A DNA stretch of 64,000 bases from Pseudanabaena sp. Chao 1811 (GTDB lineage: Bacteria > Cyanobacteriota > Cyanobacteriia > Pseudanabaenales > Pseudanabaenaceae), in NCBI RefSeq assembly GCF_027942295.1, contig NZ_CP101416.1, forward strand, positions 1,364,001 to 1,428,000, in the 5' to 3' direction. A program made the translations under genes and the position numbers. Shown here piece after piece: positions 1-64,000 of this stretch. Each line of letters begins with the position of its first letter. The first letter of the stretch is position 1. Under the pieces are notes generated by a model that was not told the origin of the DNA, did no database searches, and worked only from the letters and a program-made list of their open reading frames with translations.

Positions 1-2
1 CT

Positions 3-1058
3 GTACTTGGCTTTGGTGGTATCTACCATGCCTTGCGTGGTCCTGAAGTTTTAGAAAATTATTCTTCTTTCTTTGGCTACGACTGGAAAGACAAGAACCA
101 AATGACCAATATCATTGGTTATCACCTGATCGTATTGGGCTTTGGTGCACTCCTACTCGTATTCAAAGCGATGTTCTTTGGTGGACTCTATGATACATGG
201 GCACCTGGTGGTGGCGATGTGCGTGTGATCACCAACCCTACACTGAACCCAGTTGTTATCTTCGGCTATTTGCTCAACTCCCCATTTGGTGGTGAGGGCA
301 ATATCGTTGGTGTTAATAACCTTGAAGATGTAGTTGGTGGACATATTTGGATCGGCTTAATCATGATCAGTGGCGGTATCTGGCATATCCTCACTAAGCC
401 TTTTGGTTGGGCAAGACGTGCTCTTGTTTGGTCTGGTGAAGCATATCTCTCCTACAGCCTTGGTGCTTTGAGCTTGATGGCATTTATTGCTACTTGCTTT
501 GTATGGTTCAACAACACTGTTTATCCTAGTGAGTTCTTTGGTCCTACTGGTGCTGAAGCTTCTCAATCCCAAGCATTTACCTACCTCGTTCGTGACCAAA
601 AGCTTGGTGCAAACATTGCAACATCTCAAGGTCCTACAGGTCTTGGTAAATACCTCATGCGTTCTCCATCTGGCGAAATCATCTTCGGTGGTGAAACCAT
701 GCGTTTCTGGGACTTCCGTGGTCCTTGGTTAGAGCCTCTTCGTGGTCCTAGTGGTTTGGACATCGACAAACTCAAGAATGACGTTCAGCCTTGGCAAGTA
801 CGTCGCGCTGCTGAGTACATGACTCACGCTCCTTTGGGTTCCTTGAACTCAGTAGGCGGTGTTATAACTGAAATCAACGCGGTAAACTTCGTATCTCCTC
901 GTTCTTGGTTGTCTACTTCTCACTTTGTATTGTCTTTCATGTTCTTAGTTGGTCACCTATGGCACGCTGGCCGCGCACGCGCAGCAGTTGCTGGTTTTGA
1001 AAAGGGTATCGACCGTGAGACTGAAGCTGTACTTTCGATGCCTGCGCTCGATAAATAG
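3..1058 (+). CDS. psbC: Photosystem II CP43 chlorophyll-binding protein, 5'-truncated by the window edge
   Basis: CP43 is the inner antenna of photosystem II in the thylakoid membrane; it binds chlorophyll a and contributes a ligand to the Mn4CaO5 cluster. The reading frame is open from the first bases of the window, so about 120 N-terminal residues (of the usual ~460-473) lie outside. Visible are the family segment [11 protein letters not shown]-like region near the start (read here as [14 protein letters not shown]), the long lumenal loop with the [17 protein letters not shown] stretch carrying the conserved Glu/Arg near the oxygen-evolving cluster, the last transmembrane helix with [19 protein letters not shown], and the conserved C-terminus [17 protein letters not shown]. 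In cyanobacteria psbC normally follows and overlaps psbD, which would lie just upstream. Identity is very secure. Confidence 0.98.
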
Positions 1059-1067
1059 TTTCTAAAA

Positions 1068-1129
1068 TTAAAAAGGGGCGCATTGCGAAACCTTTTTAAA
1101 TAAAAAAAGGGGCGCATTGCGCCCCTTTT
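1068..1129. terminator. Tandem hairpin terminator between convergent psbC and PSRP-3
   Basis: Two near-identical blocks AAAAGGGGCGCATTGCG sit 34 bp apart. The second forms a perfect hairpin (AAAAGGGGCGC, loop ATT, GCGCCCCTTTT, 1105-1129) with A and T tracts on either side, so it can work in both directions. The first block instead pairs TTAAAAAGG with CCTTTTTAA (1068-1099). It serves the psbC end and the facing ribosomal gene. Confidence 0.8.
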
Positions 1130-1136
1130 ATATTTT

Positions 1137-1436
1137 CTAGTTACTACCAGTAAATATGACATCAGGGAATTTACCTTGAGCTTCTGTCATGGGGCGATTT
1201 TTGCCCTCTTGCTGCCAGTAATTAATTACTTCGGTTGCCTTATTTAGAATCTCGATCCGATCTTGATCGGCAATCCAAGGCTTGCTTTCCATTTCTGATT
1301 TAAGTTGATCCCAAGCATCATCACGGGGCCAGAAGAAATACTTGGTGAGAGGGCTGAAACCTTTGCCAACGACTTGATCGACGGCAAGAGCTACGTTATT
1401 CTCTAACCATAAGATTTTTAGAATAAACTGGGACAA
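1137..1436 (-). CDS. Probable 30S ribosomal protein PSRP-3 / Ycf65
   Basis: This 99-residue protein matches the plastid-specific ribosomal protein 3 family (Ycf65), a small-subunit protein shared by cyanobacteria and plastids. Recognisable are the N-terminal [20 protein letters not shown] segment, the core [18 protein letters not shown], and the following KPWI...[16 protein letters not shown]. Length is normal for the cyanobacterial form. It converges on psbC, sharing the terminator hairpin, and is divergent from the HAD gene at 1497. The name is from remembered family motifs; no alternative seems likely. Confidence 0.88.
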
Positions 1437-1496
1437 TGCTACCTACCTCCAAGAAAAGTTAAATTACATATTAAAGTAGCGATCTTGCAATATAAC

Positions 1497-2300
1497 ATGA
1501 TTGAAACATCAAAAGTTGCCTCAGACGAAACAACCAGCAAAACTTTTGTATTTGATATTGATGGCGTGATTCGAGATGTGTCGGGTTCCTATCGTCGCGC
1601 CCTAGCTGATACGGTTGAATATTTTACAAATTCAGCATATCGCCCTAGTCCTGAAGAAATTGACGAATTAAAGGCTGAGGGAATTTGGAACAATGACTGG
1701 GAGGCATCTCAGGAGCTAATTAAAAGATATTTTCTGGGACTAGGCAAGGTCGCCAAGATCTATTATGACGACATTGTTGCGTTTTTTCAGAGTCGTTATC
1801 GGGGTAGTAATCCTGATTGGTCAAATGGATATATTGCGACAGAACCTTTGATTGCGACAACGGAATATTTTCAGAGTTTGACAGCATCAGGCATTGGTTG
1901 GGGATTTTTTAGTGGGGCTACTAGGGCTTCTGCTAGTTATGTTTTGAATCGTTTAGAAATTATTGATCCTGTTTTAGTGGCAATGGAGGATGCAGCAGGC
2001 AAGCCTGACCCCACAGGACTTTTACTAGCTGTAAAGCAAATTGATAGTAAAACAGAAAACCCTACAGAGTTAATTGTCTATGTCGGTGATACGGTTGCCG
2101 ACATGATCACAGTGATTAAGGCAAGGGACTATAACCCAAATTATCAGTATGTTGGCGTTGGGGTCATACCACCCCATGTCACTGAGAATTTGCGCGATCG
2201 CTATGCCGCATTGCTCAAAGAAAATGGTGCAGACATTGTTTTAAATAGTGTGTTGGAACTAACGCCACAGCTTAATCTATCGCAAAGTCTTAGCTGTTGA
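1497..2300 (+). CDS. HAD-superfamily hydrolase, TIGR01548-like
   Basis: This is a haloacid-dehalogenase type phosphatase of about 267 residues. Motif I is FVFDIDGVIRDVSGSYRRA (nucleophile Asp and acid/base Asp of DxDG), motif II is the GFFSGATR region (Ser/Thr), the Lys is in MEDAAGKPDP, and motif III/IV is VYVGDTVADM. This resembles the cyanobacterial subfamily once described as imidazoleglycerol-phosphate-dehydratase-like HAD proteins. The substrate is unknown. A longer reading starts with TTG at 1485, but the ATG at 1497 gives the better N-terminus; no clear ribosome site precedes either. Confidence 0.8.
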   Translation: MIETSKVASDETTSKTFVFDIDGVIRDVSGSYRRALADTVEYFTNSAYRPSPEEIDELKAEGIWNNDWEASQELIKRYFLGLGKVAKIYYDDIVAFFQSRYRGSNPDWSNGYIATEPLIATTEYFQSLTASGIGWGFFSGATRASASYVLNRLEIIDPVLVAMEDAAGKPDPTGLLLAVKQIDSKTENPTELIVYVGDTVADMITVIKARDYNPNYQYVGVGVIPPHVTENLRDRYAALLKENGADIVLNSVLELTPQLNLSQSLSC

Positions 2301-2366
2301 ATTAGCGTTAACATAGATCTAGCTTTACAAGCTATCACTGTGTTAAGCATTTAAAAATCAATCTTT

Positions 2367-2708
2367 ATGTCAGAGTCTAAGCAATATTATTTTGTTGCCG
2401 CTAGCCGTAAGTATTTGTGTGAAGACGAAGGGAAACCTTTGGGTGAGACACTAGCGGAACGTCGTCGCAATTTTGAAGCTCGTAATCTAGAAGTTAACTT
2501 TTGGTTGATCGAGCAACCTGCTTTTTTGGAAGCTCCTGAGCTAGCAAGTGTCAAAAAGCAAATTCCTCAACCTGCGGCAGCAATTGTGACCACCGATCCC
2601 AACACGATGCGTTGGCTAAAGCTGAGACTTGAGTTTGTGGCAACGGGTGAATTCACTGCTCCTAGTGCCTCCATCCCCAATCCTTTAGCATCTTTAGCGA
2701 TCGCCTAA
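2367..2708 (+). CDS. ycf54: Ycf54, partner of the Mg-protoporphyrin IX ester cyclase
   Basis: Ycf54 (DUF2488) binds and is needed for full activity or accumulation of the oxidative Mg-protoporphyrin IX monomethylester cyclase AcsF in chlorophyll synthesis. The 113-residue product shows the family pattern YYFVAASRKYL, LAERRRNFEARNLEVNFWLI, EQPAFLEAPELA, PQPAAAIVTTD and the end TGEFTAPSASIPNPLASL. Length is typical. The cyclase acsF is in the same window (36120-37199) but in a separate transcription unit. A strong hairpin terminator follows directly. Confidence 0.93.
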   Translation: MSESKQYYFVAASRKYLCEDEGKPLGETLAERRRNFEARNLEVNFWLIEQPAFLEAPELASVKKQIPQPAAAIVTTDPNTMRWLKLRLEFVATGEFTAPSASIPNPLASLAIA

Positions 2709-2720
2709 ATAGTAACTAAC

Positions 2721-2748
2721 AGAAAAGCCGCCCTAGGGCGGCTTTTCT
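2721..2748 (+). terminator. Rho-independent terminator of ycf54
   Basis: Perfect hairpin: arm AGAAAAGCCGCCCT directly followed by AGGGCGGCTTTTCT, with a T run on the 3' side. It lies 13 bp after the ycf54 stop. Confidence 0.9.
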
Positions 2749-2769
2749 ATTGAGGATATGTGCTAAGGT

Positions 2770-3711
2770 GTGACCTTGAAATTGACGATTATCTCCAATA
2801 TTGTGTCTAGCCTTTTTCGCAGAGATCCTTTGATTAGCTTGCCTTCCCCACATGGGTATGCCAATTTTGGTTTTAAGGCGATCGCTGCAAATGGTCAGAG
2901 TTACAAATATGGCGATCGCAATTTATATACTGTCATTCCTAAATCTAAGCCGCAAAATGTAGAAACAAAGCCTTTAGGTTATAGGTTTGAGCTAATTCAG
3001 AGCTTCTCCATTCAAAAAGCAGGAAATGCGATCGCTGAATGTGAAGATATTTGGCATTATGCTAAAGGCGATCAGCAAATTTCTATCGCCCTGTCCGATG
3101 GCGCAACGGAATCTTCCTTTGCGAAGGAATGGGCAAAAGAATTAGTAACTGCTTTTGTGAATCGTGATCATGCCTTTATGGAGGAACCGAATCTCCAAAG
3201 TTGGCTCCAACCTATACAACAAACTTGGCAACAATGGCTAGTCAATCAAAATTTGACTTGGTTTGCCAAACGCAAAGCAGGCGCAGGAGCTTTCGCGACT
3301 TTTTTGGGTTTAGAAATTTTGCCAGATTTGAGTTGGCAGGCTTTAGCAACTGGGGATTCTTGCTTATTTATAGTCCGCAATCAGCAAGCAAACCTCTATT
3401 TCCCAATCCAAAACAGCCATGAATTTAATCATCGACCAAGATTAATTGGCACATATACTGAAGTTGCAAATATTCAGATGCATCAAGCTCATGGGGTTGC
3501 GGAATTAGGAGATCGCTTTTATTTGACTACCGATGCGATCGCCTGTTGGATTTTCAAGCAACTAGAAGCGAGTCAAGATCCTTGGGTAAAATTAGGTGAG
3601 CTTAGATCTCAAGATCATTTTGCTCAATGGGTGAATGAATTGCGCGATCGCCATGAGATCGCTAATGACGATACAACTTTGCTATGCCTAGAAATTTGTC
3701 GTGAGTCATGA
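2770..3711 (+). CDS. PP2C-family Ser/Thr protein phosphatase
   Basis: The 313-residue product has the ordered aspartate motifs of metal-dependent PP2C phosphatases: ISIALSDGATESS (residues ~110-122), ALATGDSCLF (~195), RFYLTTDAIACW (~255) and the C-terminal NDDTTLLCLEI (~300). These are the expected metal-binding aspartates, although the usual DG of the third motif is DA here. The start is GTG at 2770. The stop overlaps the ATG of the kinase gene by 4 bp (ATGA), so the two are translationally coupled and probably act on the same targets. PP2C domain is secure; the physiological target is unknown. Confidence 0.85.
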   Translation: MTLKLTIISNIVSSLFRRDPLISLPSPHGYANFGFKAIAANGQSYKYGDRNLYTVIPKSKPQNVETKPLGYRFELIQSFSIQKAGNAIAECEDIWHYAKGDQQISIALSDGATESSFAKEWAKELVTAFVNRDHAFMEEPNLQSWLQPIQQTWQQWLVNQNLTWFAKRKAGAGAFATFLGLEILPDLSWQALATGDSCLFIVRNQQANLYFPIQNSHEFNHRPRLIGTYTEVANIQMHQAHGVAELGDRFYLTTDAIACWIFKQLEASQDPWVKLGELRSQDHFAQWVNELRDRHEIANDDTTLLCLEICRES

Positions 3712-5654
3712 CCGATATCCAAACTTGGCCGTTAAATATTGACTTCACGATCGCGGTACAAAATCCGCAGCTTTGCTTTGCAGATCCTGACCTCAAGCAA
3801 GCTAGTACATCCAAGAATTCACGGGGTAGAGTTTTACTATGGTCAGGTAATTTTGCCACGGTTTATAAGCTTACAAAGGGCGATCGCTCTTGGGCAGTGC
3901 GATGCTTTACGCGCATACCTCAAACCGATGTACAGGAACGCTATCAGTTAATTAGTGAATATCTCAGTCAACATCAGATTCCCTATTTAGTAGATTTTGA
4001 ATTTTTGGCGCAGGGAATTTTGGTGAAAGGTCAATGGTATCCAATTCTAAAAATGGATTGGGTCGAGGGAACAGAGCTAGATCGCTATATTGGCGAATAT
4101 ATTGACGATTCACAGGTATTACTGCGTTTAGAGCGCCAGTTGCAACAACTCCAAAAAGATTTGCAACGGGTAGGCATTGCTCACGGTGACTTACAACATG
4201 GCAATATCATGGTGGACGATCATGGGGAATTGAAACTCGTTGACTATGACGGCATGTATGTGCCTGCATTGCGGGGTTCACCGCCCCTTGAGGTAGGACA
4301 TCCTAACTATCAGCCACCCAAGCGCTCAACTAAAGATTTTGGCGATCGCCTTGATGAATTTTCCTTTGCAGTAATTTCCCTATCACTGCGTGCTTTAGCC
4401 ACAGAGCCTCATTTGTGGGCAACCTTTCACGAAGACAATAAAAATTTAATTTTTCGGCAAAATGACTTTCAAGAGCCTGATGCCTCACCTGTATTTCAGG
4501 CGATCGCCAATATTCCCGATGATGAGACTCGCGAACTATGCGATCGCTTGATCCGTCAATGTCATGGCAAAGAGCATGAAGCCAAGCAAGATCTCCAAGA
4601 TTCAAAATCTCTTTTCAAGCTTCTACCTAATAGAGCCTTACTATGGGGAGTATTAGGCATCATCGTCTCATTAGCTACTGTTGGCGGTATTTTGCTACTG
4701 TTCTCCAAGAATAAAACTCCAGACCTAATTAGCAAAACTCCTGAGCTAAAACCGACAAGTTTCCCCACCAGTCCGCTACAACCAACTAGTTCACCCACTA
4801 CTGTTCTAGACAAGCCTGTTAAGTTAACTCCGATTACTGTGTCTGCTTTACTAGAGCAATATGCCAAGGGGCGGCGTGATTTCTCCTATGTGCAGTTGAC
4901 GGGGACTCAAGGCGATCGCCTACAAGGTCAAGATTTACGCAATATCAATCTCAGTAACTCCATCCTAGAAGGAGGGAACCTACGACAATTAATCCTCAAA
5001 AATGCCAACTTAAACGGCATTAAGTTAATCAAAGTCGATCTCCGAGGAGCAGATCTGAGTAATGCAAGCCTAATTGATGCAAACTTGGCACTATCTAATC
5101 TATCAGATGCAGATCTTACGCAATCTAGCTTATTACGGACAAATTTAGCCCAGTCAAAGCTTGGCTCAGCAATATTCCAAAAAGCTGAATTAATGAAAAG
5201 TAATCTCAGTGAAGCTGATCTCAACTCAGCCAATCTGAGTGGCGCAAATTTAGCACTTGCCAATCTGAGGAAAACTAATCTAACTAAGGCAAATCTGCGT
5301 GAGAGTAACTTATCCGCAGCAAATCTCAGTGAGGCAATTCTCGAAAATGCTGATTTAACCGCCGCCGATTTGCGATCGGCGGAACTCCACCAAACGATTT
5401 TTACCAATGCCAATCTTAGTGCTGCCAACCTCACCGCCGCAAATCTTGTCTTAGTTGATTTGTCAGGGGCAAATCTGAATGGGGCAAATTTTCGGAATGC
5501 GATCGTGGAGAATATTGGCACTATTGAATCCGCCGATTTTACAAACGTTATCAATCTTGCCAGTAATGTTCGTAAATATTTCTGCTCATCGGCTTCTGGC
5601 AATATCACTGAGACGGGCTTAACTACAAAATCAACTCTTAACTGTTTGCCATAG
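3708..5654 (+). CDS. Membrane-anchored protein kinase with C-terminal pentapeptide repeats
   Basis: The 648-residue product is a three-part protein. Residues 1-~280 are a eukaryotic-like kinase domain with a short Gly-rich SGNFATVYKL, a Lys-poor VAIK region (SWAVRCFTR), catalytic loop AHGDLQHGNIM (HxD and Asn) and DYDGMYVP in place of DFG. Residues ~311-333 (LLWGVLGIIVSLATVGGILL) form one membrane helix, followed by a Pro/Ser/Thr-rich linker. Residues ~400-625 are A(D/N)LXX pentapeptide repeats forming a right-handed beta helix outside or beyond the membrane. It overlaps the PP2C gene. The kinase plus PP2C pairing recalls E. coli YegI/YegK (family knowledge). Activity is likely, since HxD, Asn and Asp are kept, but unproven; the signal is unknown. 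Confidence 0.85.
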   Translation: MTDIQTWPLNIDFTIAVQNPQLCFADPDLKQASTSKNSRGRVLLWSGNFATVYKLTKGDRSWAVRCFTRIPQTDVQERYQLISEYLSQHQIPYLVDFEFLAQGILVKGQWYPILKMDWVEGTELDRYIGEYIDDSQVLLRLERQLQQLQKDLQRVGIAHGDLQHGNIMVDDHGELKLVDYDGMYVPALRGSPPLEVGHPNYQPPKRSTKDFGDRLDEFSFAVISLSLRALATEPHLWATFHEDNKNLIFRQNDFQEPDASPVFQAIANIPDDETRELCDRLIRQCHGKEHEAKQDLQDSKSLFKLLPNRALLWGVLGIIVSLATVGGILLLFSKNKTPDLISKTPELKPTSFPTSPLQPTSSPTTVLDKPVKLTPITVSALLEQYAKGRRDFSYVQLTGTQGDRLQGQDLRNINLSNSILEGGNLRQLILKNANLNGIKLIKVDLRGADLSNASLIDANLALSNLSDADLTQSSLLRTNLAQSKLGSAIFQKAELMKSNLSEADLNSANLSGANLALANLRKTNLTKANLRESNLSAANLSEAILENADLTAADLRSAELHQTIFTNANLSAANLTAANLVLVDLSGANLNGANFRNAIVENIGTIESADFTNVINLASNVRKYFCSSASGNITETGLTTKSTLNCLP

Positions 5655-5692
5655 TTTATAGATAGTGATGCTTCTCTATTTAGATTTATGAG

Positions 5693-5739
5693 AACTAATT
5701 TTTTGTGGTGTTGCTTCGCCACACCACAAAAAATTAGTT
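5693..5739. terminator. Long hairpin between the kinase gene and the facing GNAT gene
   Basis: A 19-bp perfect inverted repeat: AACTAATTTTTTGTGGTGT, a 9-nt loop TGCTTCGCC, then the exact complement. A/T tracts flank a GTGGTGT core. It lies between convergent genes and can terminate both. Confidence 0.75.
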
Positions 5740-5760
5740 TCTTAGTTCACTGTGCAGCGC

Positions 5761-6273
5761 TTAAACTGCATTAAATTCGGATCGATATCTTACGGTTCCA
5801 CTACAGCCATCTAATACGCCATCTTGCAGTTCTAAAACCATAAATACATCATCTGGAACTGAATATTCGCATTTTAGTCCCTTTCTTTTTGACGAGATAA
5901 AGCCAAAACGTGAATAGAATTCGGGATATCCCAACACCACAATAACTTTGTATCCTAAATGAGCACATTGCACTAAACCATGCCGAATCAATAGTGAGCC
6001 AATTCCCTGTCGTTGATATTGAGGCAATACGGCTAATGGGGCTAGTCCAAGCATCCTTAAATTATCAGGATATGATCCTTCAACGATAACTGGACTAAAT
6101 AAAATATGACCCACAATTTGCTGAGACTCTGTAGCTACAAAGGAAAAAGTATCTGCAATGCCACGCAATTGATTAACTAAATGTGCTTCATTTGCACGCC
6201 CAAATGCTGCGGTATTAACTACCTGAATAGCATTTAAATCTTCTGGCTGCTCAGCTCGAATTTCCATAGCCAA
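5761..6273 (-). CDS. GNAT-family N-acetyltransferase (YhbS-like)
   Basis: This 170-residue protein has the GNAT fold signature: N-terminal beta-alpha IRAEQPEDLNAIQVVNTAAF, the acceptor-side strand IVGHILFSP, and the acetyl-CoA pyrophosphate loop PQYQRQGIGSLLIRHGL (Q/RxxGxG/A). The segment VVLGYPEFYSRFGF is typical of the YhbS/COG3153 group. The substrate is not evident. It faces the kinase gene and shares the hairpin terminator; it is divergent from grpE. Confidence 0.85.
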   Translation of the reverse strand: MAMEIRAEQPEDLNAIQVVNTAAFGRANEAHLVNQLRGIADTFSFVATESQQIVGHILFSPVIVEGSYPDNLRMLGLAPLAVLPQYQRQGIGSLLIRHGLVQCAHLGYKVIVVLGYPEFYSRFGFISSKRKGLKCEYSVPDDVFMVLELQDGVLDGCSGTVRYRSEFNAV

Positions 6274-6486
6274 TAGTTAACAGCGATCGCTTGTTATATT
6301 TTCTAAGAGATATCAAAAGGTAATCTCATACAACCTTATGTTTTTATGCTGGCAATAGCTATACGTTGTCTCAGATAAAGAGTAAAATCGGATTAATTGG
6401 CAAAAATCGTCAAAACTAACCATCAAAAATATCAACTCTTAGCAATTTACTGCTAGTCTGAAAAGCGCGAAAAGAGTATTACCGCA

Positions 6487-7263
6487 ATGATCGAAGAAGA
6501 AAACATATCCACCTCCGATGATCTCTCGGATGATCTCATCGATGAAGATGATGATGTTCTTGAGTCAAGGTTACAACAACTTGCAACTGAAGAATTGAAT
6601 CAACTATCAAACAATGAAGAGCCAAAAGCAGAAAGTTCACAGACTCCTGCCACAAGTGAGGCTAAGCCTGCTGAAGCTAGTAAAGCTAGCGCTGCTGCTG
6701 CTGCAACCCTTGAGAAAATCAACGGTTTGATCGCAGAGTCCACTGCCCTTAAAGAGCAGCTAGACGAGCGCAAGCAACAGTACTTGCGTCTATATGCCGA
6801 CTTCGAGAATTTTCGCAAACGCACCGAGCGCGATAAAGAAGAGCAGGAAGGCACAATTACATCAAAGATCCTCAAAAAAATCTTGCCTGTAGTTGATGAC
6901 TTTGAACGGGCACAGTTACAGATTTCGCCAAAAAATGATGGTGAAGCTGCTATTCACAAAAGTTATCAGTCGGTATATAAGCAATTACTAAAATGCCTTA
7001 AGGAAACAGGTGTAGCCAGAATGGAGGCAGTCGGTCAAGATTTTGATCCTAACTTCCATGAAGCCATTATGCAGGAACCTTCGGCGGAATACGATGAGGG
7101 CATTATCACCGAAGAACTACGCCCAGGATACTTAGTCAGCGACGATCGCGTTTTACGCCATGCCCTAGTTAAAGTATCTTCAGGTAAACTTGACGGTGCT
7201 GATAGTGCGGCTGAGAATGGCGCAGAAAATTCGCAAAACAATGACTCTGGCGCATCTAATTAA
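6487..7263 (+). CDS. grpE: GrpE nucleotide-exchange factor
   Basis: GrpE releases ADP from DnaK. The 258-residue product has a long acidic, Ala/Ser-rich N-terminus (residues 1-75), a coiled-coil region with the family signature QYLRLYADFENFRKRTERDKEE (split here: LYADFENFRKR then TERDKEE), ILPVVDDFERA, and the C-terminal beta domain with EPSAEYDEGIITEELRPGY. It is directly upstream of dnaK in the same direction, the common cyanobacterial order. No CIRCE element was found upstream. A small palindrome (TAGCA-ATTTAC-TGCTA) lies about 45 bp before the start. Confidence 0.97.
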   Translation: MIEEENISTSDDLSDDLIDEDDDVLESRLQQLATEELNQLSNNEEPKAESSQTPATSEAKPAEASKASAAAAATLEKINGLIAESTALKEQLDERKQQYLRLYADFENFRKRTERDKEEQEGTITSKILKKILPVVDDFERAQLQISPKNDGEAAIHKSYQSVYKQLLKCLKETGVARMEAVGQDFDPNFHEAIMQEPSAEYDEGIITEELRPGYLVSDDRVLRHALVKVSSGKLDGADSAAENGAENSQNNDSGASN

Positions 7264-7283
7264 ACTGCCTTAATTAATAAACC

Positions 7284-7315
7284 ATTCAAGATGCGATCGC
7301 AATTGCATCTTGAAT
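7284..7315. terminator. Hairpin in the grpE-dnaK gap
   Basis: ATTCAAGATGC pairs with GCATCTTGAAT around a 10-nt loop holding HIP1-like GATCGC. There is no strong T tract, so it may be a partial terminator, an mRNA processing site or a chance structure. It separates grpE from dnaK by 127 bp. Confidence 0.45.
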
Positions 7316-7390
7316 CGCATTCTTAGGGTACATTATTCAGAAAATCACTAAGCTAAACTTTTAGAAAAGCTTTTCACGGAACTGGCGATT

Positions 7391-9250
7391 ATGTCGAAAG
7401 TAATTGGGATTGACCTTGGGACGACAAACAGTTGTGTTTCAGTGTTAGAAGGTGGCAAACCTGTTGTCATCTCTAGTGCAGAAGGAGGACGTACCACACC
7501 GAGTATTGTCGCCTTTGTCAAGGATAGCAATGAGCGGATTGTTGGTCAGGTTGCTAAGCGCCAATCCGTTACGAACTCTGTGAATACGGTTTATAGTATC
7601 AAGCGTTTTATTGGTCGCGGCTGGGCAGAGACTGAAGACGAACGTCGTCGTGTTCCTTATACTGCCGTTAAGGGTAAAGATGACACCGTTGATGTGCAGA
7701 TCGGCGATAGAACCTATACGCCCCAAGAAATTTCCGCAATGATATTGCAAAAGCTTAAACAAGATGCGGAAAATTATCTAGGCGAAGAAGTGACTCAAGC
7801 GGTTATTACCGTACCTGCTTACTTTACAGATACACAACGCCAAGCGACTAAAGATGCTGGGGCTATTTCGGGAATGGAGGTCTTGCGAATTGTCAATGAG
7901 CCAACGGCGGCGGCGCTTGCCTATGGATTGGACAAGCAGGATCAAGATCAGATTGTTTTAGTGTTTGACCTTGGCGGCGGTACATTCGATGTGTCCGTAC
8001 TGCAACTAGGGGACGGCATTTTTGAAGTTAAGGCAACTTCAGGGAATAATCACCTTGGGGGGGATGACTTTGACGCAGCGATCGTCGATTGGCTGATTGC
8101 TGACTTTAAGGAAAAAGAAGGTATTGATTTATCAACGGATAAGACGGCGATTCAGAGACTTAAAGAAGCTGCCGAAAAAGCTAAAATTGAGCTATCTAGC
8201 GCTCCTTCCACTTTAATTAGCTTGCCCTTCATTGCGGCTAATGAGACAGGACCTAAGACCATTGAGCTAGATTTTACCCGTTCTAAGTTTGACGAGATTA
8301 CCGCACACCTAGTAAAAGCAACCCTTGAGCCAACCGCCCAAGCGCTAAAAGATGCAGGGTTACTGCCAAAGGAAATTAATCGCATTATTTTAGTTGGTGG
8401 CTCAACCCGAATTCCTTCAGTTCAGGATGCCATTTCTAAGTTTTTTGACGGCAAAAAGCCCGATCAATCGGTTAATCCCGATGAAGCTGTAGCGATCGGT
8501 GCAGCTGTGCAAGCAGGGATTCTCGGTGGTGAGGTTAAGGATCTCTTACTACTTGATGTTATTCCCCTATCCATTGGGCTAGAAACTCAAGGTGGCGTAT
8601 TTACGAAAAATTTAGAACGCAACACTACAATCCCTACCAGCAAGTCACAGATTTTCTCCACTGCCGTTGACAACCAATCGGCTGTAGAAATCCATGTCCT
8701 ACAGGGTGAACGGGCAATGGCAAAGGACAATAAGAGCCTTGGCAAATTTGAGCTAGAGGGTATACGGCCTGCTCCGCGAGGCATTCCTCAGATCGAGGTG
8801 TCCTTTGATATTGATGCTAACGGCATTCTCAAAGTTTCAGCCCGTGATGTGGATACTGGAGTTGAACAAAGTATCAGTATTACGAATACGGGTGGCTTAA
8901 GTCCTAGCGAAATTGAAAGAATGCGGATGGAAGCCGAGGTCTATGCTGATGAAGACTCTGCTCGTCGCGAACTTGCCAACATGCGGAACCAAGCATCTAA
9001 TCTGATTCGCACCGTTGAAGAAATCCTGAAAGATAATGGTCCTACAGTAATCAGTCAGAGTATGCGTGAGACCCCTCTCAAAAACATGGAAATACTCAAG
9101 AATTTGTATGAATCTGAAGAAGCTACTTACGAAGATTTACAAATTGCCATCAAGCCATTGCAACAGTCCTTGTTTGAACTAACTCAAGCCGTAGAAAAAT
9201 ACTCTCAAGTTGAGCGTGTCAAGCAAAAGTCTAGCGATGCTTTAGAATAA
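7391..9250 (+). CDS. dnaK: Molecular chaperone DnaK (Hsp70), short C-terminus
   Basis: Cytoplasmic ATP-driven chaperone. The N-terminal ATPase domain shows [56 protein letters not shown] and [17 protein letters not shown]; the substrate domain starts near [18 protein letters not shown]; a helical lid follows. At 619 residues it ends in [10 protein letters not shown] without the acidic DDVIDAEF-type tail common in bacterial DnaK proteins. Its position after grpE suggests the heat-inducible DnaK2 role. Start ATG at 7391 gives the canonical [11 protein letters not shown] terminator follows immediately. Confidence 0.97.
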
Positions 9251-9252
9251 TC

Positions 9253-9277
9253 AAAAGGGGCAAATTGCCCCTTTTTT
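9253..9277 (+). terminator. Rho-independent terminator of dnaK
   Basis: AAAAGGGGCAATTTGCCCC-type hairpin (AAAAGGGGCAAATTGCCCCT then T6) begins 3 bp after the dnaK stop codon. Confidence 0.9.
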
Positions 9278-9441
9278 ATGCTTTGGCTTTTATGTTTTGG
9301 CTTTCATACGATACTTTTCTCTGAAGTCCAAAGCGCTGTATGATTACAGAGTTATAGTTGTATTTTTGGTTACAGTTGTCCCCTACTAGTATTGACTAAG
9401 TATTGGCAACTGAAAGCCTATACTGTGAACCGTGAGCCGCT

Positions 9442-10416
9442 ATGTCACTGTTTGATTGGTTTGCTGAAACACGCTCTCGTGCTAGTGAAGCATATCGCCG
9501 CAAAACCCCTAATTTAAATCAAGACTCTCAAGAACGCGAAATTCCTGATGGTTTGTGGCACAAATGTTCGAGTTGTGGCGCTTTGACCTATGTCAAGGAC
9601 TTGAAAACTAATTTGATGGTTTGTCCTGAATGTGGTCATCATAATCAAGTTAATGCCTATGAGCGCATAGCCCAACTAATCGACGCAGGCACATGGGAAG
9701 AGATGGATGCAGATTTAACTTCCTGCGATCCTCTAGGTTTTAAAGATCGCAAGCCCTATATCGATCGCATCAAAGAATATCGGCAAAAAACAGGCTTAAG
9801 TGATGGGGTGATCACGGGTACTGGCAAGATCGATGGTTGTGACGCAGCTCTTGCAGTAATGGATTTCCGCTTTATGGGCGGCAGCATGGGATCTGTCGTC
9901 GGGGAAAAGATCACCCGTATGCTCGAAACTGCGACAGCGAAGCGTTATCCTGCTTTGATTTTCTGTGCGTCAGGTGGGGCGCGGATGCAGGAAGGAATTT
10001 TGAGCTTAATGCAAATGGCAAAGACTTCGGCGGCTCTTGAGCGCCATCGTCAAGCAAATCTTTTATATATTCCCATTTTGACAAATCCGACAACGGGCGG
10101 CGTAACCGCAAGCTTTGCGATGCTTGGGGATTTGATTTTAGCTGAGCCGAAGGCATTAATTGGTTTCACAGGTCGTCGCGTCATTGAGCAAACCCTGAAG
10201 CAAAAAATTCCCGAAGGTTTTCAATCAGCGGAATATTTGCTCGATCACGGTTTTGTGGATGCAGTTGTACCAAGAACTAAGCTGAAGCAAAGTCTTGCCA
10301 TGATTTTAAAAATGCACCAACCTCAAGCCGATATTGCCAGTGATCGCCATCTTAATGGTGCTGTTAAGTCGGGAATTGATATTGCGTCCGAGACAAGCTT
10401 AGCTTCTGAGGTTTAG
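9442..10416 (+). CDS. accD: Acetyl-CoA carboxylase carboxyltransferase, beta subunit
   Basis: AccD with AccA transfers carboxyl from biotin to acetyl-CoA, the first step of fatty-acid synthesis. The 324-residue protein has the four-cysteine zinc ribbon KCSSCG...VCPECGHH (residues ~34-60), the start [11 protein letters not shown], and the crotonase-like core with [28 protein letters not shown] and [17 protein letters not shown]. Length is normal. It is monocistronic here; the next gene is convergent and only 5 bp away, with no room for a separate terminator. Confidence 0.97.
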
Positions 10417-10421
10417 CTCTA

Positions 10422-11468
10422 TCAATTAACTTCACAACCCCAAGAAGTGCGGACGGATTTAAAATGGGGTGGAGCAGGACAAGAGAACGAGTAACTGCAC
10501 CAAGTGAGCCTTTGAGGCGCATCTTGATCGATTTCAAGATTCATGGCAAGGCGTGGAGCCTCGATCGCTAGTTTAATAGCATTTTCTGGCTCACAAATTC
10601 CCCACTCGATCAGATTATTGACTGCGTTGATTAAGGGCAGCGTCGTACCTGAAAGCGTGCCATCGGGTAATCTCGCTGTGCCGTTTTGAATTGTAATTTG
10701 GCGATCGTCCCAAGGATAAGTGCCATCGGGCAAACCAAGGGGTGCAAGGGCATCACTGACCAGAAAAATTTGTTTTTTCATTCGATAGAGCAGTTTGATC
10801 GTTTCAGGCGACACATGAATGCCATCGGCGATTAATCCGCACCAAACCCGATCGCTTAATATTGCTTCACCCAATAGCCCCACATCGCGATGATGCAAAC
10901 TGGGCATCGCATTAAAGGCATGGGTGACCATCGTTGCGCCTTGGGCGATCGCCATTCGCGTTTGTTCTGCATTTGCCGTAGAGTGACCAAGACTAACGAT
11001 AATTTGGCGATCGCGTAAATATTGAATCGTTTCCCCTGATGGATCAAGTTCGGGTGCAAGAGTAACTAGTTTAATAATGTCGGTGTAATCACCTAATACC
11101 TGCCGTAATGTATCGAGATTAAGCGGTAATAGATGTTGTTGCGGATGTGCGCCCCGCTTATCGGGATGCAGAAAAGGTCCTTCGAGATGGACTCCTAAAA
11201 TTTTGGCTTCATGAGGATCGGGATTTTGCTTTTGATGGGCAATCGCTTTAGCTAGGAAAAATAGCGATCGATGGAACTGCTCAATAGAGGCTGTAACGAG
11301 AGTAGGCAAAAATCCATCTAGTCCCTGTTGATAGAGAAATCGACAAATCTCAGGTAACTTAGCAGCGCGATCGTCATTTAAATCGTTAAAAGGAATTCCT
11401 AATGCTCCATTAATTTGGAGGTCAATTGCACCTTGAGTAGAACAGATGATTTCACGTAAACCTGTCAT
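10422..11468 (-). CDS. nagA: N-acetylglucosamine-6-phosphate deacetylase
   Basis: NagA removes the acetyl group from GlcNAc-6-P in amino-sugar and cell-wall recycling. The amidohydrolase fold is visible: HLEGPFLHPDKRGAH, the metal/substrate histidines in SLGHSTANAEQ and THAFNAMPSLHHRD, LIADGIHVSPE, and the catalytic Asp in IFLVSDALAPLG. Length is 348, slightly short of the usual ~380; the N-terminus begins directly at the first beta strand (EIICSTQGAIDLQINGALGI) and lacks the usual HxH-bearing extension. The C-terminus carries an unusual short tail. It is convergent with accD. Confidence 0.9.
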   Translation of the reverse strand: MTGLREIICSTQGAIDLQINGALGIPFNDLNDDRAAKLPEICRFLYQQGLDGFLPTLVTASIEQFHRSLFFLAKAIAHQKQNPDPHEAKILGVHLEGPFLHPDKRGAHPQQHLLPLNLDTLRQVLGDYTDIIKLVTLAPELDPSGETIQYLRDRQIIVSLGHSTANAEQTRMAIAQGATMVTHAFNAMPSLHHRDVGLLGEAILSDRVWCGLIADGIHVSPETIKLLYRMKKQIFLVSDALAPLGLPDGTYPWDDRQITIQNGTARLPDGTLSGTTLPLINAVNNLIEWGICEPENAIKLAIEAPRLAMNLEIDQDAPQRLTWCSYSFSCPAPPHFKSVRTSWGCEVN

Positions 11469-11501
11469 GATTTCTCGCGATCGCTAATTATTTTCATCGA
11501 A

Positions 11502-11538
11502 CTAAGAGAGTGCACCCCAAAGGAGTACACTCTCTTAG
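11502..11538. terminator. Hairpin between divergent nagA and the Uma2 gene
   Basis: CTAAGAGAGTG pairs with CACTCTCTTAG; the interior (CACC..GGAGTA) can extend the stem imperfectly. It lies upstream of both divergent genes, so it is more likely a regulatory or repeat-derived structure than a terminator. Confidence 0.45.
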
Positions 11539-11601
11539 AATTGCTATAGGTTGAGCTATGATGATCTTAGATATCACTCCAACCTACCTAATTCTAAGCT
11601 T

Positions 11602-12186
11602 ATGACAGTTCAATTGCTTACGCAAAACCAGAATAAGTTGGCGAATAAGTTCCTCTTGACGACCCAGCAATATCACCTTATGCACGAAGCTGGTGTTTTC
11701 CAAGAGGGCGATCGCATTGAGCTAATTAACGGAGAAATTCAAACTCTGTCCCCAATTGGCAGAAAACACGCTACCTGTGTTGCTCGACTGAATGCAATAT
11801 TTACTAATCGTCTTTTTGGCAAGGCTATCATCTGGCCGCAAAACTCAATTCGCCTAAATGATAACTCTGAGCCACAACCAGATATTGCCATCTTGAAATT
11901 TCGTGAAGATTTCTATGCTGATGGATTGCCAACTCCAGAGGATATTTTATTAATCATCGAGGTTGCTGATAGTTCCGTTGATTATGATCGCGAAGTAAAA
12001 TCTCCTCTGTATGCGTCGGCGGGGATTCCTGAAATGTGGTTATTTGATGTGAATAAAAAAGCGATCGAGGGATATTCGCAACCATCGGCAAATGGATATA
12101 AGTTAATCAGACGTTACGATGAGAATGACACTCTATCAATTTTTGCTTTTCCCGATGTGACTTTTAATTGGAATGAAATGTTTTAA
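11602..12186 (+). CDS. Uma2-family (DUF820) protein, PD-(D/E)XK nuclease fold
   Basis: The 195-residue product is a Uma2/DUF820 protein, a family greatly expanded in cyanobacteria and predicted to carry a restriction-endonuclease-like fold. Visible are MHEAGVFQEGDRIELINGEI, the PDIAIL acidic strand, LLIIEVADSSVDYDREVKSPLYASAGIPEMW (given here as EVADSSVDYDRE and YASAGIPEMWLFD) and the C-terminal strand. The ATG at 11602 is preferred to an in-frame TTG at 11551 because homologues begin just before this point. Function is unknown; several members sit next to mobile DNA, as this one does. Confidence 0.88.
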   Translation: MTVQLLTQNQNKLANKFLLTTQQYHLMHEAGVFQEGDRIELINGEIQTLSPIGRKHATCVARLNAIFTNRLFGKAIIWPQNSIRLNDNSEPQPDIAILKFREDFYADGLPTPEDILLIIEVADSSVDYDREVKSPLYASAGIPEMWLFDVNKKAIEGYSQPSANGYKLIRRYDENDTLSIFAFPDVTFNWNEMF

Positions 12187-13354
12187 GGTATAGTTAGAAG
12201 TTTTTTTAGAGAAGATTCTGACAACCATTTTCTGGAACTAAAATTTCATGAGCCTTTGATTTTATCCTGAAAATATTCGTATATTTCCAATAAAAATTTA
12301 AAATATTTGTTCTTAAACTGAGGTTCTATATCAGCCTCTATATTCTCATTATATGAATAAGGACTGCATTCATCAGAATTGAAATTATATTCATTGTAAG
12401 TTTCCGCACGAATACAGAAGCTCGTAAACTCTCGTAAATTATGAATTGGTGCAAGCGACATAGGCGAAAGAACACCATTATCAGAAGAAAATTTTAACTG
12501 TGGAATTATTTTTCCATTGTATGATCTCGAAGATAGTAATCGTCCAGCGTGGAGATATTTAGAACGGTCATTATATAACGCCTTAATCAGGCTAGCAATG
12601 TTAGTTCCATTATGACGTTCCATAAATTCTACAACGCGAGATGATATGCGATGCTGTGGTTGACTACAAGTAGGACAATTCGATGGAGGGGAGACATTGA
12701 TTAAAGAAAGGACTTCAACTGATGAAATGTAAAGAACCATTGCTATTTCAGATATAGATTCTGTTTGCGAATAAAAATAATATCGCTCTTGGAAAGAACG
12801 CGCTGAGTGAAAGTGATGGCAAGCATCTAAAATTAATTGTTTATTCTTATTTATATTGCTTTGAACTATATCTTCAATAAGTTTTAAGCAGTGGTCAGGT
12901 AACATAAGCTTATTTTCTACGATTGGATATCCATCAAGCCAATCATGATTAAGTATTGATTTTCTTGGTTGAGGATAGTTAAGTAAGGTCACACATTTTC
13001 TAGGCTTGCCTATGTCAAAGAAAAGATTTGTGAATGCTGATAGTACATCCAAAATAGGGCGTGCATAGAGCATAAACTGATGATTTGCATCAGCATCATC
13101 GAAAGCTTGAATTTTAATTTGTAAATCAGTCTTATGGAGATTTTGAGAAAGAAAGGAGAATATGTTGGTCTTTTGTGCATCATGTGTAAGGAGAGAGAAT
13201 ACTTCTAAGCTTTGGCAACTCTAGAATTGAAAACCGTAAGGAACAATTATCTCGGCAGAAACATAAAGCTCATATTCAGAAGCATTCTCAGCGACTCTTA
13301 CACAATGTTTTGAAATTTATCCACAGGAAATTCTGTTTTATCAAAAACATCCTC

Positions 13355-13362
13355 AAAAACAA
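13355..13362. repeat. Left target-site duplication of the IS
   Basis: AAAAACAA immediately precedes the left terminal inverted repeat and is repeated exactly after the right end. Eight bp is a usual duplication length for IS1-family insertion. Confidence 0.92.
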
Positions 13363-14429
13363 GGCACTGGTCAGTAAATTAGTGGCATGAGAAAATAGAA
13401 GCAGAGCCAAGGAGAAAGCCATGGAATGCCCCCACTGCCAAAGCCAAAAGACAATCAAAAACGGCAAACATCACCACCAAGACGGAAAAGTTGTTCAGAA
13501 TTATTTATGTAAAGGATGCGGCAAGAGATTCAGTGAAAGGACAGGAACGCCAATGTCAAGGCTGAGAACACCAGCAAGTGTAGTGTCCTTAGCGATGAAG
13601 ATGAGGAGTGAAGGGATGGGAATCAGAGCTAGTGGGAGAGTACTGGAAAAATCCCATGTCAGCATCATGAGATGGGAGCAAAAATTAGCAGTCCAATCCC
13701 AACAATGGAGTCCATCCGCCCCAACAGGAGGAGATGTCACAATCGAGGGCGATGAAGTTTATACTCACGTAGGCGAGAACCTTTCCCCCCAGTGAGTCAA
13801 AAGGCTGGACAGTGACATTCATTGAGCGTAAGAGTCGCTATTGGATTGAAGCAAGAGCAGGACTCAAAAATACTGAACTATTTGCTAAAGCCACAGAAAC
13901 AGCATGGCAATGGGCAAAAATGAGTCAATACATCCGATGGTTTACTGATGGCGAAAGACGCTATGCTCAGCAACTGTGGCAAAGGGCAAGTGTGCACCTC
14001 AAATCCACCGAAGTAAGCCGTGAGTATGGACATCGCAAGGTATGGCGACATGGCTTAGAAGTTGCGATCAAAATCAAGGGTTCACAGGGAAATCGTCGGG
14101 TCGAATGGCTCAAACCTGAGCATCCCTATACGGCTATTAGCGACAAGTGTGACATTCATGCCAATCACAATGAAGCTAACAACAGTGCTTTGAGAAGGAG
14201 ATGTAGTGCTTATCGTCGCAGACAGAACCTGTATGCGAAAAATACCAAAGGATTACAACGAGCAGTCACTGTGCAAAGACTAGTTCACAACTGGGTGAGA
14301 CCTCATGTGGGCTTGGGTAAGAATAAGACTCCTGCTATGGCGATCGGACTTTTTTATCGTCCCGTTTCTATGCTGGAATTATTATCCTCTAGGGGATTTC
14401 ATTGTCTCACTAATTAACTCACCAGTGCC
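13363..14429 (+). mobile_element. Complete IS1-family-like insertion sequence, 1067 bp
   Basis: The element is bounded by 22-bp terminal inverted repeats starting GGCACTGGT (13363-13384 and 14408-14429, 20 of 22 matching) and by an exact 8-bp target duplication AAAAACAA. It encodes an InsA-like zinc-finger/HTH part and an InsB-like DDE transposase part in two frames. It sits inside the HEPN-like gene in the opposite orientation. The near-perfect ends and exact duplication indicate a fairly recent insertion. Confidence 0.93.
13421..14417 (+). CDS. IS1-like transposase in two frames (InsA/InsB type), frameshift at a C6 run
   Basis: Frame one (13421-13795) encodes an N-terminal zinc finger (CPHCQ...CKGCGKRF), a helix-turn-helix region (GIRASGRVLEKSHVSIMRWE) and the first catalytic acidic segment VTIEGDEVYTHVGEN. 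The following frame (to 14417) encodes TVTFIERKSRYWIEARAG, RWFTDGERRY with the second Asp, and a C-terminal region with SALRRRCSAYRRR. Joining requires a +1 (or -2) shift at CCCCCC, 13785-13790; one C fewer would give a single frame. This may be programmed recoding, as IS1 uses (there by -1), or a disabling indel. Start ATG 13421 follows GGAGAAAGCC, a good ribosome site. Confidence 0.85.
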
Positions 14430-14437
14430 AAAAACAA
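14430..14437. repeat. Right target-site duplication of the IS
   Basis: AAAAACAA follows the right inverted repeat directly and equals the left copy. Reading the minus strand through this copy into 13354 restores the interrupted gene's frame. Confidence 0.92.
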
Positions 14438-14733
14438 CACTTTCAATAATTCCTTTTCTTTTATACATAATCCCAATATGGATCGTAAAAGAAAGAGCAA
14501 TGTCTGCGTAACCAAAATAGATTACACGACGAGATCCGTCTTTCCTTGGACTATATTGCCACGCCAACTTCCCAAATTCTAAGCGTAATGTAGCCCAAAG
14601 CGCACGAAGAAATCGATTACTACATGATTCATCAACAGGCTTGTTTTTTAGGGGTATTGCAATACTTTTCATTGAATAAGTAGTAATGGATAATTTATTA
14701 AAGCAAATAGAAATCTAGTATCAAGTAAAATAG

Positions 14734-15006
14734 TTATATTTTCTTATTTGAATGAATACTCCAACCACGAATTGGATTAACTTCATTTGCTAAAATCTCT
14801 TCATCTCTCTCTGAAATATCCTTTTCATTGGAAGCACCCAAACCTGCAATTGACAGTAAAAAACTGTTGTAAGGCAGATCTACTGTTGTCTCAACAGTCT
14901 TATAGCGAAGATAGCCGATAAAAGTGACAAGCTCAGGGAAAGAATCCTCTGGCAAGTTATCAATTAACTCAATAATCTGCTGTCGCGTTGGAGTTAGAGT
15001 ATTCAT
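14734..15006 (-). CDS. Orphan antitoxin-like protein (DUF2281-style)
   Basis: A 90-residue acidic protein with N-terminal helix TRQQIIELIDNLPEDSFPELVTFIGYL and the C-terminal motif FLLSIAGLGASNEKDISERDEEILANEVNPIRGW (quoted in parts: FLLSIAGLG, SERDEEILANEV, PIRGWS). Such proteins are common in cyanobacteria just ahead of PIN/VapC-type toxin genes. No toxin follows here; downstream (62 bp) is the dead HEPN-like gene on the same strand. The ATG at 15006 is preferred to TTG at 15012. The antitoxin role is inferred from the family pattern only. Confidence 0.6.
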   Translation of the reverse strand: MNTLTPTRQQIIELIDNLPEDSFPELVTFIGYLRYKTVETTVDLPYNSFLLSIAGLGASNEKDISERDEEILANEVNPIRGWSIHSNKKI

Positions 15007-15084
15007 AAGCAAATATGAAAGATACTCATCATATTTTAGCTACAAGATTAGGCGATCGCAATTTTGGCTAGCTGATTTCATAAA

Positions 15085-15220
15085 AAGGCGATCGCTTTGA
15101 GCTTTTAGAAAACTCATAGCGATCGCCTCTTAGTTTATAGATTTTGCTAATTTACTGACGAGAAATCAAGCAAATATTGATTACACAACTGCTTGGTTCG
15201 CATATTACTGTAGAGCACGC
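15085..15220. repeat. Stray duplicate of the ycf23 3' end and its terminator
   Basis: This segment matches 18493-18640 at roughly 90% over its core: a HIP1-armed hairpin (AAGGCGATCGCT...AGCGATCGCCTC), then TTAGTTTATRGATTTTGCTAA and TGATTACACAAC, then the last codons of ycf23 in minus-strand sense (ANQAVV, stop). Further 5' coding sequence is mostly deleted. It lies in the 331-bp gap between the antitoxin-like gene and the membrane protein gene; the rest of that gap shows nothing else. Confidence 0.8.
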
Positions 15221-15343
15221 TTAGAAATGCTTATGCTTGAGATCAGTACTATTAAAAACATCCCATTAAAAATATTTCAACAGGATATTTTTCCAAATTT
15301 GTCATAATAGTGACATTAGCACTAAGCAATTCTAATACTTTCT

Positions 15344-16054
15344 TTATGCTTGGCTATGACCGTTATAGTTGGTTCTTTGAGTGTGCAGACTGCGAGCACC
15401 AACGCTTGCTCCAACCATTGCTGCCGCAAGTCCTAACAATGAGCCAAAAGTAAAAGCCCAACTAGCCTTAGATCCATTAGAAGCAACTTCACGTGTTTGT
15501 TGAGCGCTCAGAGTAGGTATCGGGCTTGGTGTTGCTCTAGTATTTTGTGTGTCACTTCCAGAAGGATTACTATTCCTTACATCAGGAAGAGTAATTCCAT
15601 TTTGTTGGACTTGATTAGCAATCTTATCTGCATTAGCAGCCGCCAACCCAAAAGCACCAGTGACTCCAATAGCTACTAACAAAGAGCTAATTGCTAAAGT
15701 TGTTGCCCAGAGAATTGCTCCATTAAGAGCAGCCGTACTCCGATTGACCGATCCGAAAGATCTCGCGGTTACCCAACCACCAATAAATAGAGAAATAAAT
15801 AGACTAATGATTGTCCAGACACCAACGGATTGAGCAACATCACCTGAGTCAGAGCGAGGTGCACCCGAACCTGCAATATTGCCAAAGCCCAGTGCAGCAC
15901 CGATCGCACTTAGTAATAATTGAGAGCTTATGGCTACCATTAATCCTGCGATGATTGCGCCCCAATGAACGCGATCGCTAAACTCTGTAGCACCATTACC
16001 ATTATTATTACGACGATCTGTAAAAACTTCTTCTGACTGATTAGTACGAATCAT
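15344..16054 (-). CDS. Conserved membrane protein of unknown function, four predicted helices
   Basis: The 236-residue product has a soluble N-terminus (1-28), then helices near VHWGAIIAGLMVAISSQLLL, VWTIISLFISLFIGGWV, LNGAILWATTLAISSLLVAIG and, after a Ser/Thr/Pro-rich loop (residues ~150-190), ASWAFTFGSLLGLAAAMVGA. The WGAI.AG and FIGGWVTARS pattern is typical of small bacterial envelope proteins with no assigned role. It stands alone between two repeat-rich gaps, with no operon partner. Function not recognised. Confidence 0.7.
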   Translation of the reverse strand: MIRTNQSEEVFTDRRNNNGNGATEFSDRVHWGAIIAGLMVAISSQLLLSAIGAALGFGNIAGSGAPRSDSGDVAQSVGVWTIISLFISLFIGGWVTARSFGSVNRSTAALNGAILWATTLAISSLLVAIGVTGAFGLAAANADKIANQVQQNGITLPDVRNSNPSGSDTQNTRATPSPIPTLSAQQTREVASNGSKASWAFTFGSLLGLAAAMVGASVGARSLHTQRTNYNGHSQA

Positions 16055-16100
16055 GATTTTTTCCTGTTGTTTGGGCGTTTAATTTGAATTTTGCTCTTAC

Positions 16101-16131
16101 AAGCTTTGAATTCATAGAAAATTCAAAGCTT
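16101..16131. terminator. Hairpin with T tract upstream of the membrane protein gene
   Basis: AAGCTTTGAATT pairs with AATTCAAAGCTT, followed by TTTTT on the plus strand. It looks like a plus-strand terminator, yet no plus-strand gene ends here. Confidence 0.5.
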
Positions 16132-16621
16132 TTTTGATCATCTTTTGGACAGTTATTTCGTTTCTGCTCAGCTTTGATTTCATGCTGAAGGATTACTGTG
16201 TTGATGATCCCGAAGTTCTTTTCATCATCTTCGAGAAAGTTTTCTAAACGATGGGAGATTTCTCGATCATGAGAGGCTTCAATTAAATACTCCTTAAATA
16301 GTGATTAAGAGAAGTTCTCTATGCAAACATCATGACAAGAGGCTATTTGACTTCGTGAGTGATTTGATTAACCTAATTCATTACGAAACAAACTGTAGTA
16401 AAACTGTAATAGAATTTTCACTTCAAACGGCTCCCTTAATTTCTCAAGGACTCTCTTATAGGTGGTGAGTGGCGATCGCGGATAAGTTTAGGTAGGAAAT
16501 TCCTTTATGGAGGGGTAGAGTAATCTTGTCAGTTTGATAGATCCGCTTATAGGGGGAAGGGAAAGTCTCACCTAACTGTTATAGTCCATAAGCTTGAGTT
16601 CTAAGTAGCTCAGCATAGTTA

Positions 16622-16688
16622 TAAACTAAAACCAAATTACCGTGCTACCTGCTACGCGGGCGGTACGGCAATCTGGTTTTTAAGTTTA
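16622..16688. repeat. Imperfect long inverted repeat with GC-rich centre
   Basis: TAAACTAAAACCAAATTACC on the left pairs, with a few mismatches, with GGCAATCTGGTTTTTAAGTT on the right; the centre is GCTACGCGGGCGGTAC. It is structurally like the hairpin at 19461-19527, which has the same AAAACCAA outer arm sequence. Confidence 0.65.
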
Positions 16689-16776
16689 CTTGGGTTGAGA
16701 AAGTGTACATAAGCAGGCTTTCATCCTAACCGTTTACCATATTTCCCAACTTTAAACCAATAGGAAAACGACAGAG

Positions 16777-17763
16777 ATGAATACGCGACTCATCATCAAC
16801 CCCACTTCTGGTCCTGCTGACAAGCCCGATCTATCAACTGAAATTGTTGAGGCTTTGCAAAATCAAGGCATTAAAGCTGAACTTTGCACAACTTCTCCCG
16901 ATGAAGATGGTGAGGGACTTGCGGCTGAGGCGGCTAAAGCAGGTGCTAAGCTTGTGATTGTAGCGGGAGGTGATGGCACGATTGAAGCCGTAGCGCGAGG
17001 GTTAATGCATACTCAAACTGTGTTAGGCATTATTCCGATGGGAACACGTAATAATATTGCCGCTAGCTTAGATATTCCCAACGATTTATCTCAAGCCATT
17101 CAGACTCTGGTAGAGGGAGTGCGTGGTCGGTTTGATATGGGCAAGGCAAACAATCATTACTTTGTGGAAGTAGTAGGCGTAGGGCTAGAAGCTACACTCT
17201 TTCCTTGGGGAGATGAAGTTAAAGAAGGAATCAAGAACAATTATTGGGCTGCTTTTAAGAGTTTCTTCTCAGGTATCCAAGCTTTTTTGCAATTTAAACA
17301 GCACCGCTTAGTCCTGCGCCTTGATGGCAGACGGATGCGTCGTTTACGCATCTTGCAAGTCAATATCTGCAACAGTCCCCGCTATGGGGTGCAATTTGCC
17401 CTAGCGCCTGACGCAAAAATGAATGATGGCAAGCTGGACGTAATATATATTGATAACCCCTCCAAATGGGATCATCTCCTTCACTTCTTTAAAGCTATGC
17501 GGGGTGAACGCCTTCCCCATGAGCGGCTCAATATTCATCGAGCGGCTAAAATTGAGATTAAGAGTTATCCACCATTAGAAGTTCATGCTGATGGACAGTA
17601 TCTAGGCGTTACCCCCATCACTGTGGAAGTGATTCCAGACGCTCTTTGGATTTGTGTACCCACGCCTGAGTTGCTATTAAAGTTCGCTGACGAAAATAAT
17701 AGTTATGGTGTGACAGAGCAATCTGGCAGCATTTCCACCGATCACCCACCAATCTCTGTTTAA
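16777..17763 (+). CDS. Diacylglycerol-kinase-family lipid kinase (YegS/BmrU-like)
   Basis: The 328-residue protein begins MNTRLIINPTSGPADK and has the catalytic nucleotide loop VIVAGGDGTIEAVARGL, GIIPMGTRNNIAASL, and the C-terminal lipid-side domain with APDAKMNDGKLDVIYI and EVHADGQYLG. These are the DAGK catalytic-domain signatures; the physiological lipid in cyanobacteria is uncertain. Its 3' end overlaps by 4 bp the facing PAP2 phosphatase gene, a lipid kinase opposite a lipid phosphatase. No terminator separates them. Confidence 0.9.
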   Translation: MNTRLIINPTSGPADKPDLSTEIVEALQNQGIKAELCTTSPDEDGEGLAAEAAKAGAKLVIVAGGDGTIEAVARGLMHTQTVLGIIPMGTRNNIAASLDIPNDLSQAIQTLVEGVRGRFDMGKANNHYFVEVVGVGLEATLFPWGDEVKEGIKNNYWAAFKSFFSGIQAFLQFKQHRLVLRLDGRRMRRLRILQVNICNSPRYGVQFALAPDAKMNDGKLDVIYIDNPSKWDHLLHFFKAMRGERLPHERLNIHRAAKIEIKSYPPLEVHADGQYLGVTPITVEVIPDALWICVPTPELLLKFADENNSYGVTEQSGSISTDHPPISV

Positions 17764-18431
17764 GTTCCACTGATTTGAACTAGTCCGTATAAGCATGAGG
17801 CAAGCCAGATGCCGCCTGCAACCCATCCACTCAGGACATCTGTTGGCCAATGCACCCCAAAATACACTCGACTAAAGCCCACTCCCAAGGTTAGAAATAC
17901 TGCCAAGGGAGCAGTAAGCCATAAAGGAATACTTAGAGACTGCTCCAAGATCGCCGCCAATAAACCGTAAAAGGAAATGGCACTCATGGAATGACCGCTA
18001 GGATAACTGTAATCCATCAGACGTTTAGAAGAAGCCCAGAGATCAGGTCGTTTACGTCGGAAGAAAGACTTAAAAATGCCGTTAAGCAACCATGAACCGC
18101 TTAGCCCGATCGCTAAAATTAGAGCTGGAATTGCCTCGTCACGATAAATAAGAATTCCTGCGATCGCCATGAGTACAGGAATGGTTATTTCGCCCTGAGC
18201 CATTAAAGTTAGAACCATCATGTATCGATCTAGGGTTGGATTAGACCATTCTTTGAGAGTTAGCAAGCAGGACTCTTCAAAGGGGAGCAACCAATCCCAT
18301 AGAAGGAAGCGAGCAATGAAAACACCTAGCGCTAAAACGAGTGTACCTGCTAGCAAACCTGCCAGCAGATAGGGAATAAAAGCAATGAGTGATTGGAATA
18401 TCCAGTAAAGGCGAGTGCTAATTTGCGCCAT
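17760..18431 (-). CDS. PAP2-family membrane phosphatase
   Basis: This is a membrane phosphatase with the three PAP2 signatures: FKSFFRRKRPDLW (KX6RP), YPSGHSMSA (PSGH) and SRVYFGVHWPTDVLSGW (SRX5HX3D). Hydrophobic helices fill the remaining ~220 residues. Likely substrates are phosphatidate, undecaprenyl-pyrophosphate or similar lipid phosphates. The ATG at 18431 has AAGGAG 8 bases ahead, so it is chosen over the TTG at 18437. Confidence 0.9.
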   Translation of the reverse strand: MAQISTRLYWIFQSLIAFIPYLLAGLLAGTLVLALGVFIARFLLWDWLLPFEESCLLTLKEWSNPTLDRYMMVLTLMAQGEITIPVLMAIAGILIYRDEAIPALILAIGLSGSWLLNGIFKSFFRRKRPDLWASSKRLMDYSYPSGHSMSAISFYGLLAAILEQSLSIPLWLTAPLAVFLTLGVGFSRVYFGVHWPTDVLSGWVAGGIWLASCLYGLVQISGT

Positions 18432-18492
18432 CAGCAATCTCCTTAATGTAATTTATAGCTATTGTAGGCTGTTCATTGTCTTCTAGTTGAGA

Positions 18493-18526
18493 AAGGCGAT
18501 CGCTTTGAACTAGAAAATTCATAGCG
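18493..18526 (-). terminator. HIP1-armed hairpin after ycf23
   Basis: AAGGCGATCGCT pairs with AGCGATCGCCTT, so two HIP1 octamers form the stem. It lies 60 bp downstream of the ycf23 stop on the minus strand and is copied at 15085-15127. Confidence 0.7.
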
Positions 18527-18585
18527 ATCGCCTTTTAGTTTATGGATTTTGCTAATTTGCTAGCGAGAAATTAAGCAAATATTGA

Positions 18586-19338
18586 TTACACAACAGCTTG
18601 GTTTGCAACATTGCTATCAATTGATTCTCTAAGAGCACGAACAGTCGCAATCATCGAAACCACATCATTCAATTGGTTAACAGCAGAACCAACACCAACT
18701 CCAGAGGCTCCAGCAGCGATCGCCATTGGTGCAGTGATATTGCTCAAACCAGAAGCACACATTACAGGGATAGAAACTGCACGGCTAATCGCATGGGCAG
18801 CAGCAAGGGTAGGCGATGCCTTTTCGATCGCACCAAGGACACCTGCATGGGTTGGAGCAGAGCTTGTACCACCTTCAGTTTGGATGATGTCTGCACCGAT
18901 TGCTTCGAGTTTCTCAGCGAGGGTGACTTGCTCATCGAGGGGCAATGTATGAGGAACGGTGACGGAAATAGCAGTGTGGGGCAATAATGCTCTGGTTTCT
19001 GCGGTCAAAGCAATGATTTCGGCGGCGGTAAATACACGACCTTGAGCGTAGAAACTATCGTAGTTACCGATTTCAACAAGATCAGCACCATTAGCTACAG
19101 CCTCAGTCAACTTGTGAGCTTCGACAGCCGATACACAAATGGGTAAAGAGCAATTAGACTTAGCGATCGCAATTAGTTCGGCATCAGCCGCGATATCGAC
19201 AAATGTTGCACCGCCGCGATCAGCTGCTTGCACAACCATTTTCACAGAGTCGCGATCAAAGTTATGGAGACCGCTAATAATCTTGAGAGCGCTGCGGCGG
19301 CTAAAAGCGGTTGCTAAGGTAAGGGGTAAACGGGACAT
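18586..19338 (-). CDS. ycf23: Ycf23 (DUF561), TIM-barrel protein of unknown function
   Basis: The 250-residue product matches the cyanobacterial/algal-plastid Ycf23 family: RRSALKIISGLHNFD, AADRGGATFVDIAAD, LPICVSAVEA, GADLVEIGNYDSFYAQGR, ADIIQTEGGTSSAPT and the phosphate-loop-like AAGASGVGVGSAVNQL. The pattern of repeated strand/helix units and a C-terminal glycine-rich phosphate site indicates a TIM barrel. Biochemical role unknown. Part of its 3' end has been duplicated 3.4 kb away. Confidence 0.9.
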   Translation of the reverse strand: MSRLPLTLATAFSRRSALKIISGLHNFDRDSVKMVVQAADRGGATFVDIAADAELIAIAKSNCSLPICVSAVEAHKLTEAVANGADLVEIGNYDSFYAQGRVFTAAEIIALTAETRALLPHTAISVTVPHTLPLDEQVTLAEKLEAIGADIIQTEGGTSSAPTHAGVLGAIEKASPTLAAAHAISRAVSIPVMCASGLSNITAPMAIAAGASGVGVGSAVNQLNDVVSMIATVRALRESIDSNVANQAVV

Positions 19339-20780
<1,442 letters not shown>

Positions 20781-20788
20781 TTTTCTGA

Positions 20789-20837
20789 TTTTGTAGGAAG
20801 TGCCACAAACTACCACAAAGTGATACTTTCTACAAAA
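20789..20837. terminator. Hairpin between convergent gap and lnt
   Basis: TTTTGTAGGAAGT pairs with ACTTTCTACAAAA (12 of 13) around a 23-nt loop. A/T tracts on both sides suit bidirectional termination. Confidence 0.6.
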
Positions 20838-20851
20838 ATCTCTCTCTGGTT

Positions 20852-22450
20852 TCAACCATGTGTAATCCGATGTTTGGCATAGATTGCAACACTGGTAATG
20901 CAGAGTAAAGGTGTTAACCAATCCCCCCACATGACATATAAAGTTTTGGTATCGCGCAAATAAACCGTTTCTAAATGGGTTTCATAGGTATTCACATCCG
21001 ATAGCCAAACTGTGCGCCCATTGGGATCGACAAAGCCTGAATAGCCTGTATTGGTTGCCCTCACTGCCCAGCGATCGCTTTCGATCGCTCTTGCTACATC
21101 TTGAGCATGGTGTTGTGCCGACATATAGGAAGCGAAATGAGCATTATTAGATGCTGAGAGAATTAAGCGACCACCTGCGGCAGTTTGAAAACGGAAAGTG
21201 GCAGGATAAGCAGATTCGTAACAAATGCCAACGATAAAATGTCCCCAAGGTGTATCGACCAGTTGTTCGCTAGAACCTGCTTCTACTTCGCCTCGTAATG
21301 GAGATAGACGCTTGATTAAACTTCCTAAAATTGGTTTAAAGGGAATATATTCCCCAACAGGAACGAGCCTTACCTTGTCATATTGACTGAGGATTTTATT
21401 GGAACCATCGATTAGAAAGAGGCTATTCGTGTAGTTATTCGGATCTTCAGTATTGGGATTGCGTGTTTTGCCAAAGCCTCCTAACCAAACAGGAACACGA
21501 TATTTCTCAACTACTTGATCGAAAGGTTCTCGTCTGGCATCGTAATTGGGATAAAGAAAAGAAATTGCGGTTTCAGGAGTGACGATCATTTCTGCGCCTG
21601 ACTGGGCTAGCTTCTCATAGCCTTTAGTGTAGTTATTAACGGCGATTTCCCATCCTTTCAGCTTTACCGTCAGTGCATTAGGGAAGTTACCTTGAATGAG
21701 GCCTGCTTTAATTGCTTGAGCGTTAGTACTGATCATGCGATCGCTTTGCATTTCCCATGCGCCATAGCCCGACATTGCTAATAAAATCACAATTGTGGCG
21801 ATCGCATAGCGCCATTGCTTAGCCCAATTTAGTAAAACTATGGACTGCTTTTGTTGGTTCCATAGGGGTTGGCGATCGCGCCAAGGTTTATGTAATAGGG
21901 TTTCTGCTAATAATCCATTGATTACCACAATTGCGGAAGTCATCGTCTGTTGTCCAGAGAGTCGGCTAATTTGGAGCAACAGCAAGTCGTGGGGACTCTG
22001 GGTATAGCCCAAGGCTGTCCAATAGAGTGGTCCCCAACTCCAGACAATTTCTAATCCACTAAAGATCGCGCAAGCAATAATAATCCGACTGGGAACATTC
22101 AGTTTGTGCGTGAATAAAGACATCCCGCCTGCCCATAGTCCTGATAATACAGATCCCCATCCTGTAATCAATATCCAAACTAATGTCGCAATCCAAAAGC
22201 TAGTCCACCAAGGTACGCCCATCCATTCCATCGGATGCACTGATGTAATCCAAAATAACGCCATGCCGTGATAGCAAAATCCCCATACTGCTCCCATTGC
22301 GATCGCGCTTTTGACTTTTAGCTTCTGAGACAGCAGCCAGAGAGGAATGAGTGCAATCCATGCTAGCCACCATTGACTAAAGGGATCGGGCGTAAGCCCC
22401 ATGAGTACACCACCAAGGGCAGCAAATAGCAAGTTTTGCAAATTTCTCAT
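20852..22450 (-). CDS. lnt: Apolipoprotein N-acyltransferase
   Basis: Lnt adds the third acyl chain to lipoproteins at the inner membrane. The 532-residue product has six or so N-terminal helices (residues 1-~240) followed by a carbon-nitrogen hydrolase domain. The triad can be read: Glu in MIVTPETAISFL, Lys in YDKVRLVPVGEY and Cys in IVGICYESAYP. The C-terminal helix anchors the domain. Length matches the family. Confidence 0.93.
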   Translation of the reverse strand: MRNLQNLLFAALGGVLMGLTPDPFSQWWLAWIALIPLWLLSQKLKVKSAIAMGAVWGFCYHGMALFWITSVHPMEWMGVPWWTSFWIATLVWILITGWGSVLSGLWAGGMSLFTHKLNVPSRIIIACAIFSGLEIVWSWGPLYWTALGYTQSPHDLLLLQISRLSGQQTMTSAIVVINGLLAETLLHKPWRDRQPLWNQQKQSIVLLNWAKQWRYAIATIVILLAMSGYGAWEMQSDRMISTNAQAIKAGLIQGNFPNALTVKLKGWEIAVNNYTKGYEKLAQSGAEMIVTPETAISFLYPNYDARREPFDQVVEKYRVPVWLGGFGKTRNPNTEDPNNYTNSLFLIDGSNKILSQYDKVRLVPVGEYIPFKPILGSLIKRLSPLRGEVEAGSSEQLVDTPWGHFIVGICYESAYPATFRFQTAAGGRLILSASNNAHFASYMSAQHHAQDVARAIESDRWAVRATNTGYSGFVDPNGRTVWLSDVNTYETHLETVYLRDTKTLYVMWGDWLTPLLCITSVAIYAKHRITHG

Positions 22451-22693
22451 AGGAACTAAGTTTCGTTGCTGAAGTGTTTGTTAGGAGGATGTTATCGGGG
22501 ATTAGTTTTTTAGGATTTAGGCGATCGCTTACAAGCCATACAAATCCTTAACTCATTTCACAAATTTCTGGGCGCGTAGATAATTCTGGATATCGAGGAT
22601 TTTTTCTCTATTACTGCTTGGTGTAACTGCTGTCTTGGAGGATTTTGACAATCAATTTAAGTATCAATATTCACTCCATATTCAGGTAATTAG

Positions 22694-24487
22694 TTATTCT
22701 GCTTTGGGGCTTATAGTGATTTTTAATAGAGCTTTACTTTCTTGTGATGAATTAAGAGAATTCAAATCACCTAAATTTACAGACTGGACAATACTTAATC
22801 GTTGTTGAGAAATTTGCCACTTCGACGCTAAATAGTCAACAATCGACTGAAATCGAGATTTCCTTAAATCGTTATTTTCAAGATTCCTTAAGCTGATCGC
22901 AACAGATAAATTCAGTTTTGGATAAAGCTGTAGCAATTTCCCAATCTGGTCAAGATTGATATTAGCATTTGTAGGAATTGTGGCAGCATTCTCATCAAAT
23001 ACAATTTCACTAACTCCTGTATTGATGTAGTCTAAACTAACCTTGGCATTTCCCACCCCTAGACGTTTTTGAACATCTTGTACTACCAAGACTTGAGCAT
23101 CATCGCTGAGAACGCGATCACTCAAGTAGACAATATTAACTAGAAAAGACTGCGAGTTGCCAATACTGACCGCATAATCCACTAACTGCATATTTGGTGG
23201 TAAAGATACATCAGCGATCGCCTTATTTAGAGATTGCAAAAGATTCACCTGTAATTCATTGAGGCTAGGATGTGTGGGAACAGTTGTCTGAGTTACTTCT
23301 TCCTTTTTAGATAAAAGTTCATTTGATGCCGTGGGAATTTCCGTCAAGGTGAATTGAATTTGCTGCGGATCTTTTTCTAATTTGCTTGCAAGCTCCTGTA
23401 CATATTGTTCTTTTTCGGCATCAGAATAAATTTTACTTGTGAAAACATTTAATTTGACCGTGACTAATTTATCTTTTTCACTAATGGATAACCTTTCAAT
23501 GGATGAACGGATCTGATTATTGGGAAAATTACTAAATCGATACTGCCAAATACTTATGGCATTGCGGCGTAGAGCATTTTGCTGTTGTTTAAAAGATATT
23601 TCTTCGCCCAATTTAGCAAAGGCACTACTCAGAGGAACTAGAAGCGCCAGTATTGCTAAAAATCCTACTAGCAGACGACTAGGTAAACTACCAATTGGGC
23701 GCAACTTTTGCAGAAATTTATAGCTACCTAAAAAGTTCTGCACTGCTAAACTTTCGCGATCGCTGGATTCCCATAACTTAACTCTTTTTCGCACAGTTTC
23801 TGTGTCAATATTTAGTCCTAGAAATACTAATGCTGAAGCAAAGGCAATCGCCACAAGGTTAGTCAAAAATAATAAGCCACCACCTCTAGAAATCTGCAAT
23901 CCTTCAACTAAATTGAGGCTAAATCCCATACCAATGCCAAAACCAACTACACATAGTGGCGGCATCAGGGCAACGGCGATCGATACTCCTGGAATTGAAG
24001 TAATTACCCCTTTGATTGGTCGGCAAGTTGAGATCGTGCCAATGGCTCCTGAAAACAAAGCAACTGCTAAGTCCAAAGTATTAGGAGTTGTTCTCGCCAA
24101 AATTTCACTCGTGGCTTCCTTAAATGGTAGGGTAAAAATTAATAAGATCGCAAAAATAATGGCAACTGAACAGCTAATCGTTAGATTGGCGATTGCCCTA
24201 ACTAGCAGCACAAAGTCACCAGTAGCTAGAGCTAAACCCAACGACAGAATCGGTCCCATCAGAGGCGAAATCAACATTGCACCTATAATTACCGCAGGGC
24301 TACTTAATACTAAACCCATTGTGGCAATCCCAGCCGCAAAAATTAACTGAAACCAATAGGCAGCATCGGTTAAAGTCGCCGCTTGGGAAATTTCTAAATA
24401 GACCTCAGTTTTGCGCTCTTCATCTATACCCATTTGCTTGGCAAGCCAATCTCGATAGACCTGCCAAGTAGAAGTATTCTTTGCCAT
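22694..24487 (-). CDS. DUF389 membrane protein with large periplasmic C-terminal part
   Basis: Residues ~35-270 form the DUF389 (TIGR00341-like) hydrophobic domain with LVLSSPAVIIGAMLISPLMGPILSLG-type repeats (seen as AVIIGAMLISPLMGPI), IANLTISCSVAIIFAI and IPGVSIAVALMPPLCVVGFG. A further helix near LLVGFLAILALLVPLSSAF leads to a ~280-residue soluble part that ends in an OmpA-like pattern (LLQLYPKLNLSVAIS...RFQSIVDYLASKW). Transport role is suspected but not known. The ATG at 24487 is preferred; a TTG at 24523 would add 12 residues. Confidence 0.85.
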   Translation of the reverse strand: MAKNTSTWQVYRDWLAKQMGIDEERKTEVYLEISQAATLTDAAYWFQLIFAAGIATMGLVLSSPAVIIGAMLISPLMGPILSLGLALATGDFVLLVRAIANLTISCSVAIIFAILLIFTLPFKEATSEILARTTPNTLDLAVALFSGAIGTISTCRPIKGVITSIPGVSIAVALMPPLCVVGFGIGMGFSLNLVEGLQISRGGGLLFLTNLVAIAFASALVFLGLNIDTETVRKRVKLWESSDRESLAVQNFLGSYKFLQKLRPIGSLPSRLLVGFLAILALLVPLSSAFAKLGEEISFKQQQNALRRNAISIWQYRFSNFPNNQIRSSIERLSISEKDKLVTVKLNVFTSKIYSDAEKEQYVQELASKLEKDPQQIQFTLTEIPTASNELLSKKEEVTQTTVPTHPSLNELQVNLLQSLNKAIADVSLPPNMQLVDYAVSIGNSQSFLVNIVYLSDRVLSDDAQVLVVQDVQKRLGVGNAKVSLDYINTGVSEIVFDENAATIPTNANINLDQIGKLLQLYPKLNLSVAISLRNLENNDLRKSRFQSIVDYLASKWQISQQRLSIVQSVNLGDLNSLNSSQESKALLKITISPKAE

Positions 24488-24559
24488 GAATTTGATTAAT
24501 TTGATGGGGATATAGAATGCCAAGAATGAAATTCAATACCTTATGTTAAGCATTGAAAT

Positions 24560-27500
24560 TTAAGCGCTGAAATACTTAGCTATAGGATGATGCACAATCA
24601 GTGCCGTAGTTGACTGTTCAGGATAGAGTTGTTCACTCTCATCCATTTCTAAACCAACACGCTTTGCATCAAGCAGATCGAGAAGCTTGTACTGATCCTG
24701 CATATTCGGACAGGCGGGATAGCCAAAACTATAGCGAGAGCCATGATAGCGCTGGGCGAGAATATCGCGGATATTGTCGGGATCTTCGCTACCAAAGCCG
24801 AGTTCATGGCGAATGCGCGTATGTGTCCACTCCGCCACTGCTTCCGCCATCTGCACGGCTAAGCCGTGAAAATAGAGGTAATCAGTGTATTGATTCGCCT
24901 TGAATAATCCTTGAGCAAACTCGGTGGCAATATGTCCAACGGTGACTGCTTGCAAGGGTAAAACATCAACGATTCCCGAATTCTTGGGCGAGAAGAAATC
25001 GGCAATACAGAGACGACGTTGGGACTTTTGGCGAGGGAACACAAAGGAATTGATTGGCTCAGCGTTCTTGATGTTGTCGATATCTTGAGGATTGTAAACA
25101 TAGACCGTATTTCCTTCCGCTAAGACAGGAAAATAGCCATAGACTGAGGTTGGCGCTAGTAACTTCTCATTGATAATCCGTTCTTTCCATGTGTGTAGAA
25201 TTGGATAAACGGTTTCTTGCAGGAATAGATCGTACTCCTCTCGAGCCTGACCTTGAGGCTTGCGGAACTGCCATTGACCAGCAAAGAGTGCTTGCAAATC
25301 CAGATTCCAAAATAGTTCTTCAATGGGAATATCTGCACCTTGGAGAATCTTGGTTCCCCAGTAGGGAGGATTGGGACGGGGGATATTGGTATCGACTGAA
25401 TCCGATCGCTCAATATCTAAATAGCGCTCTGCAAGCGCTGCTTCTTTCTTAGCCTTATCCTCAGCCGCGGTAGTTACGTCTTTTTCAGAAGTATCAATAA
25501 CAACGGTTAAGTCTTCATCCAAGAAGCCTTTAGCATCTTCCCATTTACCCTCAGCCTTGGCAGGCATATATTTATCCATAAAGTTGAGGTCAGAGAAGGC
25601 ATCTTTACCATAGATCACCTTGCCGTTATAGACATTCTGACAATCGTTGTAGACAAATTTAGGGGTGAGTGCTGCGCCGCCGAGAATGACGGGGACTGTA
25701 ATGCCGCGATTATTAAATTCCTGTAAATTATCCTTCATGAAGGCTGTAGATTTGACCAACAAGCCACTCATGGCAATGCAATCCGCCTTGCATTCTTCAT
25801 AGGCTTGAATGATATTCTCTACCGATTGCTTGATGCCGATATTGACGACTTTGTAGCCATTGTTGGAGAGAATGATATCGACAAGATTCTTACCAATATC
25901 ATGGACATCACCTTTGACAGTGGCAATCAGGAATACGCCTTTATTGGAACCTTCGGCTTTTTCCATGAATTTCTCTAAGAAGGCAACAGCAGATTTCATG
26001 GTTTCGGCGGATTGCAGTACAAAGGGAAGTTGCATCTGTCCTGAGCCAAAGAGTTCGCCAACTACTTTCATGCCATCAAGGAGGAATTGGTTAATGATTG
26101 TGAGCGGTTCGTAGGTTTTAAGAGCCTCAGTGAGCGCGTCATCTAAACCAATGCGATCGCCGTCAATAATATGATTTTTAAGCTTCTCCTCAATGGAGAG
26201 ATTATCATCAACGACCTTAACACGCTTGGCGGAAACCCCTTCAAAGAGTTTCGTAAATTCGCCGAGGGGATCGTAGGTGCAGATATCACCATCAAATTGG
26301 CGCTGATCGAAGATGAGTTGACGAGCTACTTCTAATTCTCTTTCGGGGATTCTATTTAATGGCACAATCTTACTAGCATGAACGATCGATGAATCCATAC
26401 CGACTTTCATCGCTTCATGCAAGAATACCGAGTTAAGAACAATCCGAGAAGCAGGATTTAAGCCAAAGGAAACATTGGAAACACCCAGCAAGATATGGGT
26501 TTCGGGCATCGCTTCCTTGATGCGGCGGATTGATTCGATGGTAGCAGCAGCATTCTGACGATCCTCTTCGATCCCTGTCGAAATCGGTAAAGCGAGCGTA
26601 TCAAAGAAAATCTCACTGGCGGGCATTCCTAATTCTTCCGTCGCCTGTTTGTAGGCACGGGAAGCGATCGCAAATTTTTTGTCAGCAGTTCGTGCCATGC
26701 CTTCTTCATCGATCGTGCCGATGACGATCCCCGCGCCATATTGCTTGGCGAGGCTCACGACTTTGCAGAAGCGTTCCTCCCCATCTTCGTAGTTAGTGGA
26801 GTTGAGAATACATTTACCACCCGCCACCTTTAGCCCTGCTTCCATCTTTTCCCATTCGGTGGAATCCAGCATTAGAGGCAAAGTCACGTTAGTGACGAGG
26901 CGCGATACCAGTTCATGCATATCCCGCACGCCATCGCGTCCCACATAATCCACGTTCACATCGAGGATATGTGCGCCTTCTTTTACTTGCGATCGCGCGA
27001 TCGCCACTAGTCCATCCCAATCCTCAGCATTGAGCAAATCGCGAGTTTTCTTAGAACCGCTTGCATTTAATCTTTCACCGACAATTAGGAATGAATTATC
27101 TTGAATATAGGGCTGGGAGCTATAAATGGAAGCTGCTGACGGAACGACTAGAGGTTCACGTTTTTTGGGTTTGAGAGTCTTGGCAGCATCGGCTAAAGCC
27201 TTGATGTGGGCTGGTCTTGTGCCGCAACAACCACCGATAATCTGCACGCCTAAGTCTTCGACAAAGTGGGCTAAATGTCCTTTAAGATCGTCGGGAGTGA
27301 GGCGATAAAAGGCTTGTCCGCCCACATTTTCGGGCAAGCCAGCATTCGGTACACAGGACACCACAAAGGGAGAATGGGCGCTCAAATACTGCATATGCTC
27401 TTTCATCAGGTCGGGACCCGTCGCGCAGTTTAGCCCTAAGATGTCGATGGGATAGGGTTCGAGAATGGTCACTACTGCGGAAATATCGGAACCAACCAGC

Positions 27501-28120
27501 ATTGTGCCTGTGGTTTCCATCGTCACCGAAACCATGACGGGGATGCGCGGCTTACCTTCGGCGGTTTTCTTGTCAAAGAACTCAGCGATCGCATTGAGCG
27601 CGACCTTAATTTGCAAAACATCCTGACAAGTTTCAATTAAAAGTAAGTCTGCACCGCCATCGTATAGCCCTTCGATCTGCTCGATAAAGGACTGCTTCAT
27701 CGTATCGAAATCGATGTGGAGCAAAGTCGGTAACTTGGTGGTTGGACCGATCGATCCCGCCACAAAACGGGGTTTCTCAGGTGTGGAAAATTCGGCAGCT
27801 ACGGACTTAGCTAGTTCTGTCGCTTTTTTGCTAAGTTCATAGGCGAGATGCCCCAAATTATATTCATTCAGGACGATTGATGTACCGCCAAAGGTATCCG
27901 TCTCGATCACATCGGCTCCTGCTTCTAAAAAGTCACGATGTACTTTGGCGACTGCTTCAGGTTTCGTCATCACCAGATACTCGTTGCAACCCTCATACTC
28001 TGCGCCGCCAAAATCTTCGGCGGTCAGGTTTTGGACTTGCAAATTTGTACCCATCGCACCATCAAAGACAATGACGGGGCGATCGCTGCTGTGAAGACGT
28101 TCCAGAAACAGACTGGTCAT
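24560..28120 (-). CDS. metH: Cobalamin-dependent methionine synthase
   Basis: MetH transfers methyl from methyl-tetrahydrofolate through cobalamin to homocysteine. The 1186-residue protein shows all four modules: the homocysteine domain ([11 protein letters not shown] near the start, zinc cysteines in LGLNCATGP and [10 protein letters not shown]), the folate domain ([34 protein letters not shown]), the B12 cap and B12-binding domain with the axial His in [11 protein letters not shown] (DxHxxG), and the AdoMet reactivation domain ([23 protein letters not shown]). Full length. No cobalamin or SAH riboswitch could be recognised in the 222 bp upstream. Confidence 0.97.
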
Positions 28121-28342
28121 GTGATGTATACCCTAGGCTAATGAAGCTACTCTACCAAAAAAACATGTAGTGATTTTAGGGTAGGTGACTCGAAGTACCA
28201 ACTACCCCAGAATTAGATCGTTTTGCCCCTAACTCTACCTACGGTCAGATATAGCAATTGCTAATATCGCCTACCAAAAGATGTCACCAAATATCTGTTA
28301 GATTTATATATGTTTACAAAGTCATTTTTATAAAAAAATTTT

Positions 28343-29296
28343 ATGAGCTTACTGATCGTAGGTGCGACAGGTACACTAGGTCGTCAAATAACCCGTCATG
28401 CACTAGATCGGGGGCTAAAAGTTAAATGTTTTGTGCGGTATCCTAAGAAAGCAGGCTTCCTCAGAGAATGGGGCGCAGAGCTAGTCGCAGGCAATCTCAT
28501 GAAGCCTGAAAGTATCGATGACGCATTAGAGGGGGTCACTGAGATCATTGATGCAGCCACAACTAGGGCAACTGGATCTCTAAGAATTAGAGATGTCGAT
28601 TGGCAAGGCAAAGTGTCATTGATCCAAGCCGCTGAACGGGCAAACATTCAACGTTTTGTATTTTTCTCTATACTTAATGCAGAGAAATATCCCAATGTGC
28701 CATTAATGGATATCAAGAACTGTACAGAAAAGTTTCTTGCTTCTACTGATCTTAACTACACCATCCTCAGACCCTGTGGATTTTTCCAAAACTTGATTGG
28801 TGAATATGCAATTCCCATCCTCGAAAATCAAACTATCTGGATTGGTGGTGAATCTTCACCGATCGCCTACATGAATACTCAAGATATCGCCAAATTTGCA
28901 ATTCGAGCGCTAGAAGTTAAAGAAACTGAGCGTCAATCCTTTGCGATCGCAGGACCTAAAGCATGGCAGCCCAGCGAAATCATCAAACTCTGCGAAAGAA
29001 TGTCGGGACGCACCCGCAGAACTGCCAATATGCCCCTTGGTTTATTACGCTTTGCCCGTAAAGTTGCCCTTGGATTTGAATGGGGTTGGAGCTTTGCCGA
29101 GCGCATGACCTATGCCGAAGTTCTTGCTAGTGGTATTCCCCTTGATGCCGATATGACCGAGACCTACAAAATTTTTGGTTTGCAAGAGGAAGACATGACT
29201 ACCCTTGAATCCTATATGCAGGAATACTTTAGCCGCATTCTCAAAAAGCTGAAGGAGTTAGACTATAAAGAGCCAAAAATTAAAGCTCCTTTTTAG
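28343..29296 (+). CDS. ycf39: Ycf39, photosystem II assembly factor (atypical SDR)
   Basis: Ycf39 works with Hlip proteins in delivering chlorophyll to newly made PSII reaction-centre proteins. The 317-residue product has the nucleotide-binding start LLIVGATGTLGRQITRHAL, RFVFFSILNAEKYP, MDIKNCTEKFLAST, YTILRPCGFFQNLIGEYAIP, IAYMNTQDIAKFA and the characteristic end TTLESYMQEYFSRILKKLKE. It is divergent from metH. Confidence 0.93.
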   Translation: MSLLIVGATGTLGRQITRHALDRGLKVKCFVRYPKKAGFLREWGAELVAGNLMKPESIDDALEGVTEIIDAATTRATGSLRIRDVDWQGKVSLIQAAERANIQRFVFFSILNAEKYPNVPLMDIKNCTEKFLASTDLNYTILRPCGFFQNLIGEYAIPILENQTIWIGGESSPIAYMNTQDIAKFAIRALEVKETERQSFAIAGPKAWQPSEIIKLCERMSGRTRRTANMPLGLLRFARKVALGFEWGWSFAERMTYAEVLASGIPLDADMTETYKIFGLQEEDMTTLESYMQEYFSRILKKLKELDYKEPKIKAPF

Positions 29297-29501
29297 TTAT
29301 AGAAACTTTAATTCTGTCATGGGCAAAATTAAAGCTTTCTACAAAGTATTGTGTGTTTACCACACCTTCTAATTCTTGACTTTGTTGCTATATTCTTTAG
29401 ATGGCAATTAGAGAAACAGCTTACCAGCAACTTTTGATTGACCAGTGGGAACTATTAACTAAATCTAATCCCTAATAATTTAGATCCAATCATTAACATT
29501 T

Positions 29502-29801
29502 ATGAGCAAATCACCATTAGACGCTTTCTTTATTGGTAGAGCCACTGCTGAAGCTGTGATCGATCGCATTGAAGAAACAGTAACCGATGCCCTAAGTGCC
29601 TTAGGTAAATTCGATGCTGAACAAAAGGAGCAGATCCGTCTCTTTGTGGAAACAGTTCTCGAAAGAGCTGAGCAGCAAAAGGGAAACGTAACTACTGAAG
29701 ATAGCGATATTGCTCCCGATGAATTGCAAGAAACTATTGATAATCTCCGTGCTGAAATTGCTCACTTAAAATCAGAACTCCAACAATATCGCGATCGCTA
29801 A
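29502..29801 (+). CDS. Small conserved cyanobacterial protein (DUF6825-like), C-terminal coiled coil
   Basis: The 99-residue protein starts MSKSPLDAFFIGRATAEAV, has an amphipathic middle (EETVTDALSALGKFDAEQKEQ) and a predicted coiled coil at residues ~72-97 (LQETIDNLRAEIAHLKSELQ). This matches a small family conserved in cyanobacteria and plastids; the DUF number is from memory. A strong terminator follows 10 bp after the stop. Function unknown. Confidence 0.75.
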   Translation: MSKSPLDAFFIGRATAEAVIDRIEETVTDALSALGKFDAEQKEQIRLFVETVLERAEQQKGNVTTEDSDIAPDELQETIDNLRAEIAHLKSELQQYRDR

Positions 29802-29811
29802 AAAAACTAAC

Positions 29812-29840
29812 AAAAAAGCCTCGCAAAGCGAGGCTTTTTT
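29812..29840 (+). terminator. Rho-independent terminator
   Basis: AAAAAAGCCTCGC, loop AAA, GCGAGGCTTTTTT: perfect 13-bp stem with T run. Confidence 0.92.
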
Positions 29841-29847
29841 GTCTTAA

Positions 29848-29978
29848 CGTGAGTTTGGGATTTTAGAGAGGGTTTGCTACGTAAACCCTCTCTAAAATCC
29901 CAAAAGTAAAATCCTTGCTTAGCAAGGCTTTTACTTTTGGGATTTTAAAATTTGCCAACTTAACCCGAATTGACGTTG
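29848..29978. repeat. Dispersed double-hairpin repeat, copy A
   Basis: About 130 bp with two consecutive hairpins. The first pairs GGGATTTTAGAGAGGGTTT with its complement around CTACGT; the second pairs CCCAAAAGTAAAA with TTTTACTTTTGGG around an AGCAAGG-type inner stem. Ends are near-complementary: AACGTGAGTTTGGG against CCCGAATTGACGTT. A diverged copy lies at 56150-56275. It sits just before the 3' end of the CNT gene. Confidence 0.85.
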
Positions 29979-29980
29979 TT

Positions 29981-31591
29981 TTAGCGTAATGAAGGTGACG
30001 CTTTGGGAGAAAAAGTCGGTGAAGCGGAGGGAGTAGCACTATTTGGAGAATTAGGAGATGGACTTGGAGAGGTGCTAGGTGAAGTTGAAGGGGTAGCACT
30101 AGGAGAAACTGTCGCCGCAGGTTTAACCTGTGCTGGATCAGCTTTTTTCTTCTCTCCCAAAATACTAGGACTGCCATCATCAAACACCCCTGCAATACAA
30201 GCAATCATCATCGTTGCTAATGTGCCAACAAATAGAGCCTTCCAACCCAAATCCGAAATATCACGCCGACGCGATGGGATCAAGGCGATCGTGCCACCCA
30301 CGAAAATACCAACTGACGCAAGGTGAGCAAATCCTGATAAGGCATAGCTGACAATAATCACAGTGCGATCGCTAATCAGTCCATCCTTTGATGCTTGAGC
30401 TAGAGCCTGATAGGGGGGGATCGCTGTCTCTAACAAGCGGCGACCAATAATTACCGAAGCTGTCCAAGAATCATCCAAAGATACGCCTGTGAGCAAAGTC
30501 AAAGGATAAAACAAAGCCCCTTGAATATTGGGGAGATTAATCACTTTGAAAATATCGCTGACAGTAGCCAGTGAAGCAAAAATTTGATTGATCAGATCCA
30601 CTAAGCCAACGATCAAAATCAAAATTGCAGCGATCGATGCTGCCATCTTCAAACCGTCCAAAGCACCAATAATCGTGGCATCCATCGGACTCATGCGCTT
30701 CATCGTCTCGCCGCCAGCATTTTCTAGCTCTCCCTCATCCTTGGGCTTAGCTGACTTATCTTCCTTAGGAATTCCCCCCATCGTTAAGGGGACTTCCGTT
30801 TCTGGCACAAGGATTTTCGACAATACAAAGCAAGCGGGGATCGCAATAATTGAGGCTGAAACTAAGTGACCGAGGATATTGGGGAAAACTGGCTTTAAAA
30901 AACTCGTATAAATTGCCAAGGTCGAAGAAGCCGCCGTCCCAAAACAACAAGCTAAAATTGCACATAACTCACTGCGAGTCATTTTGGGTAAGTAAGGCTT
31001 AACTACGATCGCTGCTTCAATACCCACAAAAATATTCGCTGAACCGCTGAGAGCCTCTGCACCACTCAAACGCATCGTCCAGAAAAACAGCTTGGCAAAA
31101 ATATTCACAATAATCTGGATGACTCCAATATTTTCCAGCAAAGCCATAAACCCTGAGAAAAATATCACCGCAGGCAAGGCACGAAAAGCAAACACATAAG
31201 ACAAACGATTTGTCGTGCAGTACTTCACCGCATTATTTGCCGCAGTCGTGAGATCATCCAGCAAAACCTGTCCGGGGGCGCAAGTGCCATCAGGCTTGAC
31301 AGGGAGTAATGCATAAGGCTCCTGTCCTGTCGGTGGCACAAACAAGCGTCCAAAGACAAATCTTGCGCCAGTGTCTGCCGAGTCAAATAAAGCATTCAGC
31401 AAATCGCTAAATCTCTGCAACAAGTCTCTAGTTGCAGGTAGCTGAAATACAAAAAATCCTAGAACTAATTGCAAGCCGATGCCCCAGATAATGACGCGCC
31501 AAGGAATGACCCGCCGATCCTCAGAAAAGATCCAAGCCACAAAGCACAAGCCAAAAATGCCGAAAAAAGAAACAAAATTCAGATAGGTCAT
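29981..31591 (-). CDS. Concentrative nucleoside transporter (CNT/NupC family)
   Basis: A 536-residue inner-membrane transporter that imports nucleosides with H+ or Na+. Family segments include FSGFMALLENIGVIQIIVN, MRLSGAEALSGSANIFVG with the conserved ALSGSANIF substrate loop, YLPKMTRSELCAILACCFGT and YALSGFAHLASVGIFVGG. Two insertions are notable: a soluble loop near residues 85-130 and a charged loop around 265-300. The last ~55 residues are a Pro/Ser/Thr/Ala-rich tail, unusual for this family, which was probably added recently. Confidence 0.9.
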   Translation of the reverse strand: MTYLNFVSFFGIFGLCFVAWIFSEDRRVIPWRVIIWGIGLQLVLGFFVFQLPATRDLLQRFSDLLNALFDSADTGARFVFGRLFVPPTGQEPYALLPVKPDGTCAPGQVLLDDLTTAANNAVKYCTTNRLSYVFAFRALPAVIFFSGFMALLENIGVIQIIVNIFAKLFFWTMRLSGAEALSGSANIFVGIEAAIVVKPYLPKMTRSELCAILACCFGTAASSTLAIYTSFLKPVFPNILGHLVSASIIAIPACFVLSKILVPETEVPLTMGGIPKEDKSAKPKDEGELENAGGETMKRMSPMDATIIGALDGLKMAASIAAILILIVGLVDLINQIFASLATVSDIFKVINLPNIQGALFYPLTLLTGVSLDDSWTASVIIGRRLLETAIPPYQALAQASKDGLISDRTVIIVSYALSGFAHLASVGIFVGGTIALIPSRRRDISDLGWKALFVGTLATMMIACIAGVFDDGSPSILGEKKKADPAQVKPAATVSPSATPSTSPSTSPSPSPNSPNSATPSASPTFSPKASPSLR

Positions 31592-31715
31592 TGGCGTTTG
31601 AGGAAGAGATTAGTCAAAGATTAAAAAGTAAATTGGTTTTATACTTGCAAAATCTAATCAAAATGTTACGATGATAAATGCTTTAAACCATGTCATTTCG
31701 TTAAAGGAATAAACT

Positions 31716-32009
31716 GTGGCAAATATCAAGTCCGCAAAAAAGCGCATTCAGATCGCTGAGCGCAACCGTCTGCATAATAGATCATATAAGTCAGCCGTCA
31801 AGACCCTAATTAAAAGCTATTTAGAAGCGGTCGATACCTATAAGGCAAATCCTACGCCTGAGGCTTTAGAAGCAGTGAATGCAAAACAGTCTCTTGCCTA
31901 TAGCAAAATAGATCGCGCTGTCAAGCGTGGCGTGTTACATGGCAACACAGGCGCACGTCGCAAAGCAAAACTCGCAGTTGCCTATAATAAAGCTACTGCT
32001 ACCAAGTAA
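31716..32009 (+). CDS. rpsT: 30S ribosomal protein S20
   Basis: The 97-residue basic protein shows [20 protein letters not shown], the segment [14 protein letters not shown] and [16 protein letters not shown]-like C-terminus (here [18 protein letters not shown]). The start is GTG at 31716, giving the canonical [10 protein letters not shown]-terminus, with AAAGGA about 10 bases upstream. Confidence 0.97.
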
Positions 32010-32317
32010 GCCCTATTGTCTTAATCAGCATTAAGCACTAAATGTTGCATGATCATTAGCAATTGCAATTAATCGCTGCTGGAAACACAGTATTAAATTG
32101 TATTTGAGTAGTCTAGATTACTAGCCTCTTAATATGAATTTGCTATGATTAATTTGGTAATGATTTGAGATTGATCAACTTAGATGATGGTCTGATAACA
32201 TTTTGTTGATGACCTGCGTATTCGGGCAGGTTGCAGAATAATCGCTTTTCCCCACATCTGCATCCGTCTGCGATCTTGAGATCTTCTCAGCCTGTCCCGC
32301 TTACACCTATTGGCTAA
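32010..32317. other. 308-bp gap after rpsT
   Basis: No gene was found. It contains a short hairpin CCTGCGTATTCGGGCAGG near 32213 and AT-rich sequence that may hold the promoter of the following small gene. No tRNA was recognised. Confidence 0.5.
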
Positions 32318-32557
32318 ATGCCCATGTCTAATATTGACAAAGATCGGTTTCTAAACCCTATGCCTAGTTATAGAGGCGAATTTTCCCCAGAGAATTTAGC
32401 TTTTAATGCTAATCTACAAGAATTTACGAATCGCGTCTCAATCATATGTGCCTTAGAAACTGGTGGTAAGATATCACCAAACGAAGCGTACAAACAGATT
32501 AAGGATCTGTGGACAGAATTAGATCAATCCAAAAAAAATCTCTTAGCTGATGACTGA
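32318..32557 (+). CDS. Small conserved cyanobacterial protein (DUF7219-like)
   Basis: The 79-residue product has KDRFLNPMPSYRGEFSPENL, FNANLQEFTNRVSIICALET, GGKISPNEAYKQIKDLW, a pattern conserved across cyanobacteria. The family name is recalled, not checked. ATG at 32318 or 32324 are both possible. Role unknown. Confidence 0.75.
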   Translation: MPMSNIDKDRFLNPMPSYRGEFSPENLAFNANLQEFTNRVSIICALETGGKISPNEAYKQIKDLWTELDQSKKNLLADD

Positions 32558-32888
32558 TTCTCGATTGAAAGTCATCCTCATTGGAGACAATAGTCTCCAA
32601 TCAACCCTTACCATAGGTATAAATCCTCGAAAAGATTGTTTACAATCTTTAACATAGGTTTATACTAGAAATAAGTAACTTCATTTTGCTGATTTCTCCC
32701 ATTGCATGACTATCCAAAGCAATCTAATCTTTGGAAGCTGAAGTTTTCATAAAAAAGCTCTTTTTAAACCGCTTAAAATTTAGGGCAGAGATGTCCTTCG
32801 GCTTTGTTATTGATTGTTTATCGTGTGCGATTGGCAGAATAGGCGAACTGTTCTTAGAACAAATTTGCTGCAAATCTTAGGATCATCA
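32558..32888. other. Leader region of the DEAD-box helicase gene
   Basis: 331 bp without a gene. It holds two perfect small hairpins: GGAGACAATAGTCTCC (32582-32597) and AAAGATTGTTTACAATCTTT (32633-32652). Long structured leaders are common for cold-responsive RNA helicase genes, so these could be regulatory, but no specific element was recognised. Confidence 0.5.
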
Positions 32889-34421
32889 ATGCCCTCATCT
32901 TTTATTTCTCTCGGTATTTCAGAAGCGCGAGTTGCTAAGCTCGAATCCATTGGCTTTACAGAGCCTACAGCTATTCAAGAACAAGCAATTCCCCAATTAC
33001 TCGCAGGCGCAGATGTACTCGGTCAAGCCCAGACTGGTACTGGTAAAACTGCTGCTTTTGCTTTGCCAATTTTGGAACGTTTGGATCTCAATGACGACTC
33101 TTTACAAGCCCTGATTTTGACACCCACTCGCGAATTGGCGATTCAAGTCGGACAGGCTTTGCGTAGCTTTAATACAAAGCCCGGCGCAAAAATTCTCACT
33201 GTATATGGTGGCTCCGCAATCGATCGCCAAATGATTCAGTTGGATCGTGGCGTTCATGTTGTTGTCGGTACTCCCGGTCGAGTCATCGACTTGATGGAAC
33301 GTGGCAAGCTCAAACTAGACAAACTAGCTTGGTTTGTTTTAGATGAAGCTGATGAAATGCTCAATATGGGCTTCATTCAAGATGTCGAAAGAATCTTGGT
33401 AACAACTCCTTCAACCAAACAAAGCACTTTCTTCTCTGCAACAATGCCACCTGCGGTCAAGCGTTTGGTAAAGAACTTCTTGAAATCACCTGTAACTGTC
33501 AAAGTCGAGACTCAAGATTCTACGCCTACTCGCATTGATCAACAGATTTATTTGGTTCCTTATCACTTGACTAAGGAAGAGGCTCTATTACCTGTATTGG
33601 AATATGAAGCTCCAACTTCGGCAATTATCTTTGTGCGTACTAAGGATTCCGCAAGTCGCTTAACTGAGATTCTGCAATCCTCTGGACATAGTGTTGATGA
33701 ATATCACGGTAATCTTTCGCAGTCTCAGCGCGAAAATCTATTGCGCCGTTTTCGTAACCAACAGGTACGTTGGGTTGTCGCAACTGACATTGCTGCCCGT
33801 GGGCTAGATATCGATGGTTTGACTCATGTATTTAACCTTGATATTCCCGATGATCCTGAACGCTATGTTCACCGCATTGGTCGGACTGGTCGTGCTGGCA
33901 AGAAAGGCATTGCCATTACCTTGATTTCTGGAAAAGAGCGCTACAAGTTGCGTCAATTGGAACAGCAAGTTGGTATGCCACTTCCTCCACAGCCATTGCC
34001 TAACGTTGCTCAGATTCAGGAACGCCGCATTGGTCGCTTTACTGAGCAAATCCTCGAAGCTTTGACTGGTGAGCGTTTAGCTTCCTTCTTACCTTTGGTA
34101 TCGCAATTGGTTGAGGATTATGATCCTCAAGCGATCGCTGCTGCTGCGTTGCAACTCGCCTATACCCAATTGCAATCCGATAAAGCTGAGCAAGCTGCAT
34201 TGCAAGTCTTGGCGAAACAGCCTCACAGTCCTTCTGGACGCGATCGCGATCGTGATGGTGGTTCTTACAACAGTGGTAGACCGATCAAGCGTGGTCAAAG
34301 CGGTTATCGCGGTGATGGCGGTGGTCGTTCTGGTGGCAATCGTGATGGCGGTGGTCGTGATGGTGGCTATGATTCCCGTCGCCCTTCTCGCGATCGTTCT
34401 TCAGCTCCAGTTAAATACTAG
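32889..34421 (+). CDS. DEAD-box ATP-dependent RNA helicase (DeaD/CrhR type)
   Basis: The 510-residue protein has the Q motif GFTEPTAIQEQAIP, Walker A AQTGTGKTAA, PTRELAIQV, VLDEADEML, the SAT motif (FFSATMPPAVKR), and helicase C motifs FVRTKDSASRL, VATDIAARGLDID and YVHRIGRTGRAG. The C-terminus is rich in Arg, Gly and Ser (residues ~465-505), an RNA-binding tail. It resembles the cyanobacterial cold- and redox-responsive CrhR/CsdA group. The ATG at 32889 is chosen; a TTG at 32814 would add 25 residues lacking family character. Confidence 0.93.
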   Translation: MPSSFISLGISEARVAKLESIGFTEPTAIQEQAIPQLLAGADVLGQAQTGTGKTAAFALPILERLDLNDDSLQALILTPTRELAIQVGQALRSFNTKPGAKILTVYGGSAIDRQMIQLDRGVHVVVGTPGRVIDLMERGKLKLDKLAWFVLDEADEMLNMGFIQDVERILVTTPSTKQSTFFSATMPPAVKRLVKNFLKSPVTVKVETQDSTPTRIDQQIYLVPYHLTKEEALLPVLEYEAPTSAIIFVRTKDSASRLTEILQSSGHSVDEYHGNLSQSQRENLLRRFRNQQVRWVVATDIAARGLDIDGLTHVFNLDIPDDPERYVHRIGRTGRAGKKGIAITLISGKERYKLRQLEQQVGMPLPPQPLPNVAQIQERRIGRFTEQILEALTGERLASFLPLVSQLVEDYDPQAIAAAALQLAYTQLQSDKAEQAALQVLAKQPHSPSGRDRDRDGGSYNSGRPIKRGQSGYRGDGGGRSGGNRDGGGRDGGYDSRRPSRDRSSAPVKY

Positions 34422-34456
34422 AAATCAATCACAATTTGATAGTGAAGTTCTTTATT

Positions 34457-34487
34457 GTTATAGGCAGTGCTAGGCATTGCCTATAAC
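34457..34487 (+). terminator. Hairpin after the helicase gene
   Basis: GTTATAGGCAGTGC...GGCATTGCCTATAAC: 15-bp nearly perfect stem, 35 bp after the stop. It lacks a strong T tract. Confidence 0.6.
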
Positions 34488-34566
34488 CGAATCAAAGCTT
34501 TTGATATGGAACTAATTCACCCGATCGCTTGATATTGCCCATCTAGAATTTAAGAGATAATCATAA

Positions 34567-34673
34567 ATATAGCGGTTTTCCAATGAGTACATATTCATTG
34601 GAAAACAAAAGATAAATCCTAGTAAGAGTTTCGAGTTTTTATTTTGCTGTAGTCAAATTAAAAACCGCTATAT
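34567..34673. repeat. MITE-like inverted-repeat element, full copy
   Basis: About 107 bp bounded by ATATAGCGGTTTT and its complement AAAACCGCTATAT. Just inside the left end, GTTTTCCAATGA pairs with TCATTGGAAAAC. The right half (CTAGTAAGAGTTTCGAG... to GCTATATCTA) has a diverged relative at 57902-57961. No ORF inside. Confidence 0.75.
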
Positions 34674-34778
34674 CTAATCACAGCCCAAGTCATTTGTGTC
34701 AACTTCTTTGAAATGGAGTTCTTGCAAATTGCTTGGGTTCCATATTTTTTATGATCATTTAGTGGTCATCTTGAGAAC

Positions 34779-36032
34779 ATGCAGTCCTTAAATACCTTTT
34801 CTAAACTTGACACTGACCTTCGCAAAAATCTGACTGCGGTTTTTTTGGCAGGACTATTTTTCTGGTCAAGTATGGCATCCCAATTGCCAACTATTCCTTT
34901 ATATATCAGTACCTTAACGCATTCCTATGACCAAATTGGGATTGTTATGGGTTCCTTTGCGATCGGTTTACTCATTTTCCGTCCCTATTTAGGTAGACTT
35001 TCGGATCGTAGAGGCAGAGTCTACACGATGCGCGTGGGTTTAATTGTGGCAGCCATAGTTCCCCTATGCTATGCCTTGTTACCTTCTATCCCTTTGTTGA
35101 TTTTCTTTCGAGCAGTTCATGGCATTAGCATTGCTGCCTTTGCCGCTAGTTATAGTGCCTTAGTTGCCGATCTCGCACCCATTGAAAATCGTGGTGAAAT
35201 CATTGGTTACATGAGCTTAGTTAATCCACTCGGACTAGCTATTGGTCCAGCCATGGGTGGGTTAATGCAGGAAGCTTGGGGATATCAACCACTCTTTGTA
35301 ACAGCTTCACTGTTAGCATTAGCAGGATTATTACTGACAGTGCAGATTAGCAAAGAGGGCGATCGCCAAGGCAACTCCAAATCAATGAATAAAGCAGGAT
35401 TTTGGCAGACTTTTCTTAATCCTAGAGTGAGAGTTCCTTCTACGGTTCTGTTACTAGTGGGATTAGCCTTTGGAACGCTCAGTTCTTTTATGCCTCTACT
35501 AATGCAACAAAAGCAAATTCCGCTTAATGCGGGTCTGTTTTACATGGCTGCGGCCTTGTCGGGATTTATCATTCGTTTTCCTGTGGGGCGGCTTAGCGAT
35601 GAATGGGGACGAGGAATCTTCATCTCTATTGGCATCTTATTTTATGCTCTGTCAATGGGGTTAATCTATTTTGCTACGCAAAGTTATGAGTTCCTGTTAT
35701 CAGGAATTGCTGAAGGTATCGGTTCAGGAATTGTGATTCCTGCCATTGTGGCTTTGCTTGCCGATCGCACAGTTCCCCAAGAGCGTGGCTATGTCTTTGG
35801 CATGACATGGGTTGGCTTTGATGTTGGTATCGCAGTTGCGGGACCTATTATGGGCAAACTGATTGCATTTGTCGGTATCACCAATATCTTTGGAATCGCT
35901 ACAGGCTTGTGTATACTAGGATTCTTTATTTTTGCAACACAGTCTAATCAAACCGTTGCTGAATCTTTTAAATTCGCGATCGGACAGACTCGCGATCGCT
36001 ATGCCATCAAAGGCGTAGTATCTCATGCCTAA
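34779..36032 (+). CDS. Major facilitator superfamily transporter
   Basis: A 417-residue membrane protein with twelve hydrophobic segments in two halves. The MFS signature between helices 2 and 3 is GRLSDRRGRVYTMRVG, repeated in the second half as GRLSDEWGRGIFISIG. Helix 5 has LGLAIGPAMGGLMQE. This is the drug:H+ antiporter-like pattern, but the substrate cannot be read from sequence. Terminators follow. No adjacent regulator gene is present. Confidence 0.88.
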   Translation: MQSLNTFSKLDTDLRKNLTAVFLAGLFFWSSMASQLPTIPLYISTLTHSYDQIGIVMGSFAIGLLIFRPYLGRLSDRRGRVYTMRVGLIVAAIVPLCYALLPSIPLLIFFRAVHGISIAAFAASYSALVADLAPIENRGEIIGYMSLVNPLGLAIGPAMGGLMQEAWGYQPLFVTASLLALAGLLLTVQISKEGDRQGNSKSMNKAGFWQTFLNPRVRVPSTVLLLVGLAFGTLSSFMPLLMQQKQIPLNAGLFYMAAALSGFIIRFPVGRLSDEWGRGIFISIGILFYALSMGLIYFATQSYEFLLSGIAEGIGSGIVIPAIVALLADRTVPQERGYVFGMTWVGFDVGIAVAGPIMGKLIAFVGITNIFGIATGLCILGFFIFATQSNQTVAESFKFAIGQTRDRYAIKGVVSHA

Positions 36033-36049
36033 CAAATAAGCTAAAAAAT

Positions 36050-36117
36050 AATGCACCATACTTTGCATGGTGCATTAGCAAAAAAGAGAGATGATGCAAA
36101 GCATTATCTCTCTTTTT
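36050..36117. terminator. Two adjacent hairpins between convergent MFS and acsF genes
   Basis: First: AATGCACCAT pairs with ATGGTGCATT (36050-36076). Second: AAAAAGAGAGAT pairs with ATCTCTCTTTTT, with an inner ATGC-AAA-GCAT stem (36081-36117); its T tract ends 3 bp before the acsF stop. Confidence 0.85.
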
Positions 36118-36119
36118 GA

Positions 36120-37199
36120 TTAGAGAACTACTCCCTTTGGCGCAGGAATAGATGGTTGTAGGTACATGGTCAAGAACTGAAGACCATTGTTAGCAAGATA
36201 GGGGAGTTTTTGAATCTTCTTCATCCATTCTGGTGCATTGGATTCATCAATCTTCGTGAGCTTGGCGTTGTTCTCTTCGCACTTCTTGAGACAAGACCAG
36301 AATTTAGGATTATCCAAATCCATAATTACAGGAAATGCCTTAGCGGCATCACGGTTGGTTTCACGGAGAACTTCATCGACATACTTTCTAGTATCCATAC
36401 CGATGGACTCGTAGAATTCATTACGCACGCAAATATCATTCAGATACATGGTGGCAAATACTGATAGTAAGAAGAACTTACTCCAAAGATTTGCTCTAAT
36501 ACCTTTGATATTGTTCTGTTCGCTGCGAAGTAATAAGCTACAGAAATCTCCATGACGGCTTTCATCTTGACACCAGTTTTCAAAGAAATTGAAGATGGGG
36601 TAGATGCGATATTCAGGATGAGCGAGGAAATGCTGGTGAATTTTGATGTAGCGCCAGTAGCCAATCTTCTCAGATAAATAGGTAGCGTAGAAAATAAACT
36701 TTGGTGCAAAGTAGACGTATTTCTTAGTTTTCGATAGGGTCGAAAGGTCAAGTTGCAGGTCAAAGTCAGGCATCGCCTTATTTAAGAAACCAGCGTGACG
36801 TGCCTCATCACGACTCATCAGGCTAAAAATTTCTGCCATCAGAGGATTTTTATCTTTAATTTTGACGGCAATTTCTTTGTATAGCAAAAATCCTGAAAAT
36901 TCAGATGTGCAAGAACCTTCGAGGAAGACACGGAAATGCTCTCTTACCTTAGGATCAATGTGATCCCAGTTTTGGTTAAAATCAGCAGTACGGACAAAGT
37001 GGCGACGGTTATAGTCAAATTTGAACTCTTCGAGGATCGCTTCATAGTCTGGCTTGAGGTCAAAGATGTCCATATTTGCCATCGCTTCAAAGTCAGTGGT
37101 ATAGAAGCGTGGGGTGAGGATTGTTTCGCGTCTGCCAGTCCCGTTAACCTTTTGTTGGGTTGACTGGCTTACATCGGGTTTAGAAGGAGTAGCTACCAT
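36120..37199 (-). CDS. acsF: Mg-protoporphyrin IX monomethyl ester oxidative cyclase
   Basis: AcsF (ChlA/CycI) is the O2-dependent diiron enzyme that closes the isocyclic ring of chlorophyll. The 359-residue product has the family start TILTPRFYTTDFEAMANMD, and both diiron motifs: LEGSCTSEFSGFLLYKE with SRDEARHAGFLNKAM, and NFFENWCQDESRHGDFCSLL. The oxidative type needs oxygen. Its partner Ycf54 is coded at 2367-2708. It is monocistronic. Confidence 0.97.
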   Translation of the reverse strand: MVATPSKPDVSQSTQQKVNGTGRRETILTPRFYTTDFEAMANMDIFDLKPDYEAILEEFKFDYNRRHFVRTADFNQNWDHIDPKVREHFRVFLEGSCTSEFSGFLLYKEIAVKIKDKNPLMAEIFSLMSRDEARHAGFLNKAMPDFDLQLDLSTLSKTKKYVYFAPKFIFYATYLSEKIGYWRYIKIHQHFLAHPEYRIYPIFNFFENWCQDESRHGDFCSLLLRSEQNNIKGIRANLWSKFFLLSVFATMYLNDICVRNEFYESIGMDTRKYVDEVLRETNRDAAKAFPVIMDLDNPKFWSCLKKCEENNAKLTKIDESNAPEWMKKIQKLPYLANNGLQFLTMYLQPSIPAPKGVVL

Positions 37200-37430
37200 A
37201 GTTCGTGCGTTTTCTTAAATTCTGCTAGAAGATTTTGCTGATAAATTGCAGTTTATATACCTATATAACTGCCTATTTTACGACTAGTGTTTAGTTTATG
37301 GGTAGTTATATCTAGAAATAAGGTTTGCTTGTTAAGAAGCGTTAAGCAAGATGCCTTATCAGGTTATTTGAACATAAGTTTATCTGGTAGTTACTTCATC
37401 GCCGATCGCTTCTAAGCAAGTACGAAATTG

Positions 37431-38099
37431 CTAAGCTGATAATGCGGCAATTACAGCATCAGCATGAGCAGTCCAACCGATAATCCCCCCTTGGGCGCGG
37501 AGCATTTCGATAGTTGAAGATTTGAATTCGGGGAAATAGCTGGCGGTTCCATCCTCGATCAATAGACATTCATAGCCACGATCATTGGCTTCGCGCATAG
37601 TGGTTTGCACGCAGACTTCAGTAGTAACGCCTGTAAAGAGAAGATGGGTAATATTTTCTTTTTGCAAAATCTCTTCCAAATTAGTGCGACAAAAAGCGCC
37701 TTTCCCCGGCTTCACAATCACAATTTCATTCTCTAAGGGTGTAAGTTCAGGAATAATATTGTTCCCATCTTCACCGACGATTAAGATTCTGCCCATAGAG
37801 CCTTTGTCACCAATTTTGAGGCCTCCTTTGCCGCGATTGAGTTTGGAAGGAGGGCAATCGGAGAGATCAGCCGCATGAGCCTCGATGGTGTGAATGACTG
37901 GAAAATTTAGCGATCGGAAGATCTCTAATAGTTTCTTGACAGTTGGGACGATGCTTTGTAATTGGGTGACATCATTTCCTAGTGCATCACCAAAGCCACC
38001 ATGTTCTAGAAAATCCCTTTGCATATCAATGATGACAAGGGCTACTTTACTCTCAGTTGGTAATTCATAATCGTAGGGTTGAGCAGCGATCGCAGACAT
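37431..38099 (-). CDS. Cysteine hydrolase, isochorismatase-like; BiuH/TrtA paralogue
   Basis: A 222-residue hydrolase with a triad readable as Asp25 (LVIIDMQRD), Lys130 (IVKPGKGAF) and Cys163 ([17 protein letters not shown]). Spacing (105 and 138) is nearly that of biuret hydrolase. It shares with the BiuH gene at 40232 the blocks IIPEL, KPGKG and [13 protein letters not shown], but differs around residues 80-100. A triuret hydrolase (TrtA) or ureidoacrylate-type amidase is plausible by family knowledge. It is the last gene of a four-gene minus-strand cluster, 53 bp after the cupin gene. Confidence 0.85.
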
Positions 38100-38152
38100 A
38101 CTTTTCTCCTAGTAGATTTTTTAGGTGTGGCACTCAATCCGAAAATTCAAAG

Positions 38153-38506
38153 TTATTCGTTAATAATTACAGGCTTTTCCCAAACAATTAAGACCACACA
38201 GCCTTCTTCGCTAGAGACTTGGTGACTCGTATTGGGAGCATTAATGATGACAGCACCCTTGGTGTACTTACCATTAGCATCGGATTGCGAACCTGACAGC
38301 ACAAATATATGTTCATATCCTGAATGGGAATGGTGGGGAACTTTCGCACCTGCCTCATAGCGTAGCAAAGCGGCACTAGCGCCCATATCATTTTTATATA
38401 AAGGATAAATTTCGACTCCTTTGCGAAAGGATTCCCAAGGTAAATCGTCGTAATGGTCACGAGTAAGTAGTTCAGGAAATACCCGAACTTGTTGATTAAT
38501 AATCAT
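38153..38506 (-). CDS. Small cupin-domain protein
   Basis: The 117-residue protein is a single cupin barrel: motif 1 is VPHHSHSGYEHIFVLSG (metal ligands HxH, Glu, with the later His in APNTSHQVSSEEG). Such ChrR/anti-sigma-like cupins accompany small amidase or decarboxylase genes. It lies between the ABC ATPase and the second hydrolase, in the same direction, with ~50-bp gaps. A carbon- or nitrogen-compound binding or enzymatic role is inferred from context. Confidence 0.82.
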   Translation of the reverse strand: MIINQQVRVFPELLTRDHYDDLPWESFRKGVEIYPLYKNDMGASAALLRYEAGAKVPHHSHSGYEHIFVLSGSQSDANGKYTKGAVIINAPNTSHQVSSEEGCVVLIVWEKPVIINE

Positions 38507-38556
38507 CGTTTTTTATAGTTATTTTTGCGGGTGCGAAGTTCCCGCAAAAAAGTGGA

Positions 38557-40197
38557 TTAATGTCCCGCCATTTTCTGACCGATCTCAGCAAGATCAGCTT
38601 TAGCACTGGTACTTTCATAGACAAACTTACCATCGCTCATCACTAAAATGCGATCGCTCAGGGTTAAAATCTCATCGAGATCTTCACTAACTAGTAACAC
38701 GGCAACACCACGATTACGAGCTTCCACAATTTGATTGTGAATATACTCGACGGCAGCAAAATCTAGACCGAAGACAGGGTTGGCAACGATGAGCAGCTTG
38801 ATTTGTTCTGCGGAAAGTTCTCTAGCAAGGACAGTACGTTGCACATTTCCACCAGAGAGATTGCCCACAGGTGTTTCAGGTGAAGGAGTTTTAATTGAGA
38901 AGACTTTAATCAAATTTTTGGCAGTTTCACGAATTGCCTTGAATAGGAGCAGAACCCCACCTTTAGCTTGAGGTGGACGATCAAAGGTGCGTAACGCCAA
39001 ATTTTCGGCAACGCTCATATGGGGAACACAGGCATTGCGTAGAGGCTCTTCAGGCAGTGAAAATACTTGATGGCTATACATTTCCTTGCGGGTTGCATAG
39101 TAGCGATCGCCATTGACAAAAATCTCGCCAGATGTGGGAGTTCTTTGTCCAGAGAGAACTTCCACAAATTCGCGTTGTCCATTGCCTGAGACTCCTGCAA
39201 TCCCGACAATTTCACCACTCTTGATTTGTAAATCTACACCTGCAACGGCTTCTAGACCATTGTCCTTATCCGCATGGATATTCCGCACATCAAGAACGAT
39301 ATTTTCAGCAGTAACTTCAGTCTTGGCAACTTGACGAGCTTCTTTAGCTTCACCGAGCATCATCGCCGCCATATCGGCAACTGATAGCTCTTTGGTGGAA
39401 CCAGTACCTGCAAATTTACCCTTACGCAGAACGGTAACATTATCCGCAAAGGCAGTAATCTCGCGGAACTTATGGCTGATCATCAGTACGCTCAAGCGTC
39501 CTGCGGTTACTTCTTCACGCAAAAGTCCAAGTACTTCATCAGCTTCCTGAGGCGTTAATACAGAAGTTGGTTCATCCAAAATGAGAATCCGACTCTTGAG
39601 ATACAGTTGTTTGAGAATTTCTAGTTTCTGCTTTTGACCAGCCGCTAGTTGGGAAATAGGAGTATTTAAATCAATTTTGAATGGGGCGGATGCCATGAAG
39701 GCATCTAATTTTTCGTATTCCTCTTTCCAATTAATGATCGTTGGGGTGTCTGGTCTGACTAGCAAAAGGTTTTCGGCAACAGTCATAGCTGGTACAACCG
39801 TAAAGTGCTGATACACCATGCCAATCCCATAGCCATAGGCATCACGAGGACTGTTAATATCTCGCGATCGCTTATTAATCAAAATATCGCCGTGGGTCGC
39901 CGCATGAAATCCCATGATGCATTTGACCAGAGTACTTTTACCTGCACCATTTTCACCAAGTAGCGCGTGAAAAGTTCCAGGGGCAAGTTTCAGCGATACA
40001 TTATCTACTGCGGTAAAAGAGCCAAATTTCTTGGAAATATTTACTAGCTCTAGTTCTGGAGGTAGATGCGATCGCAAAGCGTCAGCCGAAACACTAGATG
40101 GAATAGTCACGGGTGGAATCGACTCTTTCATAGATTCTTCTACAACCAGATTATCAGCAAGATCACTTTCAAGATCATCAGGCATCGGTTTTTCCAT
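38557..40197 (-). CDS. Duplicated ABC transporter ATPase, nucleoside/BMP type
   Basis: The 546-residue protein carries two ABC ATPase domains. Domain one has Walker A GENGAGKST, the QxLxAGQKQ signature (SQLAAGQKQKLEIL) and Walker B ILILDEPTSVLT; domain two has the degenerate GVSGNGQREFVE, GNLSGGNVQRTVLAREL and LLIVANPVFGLD. This arrangement fits the ATPase of BMP-dependent nucleoside or purine-type importers (COG3845). A ~45-residue acidic N-terminal extension is extra. No permease or binding-protein gene is in the cluster, so its partner must lie elsewhere. It is 34 bp downstream of biuH. Confidence 0.9.
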   Translation of the reverse strand: MEKPMPDDLESDLADNLVVEESMKESIPPVTIPSSVSADALRSHLPPELELVNISKKFGSFTAVDNVSLKLAPGTFHALLGENGAGKSTLVKCIMGFHAATHGDILINKRSRDINSPRDAYGYGIGMVYQHFTVVPAMTVAENLLLVRPDTPTIINWKEEYEKLDAFMASAPFKIDLNTPISQLAAGQKQKLEILKQLYLKSRILILDEPTSVLTPQEADEVLGLLREEVTAGRLSVLMISHKFREITAFADNVTVLRKGKFAGTGSTKELSVADMAAMMLGEAKEARQVAKTEVTAENIVLDVRNIHADKDNGLEAVAGVDLQIKSGEIVGIAGVSGNGQREFVEVLSGQRTPTSGEIFVNGDRYYATRKEMYSHQVFSLPEEPLRNACVPHMSVAENLALRTFDRPPQAKGGVLLLFKAIRETAKNLIKVFSIKTPSPETPVGNLSGGNVQRTVLARELSAEQIKLLIVANPVFGLDFAAVEYIHNQIVEARNRGVAVLLVSEDLDEILTLSDRILVMSDGKFVYESTSAKADLAEIGQKMAGH

Positions 40198-40231
40198 AGC
40201 GGCGCATACTTAGCACATTTTTTTAATTCAA

Positions 40232-40915
40232 CTAGAAATTTTGTTTAATTGCTGTAGTCAATGCTTCAGAATCACTAACTGCACCAAAAACACCACCCTG
40301 CATTTCGATCATTTTTAGAGCTGCTAGATGATTTCCATAATCAGTTGCCCCAGTACAATCCGATAGCAGCAGGCATTCATAGCCGCGATCATTGGCATCC
40401 CGCATCGTCGTATGTACGCAGACATCGGTGGTAATGCCAGACAAAATAATATTTTGAATACCTTTACGTTTTAACAGCAAATCAAGATCGGTGGCATAAA
40501 ACGAGCCTTTCCCCGGTTTATCAATAATTGGCTCATCGGGCAATGGGTAAAGCTCAGGAATAATGTCCCACCCTGCTTCGCCCCGCACTAAAATCTTGCC
40601 ACATGGACCCTCATCCCCAATTCCTGCGCCAATCCTTTGCGATCGCCAGCGCTTGTTTTCTGGCAAATCTGATAAATCGGGACGATGACCTTCACGGGTA
40701 TGAATAATATGAAAGCCTTTTTCCCGAAATAGGGTCAAAACTTTTTTGATTGGCTCAATGGGTGCTCTGGTCAGCGATAGGTCATAACCCATCTTGTCTA
40801 CATAACCACCAATACCGCAAAAGTCAGTCTGCATATCAATGATGATCAGTACAGTATTGTCTGGTCGGAGATCGCCATTATAAGGATAGGGATAGGGAGT
40901 TGCGTTAACGTACAT
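40232..40915 (-). CDS. biuH: Biuret amidohydrolase
   Basis: Biuret hydrolase converts biuret to allophanate and ammonia. The 227-residue product follows the rhizobial BiuH pattern closely: [71 protein letters not shown] and [20 protein letters not shown]. The triad is Asp27, Lys133, Cys166; the spacings 106 and 139 equal those described for BiuH (Asp36, Lys142, Cys175). First gene of the cluster. An allophanate hydrolase is not in the window. The name rests on remembered family sequence. Confidence 0.88.
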
Positions 40916-40937
40916 AAATAATTTATGAACTTTCTAA

Positions 40938-41040
40938 ATAATTAGCACCAAGAATTACTTATAGTAGTGAATATGTTTTTCCGCCTTTGGCGGGGAAACA
41001 CATCTGAAAAGCACTTTTAGTAATTCTTGGTGCTAATTAT
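40938..41040. repeat. Large inverted repeat between biuH and rca
   Basis: ATAATTAGCACCAAGAATTA plus CT (40938-40959) is exactly complementary to 41019-41040. Within it a second hairpin pairs GTTTTTCCGCC with GGCGGGGAAAC. It lies just before biuH's start and after rca's stop on the minus strand, so it can terminate rca and delimit the biuH cluster. Confidence 0.8.
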
Positions 41041-41076
41041 TACGGATATGGCTAGACGGGACTGTTACTCAGAAAC

Positions 41077-41970
41077 TTATCGCAGTACCTTGCCCACTGG
41101 CATATATTCCTCAACGAGATTACGCTGACTAACCCGATCGCCTTCTGCTAACAGGCGATCGCCCGCCTCTTGTAAAGTCCTAAGATCGAAACTAGGTGGG
41201 CGAAATTCTGGTAAAGCTTCAGTGCTATTGACTAAACGCAGTGATAGACGCTCTAAGCCAATTTGATAAACAAACTTGCGTACCTGCTCATCATAGAGAC
41301 TTGAGCGCAATGAACCAAAGAAATCAATCGAGCGATCGGGATACATATCGACAAGGCGCTCAATTTCCCACTGCGGAATATTATCTGGAGCAAAAATGCC
41401 ACTAACAATCCCAATGCGATCTTCGCGATCGGGATTCCAATAAAACTTTTCCATACGACCATCGCGCACCAAAGGCGCATACAAAGTCGAAAAATCATTC
41501 CCCGTCACAATAATCGGCACACGTCTGATCGGATTGCTGTCATAGCTCCCTGGAAGCTGCACATTGGTTGGATTGTCCGCAATATTCATTAATGTGGCAT
41601 TAACTAACTGAGTGTTCACCGTATATTGCGTAGTGCTATCAACTCTTCCTGCCCCCGCATCGAGATCGTTAATCAAGAGAGCGCACATCTTGCCCCGCAC
41701 CTTTACCAACTCAGCAGCCTCTCGATAGCGCATCCTAATCAATCGCGCAGGATCACCAGCATCAGGGCTTTCCAACTCACCACCCGACATTCTGATCGGA
41801 TCAATCCCTAGTTTCTGAAAAGCTAACTCACATTGAAATGACTTACCTTCACCTTTGCCCCCATGAATACCTAAAATTAGCGGCACATTCACATTTGGCA
41901 ACTTCATAAAATTCTTGGCAAGATGTACAGCCAATTTATCCAGAAAGCGCGGTGAAATGTAATAAGACAT
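41077..41970 (-). CDS. rca: Rubisco activase (AAA+), without C-terminal SSU-like domain
   Basis: Activase removes inhibitory sugar phosphates from rubisco using ATP. The 297-residue AAA+ protein has GIHGGKGEGKSFQCELAF (Walker A), CALLINDLDAGAGR (Walker B), IVTGNDFSTLYAPLVRDGRM and the rubisco-activase sequence around WNPDREDRIGIVSGIF. It ends at EYMPVGKVLR without the SSUL domain that many carboxysome-linked cyanobacterial activases carry. It is apart from other CO2-fixation genes. Confidence 0.93.
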   Translation of the reverse strand: MSYYISPRFLDKLAVHLAKNFMKLPNVNVPLILGIHGGKGEGKSFQCELAFQKLGIDPIRMSGGELESPDAGDPARLIRMRYREAAELVKVRGKMCALLINDLDAGAGRVDSTTQYTVNTQLVNATLMNIADNPTNVQLPGSYDSNPIRRVPIIVTGNDFSTLYAPLVRDGRMEKFYWNPDREDRIGIVSGIFAPDNIPQWEIERLVDMYPDRSIDFFGSLRSSLYDEQVRKFVYQIGLERLSLRLVNSTEALPEFRPPSFDLRTLQEAGDRLLAEGDRVSQRNLVEEYMPVGKVLR

Positions 41971-42070
41971 ACAGATTAATTTTAAGAACTATAAGCAATT
42001 TAGCCTATCTCAAGGCTCTCTTGGGATCTCATTTCTTGCTAATCCGTTGGCAAAGCTCTGAAGTTTAGAG

Positions 42071-42733
42071 TTAAAAAGGGTTTTGAGGCTTTGCCCAAAA
42101 TTCTTGAATTGCTTGAATCACTCTAGGATGAGTCCGTAGATCGGAGTGATTGACTCCATTCAAACAAATAAAATGAGCATGTTTGATTTTCGTGGACTCA
42201 ACCGTAACCATTAGATCCCAGCCGCCGATAATATGCCCCGCTACAACTAATGTCGGAATTACCGCCGCAATCTTTTCGGCTAAGTATCGTCTATCTTCAC
42301 TCAGATGTTTAGCCATGCCAATCCTAAATCCCCAAGCACTCAGAATTTTGGCAACATCTGCACCACCAATGGGAGAGCCTAAAAGGATTAAAGATTCAAT
42401 ACGAGACCACCATTCAGGATGGCGAGATAGGACTTCTACCCAAATGACTCCGCCGAGTGATGTGGCAATGATCCGCGCAGGTATATCAGGATAATCTTGA
42501 AACGTTTGTTCAGCAGATTTAGCTACTTTTTGAATAAGCGGGGCGATCGCAAAATGCGTTTCAATCGAAAACCTAAATCTATCTGGTACGAAGGATGGCA
42601 AAGAGCCTAAATAGGGGGCAATAATTTTAGATGCTGGGAGAGCAACTTTCTTGGCTAAAGTCTCCATAGAATAATTGCCGTCACTCATTCCATGCTGGGA
42701 AAATACGATAAGTTTTGGGCGTTGACCTTCCAT
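42071..42733 (-). CDS. Alpha/beta hydrolase
   Basis: The product (220 residues from ATG 42733) has the hydrolase start LIVFSQHGMSDGNYSMETLA, a nucleophile elbow IIATSLGGVIWVEVL (S within ATSLGG), an oxyanion-side HPEWWSRIESLILLGSPIGG, and a C-terminal active-site His near FICLNGVNHSDLR. Substrate unknown. A TTG at 42778 gives a 15-residue longer form; the ATG is preferred. Confidence 0.8.
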   Translation of the reverse strand: MEGQRPKLIVFSQHGMSDGNYSMETLAKKVALPASKIIAPYLGSLPSFVPDRFRFSIETHFAIAPLIQKVAKSAEQTFQDYPDIPARIIATSLGGVIWVEVLSRHPEWWSRIESLILLGSPIGGADVAKILSAWGFRIGMAKHLSEDRRYLAEKIAAVIPTLVVAGHIIGGWDLMVTVESTKIKHAHFICLNGVNHSDLRTHPRVIQAIQEFWAKPQNPF

Positions 42734-42820
42734 AGGTAAAATTTTCGTTTTATAGATAGGACTTGAGCTTTTAGTCAAGAAATTGAGTTCTTGGCTAAAA
42801 GCTACTGCTGCGTAACTTCT

Positions 42821-42856
42821 AAATAAAAAAGCCCGCTTAGGCGGGCTTTTTTATTT
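42821..42856 (-). terminator. Terminator of psbB-psbT
   Basis: Perfect 16-bp stem AAATAAAAAAGCCCGC, loop TTAG, then its complement. It begins inside the last codons of psbT on the minus strand and works in both directions. Confidence 0.9.
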
Positions 42857-42968
42857 ACTTCTTATCTTTAGAGTTAGAGATGACCTTAGGAGGTTCACGG
42901 AAGAAGATTGCAAAGAAGAACAAACCAATCAAACAAGCGAAAATAAAAGTGTAAGTGAGAGCTTCCAT
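42855..42968 (-). CDS. psbT: Photosystem II protein T, extended C-terminus
   Basis: A 37-residue protein too short for most ORF scans. Translation from ATG at 42968 starts [20 protein letters not shown] and continues [17 protein letters not shown]. The [11 protein letters not shown] core is the PsbT hallmark; the protein is a single-helix subunit at the PSII dimer interface. The C-terminus is about 6 residues longer than the usual ~31. psbT follows psbB by 6 bp, the standard order. Confidence 0.95.
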
Positions 42969-42974
42969 TAGATA

Positions 42975-44504
42975 CTATGCCTCAACAGCGCGAGTAGTTT
43001 TGTCGCCAACTTTTTGGAAAGCACCCCATTCAACTTGCTCTTCGCTGAGTTCTGGGTCAACCCCAGCAAACACATCGCGGAACAAGGTGCGAGCACCATG
43101 CCAAATGTGACCAAAGAAGAAGAACAATGCAAATACTGCATGTCCAAAGGTAAACCAACCACGAGGGCTAGTACGGAATACACCGTCAGAATTATTCTTT
43201 TCTTGATCGAATTCAAAAATTTCGCCTAGCTGAGCTTGACGAGCATATTTCTTCACAGAAGGTGCATCAGTGAAGGTTTTGCCATTTAACTGACCACCAA
43301 CGAAGGAGACAGTTACACCAGTTTGCTCAACACTGTACTTAGATTCAGCACGACGGAAAGGAATGTCAGCTCTGACAACGCCATCTTGGTCTTGGAGAAC
43401 TACAGGGAAGGTTTCAAAGAAGTTAGGCAAACGACGAACACTGAGTTCACGACCTTCTTTATCCTTGAAAATTGGATGTCCTTGCCAGCTTTGGGCAATA
43501 CCATCACCATTGTTCATTGGACCAACGCGGAACAAACCACCTTTAGCAGGGCTGTTACCAACGTAGTCATAGAAAGCAAGTTTGTCGGGAATAGTTGACC
43601 AAGCTTCTTGCTCACTCAAGCCAGAGTTAATACCAGCTTGGACACGGCGAGAGATTTCTTGTTGGAAAGCGTTAGTATCCCACTGATAGCGGGTTGGTCC
43701 ATATAACTCGATAGGGGTAGCTGCGGAGCCGTACCACATGGTTCCAGCAACAACAAATGCTGCAAAAAACACAGCTGCAATACTGCTAGATAGTACGGTT
43801 TCGATGTTACCCATACGGAGCGCTTTGTAAAGACGCTCTGGTGGACGCACGGTCAAGTGGAATAGACCCGCAATGATGCCCACGATACCTGCGGCAATGT
43901 GGTGCGCAGCAATACCACCAGCATTGAAGGGGTTAAATCCATTGGGTCCCCATTCAGGAGCGACGGGAGCAACATGACCATTCAAGCCATAGGCATCGGA
44001 TACCCAGATACCAGGACCAAATAGCCCTGTTACGTGAAATGCACCAAAGCCAAAGCAGAGTAAACCAGACAAGAAGAGGTGAATACCGAACATTTTAGGC
44101 AAGTCTAAAGCAGGCTCACCTGTGCGAGGATCTCTGAACAGTTCGAGATCCCAGTTTACCCAATGCCAAATAGCAGCTAGGAAGAGTAAACCAGAGAGGA
44201 CGATGTGTGCAAGTGCAACACCTTCAAAAGACCAGAAGCCAGGGTCAGCCGTTGAGCCACCTGTAATTGTCCAGCCGCCCCAAGAATTGGTAATACCAAT
44301 ACGGGTCATGAAAGGCATGACAAACAAACCTTGCCGCCACATGGGGTTGAGGACGGGGTCACTGGGGTCAAAAATTGCTAGCTCGTAAAGTGCCATCGAG
44401 CCTGCCCACCCTGCTACAAGAGCAGTGTGCATCAGGTGCGTGGCAATCAGTCTTCCTGGATCGTTCAGGAGAACTGTATGCACTCGATACCAGGGTAATC
44501 CCAT
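42975..44504 (-). CDS. psbB: Photosystem II CP47 chlorophyll-binding protein
   Basis: CP47 is the second inner PSII antenna. The 509-residue length is canonical. The protein starts [20 protein letters not shown], contains [20 protein letters not shown], and histidine-rich helices such as [20 protein letters not shown] and [20 protein letters not shown]; the long lumenal loop follows near residues 258-450. It ends with [21 protein letters not shown]. Cotranscribed with psbT. Confidence 0.98.
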
Positions 44505-44757
44505 TGCAAATGTTCCTTAATCTATGTAGTGAATAAGATCTTAACGATTCTTAATTTTAATTTATGATAATTGATCCTGACTTAGGCGATTACTCAAATA
44601 CTTAAAAGTAATTTAAGCAAACACTTTGATCAGGAATGTGAAGTCAGTTTGGTTATTTTATTCGTAACACAATAATAAACTATTCCTTCCGATTGATTGC
44701 TCGATCGCTATATTAAAAATCAGTAAAATTCCAATTTGCGATGCATCAATATTGGAT

Positions 44758-45918
44758 TTAGGGACGATAAATGCGTTTTGGTAGGTGCGATCGCGATATT
44801 TCGATCGCTAAATCAACGGGCGGATAGGCTCTATTTATATGATCACTATTGATCGGATTTATCAGATCGCCTAAAAAGCGATCGCTTGTTGCATGGTTTC
44901 CTAGCAGGCGGGGCAAAAATAGTTCAGGATGGAGTGCCTTCCAGAAATACTCAACAAATTGGGTAATTTCGCGATCGCTCATACCTGTTTTTCCAGATGC
45001 AATTAATTTATGTTCGGCTTCTAGTCGCCATTGCAAGCTGTATTGGTAGTCTTTAGGGACAAGCACAATTAAGCTGTCGAGATAATTCCAAAGGGGCAGG
45101 TAGTTATATAGGTTGGCGTTGCATTCAAGGGCAAATTCGCGATCGCTTTCCGACAAGATGGGGGGGATAAAATTACGAAATGCTGAAATTGGCAGGGGGT
45201 GCATCCCCACAAACCAGCCTTCAAACAAGACAATATCTGCACCATAGGAAATTTCAGGATCAATGCGATCGCCTGCACCATTGTGCAAAGACTTGTCAAA
45301 ACGAGGAATAGCAATTGGTTGAGGTTGATCTAGATTGCGATCGCGTAATTGCTGCAAAATCTGAAGCCCTAGATCTACATCGTGGGTATTAGGGGGCCCG
45401 CGCCAAATTAGATCGGGACGACGCTCTCGTAATTTTTGGCGATCGGCATAGGTTTTGTATAAATCATCAAGGGAAATGCTTAAAAAAGTTTTGCCGAGAT
45501 GCTTTAACAGAATATTTAAGATGATCCCTAATGTTGTTTTGCCTGTTCCCTGCCCTCCTAGTAAACCTTGAATTAATGGTCTACCTAATTTTTGTTGTTG
45601 ATCGGCAAGTTTTTGAGCAAGAGGAATCCAGAAATACCACAAAAGAGTAAATACATCTGAAGGATGATCTAATTGAATATTTTGCTTTGTGACGACTTGT
45701 GAAATTCCTGAGAAAGCTAGGTGTAATAGATGCGATCGCTGGTGAATAATCGCGTCAATCTCTCCCACCTCCAAATCATGCAAATCCTTGATATCTGTGA
45801 ATTGCAAGTGATTATTGGTTGCCAGTAAATCTTGTTTGAGTAAATTTTCATCCTGCTCAGATAAGCGATCGCCATGCCCGATCAGTTCAATAATTCTTAT
45901 AAGTTGATTTTCAATCAT
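44758..45918 (-). CDS. D-glycerate 3-kinase (photorespiration)
   Basis: GLYK phosphorylates D-glycerate to 3-phosphoglycerate, the last step of photorespiration. The ~386-residue protein has the P-loop GLLGGQGTGKTTLG, followed by SISLDDLYKTYADRQKL, RRPDLIWRGPPNTHDVDLG and IPRFDKSLHNGAGDR, all typical of the plant/cyanobacterial kinase. ATG 45918 is preferred over TTG 45930. It is alone, upstream of psbB in the same direction but 250 bp away. Confidence 0.92.
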   Translation of the reverse strand: MIENQLIRIIELIGHGDRLSEQDENLLKQDLLATNNHLQFTDIKDLHDLEVGEIDAIIHQRSHLLHLAFSGISQVVTKQNIQLDHPSDVFTLLWYFWIPLAQKLADQQQKLGRPLIQGLLGGQGTGKTTLGIILNILLKHLGKTFLSISLDDLYKTYADRQKLRERRPDLIWRGPPNTHDVDLGLQILQQLRDRNLDQPQPIAIPRFDKSLHNGAGDRIDPEISYGADIVLFEGWFVGMHPLPISAFRNFIPPILSESDREFALECNANLYNYLPLWNYLDSLIVLVPKDYQYSLQWRLEAEHKLIASGKTGMSDREITQFVEYFWKALHPELFLPRLLGNHATSDRFLGDLINPINSDHINRAYPPVDLAIEISRSHLPKRIYRP

Positions 45919-46127
45919 TCCCTTACCCAATCAGGCATCTGCATGATTTAAGACTTAATACGGCTATACAGATTACAAATTTACAAAAATTAAGCTGTTA
46001 ATTAACAATTATTTAACATAGAATATTATCGTGAGTAATTATACGCAGGCTCCTCCACAAAAACTACATATAATTACTGACATCAAACACTAGTTAGATA
46101 CATTACTAAACAGAAAAAATTACGACT

Positions 46128-46529
46128 ATGAATTTGAAAGCTCTTTTGATCGTTGCAAGCCTTGGCTTATCTGCTGGTCTAGTTTCTTGTGCTTCTGAAA
46201 CTCCTGCTCCTACCTCTACCCCAGCAGCTACATCTGCTCCTACTGCAAAGCCCGCAGCAACAACTCCTGCTGCTGATGCTACCAAGGACAAAGCTAAGGA
46301 TGCTAAGCCTGCTGATGCTACCAAGACCGATGCTAAGGATGCTAAACCTGCTGACGCTACCAAGACCGATGCTAAGCCTGCTGCTGATAAGGATAAGGCT
46401 GATGCAACTAAGACTGACGCTACCAAGACCGATGCTAAGCCTGCTGATGCTACCAAGTCTGACGCTAAGCCTGCTGATGCTACCAAGACCGATGCTAAGC
46501 CTGCTGACGCTACCAAAAAGCCTCAATAG
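46128..46529 (+). CDS. Low-complexity lipoprotein with Lys/Asp/Ala repeats
   Basis: A 133-residue protein with a signal peptide (MNLKALLIVASLGLSAGLVSC); the lipobox LVSC places the acylated Cys at ~21, so it is membrane-anchored. The remainder is almost only Ala, Lys, Asp, Pro and Thr, built from units such as DAKPADATKT. No fold is expected. This may be a flexible cell-wall spacer, or a repeat-expanded relic. The repeats also create long antisense frames, which are artefacts. Confidence 0.75.
   Translation: MNLKALLIVASLGLSAGLVSCASETPAPTSTPAATSAPTAKPAATTPAADATKDKAKDAKPADATKTDAKDAKPADATKTDAKPAADKDKADATKTDATKTDAKPADATKSDAKPADATKTDAKPADATKKPQ
46290..46520 (+). repeat. Imperfect tandem DNA repeat inside the lipoprotein gene
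   Basis: Units of about 30-36 bp built on GATGCTAAGCCTGCTGATGC and CTACCAAGACCGATGC recur through the 3' two thirds of the gene with small changes. The DNA repeats as well as the protein, indicating recent expansion by slippage or recombination. Confidence 0.85.
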
Positions 46530-46555
46530 TTTTTAGTTCATTTAGTGAAATTAAA

Positions 46556-46584
46556 TGAAAAAGGGCGCTTCGCGCCCTTTTTCA
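46556..46584 (+). terminator. Rho-independent terminator
   Basis: TGAAAAAGGGCGC, loop TTC, GCGCCCTTTTTCA. Perfect stem with a T run. Confidence 0.92.
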
Positions 46585-46620
46585 TGTTTTATGGATTTAT
46601 TAAAGTAGCAAGGAATATCT

Positions 46621-47211
46621 ATGCGATCGCCTGTTATGCCAAAGCAAGCCTTACCTACTAAAGTCTTTCACTGGGTAAGTTTAGTGAGTTTGTTTCTGAT
46701 GATGACTAGCGGTTTACAGATTTACAATGCCAATCCTGTCTTTGGTGGGCGGAGTGGGCTTCACATGCCACCTATTTTTGGATTAGGGGGATGGCTTGCA
46801 GGGGGGAGACATTGGCATTTTGCCATGATGTGGATCTTTGTGCTGAATTTATTGTGGTATGGCATTTATGTTTTGCTGACGCGCCGTTGGCAACATCGCT
46901 ATGTCAGTGGCAAAGATGTCAAGGCGCTACTGGTTAGTCAAAATGTCAAACGTAAAAACTATGCTTGGCATCGGGTGGTCTATACCTTACTCATCCCCAT
47001 TTTATTGCTGTCGATCTTTACGGGTGTGGGCATGTATAAGCCTGCTCAGTTTTATTGGATTGTTGATAGTTTTGGTGGGTGGGACGCTCTGCGAATTACA
47101 CACTTTATGGCAGTACCTAGCACATTGATTTTAGGATTCCTGCATTCACAGTTGGGGCGCAAGGTCGGTGGCGATCGCTTATTGGATTCGATGTTTTGGA
47201 GGAATAACTAA
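46621..47211 (+). CDS. Membrane cytochrome b-type subunit
   Basis: A 196-residue di-heme-like membrane protein with four helices. Histidines fit the b561/hydrogenase-type cytochrome b pattern: KVFHWVSLVSLFLMMTSGL, HWHFAMMWIFVLNLLWYG, WHRVVYTLLIPILLLSIFTG and ITHFMAVPSTLILGFLHSQL. AAGGA lies 6 bases before ATG 46621. Its stop overlaps the next gene's ATG by 1 base, so the two form one redox unit: the cytochrome would feed electrons to the exported molybdoenzyme. Confidence 0.85.
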   Translation: MRSPVMPKQALPTKVFHWVSLVSLFLMMTSGLQIYNANPVFGGRSGLHMPPIFGLGGWLAGGRHWHFAMMWIFVLNLLWYGIYVLLTRRWQHRYVSGKDVKALLVSQNVKRKNYAWHRVVYTLLIPILLLSIFTGVGMYKPAQFYWIVDSFGGWDALRITHFMAVPSTLILGFLHSQLGRKVGGDRLLDSMFWRNN

Positions 47212-47957
47212 TGACCCAAGAACCTGAACAAAAATCCCCTAACACCGAATTAGAGATTGATGATGGTACTGACACTATCCCTCGTCGTCGCTTTTTGAAT
47301 TTAGCGGGTGCGGGTTTGCTCACCATTGGATTTGGCAGCCTTGCGGAAGGTGTTGTGGGCGAAATATCAGAACCACTCAATCAACAGGTTGAGTCATTAA
47401 TCTTTCAGCCACAGCAACCAATACCCGAATTTCCTATTACAGCGATCGAGCCAGATAAGTTAATTGTTAATAGTTTTCGGGGTACGCCAACAATTAATTT
47501 TGATGCTTATCGGCTCATTATTGATGGGGAAGTCAATAATCCTCTTAGTCTGAGTATGAGCGATTTACAGAAATTGCCATTGACCTCAATGGTGATTCGC
47601 CATGTATGTGTCGAAGGATGGGCGGCAATCGTGCAGTGGGGTGGCGTAAGGTTGCAAGATCTCTTAGCGATCGCGAAGCCATTGCCCCAATCTAAATATG
47701 TCTATTTTTATTCGGCAGATGGCTACTACGAAAGTTGGGATCTTGACTCAGTACAACATCCTCAAACCTTGATGGCATATCAGAAAAATGGACAGCACCT
47801 AGCACCAGAAAATGGTGCGCCGTTGCGTCTGGCTTCTCCCGTAAAGCTTGGCTATAAACTCAGTAAATGGGTAACGCGAATCCAGCTTACGAGTGAGCTA
47901 GGTGAAAAACGTGGCTATTGGGAAGATTTGGGCTATGAATGGTATGCAGGCTTATAA
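47211..47957 (+). CDS. Tat-exported molybdopterin oxidoreductase (sulfite-oxidase fold)
   Basis: The 248-residue protein has a twin-arginine signal PRRRFLNLAGAGLLTIGFG at residues ~24-44 and a sulfite-oxidase-type molybdopterin core: VNNPLSLSMSDLQKLP, MVIRHVCVEGWAAIVQWGG with the Mo-ligand Cys, and YKLSKWVTRIQLTSEL at the C-terminus. It is smaller than E. coli MsrP (YedY) but the pairing with a membrane cytochrome b is analogous to MsrP-MsrQ. Substrate unknown. Confidence 0.87.
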   Translation: MTQEPEQKSPNTELEIDDGTDTIPRRRFLNLAGAGLLTIGFGSLAEGVVGEISEPLNQQVESLIFQPQQPIPEFPITAIEPDKLIVNSFRGTPTINFDAYRLIIDGEVNNPLSLSMSDLQKLPLTSMVIRHVCVEGWAAIVQWGGVRLQDLLAIAKPLPQSKYVYFYSADGYYESWDLDSVQHPQTLMAYQKNGQHLAPENGAPLRLASPVKLGYKLSKWVTRIQLTSELGEKRGYWEDLGYEWYAGL

Positions 47958-47975
47958 ACGCAAATATATCAAATA

Positions 47976-48001
47976 AAATGATGTGCGACGCACATCATTT
48001 T
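47976..48001 (+). terminator. Terminator of the cytochrome b/molybdoenzyme operon
   Basis: AAAATGATGTGCG pairs with CGCACATCATTTT, an uninterrupted 13-bp stem with almost no loop, 18 bp after the stop. Confidence 0.85.
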
Positions 48002-48075
48002 ATTTATATTAACTTTTATTACGAGTTTCATGATATGTTCAGCCTATAGCGCTCTGCGTAGGTTAGGTAACATCC

Positions 48076-48270
48076 ATGCGTTTAATTTTCACAACTAGTT
48101 TTAATAAATTTCAATCTATCAATGCGACTCAAGCGTGGTCGCTGTTCTTAACTGGCTGTAAAAAAGATGATTCCCTTGGCAAAAATCCGATGATTGGTAA
48201 ATATTTAACAGTTGCGATCTTAGGTGCAGTCATTGCCCAAATATTAGAAACAATTTTAATGTCTTCCTAA
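48076..48270 (+). CDS. Possible small membrane protein, unrecognised
   Basis: A 64-residue frame with a C-terminal hydrophobic helix (KYLTVAILGAVIAQILETIL). It has AGGTAAC 8 bases before ATG 48076 and is framed by hairpins on both sides (47976-48001 and 48322-48364). No family was recognised and it could be non-coding. Confidence 0.35.
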   Translation: MRLIFTTSFNKFQSINATQAWSLFLTGCKKDDSLGKNPMIGKYLTVAILGAVIAQILETILMSS

Positions 48271-48321
48271 AAATATCTTCCCAAAAAGAGAATTAATATC
48301 TGGCGAATCTTGATATTGATG

Positions 48322-48364
48322 CACACAAAGAGAGGCGGCGCTAAGCGCCGCCTCTCTTTGTGTG
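48322..48364 (-). terminator. Very strong hairpin after glnB
   Basis: Perfect 20-bp arms CACACAAAGAGAGGCGGCGC, loop TAA, exact complement. It ends 9 bp from the glnB stop and shares its GGCGGCGC core with the hairpins at 51671 and 58073. Confidence 0.8.
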
Positions 48365-48373
48365 AGTCTAGAC

Positions 48374-48739
<366 letters not shown>

Positions 48740-48782
48740 TTAATACACTTGAATCGATACCCAAATTTGTAGCCTAGCATAC
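48740..48782 (-). promoter_or_regulatory. NtcA-activated promoter of glnB
   Basis: On the minus strand, GTATGCTAGGCTAC (48769-48782) is an exact GTAN8TAC NtcA site. Twenty-three bases further lies TATTAA (48740-48745), a good -10 element, which is the standard spacing of NtcA class II promoters (family knowledge). Transcription would start near 48733, 20 bases before the TTG start. Confidence 0.82.
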
Positions 48783-48797
48783 TATTCGGGATTGTCG

Positions 48798-51581
48798 TCA
48801 GGATTGGCGTTGCCATAGCCACCAACGAATTACCAATTTCTCCAATTCTATCCAAACAAACATTAAGGCGCTAAAACCAAAACAAACTGCTAATTCGGTA
48901 GGGGTGATTAAGTATGTACCAAAGAAAATACGGAACGGTTCCACATAAATTAGCACTAATTGCAAAACTGTGGTCATAATCACCGATCCCCATACAAAAG
49001 GATTGGTCATGGGGTTTAGCTCAATGGTGAGCTGGGTGTTGGAGCGAATGGCGATCGCATGTCCCATTTGGGCAATACAAAGGGTTGTAAATACCATTGT
49101 TTCCCAGCGATTTGGTAAATAAACATCATTGAAATTGGCATTGGTATAGCCATGCGCCCAGACCATGAGGGAAATTGTGATAATCGAAAGGACAATCCCA
49201 ATTCTCACCATATATGCTCCCATGCCTCTCGCAAAAATATTTTCACGGGGATCAACAGGTGGGCGTTTCATGACATTTGGTTCGGCTGGTTCAACGGCAA
49301 GGGCAAGGGCAGGTAAACCATCGGTAACGAGATTCATCCACAAAATTTGCAAAGGAATTAAGGGAACTGAGAAATTCAACATTGGCGCGATCGCGATCGT
49401 GATTACTTCGCCAATGTTGCTACCAAGAATATATTTGATGAAGCGGCGAATATTTGTATAAACAACACGACCTTCTTCAGCAGCAGCAACTATCGTGGCG
49501 AAGTTATCATCCAAGAGGATCATGTCGCTAGCTTCTTTAGATACGTCCGTGCCTGTAATGCCCATGGCAATGCCAATGTCAGCCTGTTTGAGGGCAGGGG
49601 CATCGTTTACCCCATCCCCTGTCATTGCGACAAAGTGATGTTGCTTTTGCAAAGCTTGGACAATCCGTAATTTATGCTCAGGAGAGACTCGGGCATAGAC
49701 GCTGACCTGATTAACCTGCTGCTCTAGGTCAGATTGGCTCATGAGTTCTAGTTCTTTGCCTGTGATCACTTGCTCGCCTTTATAAGCAATACCCAAATCT
49801 TCAGCGATCGCCTTAGCAGTGAGTTGATGATCACCCGTAATCATGACAGGACGAATGCCAGCTTCACGGCAGCGCTTCACAGCTTCACGAACTTCTGGAC
49901 GTGGGGCATCAAGCATTCCTACTAATCCCACCCAGACTAAATTACTTTCATCTTTTTCGGTAAGGCCACCTTCGGGAAGTTCAGAAAAAGTGCGATAGGC
50001 AAAACCAAGGACGCGCAACCCACGACTAGCAAGCTCATTATTTTGCGCGAGTACATGCTGCCTTTGAAAATCAGCGATCGCGTGAATCTGATCACCAATT
50101 TGAATATGGGTGCAACATTCTAGGGTTAATTCAGGGGAACCTTTGCAAAAAAGCACATTACCGCCCTGTTCACCCTGCACCAGTACACTCATACGCTTGC
50201 GCTCAGAGGAGAAGGGAACTTCAAACACACGGGGCATCCGATGCTGCCATTCTGAGAAATCACAACCACCTTTACTAGCCAGTACTAGCAATGCACCTTC
50301 TGTAGGATCACCAATGATTATCCATTCGCCATCTTTTTGTTGCAGAATTGAATCATTACAGAAGACGCAAGCCATTAATAACTGCTGAACTTCAGGAATA
50401 TTGTTAACGGTTAGATGCGAATCCTCTGGAGAGCTTCCTAAGATCGTAAACTCACCCGTTGGCGCATATCCATCCCCTGAGACTTGGAGGGAATGCTGCC
50501 CTGTGCGAATACCCTGCACTACCATTTTATTTTGAGTGAGTGTTCCTGTTTTGTCAGAACAAATTGTTGTGACAGAACCCAGAGTTTCTACAGCGGGTAA
50601 CCGGCGAATCAGTGCATTTCTCCTCACCATGCGCTGTGTACCTAAAGCAAGCGTGACTGTCACCACCGCAGGTAAACCTTCAGGAACTACAGCTACTGCC
50701 ATACTAAGGGAAGTTTTCAGTAATTCACCGAAATTACCTTTGTTGAGTAACCCGATACCCACAACTAGACCTACTAAAATTAAGGAACCAGTTACCAACA
50801 CATTGCCTAGCTGGGACATGCGCTGTTGCAGAGGCGTGTCTTCTGTTTCCACATCTTGAATGAGGGCGGCTATTTTGCCTAACTCAGTCCGCATTCCCGT
50901 TTTTGTGACTAACACTTTGGCGCGTCCTTGGACAACCTCAGTGCCTTGATAAACACAATTGAGGCGATCGCCTAAACTCGCATCGGCTTCTAAGATCAGA
51001 TTGGCTTCTTTGTTAACCGCTTCGGCTTCGCCTGTGAGCGCAGATTCACGTACTTGCAGATTTTGTTCTTCAATTAATCTTCCATCAGCGGCGATTTGGA
51101 CACCTGCTTCCAGGAGCATGATGTCACCAGGTACTAATTCTTTGCCATTAGTTTCTATAATTTCGCCATTGCGAATCACTCTTACCCTTGGGGAAGAAAG
51201 ACGCTTGAGAGCGGCAAGTGCTTTTTCGGCATTGGTTTCCTGCATATAGCCGAGAATTCCATTGAGCAGCACAATGGAAGAAATGGCGATCGCATCTTTG
51301 GGAAATTCTTTAGCCTGAATATCGAGAAATGCGGAAACTACGGCTACTGCCATCAGCATCAGCAGCATGATATTTGTAAACTGATCGATGAAAATTTGGA
51401 GAGGCAATCGCCCAACTTTTTCAGTTAACTCATTTGCGCCATAGCGATCAAATCTGATCGCGACTTCTTGACTGGTAATCCCTTGCTCTGGATCACTTTG
51501 CAGTTCCTGAAGTGCTTCATCAACCCCAAGAGTATGCCAATAGGCAGGAGCAGGCGCAGGATCGGTTGTCTCTATTGCCAT
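48798..51581 (-). CDS. P-type cation ATPase, Ca2+-type (P2)
   Basis: A 927-residue ion pump with ten helices. Catalytic motifs are TGEAEAVNK (A domain, TGE), [19 protein letters not shown] (helix 4), [16 protein letters not shown] (phosphorylated Asp), [19 protein letters not shown] and [18 protein letters not shown]. The PEGLP helix and the C-terminal six-helix block place it with SERCA/PMR1-like Ca2+ (or Mn2+) pumps. It lies next to glnB on the same strand, with 85 bp between them holding the glnB promoter. Confidence 0.93.
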
Positions 51582-51670
51582 AAATATTTACAGGTAAACG
51601 GTTATGAACATAGTACTAAAAAATAGTACTAGCTGGTTTAAAAATTGACTAATCGTGATACAAAAACAAT

Positions 51671-51707
51671 AGAATGAGTGGCGGCGCTTTGCGCCGCCAC
51701 TCATTCT
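51671..51707. repeat. 17-bp perfect hairpin ahead of the AAA-like gene
   Basis: AGAATGAGTGGCGGCGC, loop TTT, exact complement. It lies between divergent genes, so it is probably not a terminator; the core GGCGGCGC..GCGCCGCC recurs in the window. Confidence 0.7.
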
Positions 51708-51733
51708 CTCTCTGGTTGCTATACAATTACCCC

Positions 51734-52834
51734 ATGAGTAACAATCCTTTTTTGCCCCAGAGATTGGTAGGCAGACAAACAGAACTAGAGCAGATCAGTC
51801 AAATTTTGCTAGCAGATGGTGATTTGCTGATCGCAGGTGTCGCAGGCAGTGGTCGCAGAACTCTGGTTAAATGGGCGGCGCAAAATGTAGGTGCAAGGGT
51901 AATTACTTTAGACTGTTTGCGGGCAACCGATGGCGATCGCTTTTTGAAATTACTAGCTGCAAGTTTGCTAAATGCCTTTGATCGTCCTGAAGAGTTACTA
52001 ATGTTGCAAAAGTTACTTAAGGAGCAGCCTGTTACCTTTGAAGTGACAGAACAATCTAAGACTAGGATGGTTTGGAAACTGACTACAGCAGGTATTTGGA
52101 ATTTATTTCAAAATTTATTGAGCATTCCTCAGCAAATGGCAGAGTGGCTGGATTGTCGGGTAGCGATCGTGTTGCATAATTTCACCCATATTCGCTCATG
52201 GGATCGCAAAGGGGAATGGGAAGAATATTTGCGGCGGGAAATTCAACTCCAAAGTCGAGTCAGTTATGTACTGATTGCCACTGTCCCTGAACCTTGGATG
52301 CACAAGCTGAGTATTCATGTGGTGGAATTGCCTCCACTTAGCAATACCGAGCTATGTGAATGGCTAGAAGCAACGATGCAGTCCAAGGGCTTAAAATTTG
52401 CTGATTCCCAAACCCTCCAATTATTCACAGACTATATTCAAGGCAATCTGAGCGATGCGATCGCTTTGACTAGAAGAATTTGGCAAGACTGTCTTACCCA
52501 AACTAAATTCCCAACCCATAGCGAATTTTTGATTCAGTCGCACCATGTCCATCAGAATATGTTGGAGCTAATTGAAGATCTTGCCCCTACTTTTGAATCT
52601 TTAATCATGCTCTTACCACCAACACAGGTCAGGGTATTAGAGAGCTTAGCGATCGATCCGACAGTCAGTCCCCATAGTCGCGAATATATTCAAAGGCATC
52701 AACTTTCTAAGGGGGGTAGCTTGCAAGGAGCGCTAGATAGTTTGGAGCAGAAGGGTCTAGTTTATGGGGCAAAATATGGCTATCGGATTGCGCTACCCAC
52801 TTTACAATTTTGGCTGAAGCAGCGCTTAGGATAA
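51734..52834 (+). CDS. AAA/ORC-like ATP-binding protein with altered Walker A
   Basis: A 366-residue protein of the archaeal-type ATPase / AAA_16-like group. The N-terminal motif is LLIAGVAGSGRRTLVKWA: the conserved GK(S/T) lysine of Walker A is replaced (GRRT). A Walker B-like strand is CRVAIVLHNFTHI. A winged-helix-like end covers residues ~290-360 (RVLESLAID...LQGALDSLEQKGLV). The ATG at 51734 (SD-poor) is the natural start; a longer reading from 51674 would include the hairpin. mutL starts 3 bp after its stop, so the two are probably cotranscribed. ATP hydrolysis is doubtful. Confidence 0.75.
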   Translation: MSNNPFLPQRLVGRQTELEQISQILLADGDLLIAGVAGSGRRTLVKWAAQNVGARVITLDCLRATDGDRFLKLLAASLLNAFDRPEELLMLQKLLKEQPVTFEVTEQSKTRMVWKLTTAGIWNLFQNLLSIPQQMAEWLDCRVAIVLHNFTHIRSWDRKGEWEEYLRREIQLQSRVSYVLIATVPEPWMHKLSIHVVELPPLSNTELCEWLEATMQSKGLKFADSQTLQLFTDYIQGNLSDAIALTRRIWQDCLTQTKFPTHSEFLIQSHHVHQNMLELIEDLAPTFESLIMLLPPTQVRVLESLAIDPTVSPHSREYIQRHQLSKGGSLQGALDSLEQKGLVYGAKYGYRIALPTLQFWLKQRLG

Positions 52835-52837
52835 GCA

Positions 52838-54496
52838 ATGCAAAATATCCACACTCTACCTATTGAAGTTGTGCATCTAATCGCCGCAGGTGAGGTGATT
52901 GATTCCTTAGCGGCAGTAGTTAGGGAACTTGCGGAAAATGCGATCGATGCCCAAGCAACGCGGGTTGTGATTTCGATTTGGATGGATTCATTATCGGTAC
53001 AAGTAAGTGATAATGGCGTGGGTATGGCGATCGCCGATTTGTCCCAAGCTGCCACTCCACACACAACTAGCAAAATTAATAATGCCGAAGATTTACGCCA
53101 AATCCATAGTTTAGGCTTTCGGGGTGAAGCGCTGTATAGTCTGGCGCAACTTGCTGATTTGAGTATTTGTAGTCGTCCGATCCTAGAGCCAGTGGGCTAT
53201 CAGACTAATTACGATGAGCATGGCAATTTGCAATCTCCGCCCAAAGTAGTGGCGATCGCAACGGGGACAGTCGTAACCGTTCGCAATCTCTTTGCACGCT
53301 ATCCCAATCGCTTACAGTCTTTACCGAATAGCTCCCAACAGATTCGCAGGGTGCAGTTGCAAATTCAGCAGATGGCGATCGCCAATCCCCAGATAAATTG
53401 GCAAGTAAATCTGGACAATCGCGAATGGTTCACAATTTGGGCAGGCGAGAATGCGAGTGAGATTTTGCCACAAATCATTAATTCGATTCAGTCCTATGAC
53501 TTAGCTTATAAAGAATTTGCCATCACCCCCAATCCCTCTCCCGAAGGAGAGGGAGGTAAAATCTCGATCACCCTTGGACTGCCCGATCGCCTATCACGTC
53601 GTCGTCCCGATTGGGTAAAAATTATTCTGAATGGTCGGGGGGTAAATTTTCCTGAACTAGAGCAAACTATTCTTTCGAGTTTAGAGAGAACTTTACCGCG
53701 CAATCGTTTTCCCGTTTGCATTGTGGATCTTAATTTAGCCTGCGATCGCATTGATTGGAATCGTCATCCTGCTAAAGCTGAAGCCTACATTCAGAACTTA
53801 GGCGATATTCAAGCTCAAATTAAAGATGGGATTACGGAAGTTCTAAAAGCACCTGAAAGTAATACTCAGACTAGTTATGGTAGTGCTGCAAATGATCTAT
53901 TAAGAACGGCGGAACGGAAAACCTCTTATTTGATCCCAACAAAGCGCGAAAACTTTAATCAGCCCAATTCTTCTCTCAAGGCGATCGCTCAAGTGCTTGA
54001 TACTTACATTCTTGCCGAGCATTCAGGTGGACTATGGCTAGTGGAGCAGCATGTTGCCCATGAACGAGTAATCTTTGAAAGAATTGAAATGCAGTGGCAA
54101 ATAGTCCCCATTGAACAGCCAATTCTCTTACAAAAAATTAATGCCGATGGCATTGAGAGACTGCAAGCCTTGGGCTTAGAAATCGAAGCCTTTGGTAATG
54201 AACTATGGGCAGTGCGATCGCTGCCAGAAATTCTCATTGGTCATCAAGACTGTGCGGTAATTTTGCAAGAAATGGCTCAACAGGATGATCCAACGATGGC
54301 GAGAGCAACGGCAGCTTGTCGGAGTGCCATTCGTAACGGGACAAAGCTAGATTTAACCACGATTCGCGACTTGCTCTGGCAATGGCAACAAACCCGCAAT
54401 CCCCATACCTGTCCCCATGGTCGCCCGATCTGTTTAGCGATCGATGAGTCCGATCTAGCAAGGTTTTTCCGTCGCAATTGGCTCATCTCAAAATAG
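52838..54496 (+). CDS. mutL: DNA mismatch repair protein MutL
   Basis: MutL couples mismatch recognition to strand cutting. The GHKL ATPase is clear: ENAIDAQATRVVISI (motif I), SDNGVGMAIADLSQAATPH (II), GFRGEALYSLAQLADL (III). The C-terminal domain carries EQHVAHERVIFERIEMQW, close to the endonuclease motif DQHA(X)2E(X)4E, plus AACRSAIRNG and CPHGRP, which suit the metal-dependent endonuclease type. Length 552 is normal. A Pro/Glu-rich insert near residues 230-240 (NPSPEGEGG) matches a repeat-like insertion. Confidence 0.93.
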   Translation: MQNIHTLPIEVVHLIAAGEVIDSLAAVVRELAENAIDAQATRVVISIWMDSLSVQVSDNGVGMAIADLSQAATPHTTSKINNAEDLRQIHSLGFRGEALYSLAQLADLSICSRPILEPVGYQTNYDEHGNLQSPPKVVAIATGTVVTVRNLFARYPNRLQSLPNSSQQIRRVQLQIQQMAIANPQINWQVNLDNREWFTIWAGENASEILPQIINSIQSYDLAYKEFAITPNPSPEGEGGKISITLGLPDRLSRRRPDWVKIILNGRGVNFPELEQTILSSLERTLPRNRFPVCIVDLNLACDRIDWNRHPAKAEAYIQNLGDIQAQIKDGITEVLKAPESNTQTSYGSAANDLLRTAERKTSYLIPTKRENFNQPNSSLKAIAQVLDTYILAEHSGGLWLVEQHVAHERVIFERIEMQWQIVPIEQPILLQKINADGIERLQALGLEIEAFGNELWAVRSLPEILIGHQDCAVILQEMAQQDDPTMARATAACRSAIRNGTKLDLTTIRDLLWQWQQTRNPHTCPHGRPICLAIDESDLARFFRRNWLISK

Positions 54497-54654
54497 GTAA
54501 GACTATTTTCCGTCATTTACGCGGTGCTTTGCACGGCACATGCTCTGCTTGTGCATAAGTCGTATAGCTTTTGATACTGCGGTAACTTGAAACACATAAT
54601 TAAATCCAAACCTGAGTCTCAATTAGAGAAGCTCTAAACTATGCTGATCTCCTA

Positions 54655-56145
54655 ATGCCTGAGTCACTTAATTCAAATAGACTTCTATTTGATTTGCATC
54701 AAATTGCTCAGATTGCCCAAACATTTTCTGGATGTCTAGAGCCAGAAGTGATCGCCCATCAGTTAACAGAGGGGTTAATCCAGAAGTTTGGCATAGCCTT
54801 AGCACGGGTTTGGTTACTAGAAACAAATGAACAATTCCTAAAACTAGTGGCTTCATCGGGTATGTATAGCCACACTAATGGTGGGTTTAGTAGAGTGCCT
54901 TTAGGAGCCTATAAAGTTGGCAAAATTGCTCAAAATCGCATTTCCTTTTTAAGTAATAATCTTGCTGAAGAGTCGTGGGTTGGTAATCGAGAATGGGCGA
55001 TCGCCAATCATATTCGTGGATTTGTCGGTTATCCTTTGATGATTAGAGGTAGAGTTTTAGGAGTTCTTGCTAACTTTAGTCGCGAACCTTTAGCACCTGA
55101 GTTTCTAGAGATTCTGCAAACACTCTGTACGATGACCAGTCTTGCTCTAGATACTGCCCTGCAATATCAGCAGGAAAAGCAAGTATGGTCATCTTCGTCA
55201 ATATTTCCAGTCTTTAGCCGATTGCCTCTATCGGAGCAATTAGCAACTATTTTGAGTTCAACTCGTATTACCCTAGTCGGAGCTGAGCGATCGCTTTCAC
55301 TGCCAATTACTTATGTGTTTCTCCAAACTGCGGAGATTTTAAACCAATTTGGATGTGCTTATTGTTGTCTCAGCTATCAGAGAGATAATGTTAGTTTAGA
55401 GGCAATTGTGCCAGCAAATGATCTTGCTGTTCCGTTTCAAGATCAACCTCAAACTCAACATATTGATTCTATATTTAGTGAGTTATTCCCCATTATTTCT
55501 TGTTTGGGAGGAGTACTCAGTAAGCAATTTCTAGATACCCAACGCAGTATTCAGCTATCCCTATCAATCCCCTATCCTAGCGTTAAGACTTCGCAGAATA
55601 TCCACATCAAATGTAAATCCCCTGTTTTACAAACAGCTTTTACCCATCTGGCATTTTTAGCAGGATTAACGGTAATCAATAATTTAGAATTTCTCTCAGG
55701 AACTTTCTCAGAAACAGCTTTGGAAGACATAGAGAATCCTGACTCTCAAATTCCTCTCCTTACAGACGATATTAGTGCTGTTCATAGGGCTAAGTATGTA
55801 ATTTGGATCCAGCAAGCCAACCATCCTATGCCATCAGGAGTACAGGCAAAGATCGATCTGGAGATCGCGCCCGAACAGTTATGTGAAGTTGTAAATGCCG
55901 TGATGCGAGGAGAATCTTGGGGACTTGAAGCTAATAAAGATTTGCTGCCGTTGCTCTCAGAACGCGAGTTAGAAATTATGCAGTTATTGGCAAAGGGTTT
56001 ACGCGATCGCGCGATCGCCAAACAACTGGTGATCAGCGAAAGTACGGTTAAATTTCACATCAACAATACTCTTGCGAAACTCAAGGCGAAAACTCGATTA
56101 CAAGCACTGCATATAGCAATAGTAAATGACTGGATTCTATTTTGA
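54655..56145 (+). CDS. GAF-domain LuxR-type transcription regulator
   Basis: A 496-residue regulator. The N-terminal part (residues ~10-170) is a GAF domain with ALARVWLLETNEQFLKLVAS and YPLMIRGRVLGVLANFS. The middle (170-420) is less clear but again GAF-like. The C-terminus is a LuxR/FixJ helix-turn-helix (LSERELEIMQLLAKGLRDRA, VISESTVKFHINNTLAKLKA). A small ligand or tetrapyrrole may bind the GAF domain; no clear bilin Cys was seen. Target genes unknown; the neighbouring genes are on the same strand but in separate units. Confidence 0.87.
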   Translation: MPESLNSNRLLFDLHQIAQIAQTFSGCLEPEVIAHQLTEGLIQKFGIALARVWLLETNEQFLKLVASSGMYSHTNGGFSRVPLGAYKVGKIAQNRISFLSNNLAEESWVGNREWAIANHIRGFVGYPLMIRGRVLGVLANFSREPLAPEFLEILQTLCTMTSLALDTALQYQQEKQVWSSSSIFPVFSRLPLSEQLATILSSTRITLVGAERSLSLPITYVFLQTAEILNQFGCAYCCLSYQRDNVSLEAIVPANDLAVPFQDQPQTQHIDSIFSELFPIISCLGGVLSKQFLDTQRSIQLSLSIPYPSVKTSQNIHIKCKSPVLQTAFTHLAFLAGLTVINNLEFLSGTFSETALEDIENPDSQIPLLTDDISAVHRAKYVIWIQQANHPMPSGVQAKIDLEIAPEQLCEVVNAVMRGESWGLEANKDLLPLLSERELEIMQLLAKGLRDRAIAKQLVISESTVKFHINNTLAKLKAKTRLQALHIAIVNDWILF

Positions 56146-56149
56146 AACG

Positions 56150-56275
56150 GGCTTTGATAGAGGGTTTGCTACGCAAACCCTCTATCAAAGCCCAAAAGTA
56201 AAAGCCTTGCTAAGCAGGACTTTTACTTTTGGACTTTTAAAATTTGCCAGCTCAACCCAAACTGACGTTACTTAT
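56150..56275. repeat. Dispersed double-hairpin repeat, copy B
   Basis: It matches 29848-29978: stem one pairs GGGCTTTGATAGAGGGTTT with its complement around CTACGC, stem two pairs CCAAAAGTAAAA with TTTTACTTTTGG, and the right end CTCAACCCAAACTGACGTTA parallels copy A. Both arms of stem one differ from copy A by paired changes, so the fold is kept. Confidence 0.85.
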
Positions 56276-56398
56276 GCAAAGTCGGCATTGCTATAGAATA
56301 GAAAAATCAAGGTTGTTCAGAATTTTGCAAAGTACAATTGAGACGCATCAGTTTGTTACTTATCAAAGTTATCGCCCAGCGATATTTAAAATGCAACT

Positions 56399-57499
56399 AT
56401 GCTAAAACTTTTTAATTCATCTCAGACAAAGCTCGCACAAGCAGTTACGTCTCTCAGTCACTATGAAATTGGCGATCGCGAAAAAGAGCATTTTCTTAAT
56501 TTCCTCCAAAATCCTGATAGCCGATTTCTTTATCACGTCAATCCACGCCTAATTGCTGAGCAATTACAGATATCAGAGCGTGACACCTTGAAATTGTTAG
56601 TAGTTGCCCTAAAAGAAGGGATTATGACCCTAAATTGGGATATTCAATGTCCTATGTGTCAAGGCGTAGATTTTGCGGCAACGCAATTAGGCAAGTTGAG
56701 AACATTCCATATCTGTCCCGTCTGTCACCACAAGCATGAATCCGATGCCGATCATCAGGTAAGAGTCACATTTAGCATTGATGAAAGATTGCGATCGCTA
56801 CCCAAGGAAGCCAACGATCCCGAATTTCGGAAACAGATTGATGACAAATATGGTGTAGTTTCAGGACATCGCCTCTTAACATTACAGATATTTCGCGAAC
56901 TATTTCCCCGTGAAACTATTCCACCGAATGAGAGCTTACTAATTCGCCAAGTCACGATTTTATTTACGGATTTAGCTGGCTCGACTGCTCTCTATAGTCA
57001 AAGAGGTGATTCCCAAGCCTATAGTTTAGTCCGTCAACATTTCAACCTTCTCTTTCAAATCGTTGATCAGCATAATGGAGCTGTGATCAAAACTATTGGG
57101 GATGCGATTATGGCAAGTTTTACCTCACCTGATGATGGGTTGAAAGCAGCGATCACAATGCAAGAGGCTATGCAGTATTTTAATCAACAATTTGAATCAA
57201 CAGAGCCGCAACTCATTCTCAAAATTGGTATTCATGCGGGGGCTTGCATTAGCGTTAACCTCAATGAACGCTCTGATTATTTCGGTACAACGGTAAATAC
57301 CGCCGCTAGAGTCGAAGGACTCAGCCAAGGCAATGACATTGTATTCACTGAATCATTGCTGAGCCACGCACAGGCGCTCGCTAATGCAGGCAATTACTAT
57401 TTTCAAAAGAGTTCGGCAAATTTAAAAGGATTAAGCGAACCTCTCACTGTCTTTCATATGAATATTTCTGCCATCATGCATCCATTGCCAAGCAACTAG
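56399..57499 (+). CDS. Adenylate/guanylate cyclase with N-terminal DUF5939-like zinc domain
   Basis: A 366-residue soluble class III cyclase. Residues 1-~170 form a DUF5939-like domain with a zinc ribbon QCPMCQG...HICPVCHHKH (four Cys). Residues ~180-350 are the catalytic domain: VTILFTDLAGSTALYSQRGD with metal-binding Asp, KTIGDAIMASFTSPDDG with the second Asp, and GTTVNTAARVEGLSQGND with the transition-state region. The product is likely cAMP. Its last 69 bases overlap the facing membrane-protein gene. Confidence 0.9.
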   Translation: MLKLFNSSQTKLAQAVTSLSHYEIGDREKEHFLNFLQNPDSRFLYHVNPRLIAEQLQISERDTLKLLVVALKEGIMTLNWDIQCPMCQGVDFAATQLGKLRTFHICPVCHHKHESDADHQVRVTFSIDERLRSLPKEANDPEFRKQIDDKYGVVSGHRLLTLQIFRELFPRETIPPNESLLIRQVTILFTDLAGSTALYSQRGDSQAYSLVRQHFNLLFQIVDQHNGAVIKTIGDAIMASFTSPDDGLKAAITMQEAMQYFNQQFESTEPQLILKIGIHAGACISVNLNERSDYFGTTVNTAARVEGLSQGNDIVFTESLLSHAQALANAGNYYFQKSSANLKGLSEPLTVFHMNISAIMHPLPSN

Positions 57500-57871
57500 A
57501 TTAATCAACAGTCCAATGATCAATAGAATCAACATCAACACGATTTGATACCAGATAATTGGCTGCACCATCAGATCCGCAATCAGATGCGATAAATTTA
57601 GCAATGTGTATAGCGCTGTAAACCAGAAATGGATGGTGCGAAATCGTCTGGCATGGGTCATCACCGTGCCAACAATTGCTGCCATTGGTAACGCAAAAAA
57701 GGCGAGCATTAACCACATCACTGGGGCGATCGCTTCCATATTTTGAGCCTGAGATACGACCACATTTAGACCATGAAATAGGGGCATTAAACCTAGCTGG
57801 GTATGGAAGAGTAACCCGAGAAGAAAAACGCTCCACAGAGAGACAATTTTTTCTTGATAATTATGTGCCAT
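57431..57871 (-). CDS. Small membrane protein, four helices
   Basis: The product from ATG 57871 (146 residues) has the ribosome site AGGAGGT 8 bases upstream, which selects this start over the longer reading at 57901. Helices fall near IVSLWSVFLLGLLFHTQLGL, VMWLMLAFFALPMAAIVGTV, FWFTALYTLLNLSHLIADL and IVLMLILLIIGLLINLVAW. Family not recognised. Its 3' end overlaps the cyclase coding region by 69 bp in the opposite sense. Confidence 0.7.
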   Translation of the reverse strand: MAHNYQEKIVSLWSVFLLGLLFHTQLGLMPLFHGLNVVVSQAQNMEAIAPVMWLMLAFFALPMAAIVGTVMTHARRFRTIHFWFTALYTLLNLSHLIADLMVQPIIWYQIVLMLILLIIGLLINLVAWQWMHDGRNIHMKDSERFA

Positions 57872-57901
57872 AAGGTTCTTACCTCCTAAGCTCAAAATCA
57901 A

Positions 57902-57961
57902 GTCTAGTAAGAATTTTGGATTTTCATTTTGTCCTAGGTAAAATGAAAACAGCTATATCTA
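57902..57961. repeat. Partial copy of the MITE-like element
   Basis: The sequence from CTAGTAAGAATTTTGGATTT to AACAGCTATATCTA parallels 34618-34675 position for position with substitutions. The left half of the full element is missing. Confidence 0.65.
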
Positions 57962-58072
57962 CGAAAACCTAAATGATGCAAAACCCTACTGAAGTTAATT
58001 CTTGATTTTTTGAAGAAGCATTGTTGAAATGTATCTATCTCAATTGTAAGCTATTTGACTTGCTGGCTGATC

Positions 58073-58091
58073 GGCGGCGCATTGCGCCGCC
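58073..58091 (-). terminator. GC hairpin after adhE
   Basis: GGCGGCGC, loop ATT, GCGCCGCC. It lies 9 bp beyond the adhE stop on the minus strand; there is no long T tract. Confidence 0.65.
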
Positions 58092-58099
58092 TGTTATCT

Positions 58100-60691
58100 T
58101 TAGCCGTAATATGCCTGTACCATCAATTGCTTGAGATCAGCAATCAAGGGATAACGAGGATTTGCACCCGTGCATTGATCATCAAAAGCTCGATCTGCCA
58201 TGTCTTCGACATGAGACATAAAGAACTCTTCACCGATACCTTGCTCAATCAATGTATCTTTAATCGTGGCAGGAATATCCACTTGTCGCTTGAGATCCTC
58301 CACTGCTGCGATCAGATTTACCACTTTTTCCTCTTCCGTCTCACCGCCTAGATTGAGATAGTCGGCAATCCTTGCATAGCGCCACTTGCTATTGGGATAT
58401 TTATTTTGCGAGAAGATCGCTTGCTTGAAGGGCACATCGGTAGCATTGTAGCGAATCACATGGGAAATCATCAGAGCGTTGGCTAAACCGTGGGGAATGT
58501 GACAAGTACCGCCTAACTGGTGCGCGATCGAGTGGCAGACTCCTAAGAAAGCATTAGCAAAGGCAAGCCCTGCGATCGTTGCCGCGTAATGCACTTTTTC
58601 CCTTGCCTTGGGATCGTTAGCGCCATTTTTGTAAGCACTAGGCAAATATTTGAACAATAAGCGAATTGCTTCAAGAGCTAAGCCATTGGTATATTCCGAA
58701 GCGAGGACAGACACATAGGCTTCAAGGGCATGGGTGAGGGCATCGATACCACCATAAGCGGTAAGGCGTTTAGGAATATTCAGAGTCAGCGAGGGATCGA
58801 CGATCGCCATATTGGGTGTCAGCGCATAGTCAGCGAGAGGATACTTGATCCCTGTTTTCTCATCGGTGACAACCGCAAAGGGAGTTACTTCCGAGCCAGT
58901 TCCCGATGTGGTAGGAATCGAGACCATAATTGCTTTTACGCCCAAGGGTGGCAATTCGTAAACGCGCTTGCGAATGTCCATGAAGCGCATGGCTAAGCCT
59001 TCAAACTCAATCTCTGGATGTTCGTACATCAACCACATCACTTTGGCGGCATCCATCGGAGAACCTCCACCAAAGGCAATAATCACATCAGGATTGAAGC
59101 TCTTGCAAATAGCTAAGCCCTTATTGACTGTGGAGAGGGAAGGATCGGGTTCGACATCGTAGAAGGTATAGTGGGCGATGCCAATTTCTTCTAAACTGTC
59201 GGTCACTTCTTTGGTTAAGCCCAATTCAAACAAAGGGCGATCGGTGACAATGAGAGCACGTTTGCGATCCTTGAGATCGCGCAGAGCAACAGGCAAGCAA
59301 CCAGATTTGAAATAAATTTTTGGGGGAATGCGAAACCAGAGCATATTCTCGCGACGCTCGGCAGCGGTTTTGACATTGAGCAGATGATGGGGTGTGACGT
59401 TTGCCGAGACAGAGTTACCACCCCAACTACCGCAACCAAGGGTCAGCGAAGGATCGAGGCGGAAGTTATAGAGATCCCCGATCGCACCTTGAGAGGATGG
59501 CGTATTGATCAGTACCCGCGAAGTTTCTAGTTTATGCTCGAAATAGCGAATATGTTCTTGATTATTGGGAGCCGTATACAGCACCGAAGTATGTCCATGT
59601 CCACCAAACAGAACTAATGCTTCTGCCTTATCAACCGCATCATGGAAGTCCTTAGCGTGATACATGGCAAGGATTGGCGATAGCTTCTCATAGGCAAAGG
59701 GTTCATTTTTATTGATTGCCTCGACTTCTCCAATTAAAACCCTTGTGTTGTCAGGGATTTCAAATCCTGCGATTTGGGCGATCGCCGCAACCGACTGACC
59801 AACGATCGCAGCATTCAAACGCCCCTCGGTGAGAATGACCTGACGAACTTGATCGCGTTCTTGCTCATTGAGAAAATAAGCACCACGCTTAATAAATTCT
59901 TCTCTAACTGCGTCATAAATAGCATCGACGACAACAACCGACTGTTCAGAAGCGCAAATCGTGCCGTTATCAAAGGTTTTGCTCAGAATAATTGAACTGA
60001 CTGCCATTTGAATATGGGCGGTTTCATCAATGATGGCAGGTGTATTACCCGCACCCACACCGATAGAAGGATGTCCCGAAGAATAGGCAGCCTTGACCAT
60101 ACCCGGACCTCCCGTTGCCAAAATCAACTTGATATCATGGTGCTGCATTAACGCCTGCGACAATGGCACGGTTGGTTCATCAATCCAGCCGATAATATCG
60201 GGAGGTGCGCCCGCCGCGATCGCTGCCTCAAGGACAATTTTTGCCGCCGCGATCGTACATTCCTTCGCATGGGGATGGGGCGAGAAGATGATCCCATTAC
60301 GGGTTTTCAGCGCAATCAAGGACTTGAAAATCGTGGTCGAAGTGGGATTAGTCACAGGGACGATCCCCGCTAAAATTCCCACAGGTTCAGCGATACGTTC
60401 ATAACCAAAATGCTTGTCCGACTCGATGACACCGCAGGTTTTATCATTCTTATACTTGTTGTAAATCATTTCCGAAGCAAAGTGATTCTTAATCGCTTTG
60501 TCTTCAATGACACCCATACCCGATTCCTTCACTGCTGCCTTAGCAAGGGGAATCCGCGCTGCGTTGGCGGCTAATGCTGCCTGTTTGAAAATGCGATCGA
60601 CCTGTTCCTGCGTAAAATCAGCAAATTCCGCTTGGGCAATCTTTACCCTCTGAATCAACAATTCCAATTCTTCTACATTCGTAACTTTCAT
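58100..60691 (-). CDS. adhE: Bifunctional acetaldehyde-CoA / alcohol dehydrogenase
   Basis: AdhE reduces acetyl-CoA to acetaldehyde and then ethanol, regenerating NAD+ in fermentation. The 863-residue protein has an N-terminal aldehyde dehydrogenase (FGGHGHTSVLYT, NGTICASEQSVVVVD with the catalytic Cys) and a C-terminal iron-dependent alcohol dehydrogenase (IAFGGGSPMDAAKVMW, the metal motif HSIAHQLGGTCHIPHG). SD GAGGAG precedes ATG 60691. It is the last gene of pflB-pflA-adhE. Confidence 0.97.
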   Translation of the reverse strand: MKVTNVEELELLIQRVKIAQAEFADFTQEQVDRIFKQAALAANAARIPLAKAAVKESGMGVIEDKAIKNHFASEMIYNKYKNDKTCGVIESDKHFGYERIAEPVGILAGIVPVTNPTSTTIFKSLIALKTRNGIIFSPHPHAKECTIAAAKIVLEAAIAAGAPPDIIGWIDEPTVPLSQALMQHHDIKLILATGGPGMVKAAYSSGHPSIGVGAGNTPAIIDETAHIQMAVSSIILSKTFDNGTICASEQSVVVVDAIYDAVREEFIKRGAYFLNEQERDQVRQVILTEGRLNAAIVGQSVAAIAQIAGFEIPDNTRVLIGEVEAINKNEPFAYEKLSPILAMYHAKDFHDAVDKAEALVLFGGHGHTSVLYTAPNNQEHIRYFEHKLETSRVLINTPSSQGAIGDLYNFRLDPSLTLGCGSWGGNSVSANVTPHHLLNVKTAAERRENMLWFRIPPKIYFKSGCLPVALRDLKDRKRALIVTDRPLFELGLTKEVTDSLEEIGIAHYTFYDVEPDPSLSTVNKGLAICKSFNPDVIIAFGGGSPMDAAKVMWLMYEHPEIEFEGLAMRFMDIRKRVYELPPLGVKAIMVSIPTTSGTGSEVTPFAVVTDEKTGIKYPLADYALTPNMAIVDPSLTLNIPKRLTAYGGIDALTHALEAYVSVLASEYTNGLALEAIRLLFKYLPSAYKNGANDPKAREKVHYAATIAGLAFANAFLGVCHSIAHQLGGTCHIPHGLANALMISHVIRYNATDVPFKQAIFSQNKYPNSKWRYARIADYLNLGGETEEEKVVNLIAAVEDLKRQVDIPATIKDTLIEQGIGEEFFMSHVEDMADRAFDDQCTGANPRYPLIADLKQLMVQAYYG

Positions 60692-60719
60692 CTGTGAATA
60701 CTCCTCAATTCAAATTATG

Positions 60720-60771
60720 AATTACGAATTACAAATTACGAATTAACATTCGTAATTTGTAATTCGTAATT
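60720..60771. repeat. Perfect 24-bp inverted repeat between pflA and adhE
   Basis: AATTACGAATTACAAATTAC plus GAAT (60720-60743), loop TAAC, then the exact complement to 60771. It reaches to 2 bp from the pflA stop. The arms also contain ACGAATT and AATTACGA direct repeats. Confidence 0.85.
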
Positions 60772-60772
60772 G

Positions 60773-61513
60773 TTAAATCCCTACCGCCCCAAGGGCATTG
60801 ATCCCGCGATCGCGGAAGATATCAACCGTTTGCTGTACTAGTTCGGGTGGTGCTGGTGGCGTATCTTTGAGGGAATAGGGCAGGCCTAATTGCTCCCATT
60901 TGTATTCCCCCATTTTGTGAAATGGTAAAACTTCCAATCTTTCGACATTAGTTAAGGTGACGATAAAATCGGCAAGTTGATTAACATTAGCAATGTTATC
61001 GGTGAGATGTGGTACTAAAACGAACCGAATCCAAACAGGTTTCTTGATCTCGCTGAGATATCTTGCCATGGCTAGGGTTGGCTCGATGGAAACACTGGTA
61101 ACTTGGTAATAGAGTTCGGGAATATAGGATTTAATATCCAGTAACACCAAATCGGTTTCGGCGAGAACGGGTTGCGCCACTTCTAATGCACAATAACCCG
61201 ATGTATCAAGGGCTGTGTGTAAGCCGAGTTCATGACAACGCTTAAAGATTTCTCTGGTAAATTCTGGCTGCATCAGAGGTTCACCACCACTGACGGTTAC
61301 GCCACCTTTGCGAATGAAGGATTTACATTTTTTGATCTCATCGATCAGATAGTCAACGGTAACTTCTTTCCCATCATGGGCATTGCGACAGTCTGGGTTA
61401 TGACAATAGAGACAACGGAGGGGACAGCCCTGAGTAAATACAATAAATCTGATCCCCGGTCCGTCTACCGTACCAAAAGTTTCAATCGAATGAATGCGTC
61501 CAATTCCAGACAT
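60773..61513 (-). CDS. pflA: Pyruvate formate-lyase activating enzyme
   Basis: A radical-SAM enzyme that places the glycyl radical on PflB. The 246-residue product (from ATG 61513) has the 4Fe-4S motif QGCPLRCLYCHNPDCR (CxxxCxxC), then the GGEPLMQPEF-type SAM motif (VTVSGGEPLMQPEF). AGGAG lies 7 bases before ATG 61513; the longer reading from 61546 would begin inside the pflB terminator hairpin, so 61513 is correct. Confidence 0.95.
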   Translation of the reverse strand: MSGIGRIHSIETFGTVDGPGIRFIVFTQGCPLRCLYCHNPDCRNAHDGKEVTVDYLIDEIKKCKSFIRKGGVTVSGGEPLMQPEFTREIFKRCHELGLHTALDTSGYCALEVAQPVLAETDLVLLDIKSYIPELYYQVTSVSIEPTLAMARYLSEIKKPVWIRFVLVPHLTDNIANVNQLADFIVTLTNVERLEVLPFHKMGEYKWEQLGLPYSLKDTPPAPPELVQQTVDIFRDRGINALGAVGI

Positions 61514-61530
61514 AGAATCTCCTATTTGTT

Positions 61531-61560
61531 TAAAAAAGTGCCGCAAGCGGCACTTTTTTA
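61531..61560 (-). terminator. Hairpin between pflB and pflA
   Basis: TAAAAAAGTGCCGC, loop AA, GCGGCACTTTTTTA: 14-bp perfect stem with a T run, just after pflB. It may reduce read-through so that pflB is made in excess over pflA and adhE. Confidence 0.85.
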
Positions 61561-61563
61561 AAA

Positions 61564-63792
61564 CTATACTCGTTCATGGAATGTGCGTTTAATCACATCC
61601 ATTTGCTGTTCACGGGTGAGCTTAATGAAGTTCACGGCATAGCCCGAAACCCGAATTGTCAACTGGGGATAGTTTTCGGGATGTTCCATCGCATCCATTA
61701 AGGTACTGCGATCGAGGGCATTCACGTTAATGTGATGACCGCCATCGTGGAAATAGCCATCGAGCAAACCAACGAGGTTATTCGTGCGATCGCTTTCCTG
61801 TCTACCCAAGGCACTTGGCATAATCGAGAAGGTATTCGAGATACCGTCCTGACAATCGCTGTAGGGCAATTTGGCAACCGATGAGAGCGAGGCGATCGCG
61901 CCGCAACAATCGCGCCCATGCATCGGATTTGCACCGGGGGCAAAGGGTTCGCCAGCCCTGCGTCCATCGGGAGTGTTACCCGTTTTCTTACCATAGACCA
62001 CGTTAGAAGTAATCGTGAGTACCGATTGCGTAGGTACGGCATGGCGATAGGCAGGATGTTTGCGGATCTCATTCATGAACCTTGCCACGAGGTCAACAGC
62101 GATATTATCGACGCGATCATCGTTATTGCCATACTTGGGATATTCGCCGACCGTTTCGTAATCTACCGCCAAGCCTTGCTCGTTGCGAATTACCTTCACC
62201 TTGGCATATTTAATCGCCGAGAGCGAGTCGGTGACGACCGATAGACCAGCAATACCACAAGCCATCGTTCGATAGACATCGCGATCGTGCAGTGCCATTT
62301 CGATGCGCTCGTAGCAATACTTGTCATGCATATAGTGAATGACATTCAGCGTATTGATGTATGCCTTCGCCAACCATGCCATCATTTGTTGCAAGCGATC
62401 ATTGACTTCTTGATAGTCAAGATATGCACTGGTAATTGGTGCGAAGTTGGGCGCAACTTGCTCCCCAGACTTCTCATCCTTACCACCATTGATCGCATAG
62501 AGTAGCGTCTTGGCAAGATTGACCCTCGCACCGAAGAACTGCATCTGCTTACCAATTCGCATGACTGACACACAACAGGCGATCGCATAGTCATCGCCAT
62601 AGGTTGGACGCATCAGGTCATCATTTTCGTACTGAATGGAACTGGTATCGCTGGATACCTTCGCGCAGAACTGTTTGAAGTTTTCGGGTAAATGTTCTGA
62701 CCATAAAACCGTCAAGTTAGGCTCTGGAGCTGCGCCCAGATTGACCAACGTATGCAGGAATCGGAAACTATTCTTGGTAACTAAAGTCCGACCATCGGCA
62801 CTCATACCGCCGATCGCTTCTGTCACCCATGTGGGATCACCTGAGAATAGATCATTGTAGTCAGGGGTACGCAAGAAGCGTACCATGCGTAACTTCATTA
62901 CGAAATGATCGATTAATTCTTGCAATTCTGTTTCCGCGATCGCGCCATTCTGCAAATCACGCTCGAAATATATGTCTAAAAACGTCGAAACCCGACCGAG
63001 GGACATCGCAGCCCCATTTTGTTCCTTGACTGCCCCTAGGTAGCCAAAATAGAGCCATTGCACCGCTTCTTTGGCGGTCATAGCAGGACGACCAATATCA
63101 AAGCCGTACTTCGCTGCCATTTCCTTGAGTTCAAACAATGCGCGAATTTGTTCCGATAGTTCTTCCCTTAGACGAATGGTTTCTTCGTCCATGACATCGA
63201 CATCAAGGGATTCCTTTTGGGTCTTCTTGTCATCGATGAGGCGATCGACACCATAGAGCGCTACCCGACGATAATCGCCAATAATCCTTCCCCGTCCATA
63301 GGCATCGGGCAAGCCTGTAATGATCCCCGATTTCCTTGCCTTCCGCATTTCCGTGGTATAGGCATCAAATACGCCATCATTATGGGTTTTGCGATATTTA
63401 GTAAAGACTTCTTCTGTGGCAGGATCAAGTTGATAACCATAGGCTTCCAGTCCCGCTTTCACCACACGGATACCGCCATAGGGCATGATGGCGCGTTTGA
63501 GGGGCTTATCTGTCTGTAAGCCGACAATTTGTTCTAGTTCACGATTAATATATCCTGCATCATGGGCAGTGATCCCAGCAGGAACCTTCGTATCAACATC
63601 CAAAATCCCCTTTTGGCGTTCTAGTTTCATCAGTTCTAGCACTTCACTCCAAAGCTGCTGGGTTCTAGTAGTTGGTGCAACCAGAAACTCAGCAGTTCCT
63701 TCGTAAGGTGTGTAATTCTTTTGGATAAAATCTCTAACGTTAATCTCTTTTGTCCAACTGCCTTCCGTAAAGCCCTGCCATTCTACATACAT
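61564..63792 (-). CDS. pflB: Pyruvate formate-lyase
   Basis: PflB splits pyruvate to acetyl-CoA and formate by a glycyl radical and is oxygen-sensitive. The ~742-residue protein shows the active-site pair [11 protein letters not shown] (adjacent cysteines), the C-terminal glycyl-radical loop [19 protein letters not shown], and the domain [18 protein letters not shown]. The ATG at 63792 has GGAGG 8 bases upstream, so it is preferred to the TTG at 63807. First gene of the fermentation operon. Confidence 0.97.
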
Positions 63793-63815
63793 TGCTTTAA
63801 CCTCCAATGTTGTGT

Positions 63816-63845
63816 CTGAAAGATAAGAGTGTCTTTATCTTTCAG
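63816..63845 (-). promoter_or_regulatory. 5' stem-loop at the pflB transcript start
   Basis: CTGAAAGATAA pairs with TTATCTTTCAG around GAGTGTCT. It begins at the predicted transcription start and ends 24 bases before the pflB ATG, so it can fold at the mRNA 5' end or serve as an operator. Confidence 0.6.
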
Positions 63846-63849
63846 TTCT

Positions 63850-63877
63850 ATTATAGGTTTATCCATTAATCCCTCAA
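63850..63877 (-). promoter_or_regulatory. Predicted promoter of pflB-pflA-adhE
   Basis: On the minus strand, TTGAGG (63872-63877) and TATAAT (63850-63855) are separated by 16 bp, a good sigma-70-type pair. Predicted start near 63843. A palindrome GTAAT-CTT-ATTAC (63888-63900) lies 10 bp upstream of the -35 and could bind a regulator. Confidence 0.7.
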
Positions 63878-63961
63878 GAAAATAGCAGTAATCTTATTAC
63901 AAAAGTTAACTCGCAAAATCTAATCCAATCAGGGGATGCAGACTCGAAAAAGCCGATTTTA

Positions 63962-63992
63962 CGTGAGCCGTCGGCTATGCGGGCGGCTCACG
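63962..63992. repeat. Hairpin at the right edge
   Basis: CGTGAGCCG pairs with CGGCTCACG around a GC-rich centre TCGGCTATGCGGG. It resembles the GCTACGCGGGCG-centred repeat at 16622-16688. Confidence 0.6.
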
Positions 63993-64000
63993 CTTCTAGT

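What the first reader, a model, noticed from the sequence alone, without database searches (positions are those of the whole stretch)
2770..5654. Coupled PP2C phosphatase and transmembrane pentapeptide-repeat kinase
The phosphatase and kinase genes overlap by 4 bp. The kinase keeps HxD and Asn but has DYD for DFG, has one membrane helix and a long pentapeptide beta helix as a possible sensor. It is an opposed writer/eraser pair in one operon, reminiscent of E. coli YegI/YegK.
Basis: partly seen in the sequence, partly recalled or inferred. Interest (0 to 1): 0.55.

Follow-up and report, generated by a model that had tools for sequence, protein, structure and literature searches.

The report
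Split, membrane-bound TerY-type phosphorylation triad
A cyanobacterium carries a protein kinase and its opposing phosphatase that belong to a known anti-virus protein trio, but here the kinase is anchored in the membrane with a long sensor-like tail and the third member sits almost two million bases away, which suggests a defence module turned into an everyday signalling system.

Summary
In detail: a PP2C phosphatase (2770-3711) and a kinase with one membrane helix and a pentapeptide helix (3708-5654) overlap by 4 bp. The pair is not a YegI/YegK homologue at family level. Both proteins belong to the TerY-P phosphorylation triad (PADLOC STK_OB E=1.7e-77, PP2C 6.6e-33), a vWA + PP2C + kinase module known from anti-phage systems. 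The third member, TerY, is in the same genome about 1.92 Mb away. All 26 genus genomes have the kinase and 25 have an unlinked TerY. In the family, kinase and PP2C occur in the same 32 of 38 genomes and TerY in 31 of those 32; the other six lack all three. Two sister genera keep the triad linked with the same membrane-pentapeptide kinase; two have it fully dispersed. The kinase domain and TerY evolve nearly as slowly as DnaK (dN/dS 0.016-0.043). Catalytic Asp/Asn/metal residues are kept, but the beta-3 lysine is arginine in all 32 family kinases. Most likely this is a TerY-P triad converted into a conserved, membrane-bound Ser/Thr signalling system and split up. Activity, topology, signal and substrate are inferred. 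Rating: new variant of a known kind.

The parts
2770..3711 (+). PP2C-type Ser/Thr phosphatase of the TerY-P kind, 313 aa (GTG start; a start at GTG 2803 is also possible). Asp positions D93, D110, D196, D255, D300, D301 kept
   Evidence: PADLOC PP2C 6.6e-33. These Asp are also identical in 10 of 10 diverse PP2Cs aligned; that they are the metal ligands is recalled PP2C knowledge.
3708..5654 (+). TerY-P-type protein kinase with one membrane helix and pentapeptide C-terminus, 648 aa
   Evidence: (PADLOC STK_OB 1.7e-77 over aa 13-273).
3708..4577 (+). Kinase domain, about aa 1-290
   Evidence: Pfam Pkinase 5.6e-10; AF2 model pLDDT 83.6, pTM 0.82; PDB kinases at VIA Z about 16.
3900..3902 (+). Arg65 at the beta-3 'VAIK' lysine position
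   Evidence: Invariant in 21/21 and R in all 32 family kinases; K or R in other TerY-P kinases.
4182..4205 (+). Catalytic loop HGDLQHGN (aa 159-166)
4242..4253 (+). DYDG (aa 179-182), replacing DFG
   Evidence: D179, Y180, D181 invariant also in linked-triad kinases.
4635..4700 (+). Transmembrane helix, aa 310-331
   Evidence: AF2 helix; hydropathy maximum 2.45.
4701..4823 (+). Pro/Ser/Thr-rich variable linker, aa 332-372
   Evidence: dN/dS 0.33-0.73 for aa 300-370.
4824..5567 (+). Pentapeptide-repeat beta helix, aa about 373-620
   Evidence: Pfam Pentapeptide 5.1e-42; mostly pLDDT over 90.
5583..5645 (+). C-terminal cap with invariant C626 and C646 (candidate disulfide)
   Evidence: the pair is present in 29 of 29 full-length family kinases.
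2718..2751 (.). 15-bp-stem inverted repeat between ycf54 and the PP2C gene
   Evidence: called terminator-like on the - strand only, no excess over shuffles.
5693..5739 (.). Perfect 18-bp-arm inverted repeat after the kinase gene, possible end of the unit
   Evidence: Read; its core is found once in the window and in none of 100 shuffles.

Best explanation
The pair is the phosphatase-kinase half of a TerY-P phosphorylation triad that was kept, moved into the membrane and split up in Pseudanabaenaceae. Proposed mechanism: the kinase sits in the membrane with its catalytic domain in the cytoplasm and its pentapeptide helix outside (periplasm or thylakoid lumen). A signal or binding partner at the helix sets kinase activity towards one or more unknown Ser/Thr substrates. 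The co-translated PP2C reverses the phosphorylation. TerY, a metal-binding vWA protein encoded 1.92 Mb away, acts in trans as the scaffold or regulator joining kinase, phosphatase and substrate. Shown here: protein families, gene coupling, distribution, dispersal with retention, strong purifying selection, conserved catalytic and MIDAS residues. Inferred: catalysis, topology, sensing, TerY's role in trans, a housekeeping rather than phage-defence role.
For: PADLOC hits STK_OB and PP2C. TerY in 25 of 26 genus genomes, in this genome at 3291325-3292212, E=1.8e-91. Kinase, PP2C and TerY in 32, 32 and 31 of 38 family genomes, with six lacking all three; kinase and TerY in the same 7 of 386 phylum genomes. 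Linked triads with a membrane-pentapeptide kinase in sister genera (L141, L142). Pair next to ycf54 in 23 of 25 other genus genomes (the other two cut by contig ends) and upstream of grpE-dnaK in 24 of 25. dN/dS: kinase domain 0.023-0.043, TerY 0.016-0.041, DnaK 0.012-0.029, linker 0.33-0.73. MIDAS D33/S35/S37/T167/D200 invariant in 38 of 38 TerYs. Conserved Cys pair only beyond the membrane helix. Kinase fold with Asp/Asn/Asp kept.
Against: The beta-3 lysine is Arg in all family kinases and no conserved alpha-C Glu was seen at the aligned position, so catalysis is uncertain. No substrate, signal or physical contact is known. Only one joint loss (genus g144) plausibly involved unlinked genes; its placement has support 93/92, and those genomes are small. 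G406 has kinase and PP2C but no TerY hit (93% complete, 750 contigs). One genome (G390) has a transposase-bearing insertion in the pentapeptide tail. Topology is not decided by flanking charges, which are positive on both sides. Known TerY-P systems act against phages, so a defence role is not excluded.
Confidence: 0.6

Rival explanations
1. It is still an anti-phage TerY-P system, merely with its genes scattered; phage infection switches the kinase on and phosphorylation blocks phage growth.
For: Membership in the protein families of TerY-P, reported active against T7-like phages and Autographiviridae (passages of PMC7699616 and PMC10889362). One genus member (G394) also carries a classic linked triad (L083).
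Against: Present in 26/26 genus genomes at one fixed place; DnaK-like constraint; no match in 50,697 phage records and 2 in 72,556 plasmids. Defence genes are usually patchy and clustered (general knowledge).
Confidence: 0.2
2. The kinase is a pseudokinase: a membrane-bound nucleotide-binding scaffold that recruits or regulates the PP2C and TerY.
For: Arg at the beta-3 lysine in all 32 family kinases and no conserved alpha-C Glu; DYD for DFG.
Against: Catalytic Asp161, Asn166 and metal Asp179 invariant. K and R alternate at beta-3 among other TerY-P kinases. E. coli YegI, titled as lacking conserved motifs, is reported to autophosphorylate (passage in PMC13232886).
Confidence: 0.17
3. The pair works alone, and TerY is an unrelated leftover kept for another job (for instance with its neighbour operon cyclase-response regulator-vWA-FHA).
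For: TerY is unlinked and lies divergent from that operon in most g1 genomes and in g149.
Against: TerY tracks the pair in 31 of 32 family genomes and is absent with it in six. The operon's vWA gene occurs without TerY in G413-G415 and G011, and away from TerY in G409 and G416. No TerY without kinase in 386 phylum genomes.
Confidence: 0.12
4. A member of the YegI/YegK (PphC) family.
For: Same layout: membrane kinase plus PP2C, with a vWA gene (yegL) in the E. coli locus overlapping pphC by 4 bp.
Against: No family-level similarity: E=0.026, 0.089 and 0.011 for the three proteins; no STK_OB/PP2C/TerY hits for the E. coli proteins.
Confidence: 0.03

Closest known systems
TerY-P (TerY-phosphorylation) triad, OB-fold kinase type (Gao et al. 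2020, known here through passages of PMC11090510 and PMC7699616)
   Same: Kinase and PP2C hit the PADLOC models; a TerY is in the genome; order TerY-PP2C-kinase in the linked sister-genus loci
   Different: TerY unlinked; kinase tail is membrane helix plus pentapeptide helix, not OB-fold or zinc ribbon; in every genus genome examined, at a housekeeping locus
E. coli YegI / PphC (YegK) / YegL
   Same: Membrane-bound divergent Ser/Thr kinase opposed by a PP2C, with a vWA gene alongside
   Different: No family-level sequence similarity for any of the three; YegI has no pentapeptide repeats to my recollection
Cyanobacterial SpkB (cbSTKII with pentapeptides; PMC2176072 passages)
   Same: Kinase domain followed by pentapeptide repeats; this genome also has at least one such kinase with a canonical HRD motif (L038)
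   Different: This kinase has HGDLQHGN/DYDG and hits the TerY-P kinase model; no PP2C or TerY partner of SpkB is known to me

Membership tests
TerY-P triad | Kinase of the TerY-P (STK_OB) family | tested here: met
   PDLC02223 E=1.7e-77, kinase part only
TerY-P triad | PP2C of the TerY-P family | tested here: met
   PDLC02222 E=6.6e-33
TerY-P triad | TerY vWA protein with intact MIDAS in the genome | tested here: met
   PDLC02224 E=1.8e-91 at 3291325-3292212; MIDAS invariant
TerY-P triad | Three genes adjacent in one locus | tested here: not met
   TerY 1.92 Mb away; adjacency met in L141, L142, L083, L078-L081, L023. Hence 'split variant', not a canonical TerY-P locus
TerY-P triad | Kinase C-terminal OB-fold or zinc ribbon | tested here: not met
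   STK_OB match ends at aa 273 of the protein, profile position 270 of 562; tail is TM plus pentapeptide
TerY-P triad | Anti-phage activity | not testable with these tools
   Needs infection assays
YegI/PphC/YegL | Family-level sequence similarity of the proteins | tested here: not met
   E=0.026, 0.089, 0.011
YegI/PphC/YegL | Membrane-bound divergent kinase opposed by PP2C | tested here: inconclusive
   Membrane helix predicted; opposition not assayed
SpkB-type (cbSTKII) pentapeptide kinase | Canonical HRD/DFG kinase domain with pentapeptides | tested here: not met
   HGDLQHGN and DYDG, Arg at beta-3
Active Hanks-type kinase | Beta-3 Lys, catalytic Asp, Asn, metal Asp | tested here: inconclusive
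   Three of four kept; Lys is Arg

The most novel reading that the evidence does not exclude
A mobile anti-phage phosphorylation triad was domesticated in Pseudanabaenaceae into a core transmembrane signalling system: its kinase gained a membrane helix and an extracytoplasmic pentapeptide sensor, its genes dispersed over the chromosome in stages seen in living genera, and TerY still works with the kinase and phosphatase in trans.
Probability: 0.45. Interest if true: 0.68.

Novelty: new variant of a known kind. Interest (0 to 1): 0.52.

Why it matters
TerY-P triads are known as linked, patchy, defence-associated modules, and how TerY serves the kinase and phosphatase is open. Here sister genera show the same triad linked, half-split and fully scattered, under housekeeping-level constraint and with a membrane sensor-like tail. 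That gives a natural test of what the triad does when freed from defence islands and whether TerY acts in trans. It also shows that neighbourhood-based searches can miss TerY-P systems: this TerY scores below the Pfam vWA cut-offs and lies far from its partners.

Tried and rejected
YegI/YegK orthology: rejected. SpkB-type: rejected on motifs. A PF13519 scan of the own genome for a vWA partner gave six vWA proteins and missed TerY, which only the PADLOC TerY model found. A first look at L025, L028 and L030 as TerY candidates led nowhere. TerY's neighbour operon (cyclase-RR-vWA-FHA) as functional partner: weakened, as its vWA gene occurs without TerY. The AF2 model of the whole kinase had a poor kinase domain (pLDDT about 55), so the domain was folded alone with diverse relatives. 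Promoter and terminator scans gave no excess over shuffles. PDB sequence search found no close PP2C relative. Kinase and TerY trees (26 and 25 rows, a subset of 12 of 26 genus genomes for the kinase, SH-aLRT only) are unresolved at the base of the family and have long outgroup branches; they are used for no more than family monophyly. In one search several minus-strand kinases were not recovered (wrong ORF picked), so 'one SpkB-like pentapeptide kinase' is a minimum. The 20 named loci overlap the unnamed G genomes (equal contig lengths, e.g. 51050) and are not independent of the 26. Papers: only passages or search listings were seen; Gao 2020, Anantharaman 2012 and the two Rajagopalan/Dworkin papers were not read. 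'Not in print' rests on searches 74 (Pseudanabaena + TerY: 0 papers), 75 and 88 in this library alone; in 75 only the best 10 of 250 titles were seen.

Full report
Observation. The two ORFs, the 4-bp overlap, the motifs, the membrane helix and the pentapeptide helix are all present as described. Among 26 genomes of the genus, 21 have the exact 4-bp overlap, three a 3-bp gap, one 10 bp and one about 464 bp. In all 25 other genus genomes the PP2C lies directly upstream of the kinase (in G407 only its 3' end is on the contig); ycf54 is upstream in 23 of 25 (the other two are cut by contig ends) and grpE-dnaK downstream in 24 of 25 (not found within about 4.5 kb in G386). The genus is Pseudanabaena by the titles of 16 of the 20 closest records; the window's genome itself is unnamed (one contig of 4,729,581 bases).

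What it is. General profiles call the proteins PP2C_2, Pkinase and Pentapeptide. The defence library is far more specific: STK_OB (1.7e-77) and PP2C (6.6e-33), two of the three TerY-P proteins. Relatives outside the genus have the classic order: in L023 (Umezawaea) TerY, PP2C and kinase are consecutive and hit all three models, and four genomes of the phylum outside the family have linked triads with other tails (L078-L081).

The missing third gene. The TerY model finds one TerY in this genome, at 3291325-3292212 on the minus strand (E=1.8e-91), about 1.92 Mb from the pair (window = 1364001-1428000). TerY is found in 25 of 26 genus genomes and was not next to the pair in any (the second, linked triad of G394 is extra); the miss, G406, is 93% complete in 750 contigs. 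Its MIDAS residues are invariant in 38 of 38 aligned TerYs. It scores below Pfam's vWA cut-offs, which is why one search missed it.

Distribution and dispersal. In the order sample (38 genomes, all of one family) the kinase is in 32, the PP2C in the same 32 and TerY in 31 of them; G410-G415 lack all three. In the phylum sample kinase (E<=1e-25) and TerY (E<=1e-20) are in the same 7 of 386 genomes (Fisher p=4e-15, inflated because linked triads and related genomes are not independent). Three arrangements exist in the family: linked TerY-PP2C-kinase (G409, G416), pair plus distant TerY (the 26-genome genus, 25 with TerY), and all three on separate contigs with none of the others as neighbour (G417-G420). 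Linked and split kinases share helix, pentapeptides and the two C-terminal cysteines (29 of 29 full-length family kinases; G390, G418 and G419 are incomplete) and form one clade (SH-aLRT 99), so the membrane kinase probably predates the splits. On an RpoB tree the genera without the triad fall in both halves of the family, which suggests several joint losses; only the loss in g144, inside the half where TerY was already apart, would be a joint loss of unlinked genes, and its support (93/92) is short of firm.

Constraint. Against six relatives, dN/dS is 0.023-0.043 for the kinase domain, 0.016-0.041 for TerY, 0.012-0.029 for DnaK, 0.086-0.167 for the pentapeptide region, 0.18-0.27 for PP2C and 0.33-0.73 for the linker (Nei-Gojobori, dS over 1 in some pairs). 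Neither kinase nor TerY is decaying, and the pace is not that of an arms race. One genome, G390, has an insertion carrying transposase-like ORFs in the pentapeptide tail.

Mechanism. The kinase fold is supported by the model (pLDDT 83.6) and by PDB kinases at Z about 16 (top rows rmsd 3.2-3.6 over about 230 residues). Asp161, Asn166 and Asp179 are kept; the beta-3 lysine is Arg in all 32 family kinases, while other TerY-P kinases have Lys or Arg. YegI, described in a title as lacking conserved motifs, is reported to autophosphorylate and to be dephosphorylated by PphC (passage of PMC13232886), so divergence does not exclude activity. A single helix after a cytoplasmic kinase domain puts the pentapeptide helix outside, and the lone Cys pair there fits a disulfide; both are inference. 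The best reading is a split, domesticated TerY-P triad acting as a transmembrane phosphorylation switch.

Known background. TerY-P: vWA + PP2C + kinase with zinc ribbon or OB-fold, a hypothesised metal-sensing switch, OB type anti-phage (PMC11090510 passages); active against Autographiviridae in Pseudomonas (PMC10889362 passages); a degraded island form in Helicobacter (PMC4978471 passages). Pentapeptide kinases in cyanobacteria are known as SpkB-type (PMC2176072 passages). No paper combining Pseudanabaena with TerY was found.

Noticed in passing
L083 (G394:C17), 5203-9020: One genus member carries a second, linked TerY-PP2C-kinase triad whose kinase ends in WD40 repeats; nearby is an ORF that looks like an AAA+ ATPase (3648-4865, by eye).
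   Followed up: partly
L099, about 3680-4840: In G390 an insertion with two transposase-like ORFs (IS630-like by eye) interrupts the kinase at aa 560, in the pentapeptide helix; the C-terminal cap lies beyond it.
   Followed up: partly
L082, 9323-15003: TerY is divergent from an operon of GAF-guanylate cyclase, response regulator, second vWA protein and zinc-ribbon FHA protein; the same arrangement is in g149 genomes (L149, L150), and the vWA gene is found in triad-less cyanobacteria too.
   Followed up: partly
L059, 6470-6473: In E. coli K-12 yegL (vWA) and pphC overlap by 4 bp, so YegL-PphC-YegI looks like a parallel vWA-PP2C-kinase triad.
   Followed up: partly
L038: The same genome has a canonical HRD kinase with a run of pentapeptides (SpkB-like), so kinase-pentapeptide fusion is seen in two kinase lineages.
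   Followed up: no
L078-L080: Three Cyanobacteriia genomes carry linked triads with short 433-443 aa kinases and long PP2Cs (510-552 aa) with an unassigned C-terminal part.
   Followed up: no
window 5693-5739: Perfect 18-bp-arm palindrome after the kinase gene; its core occurs once in the window.
   Followed up: partly
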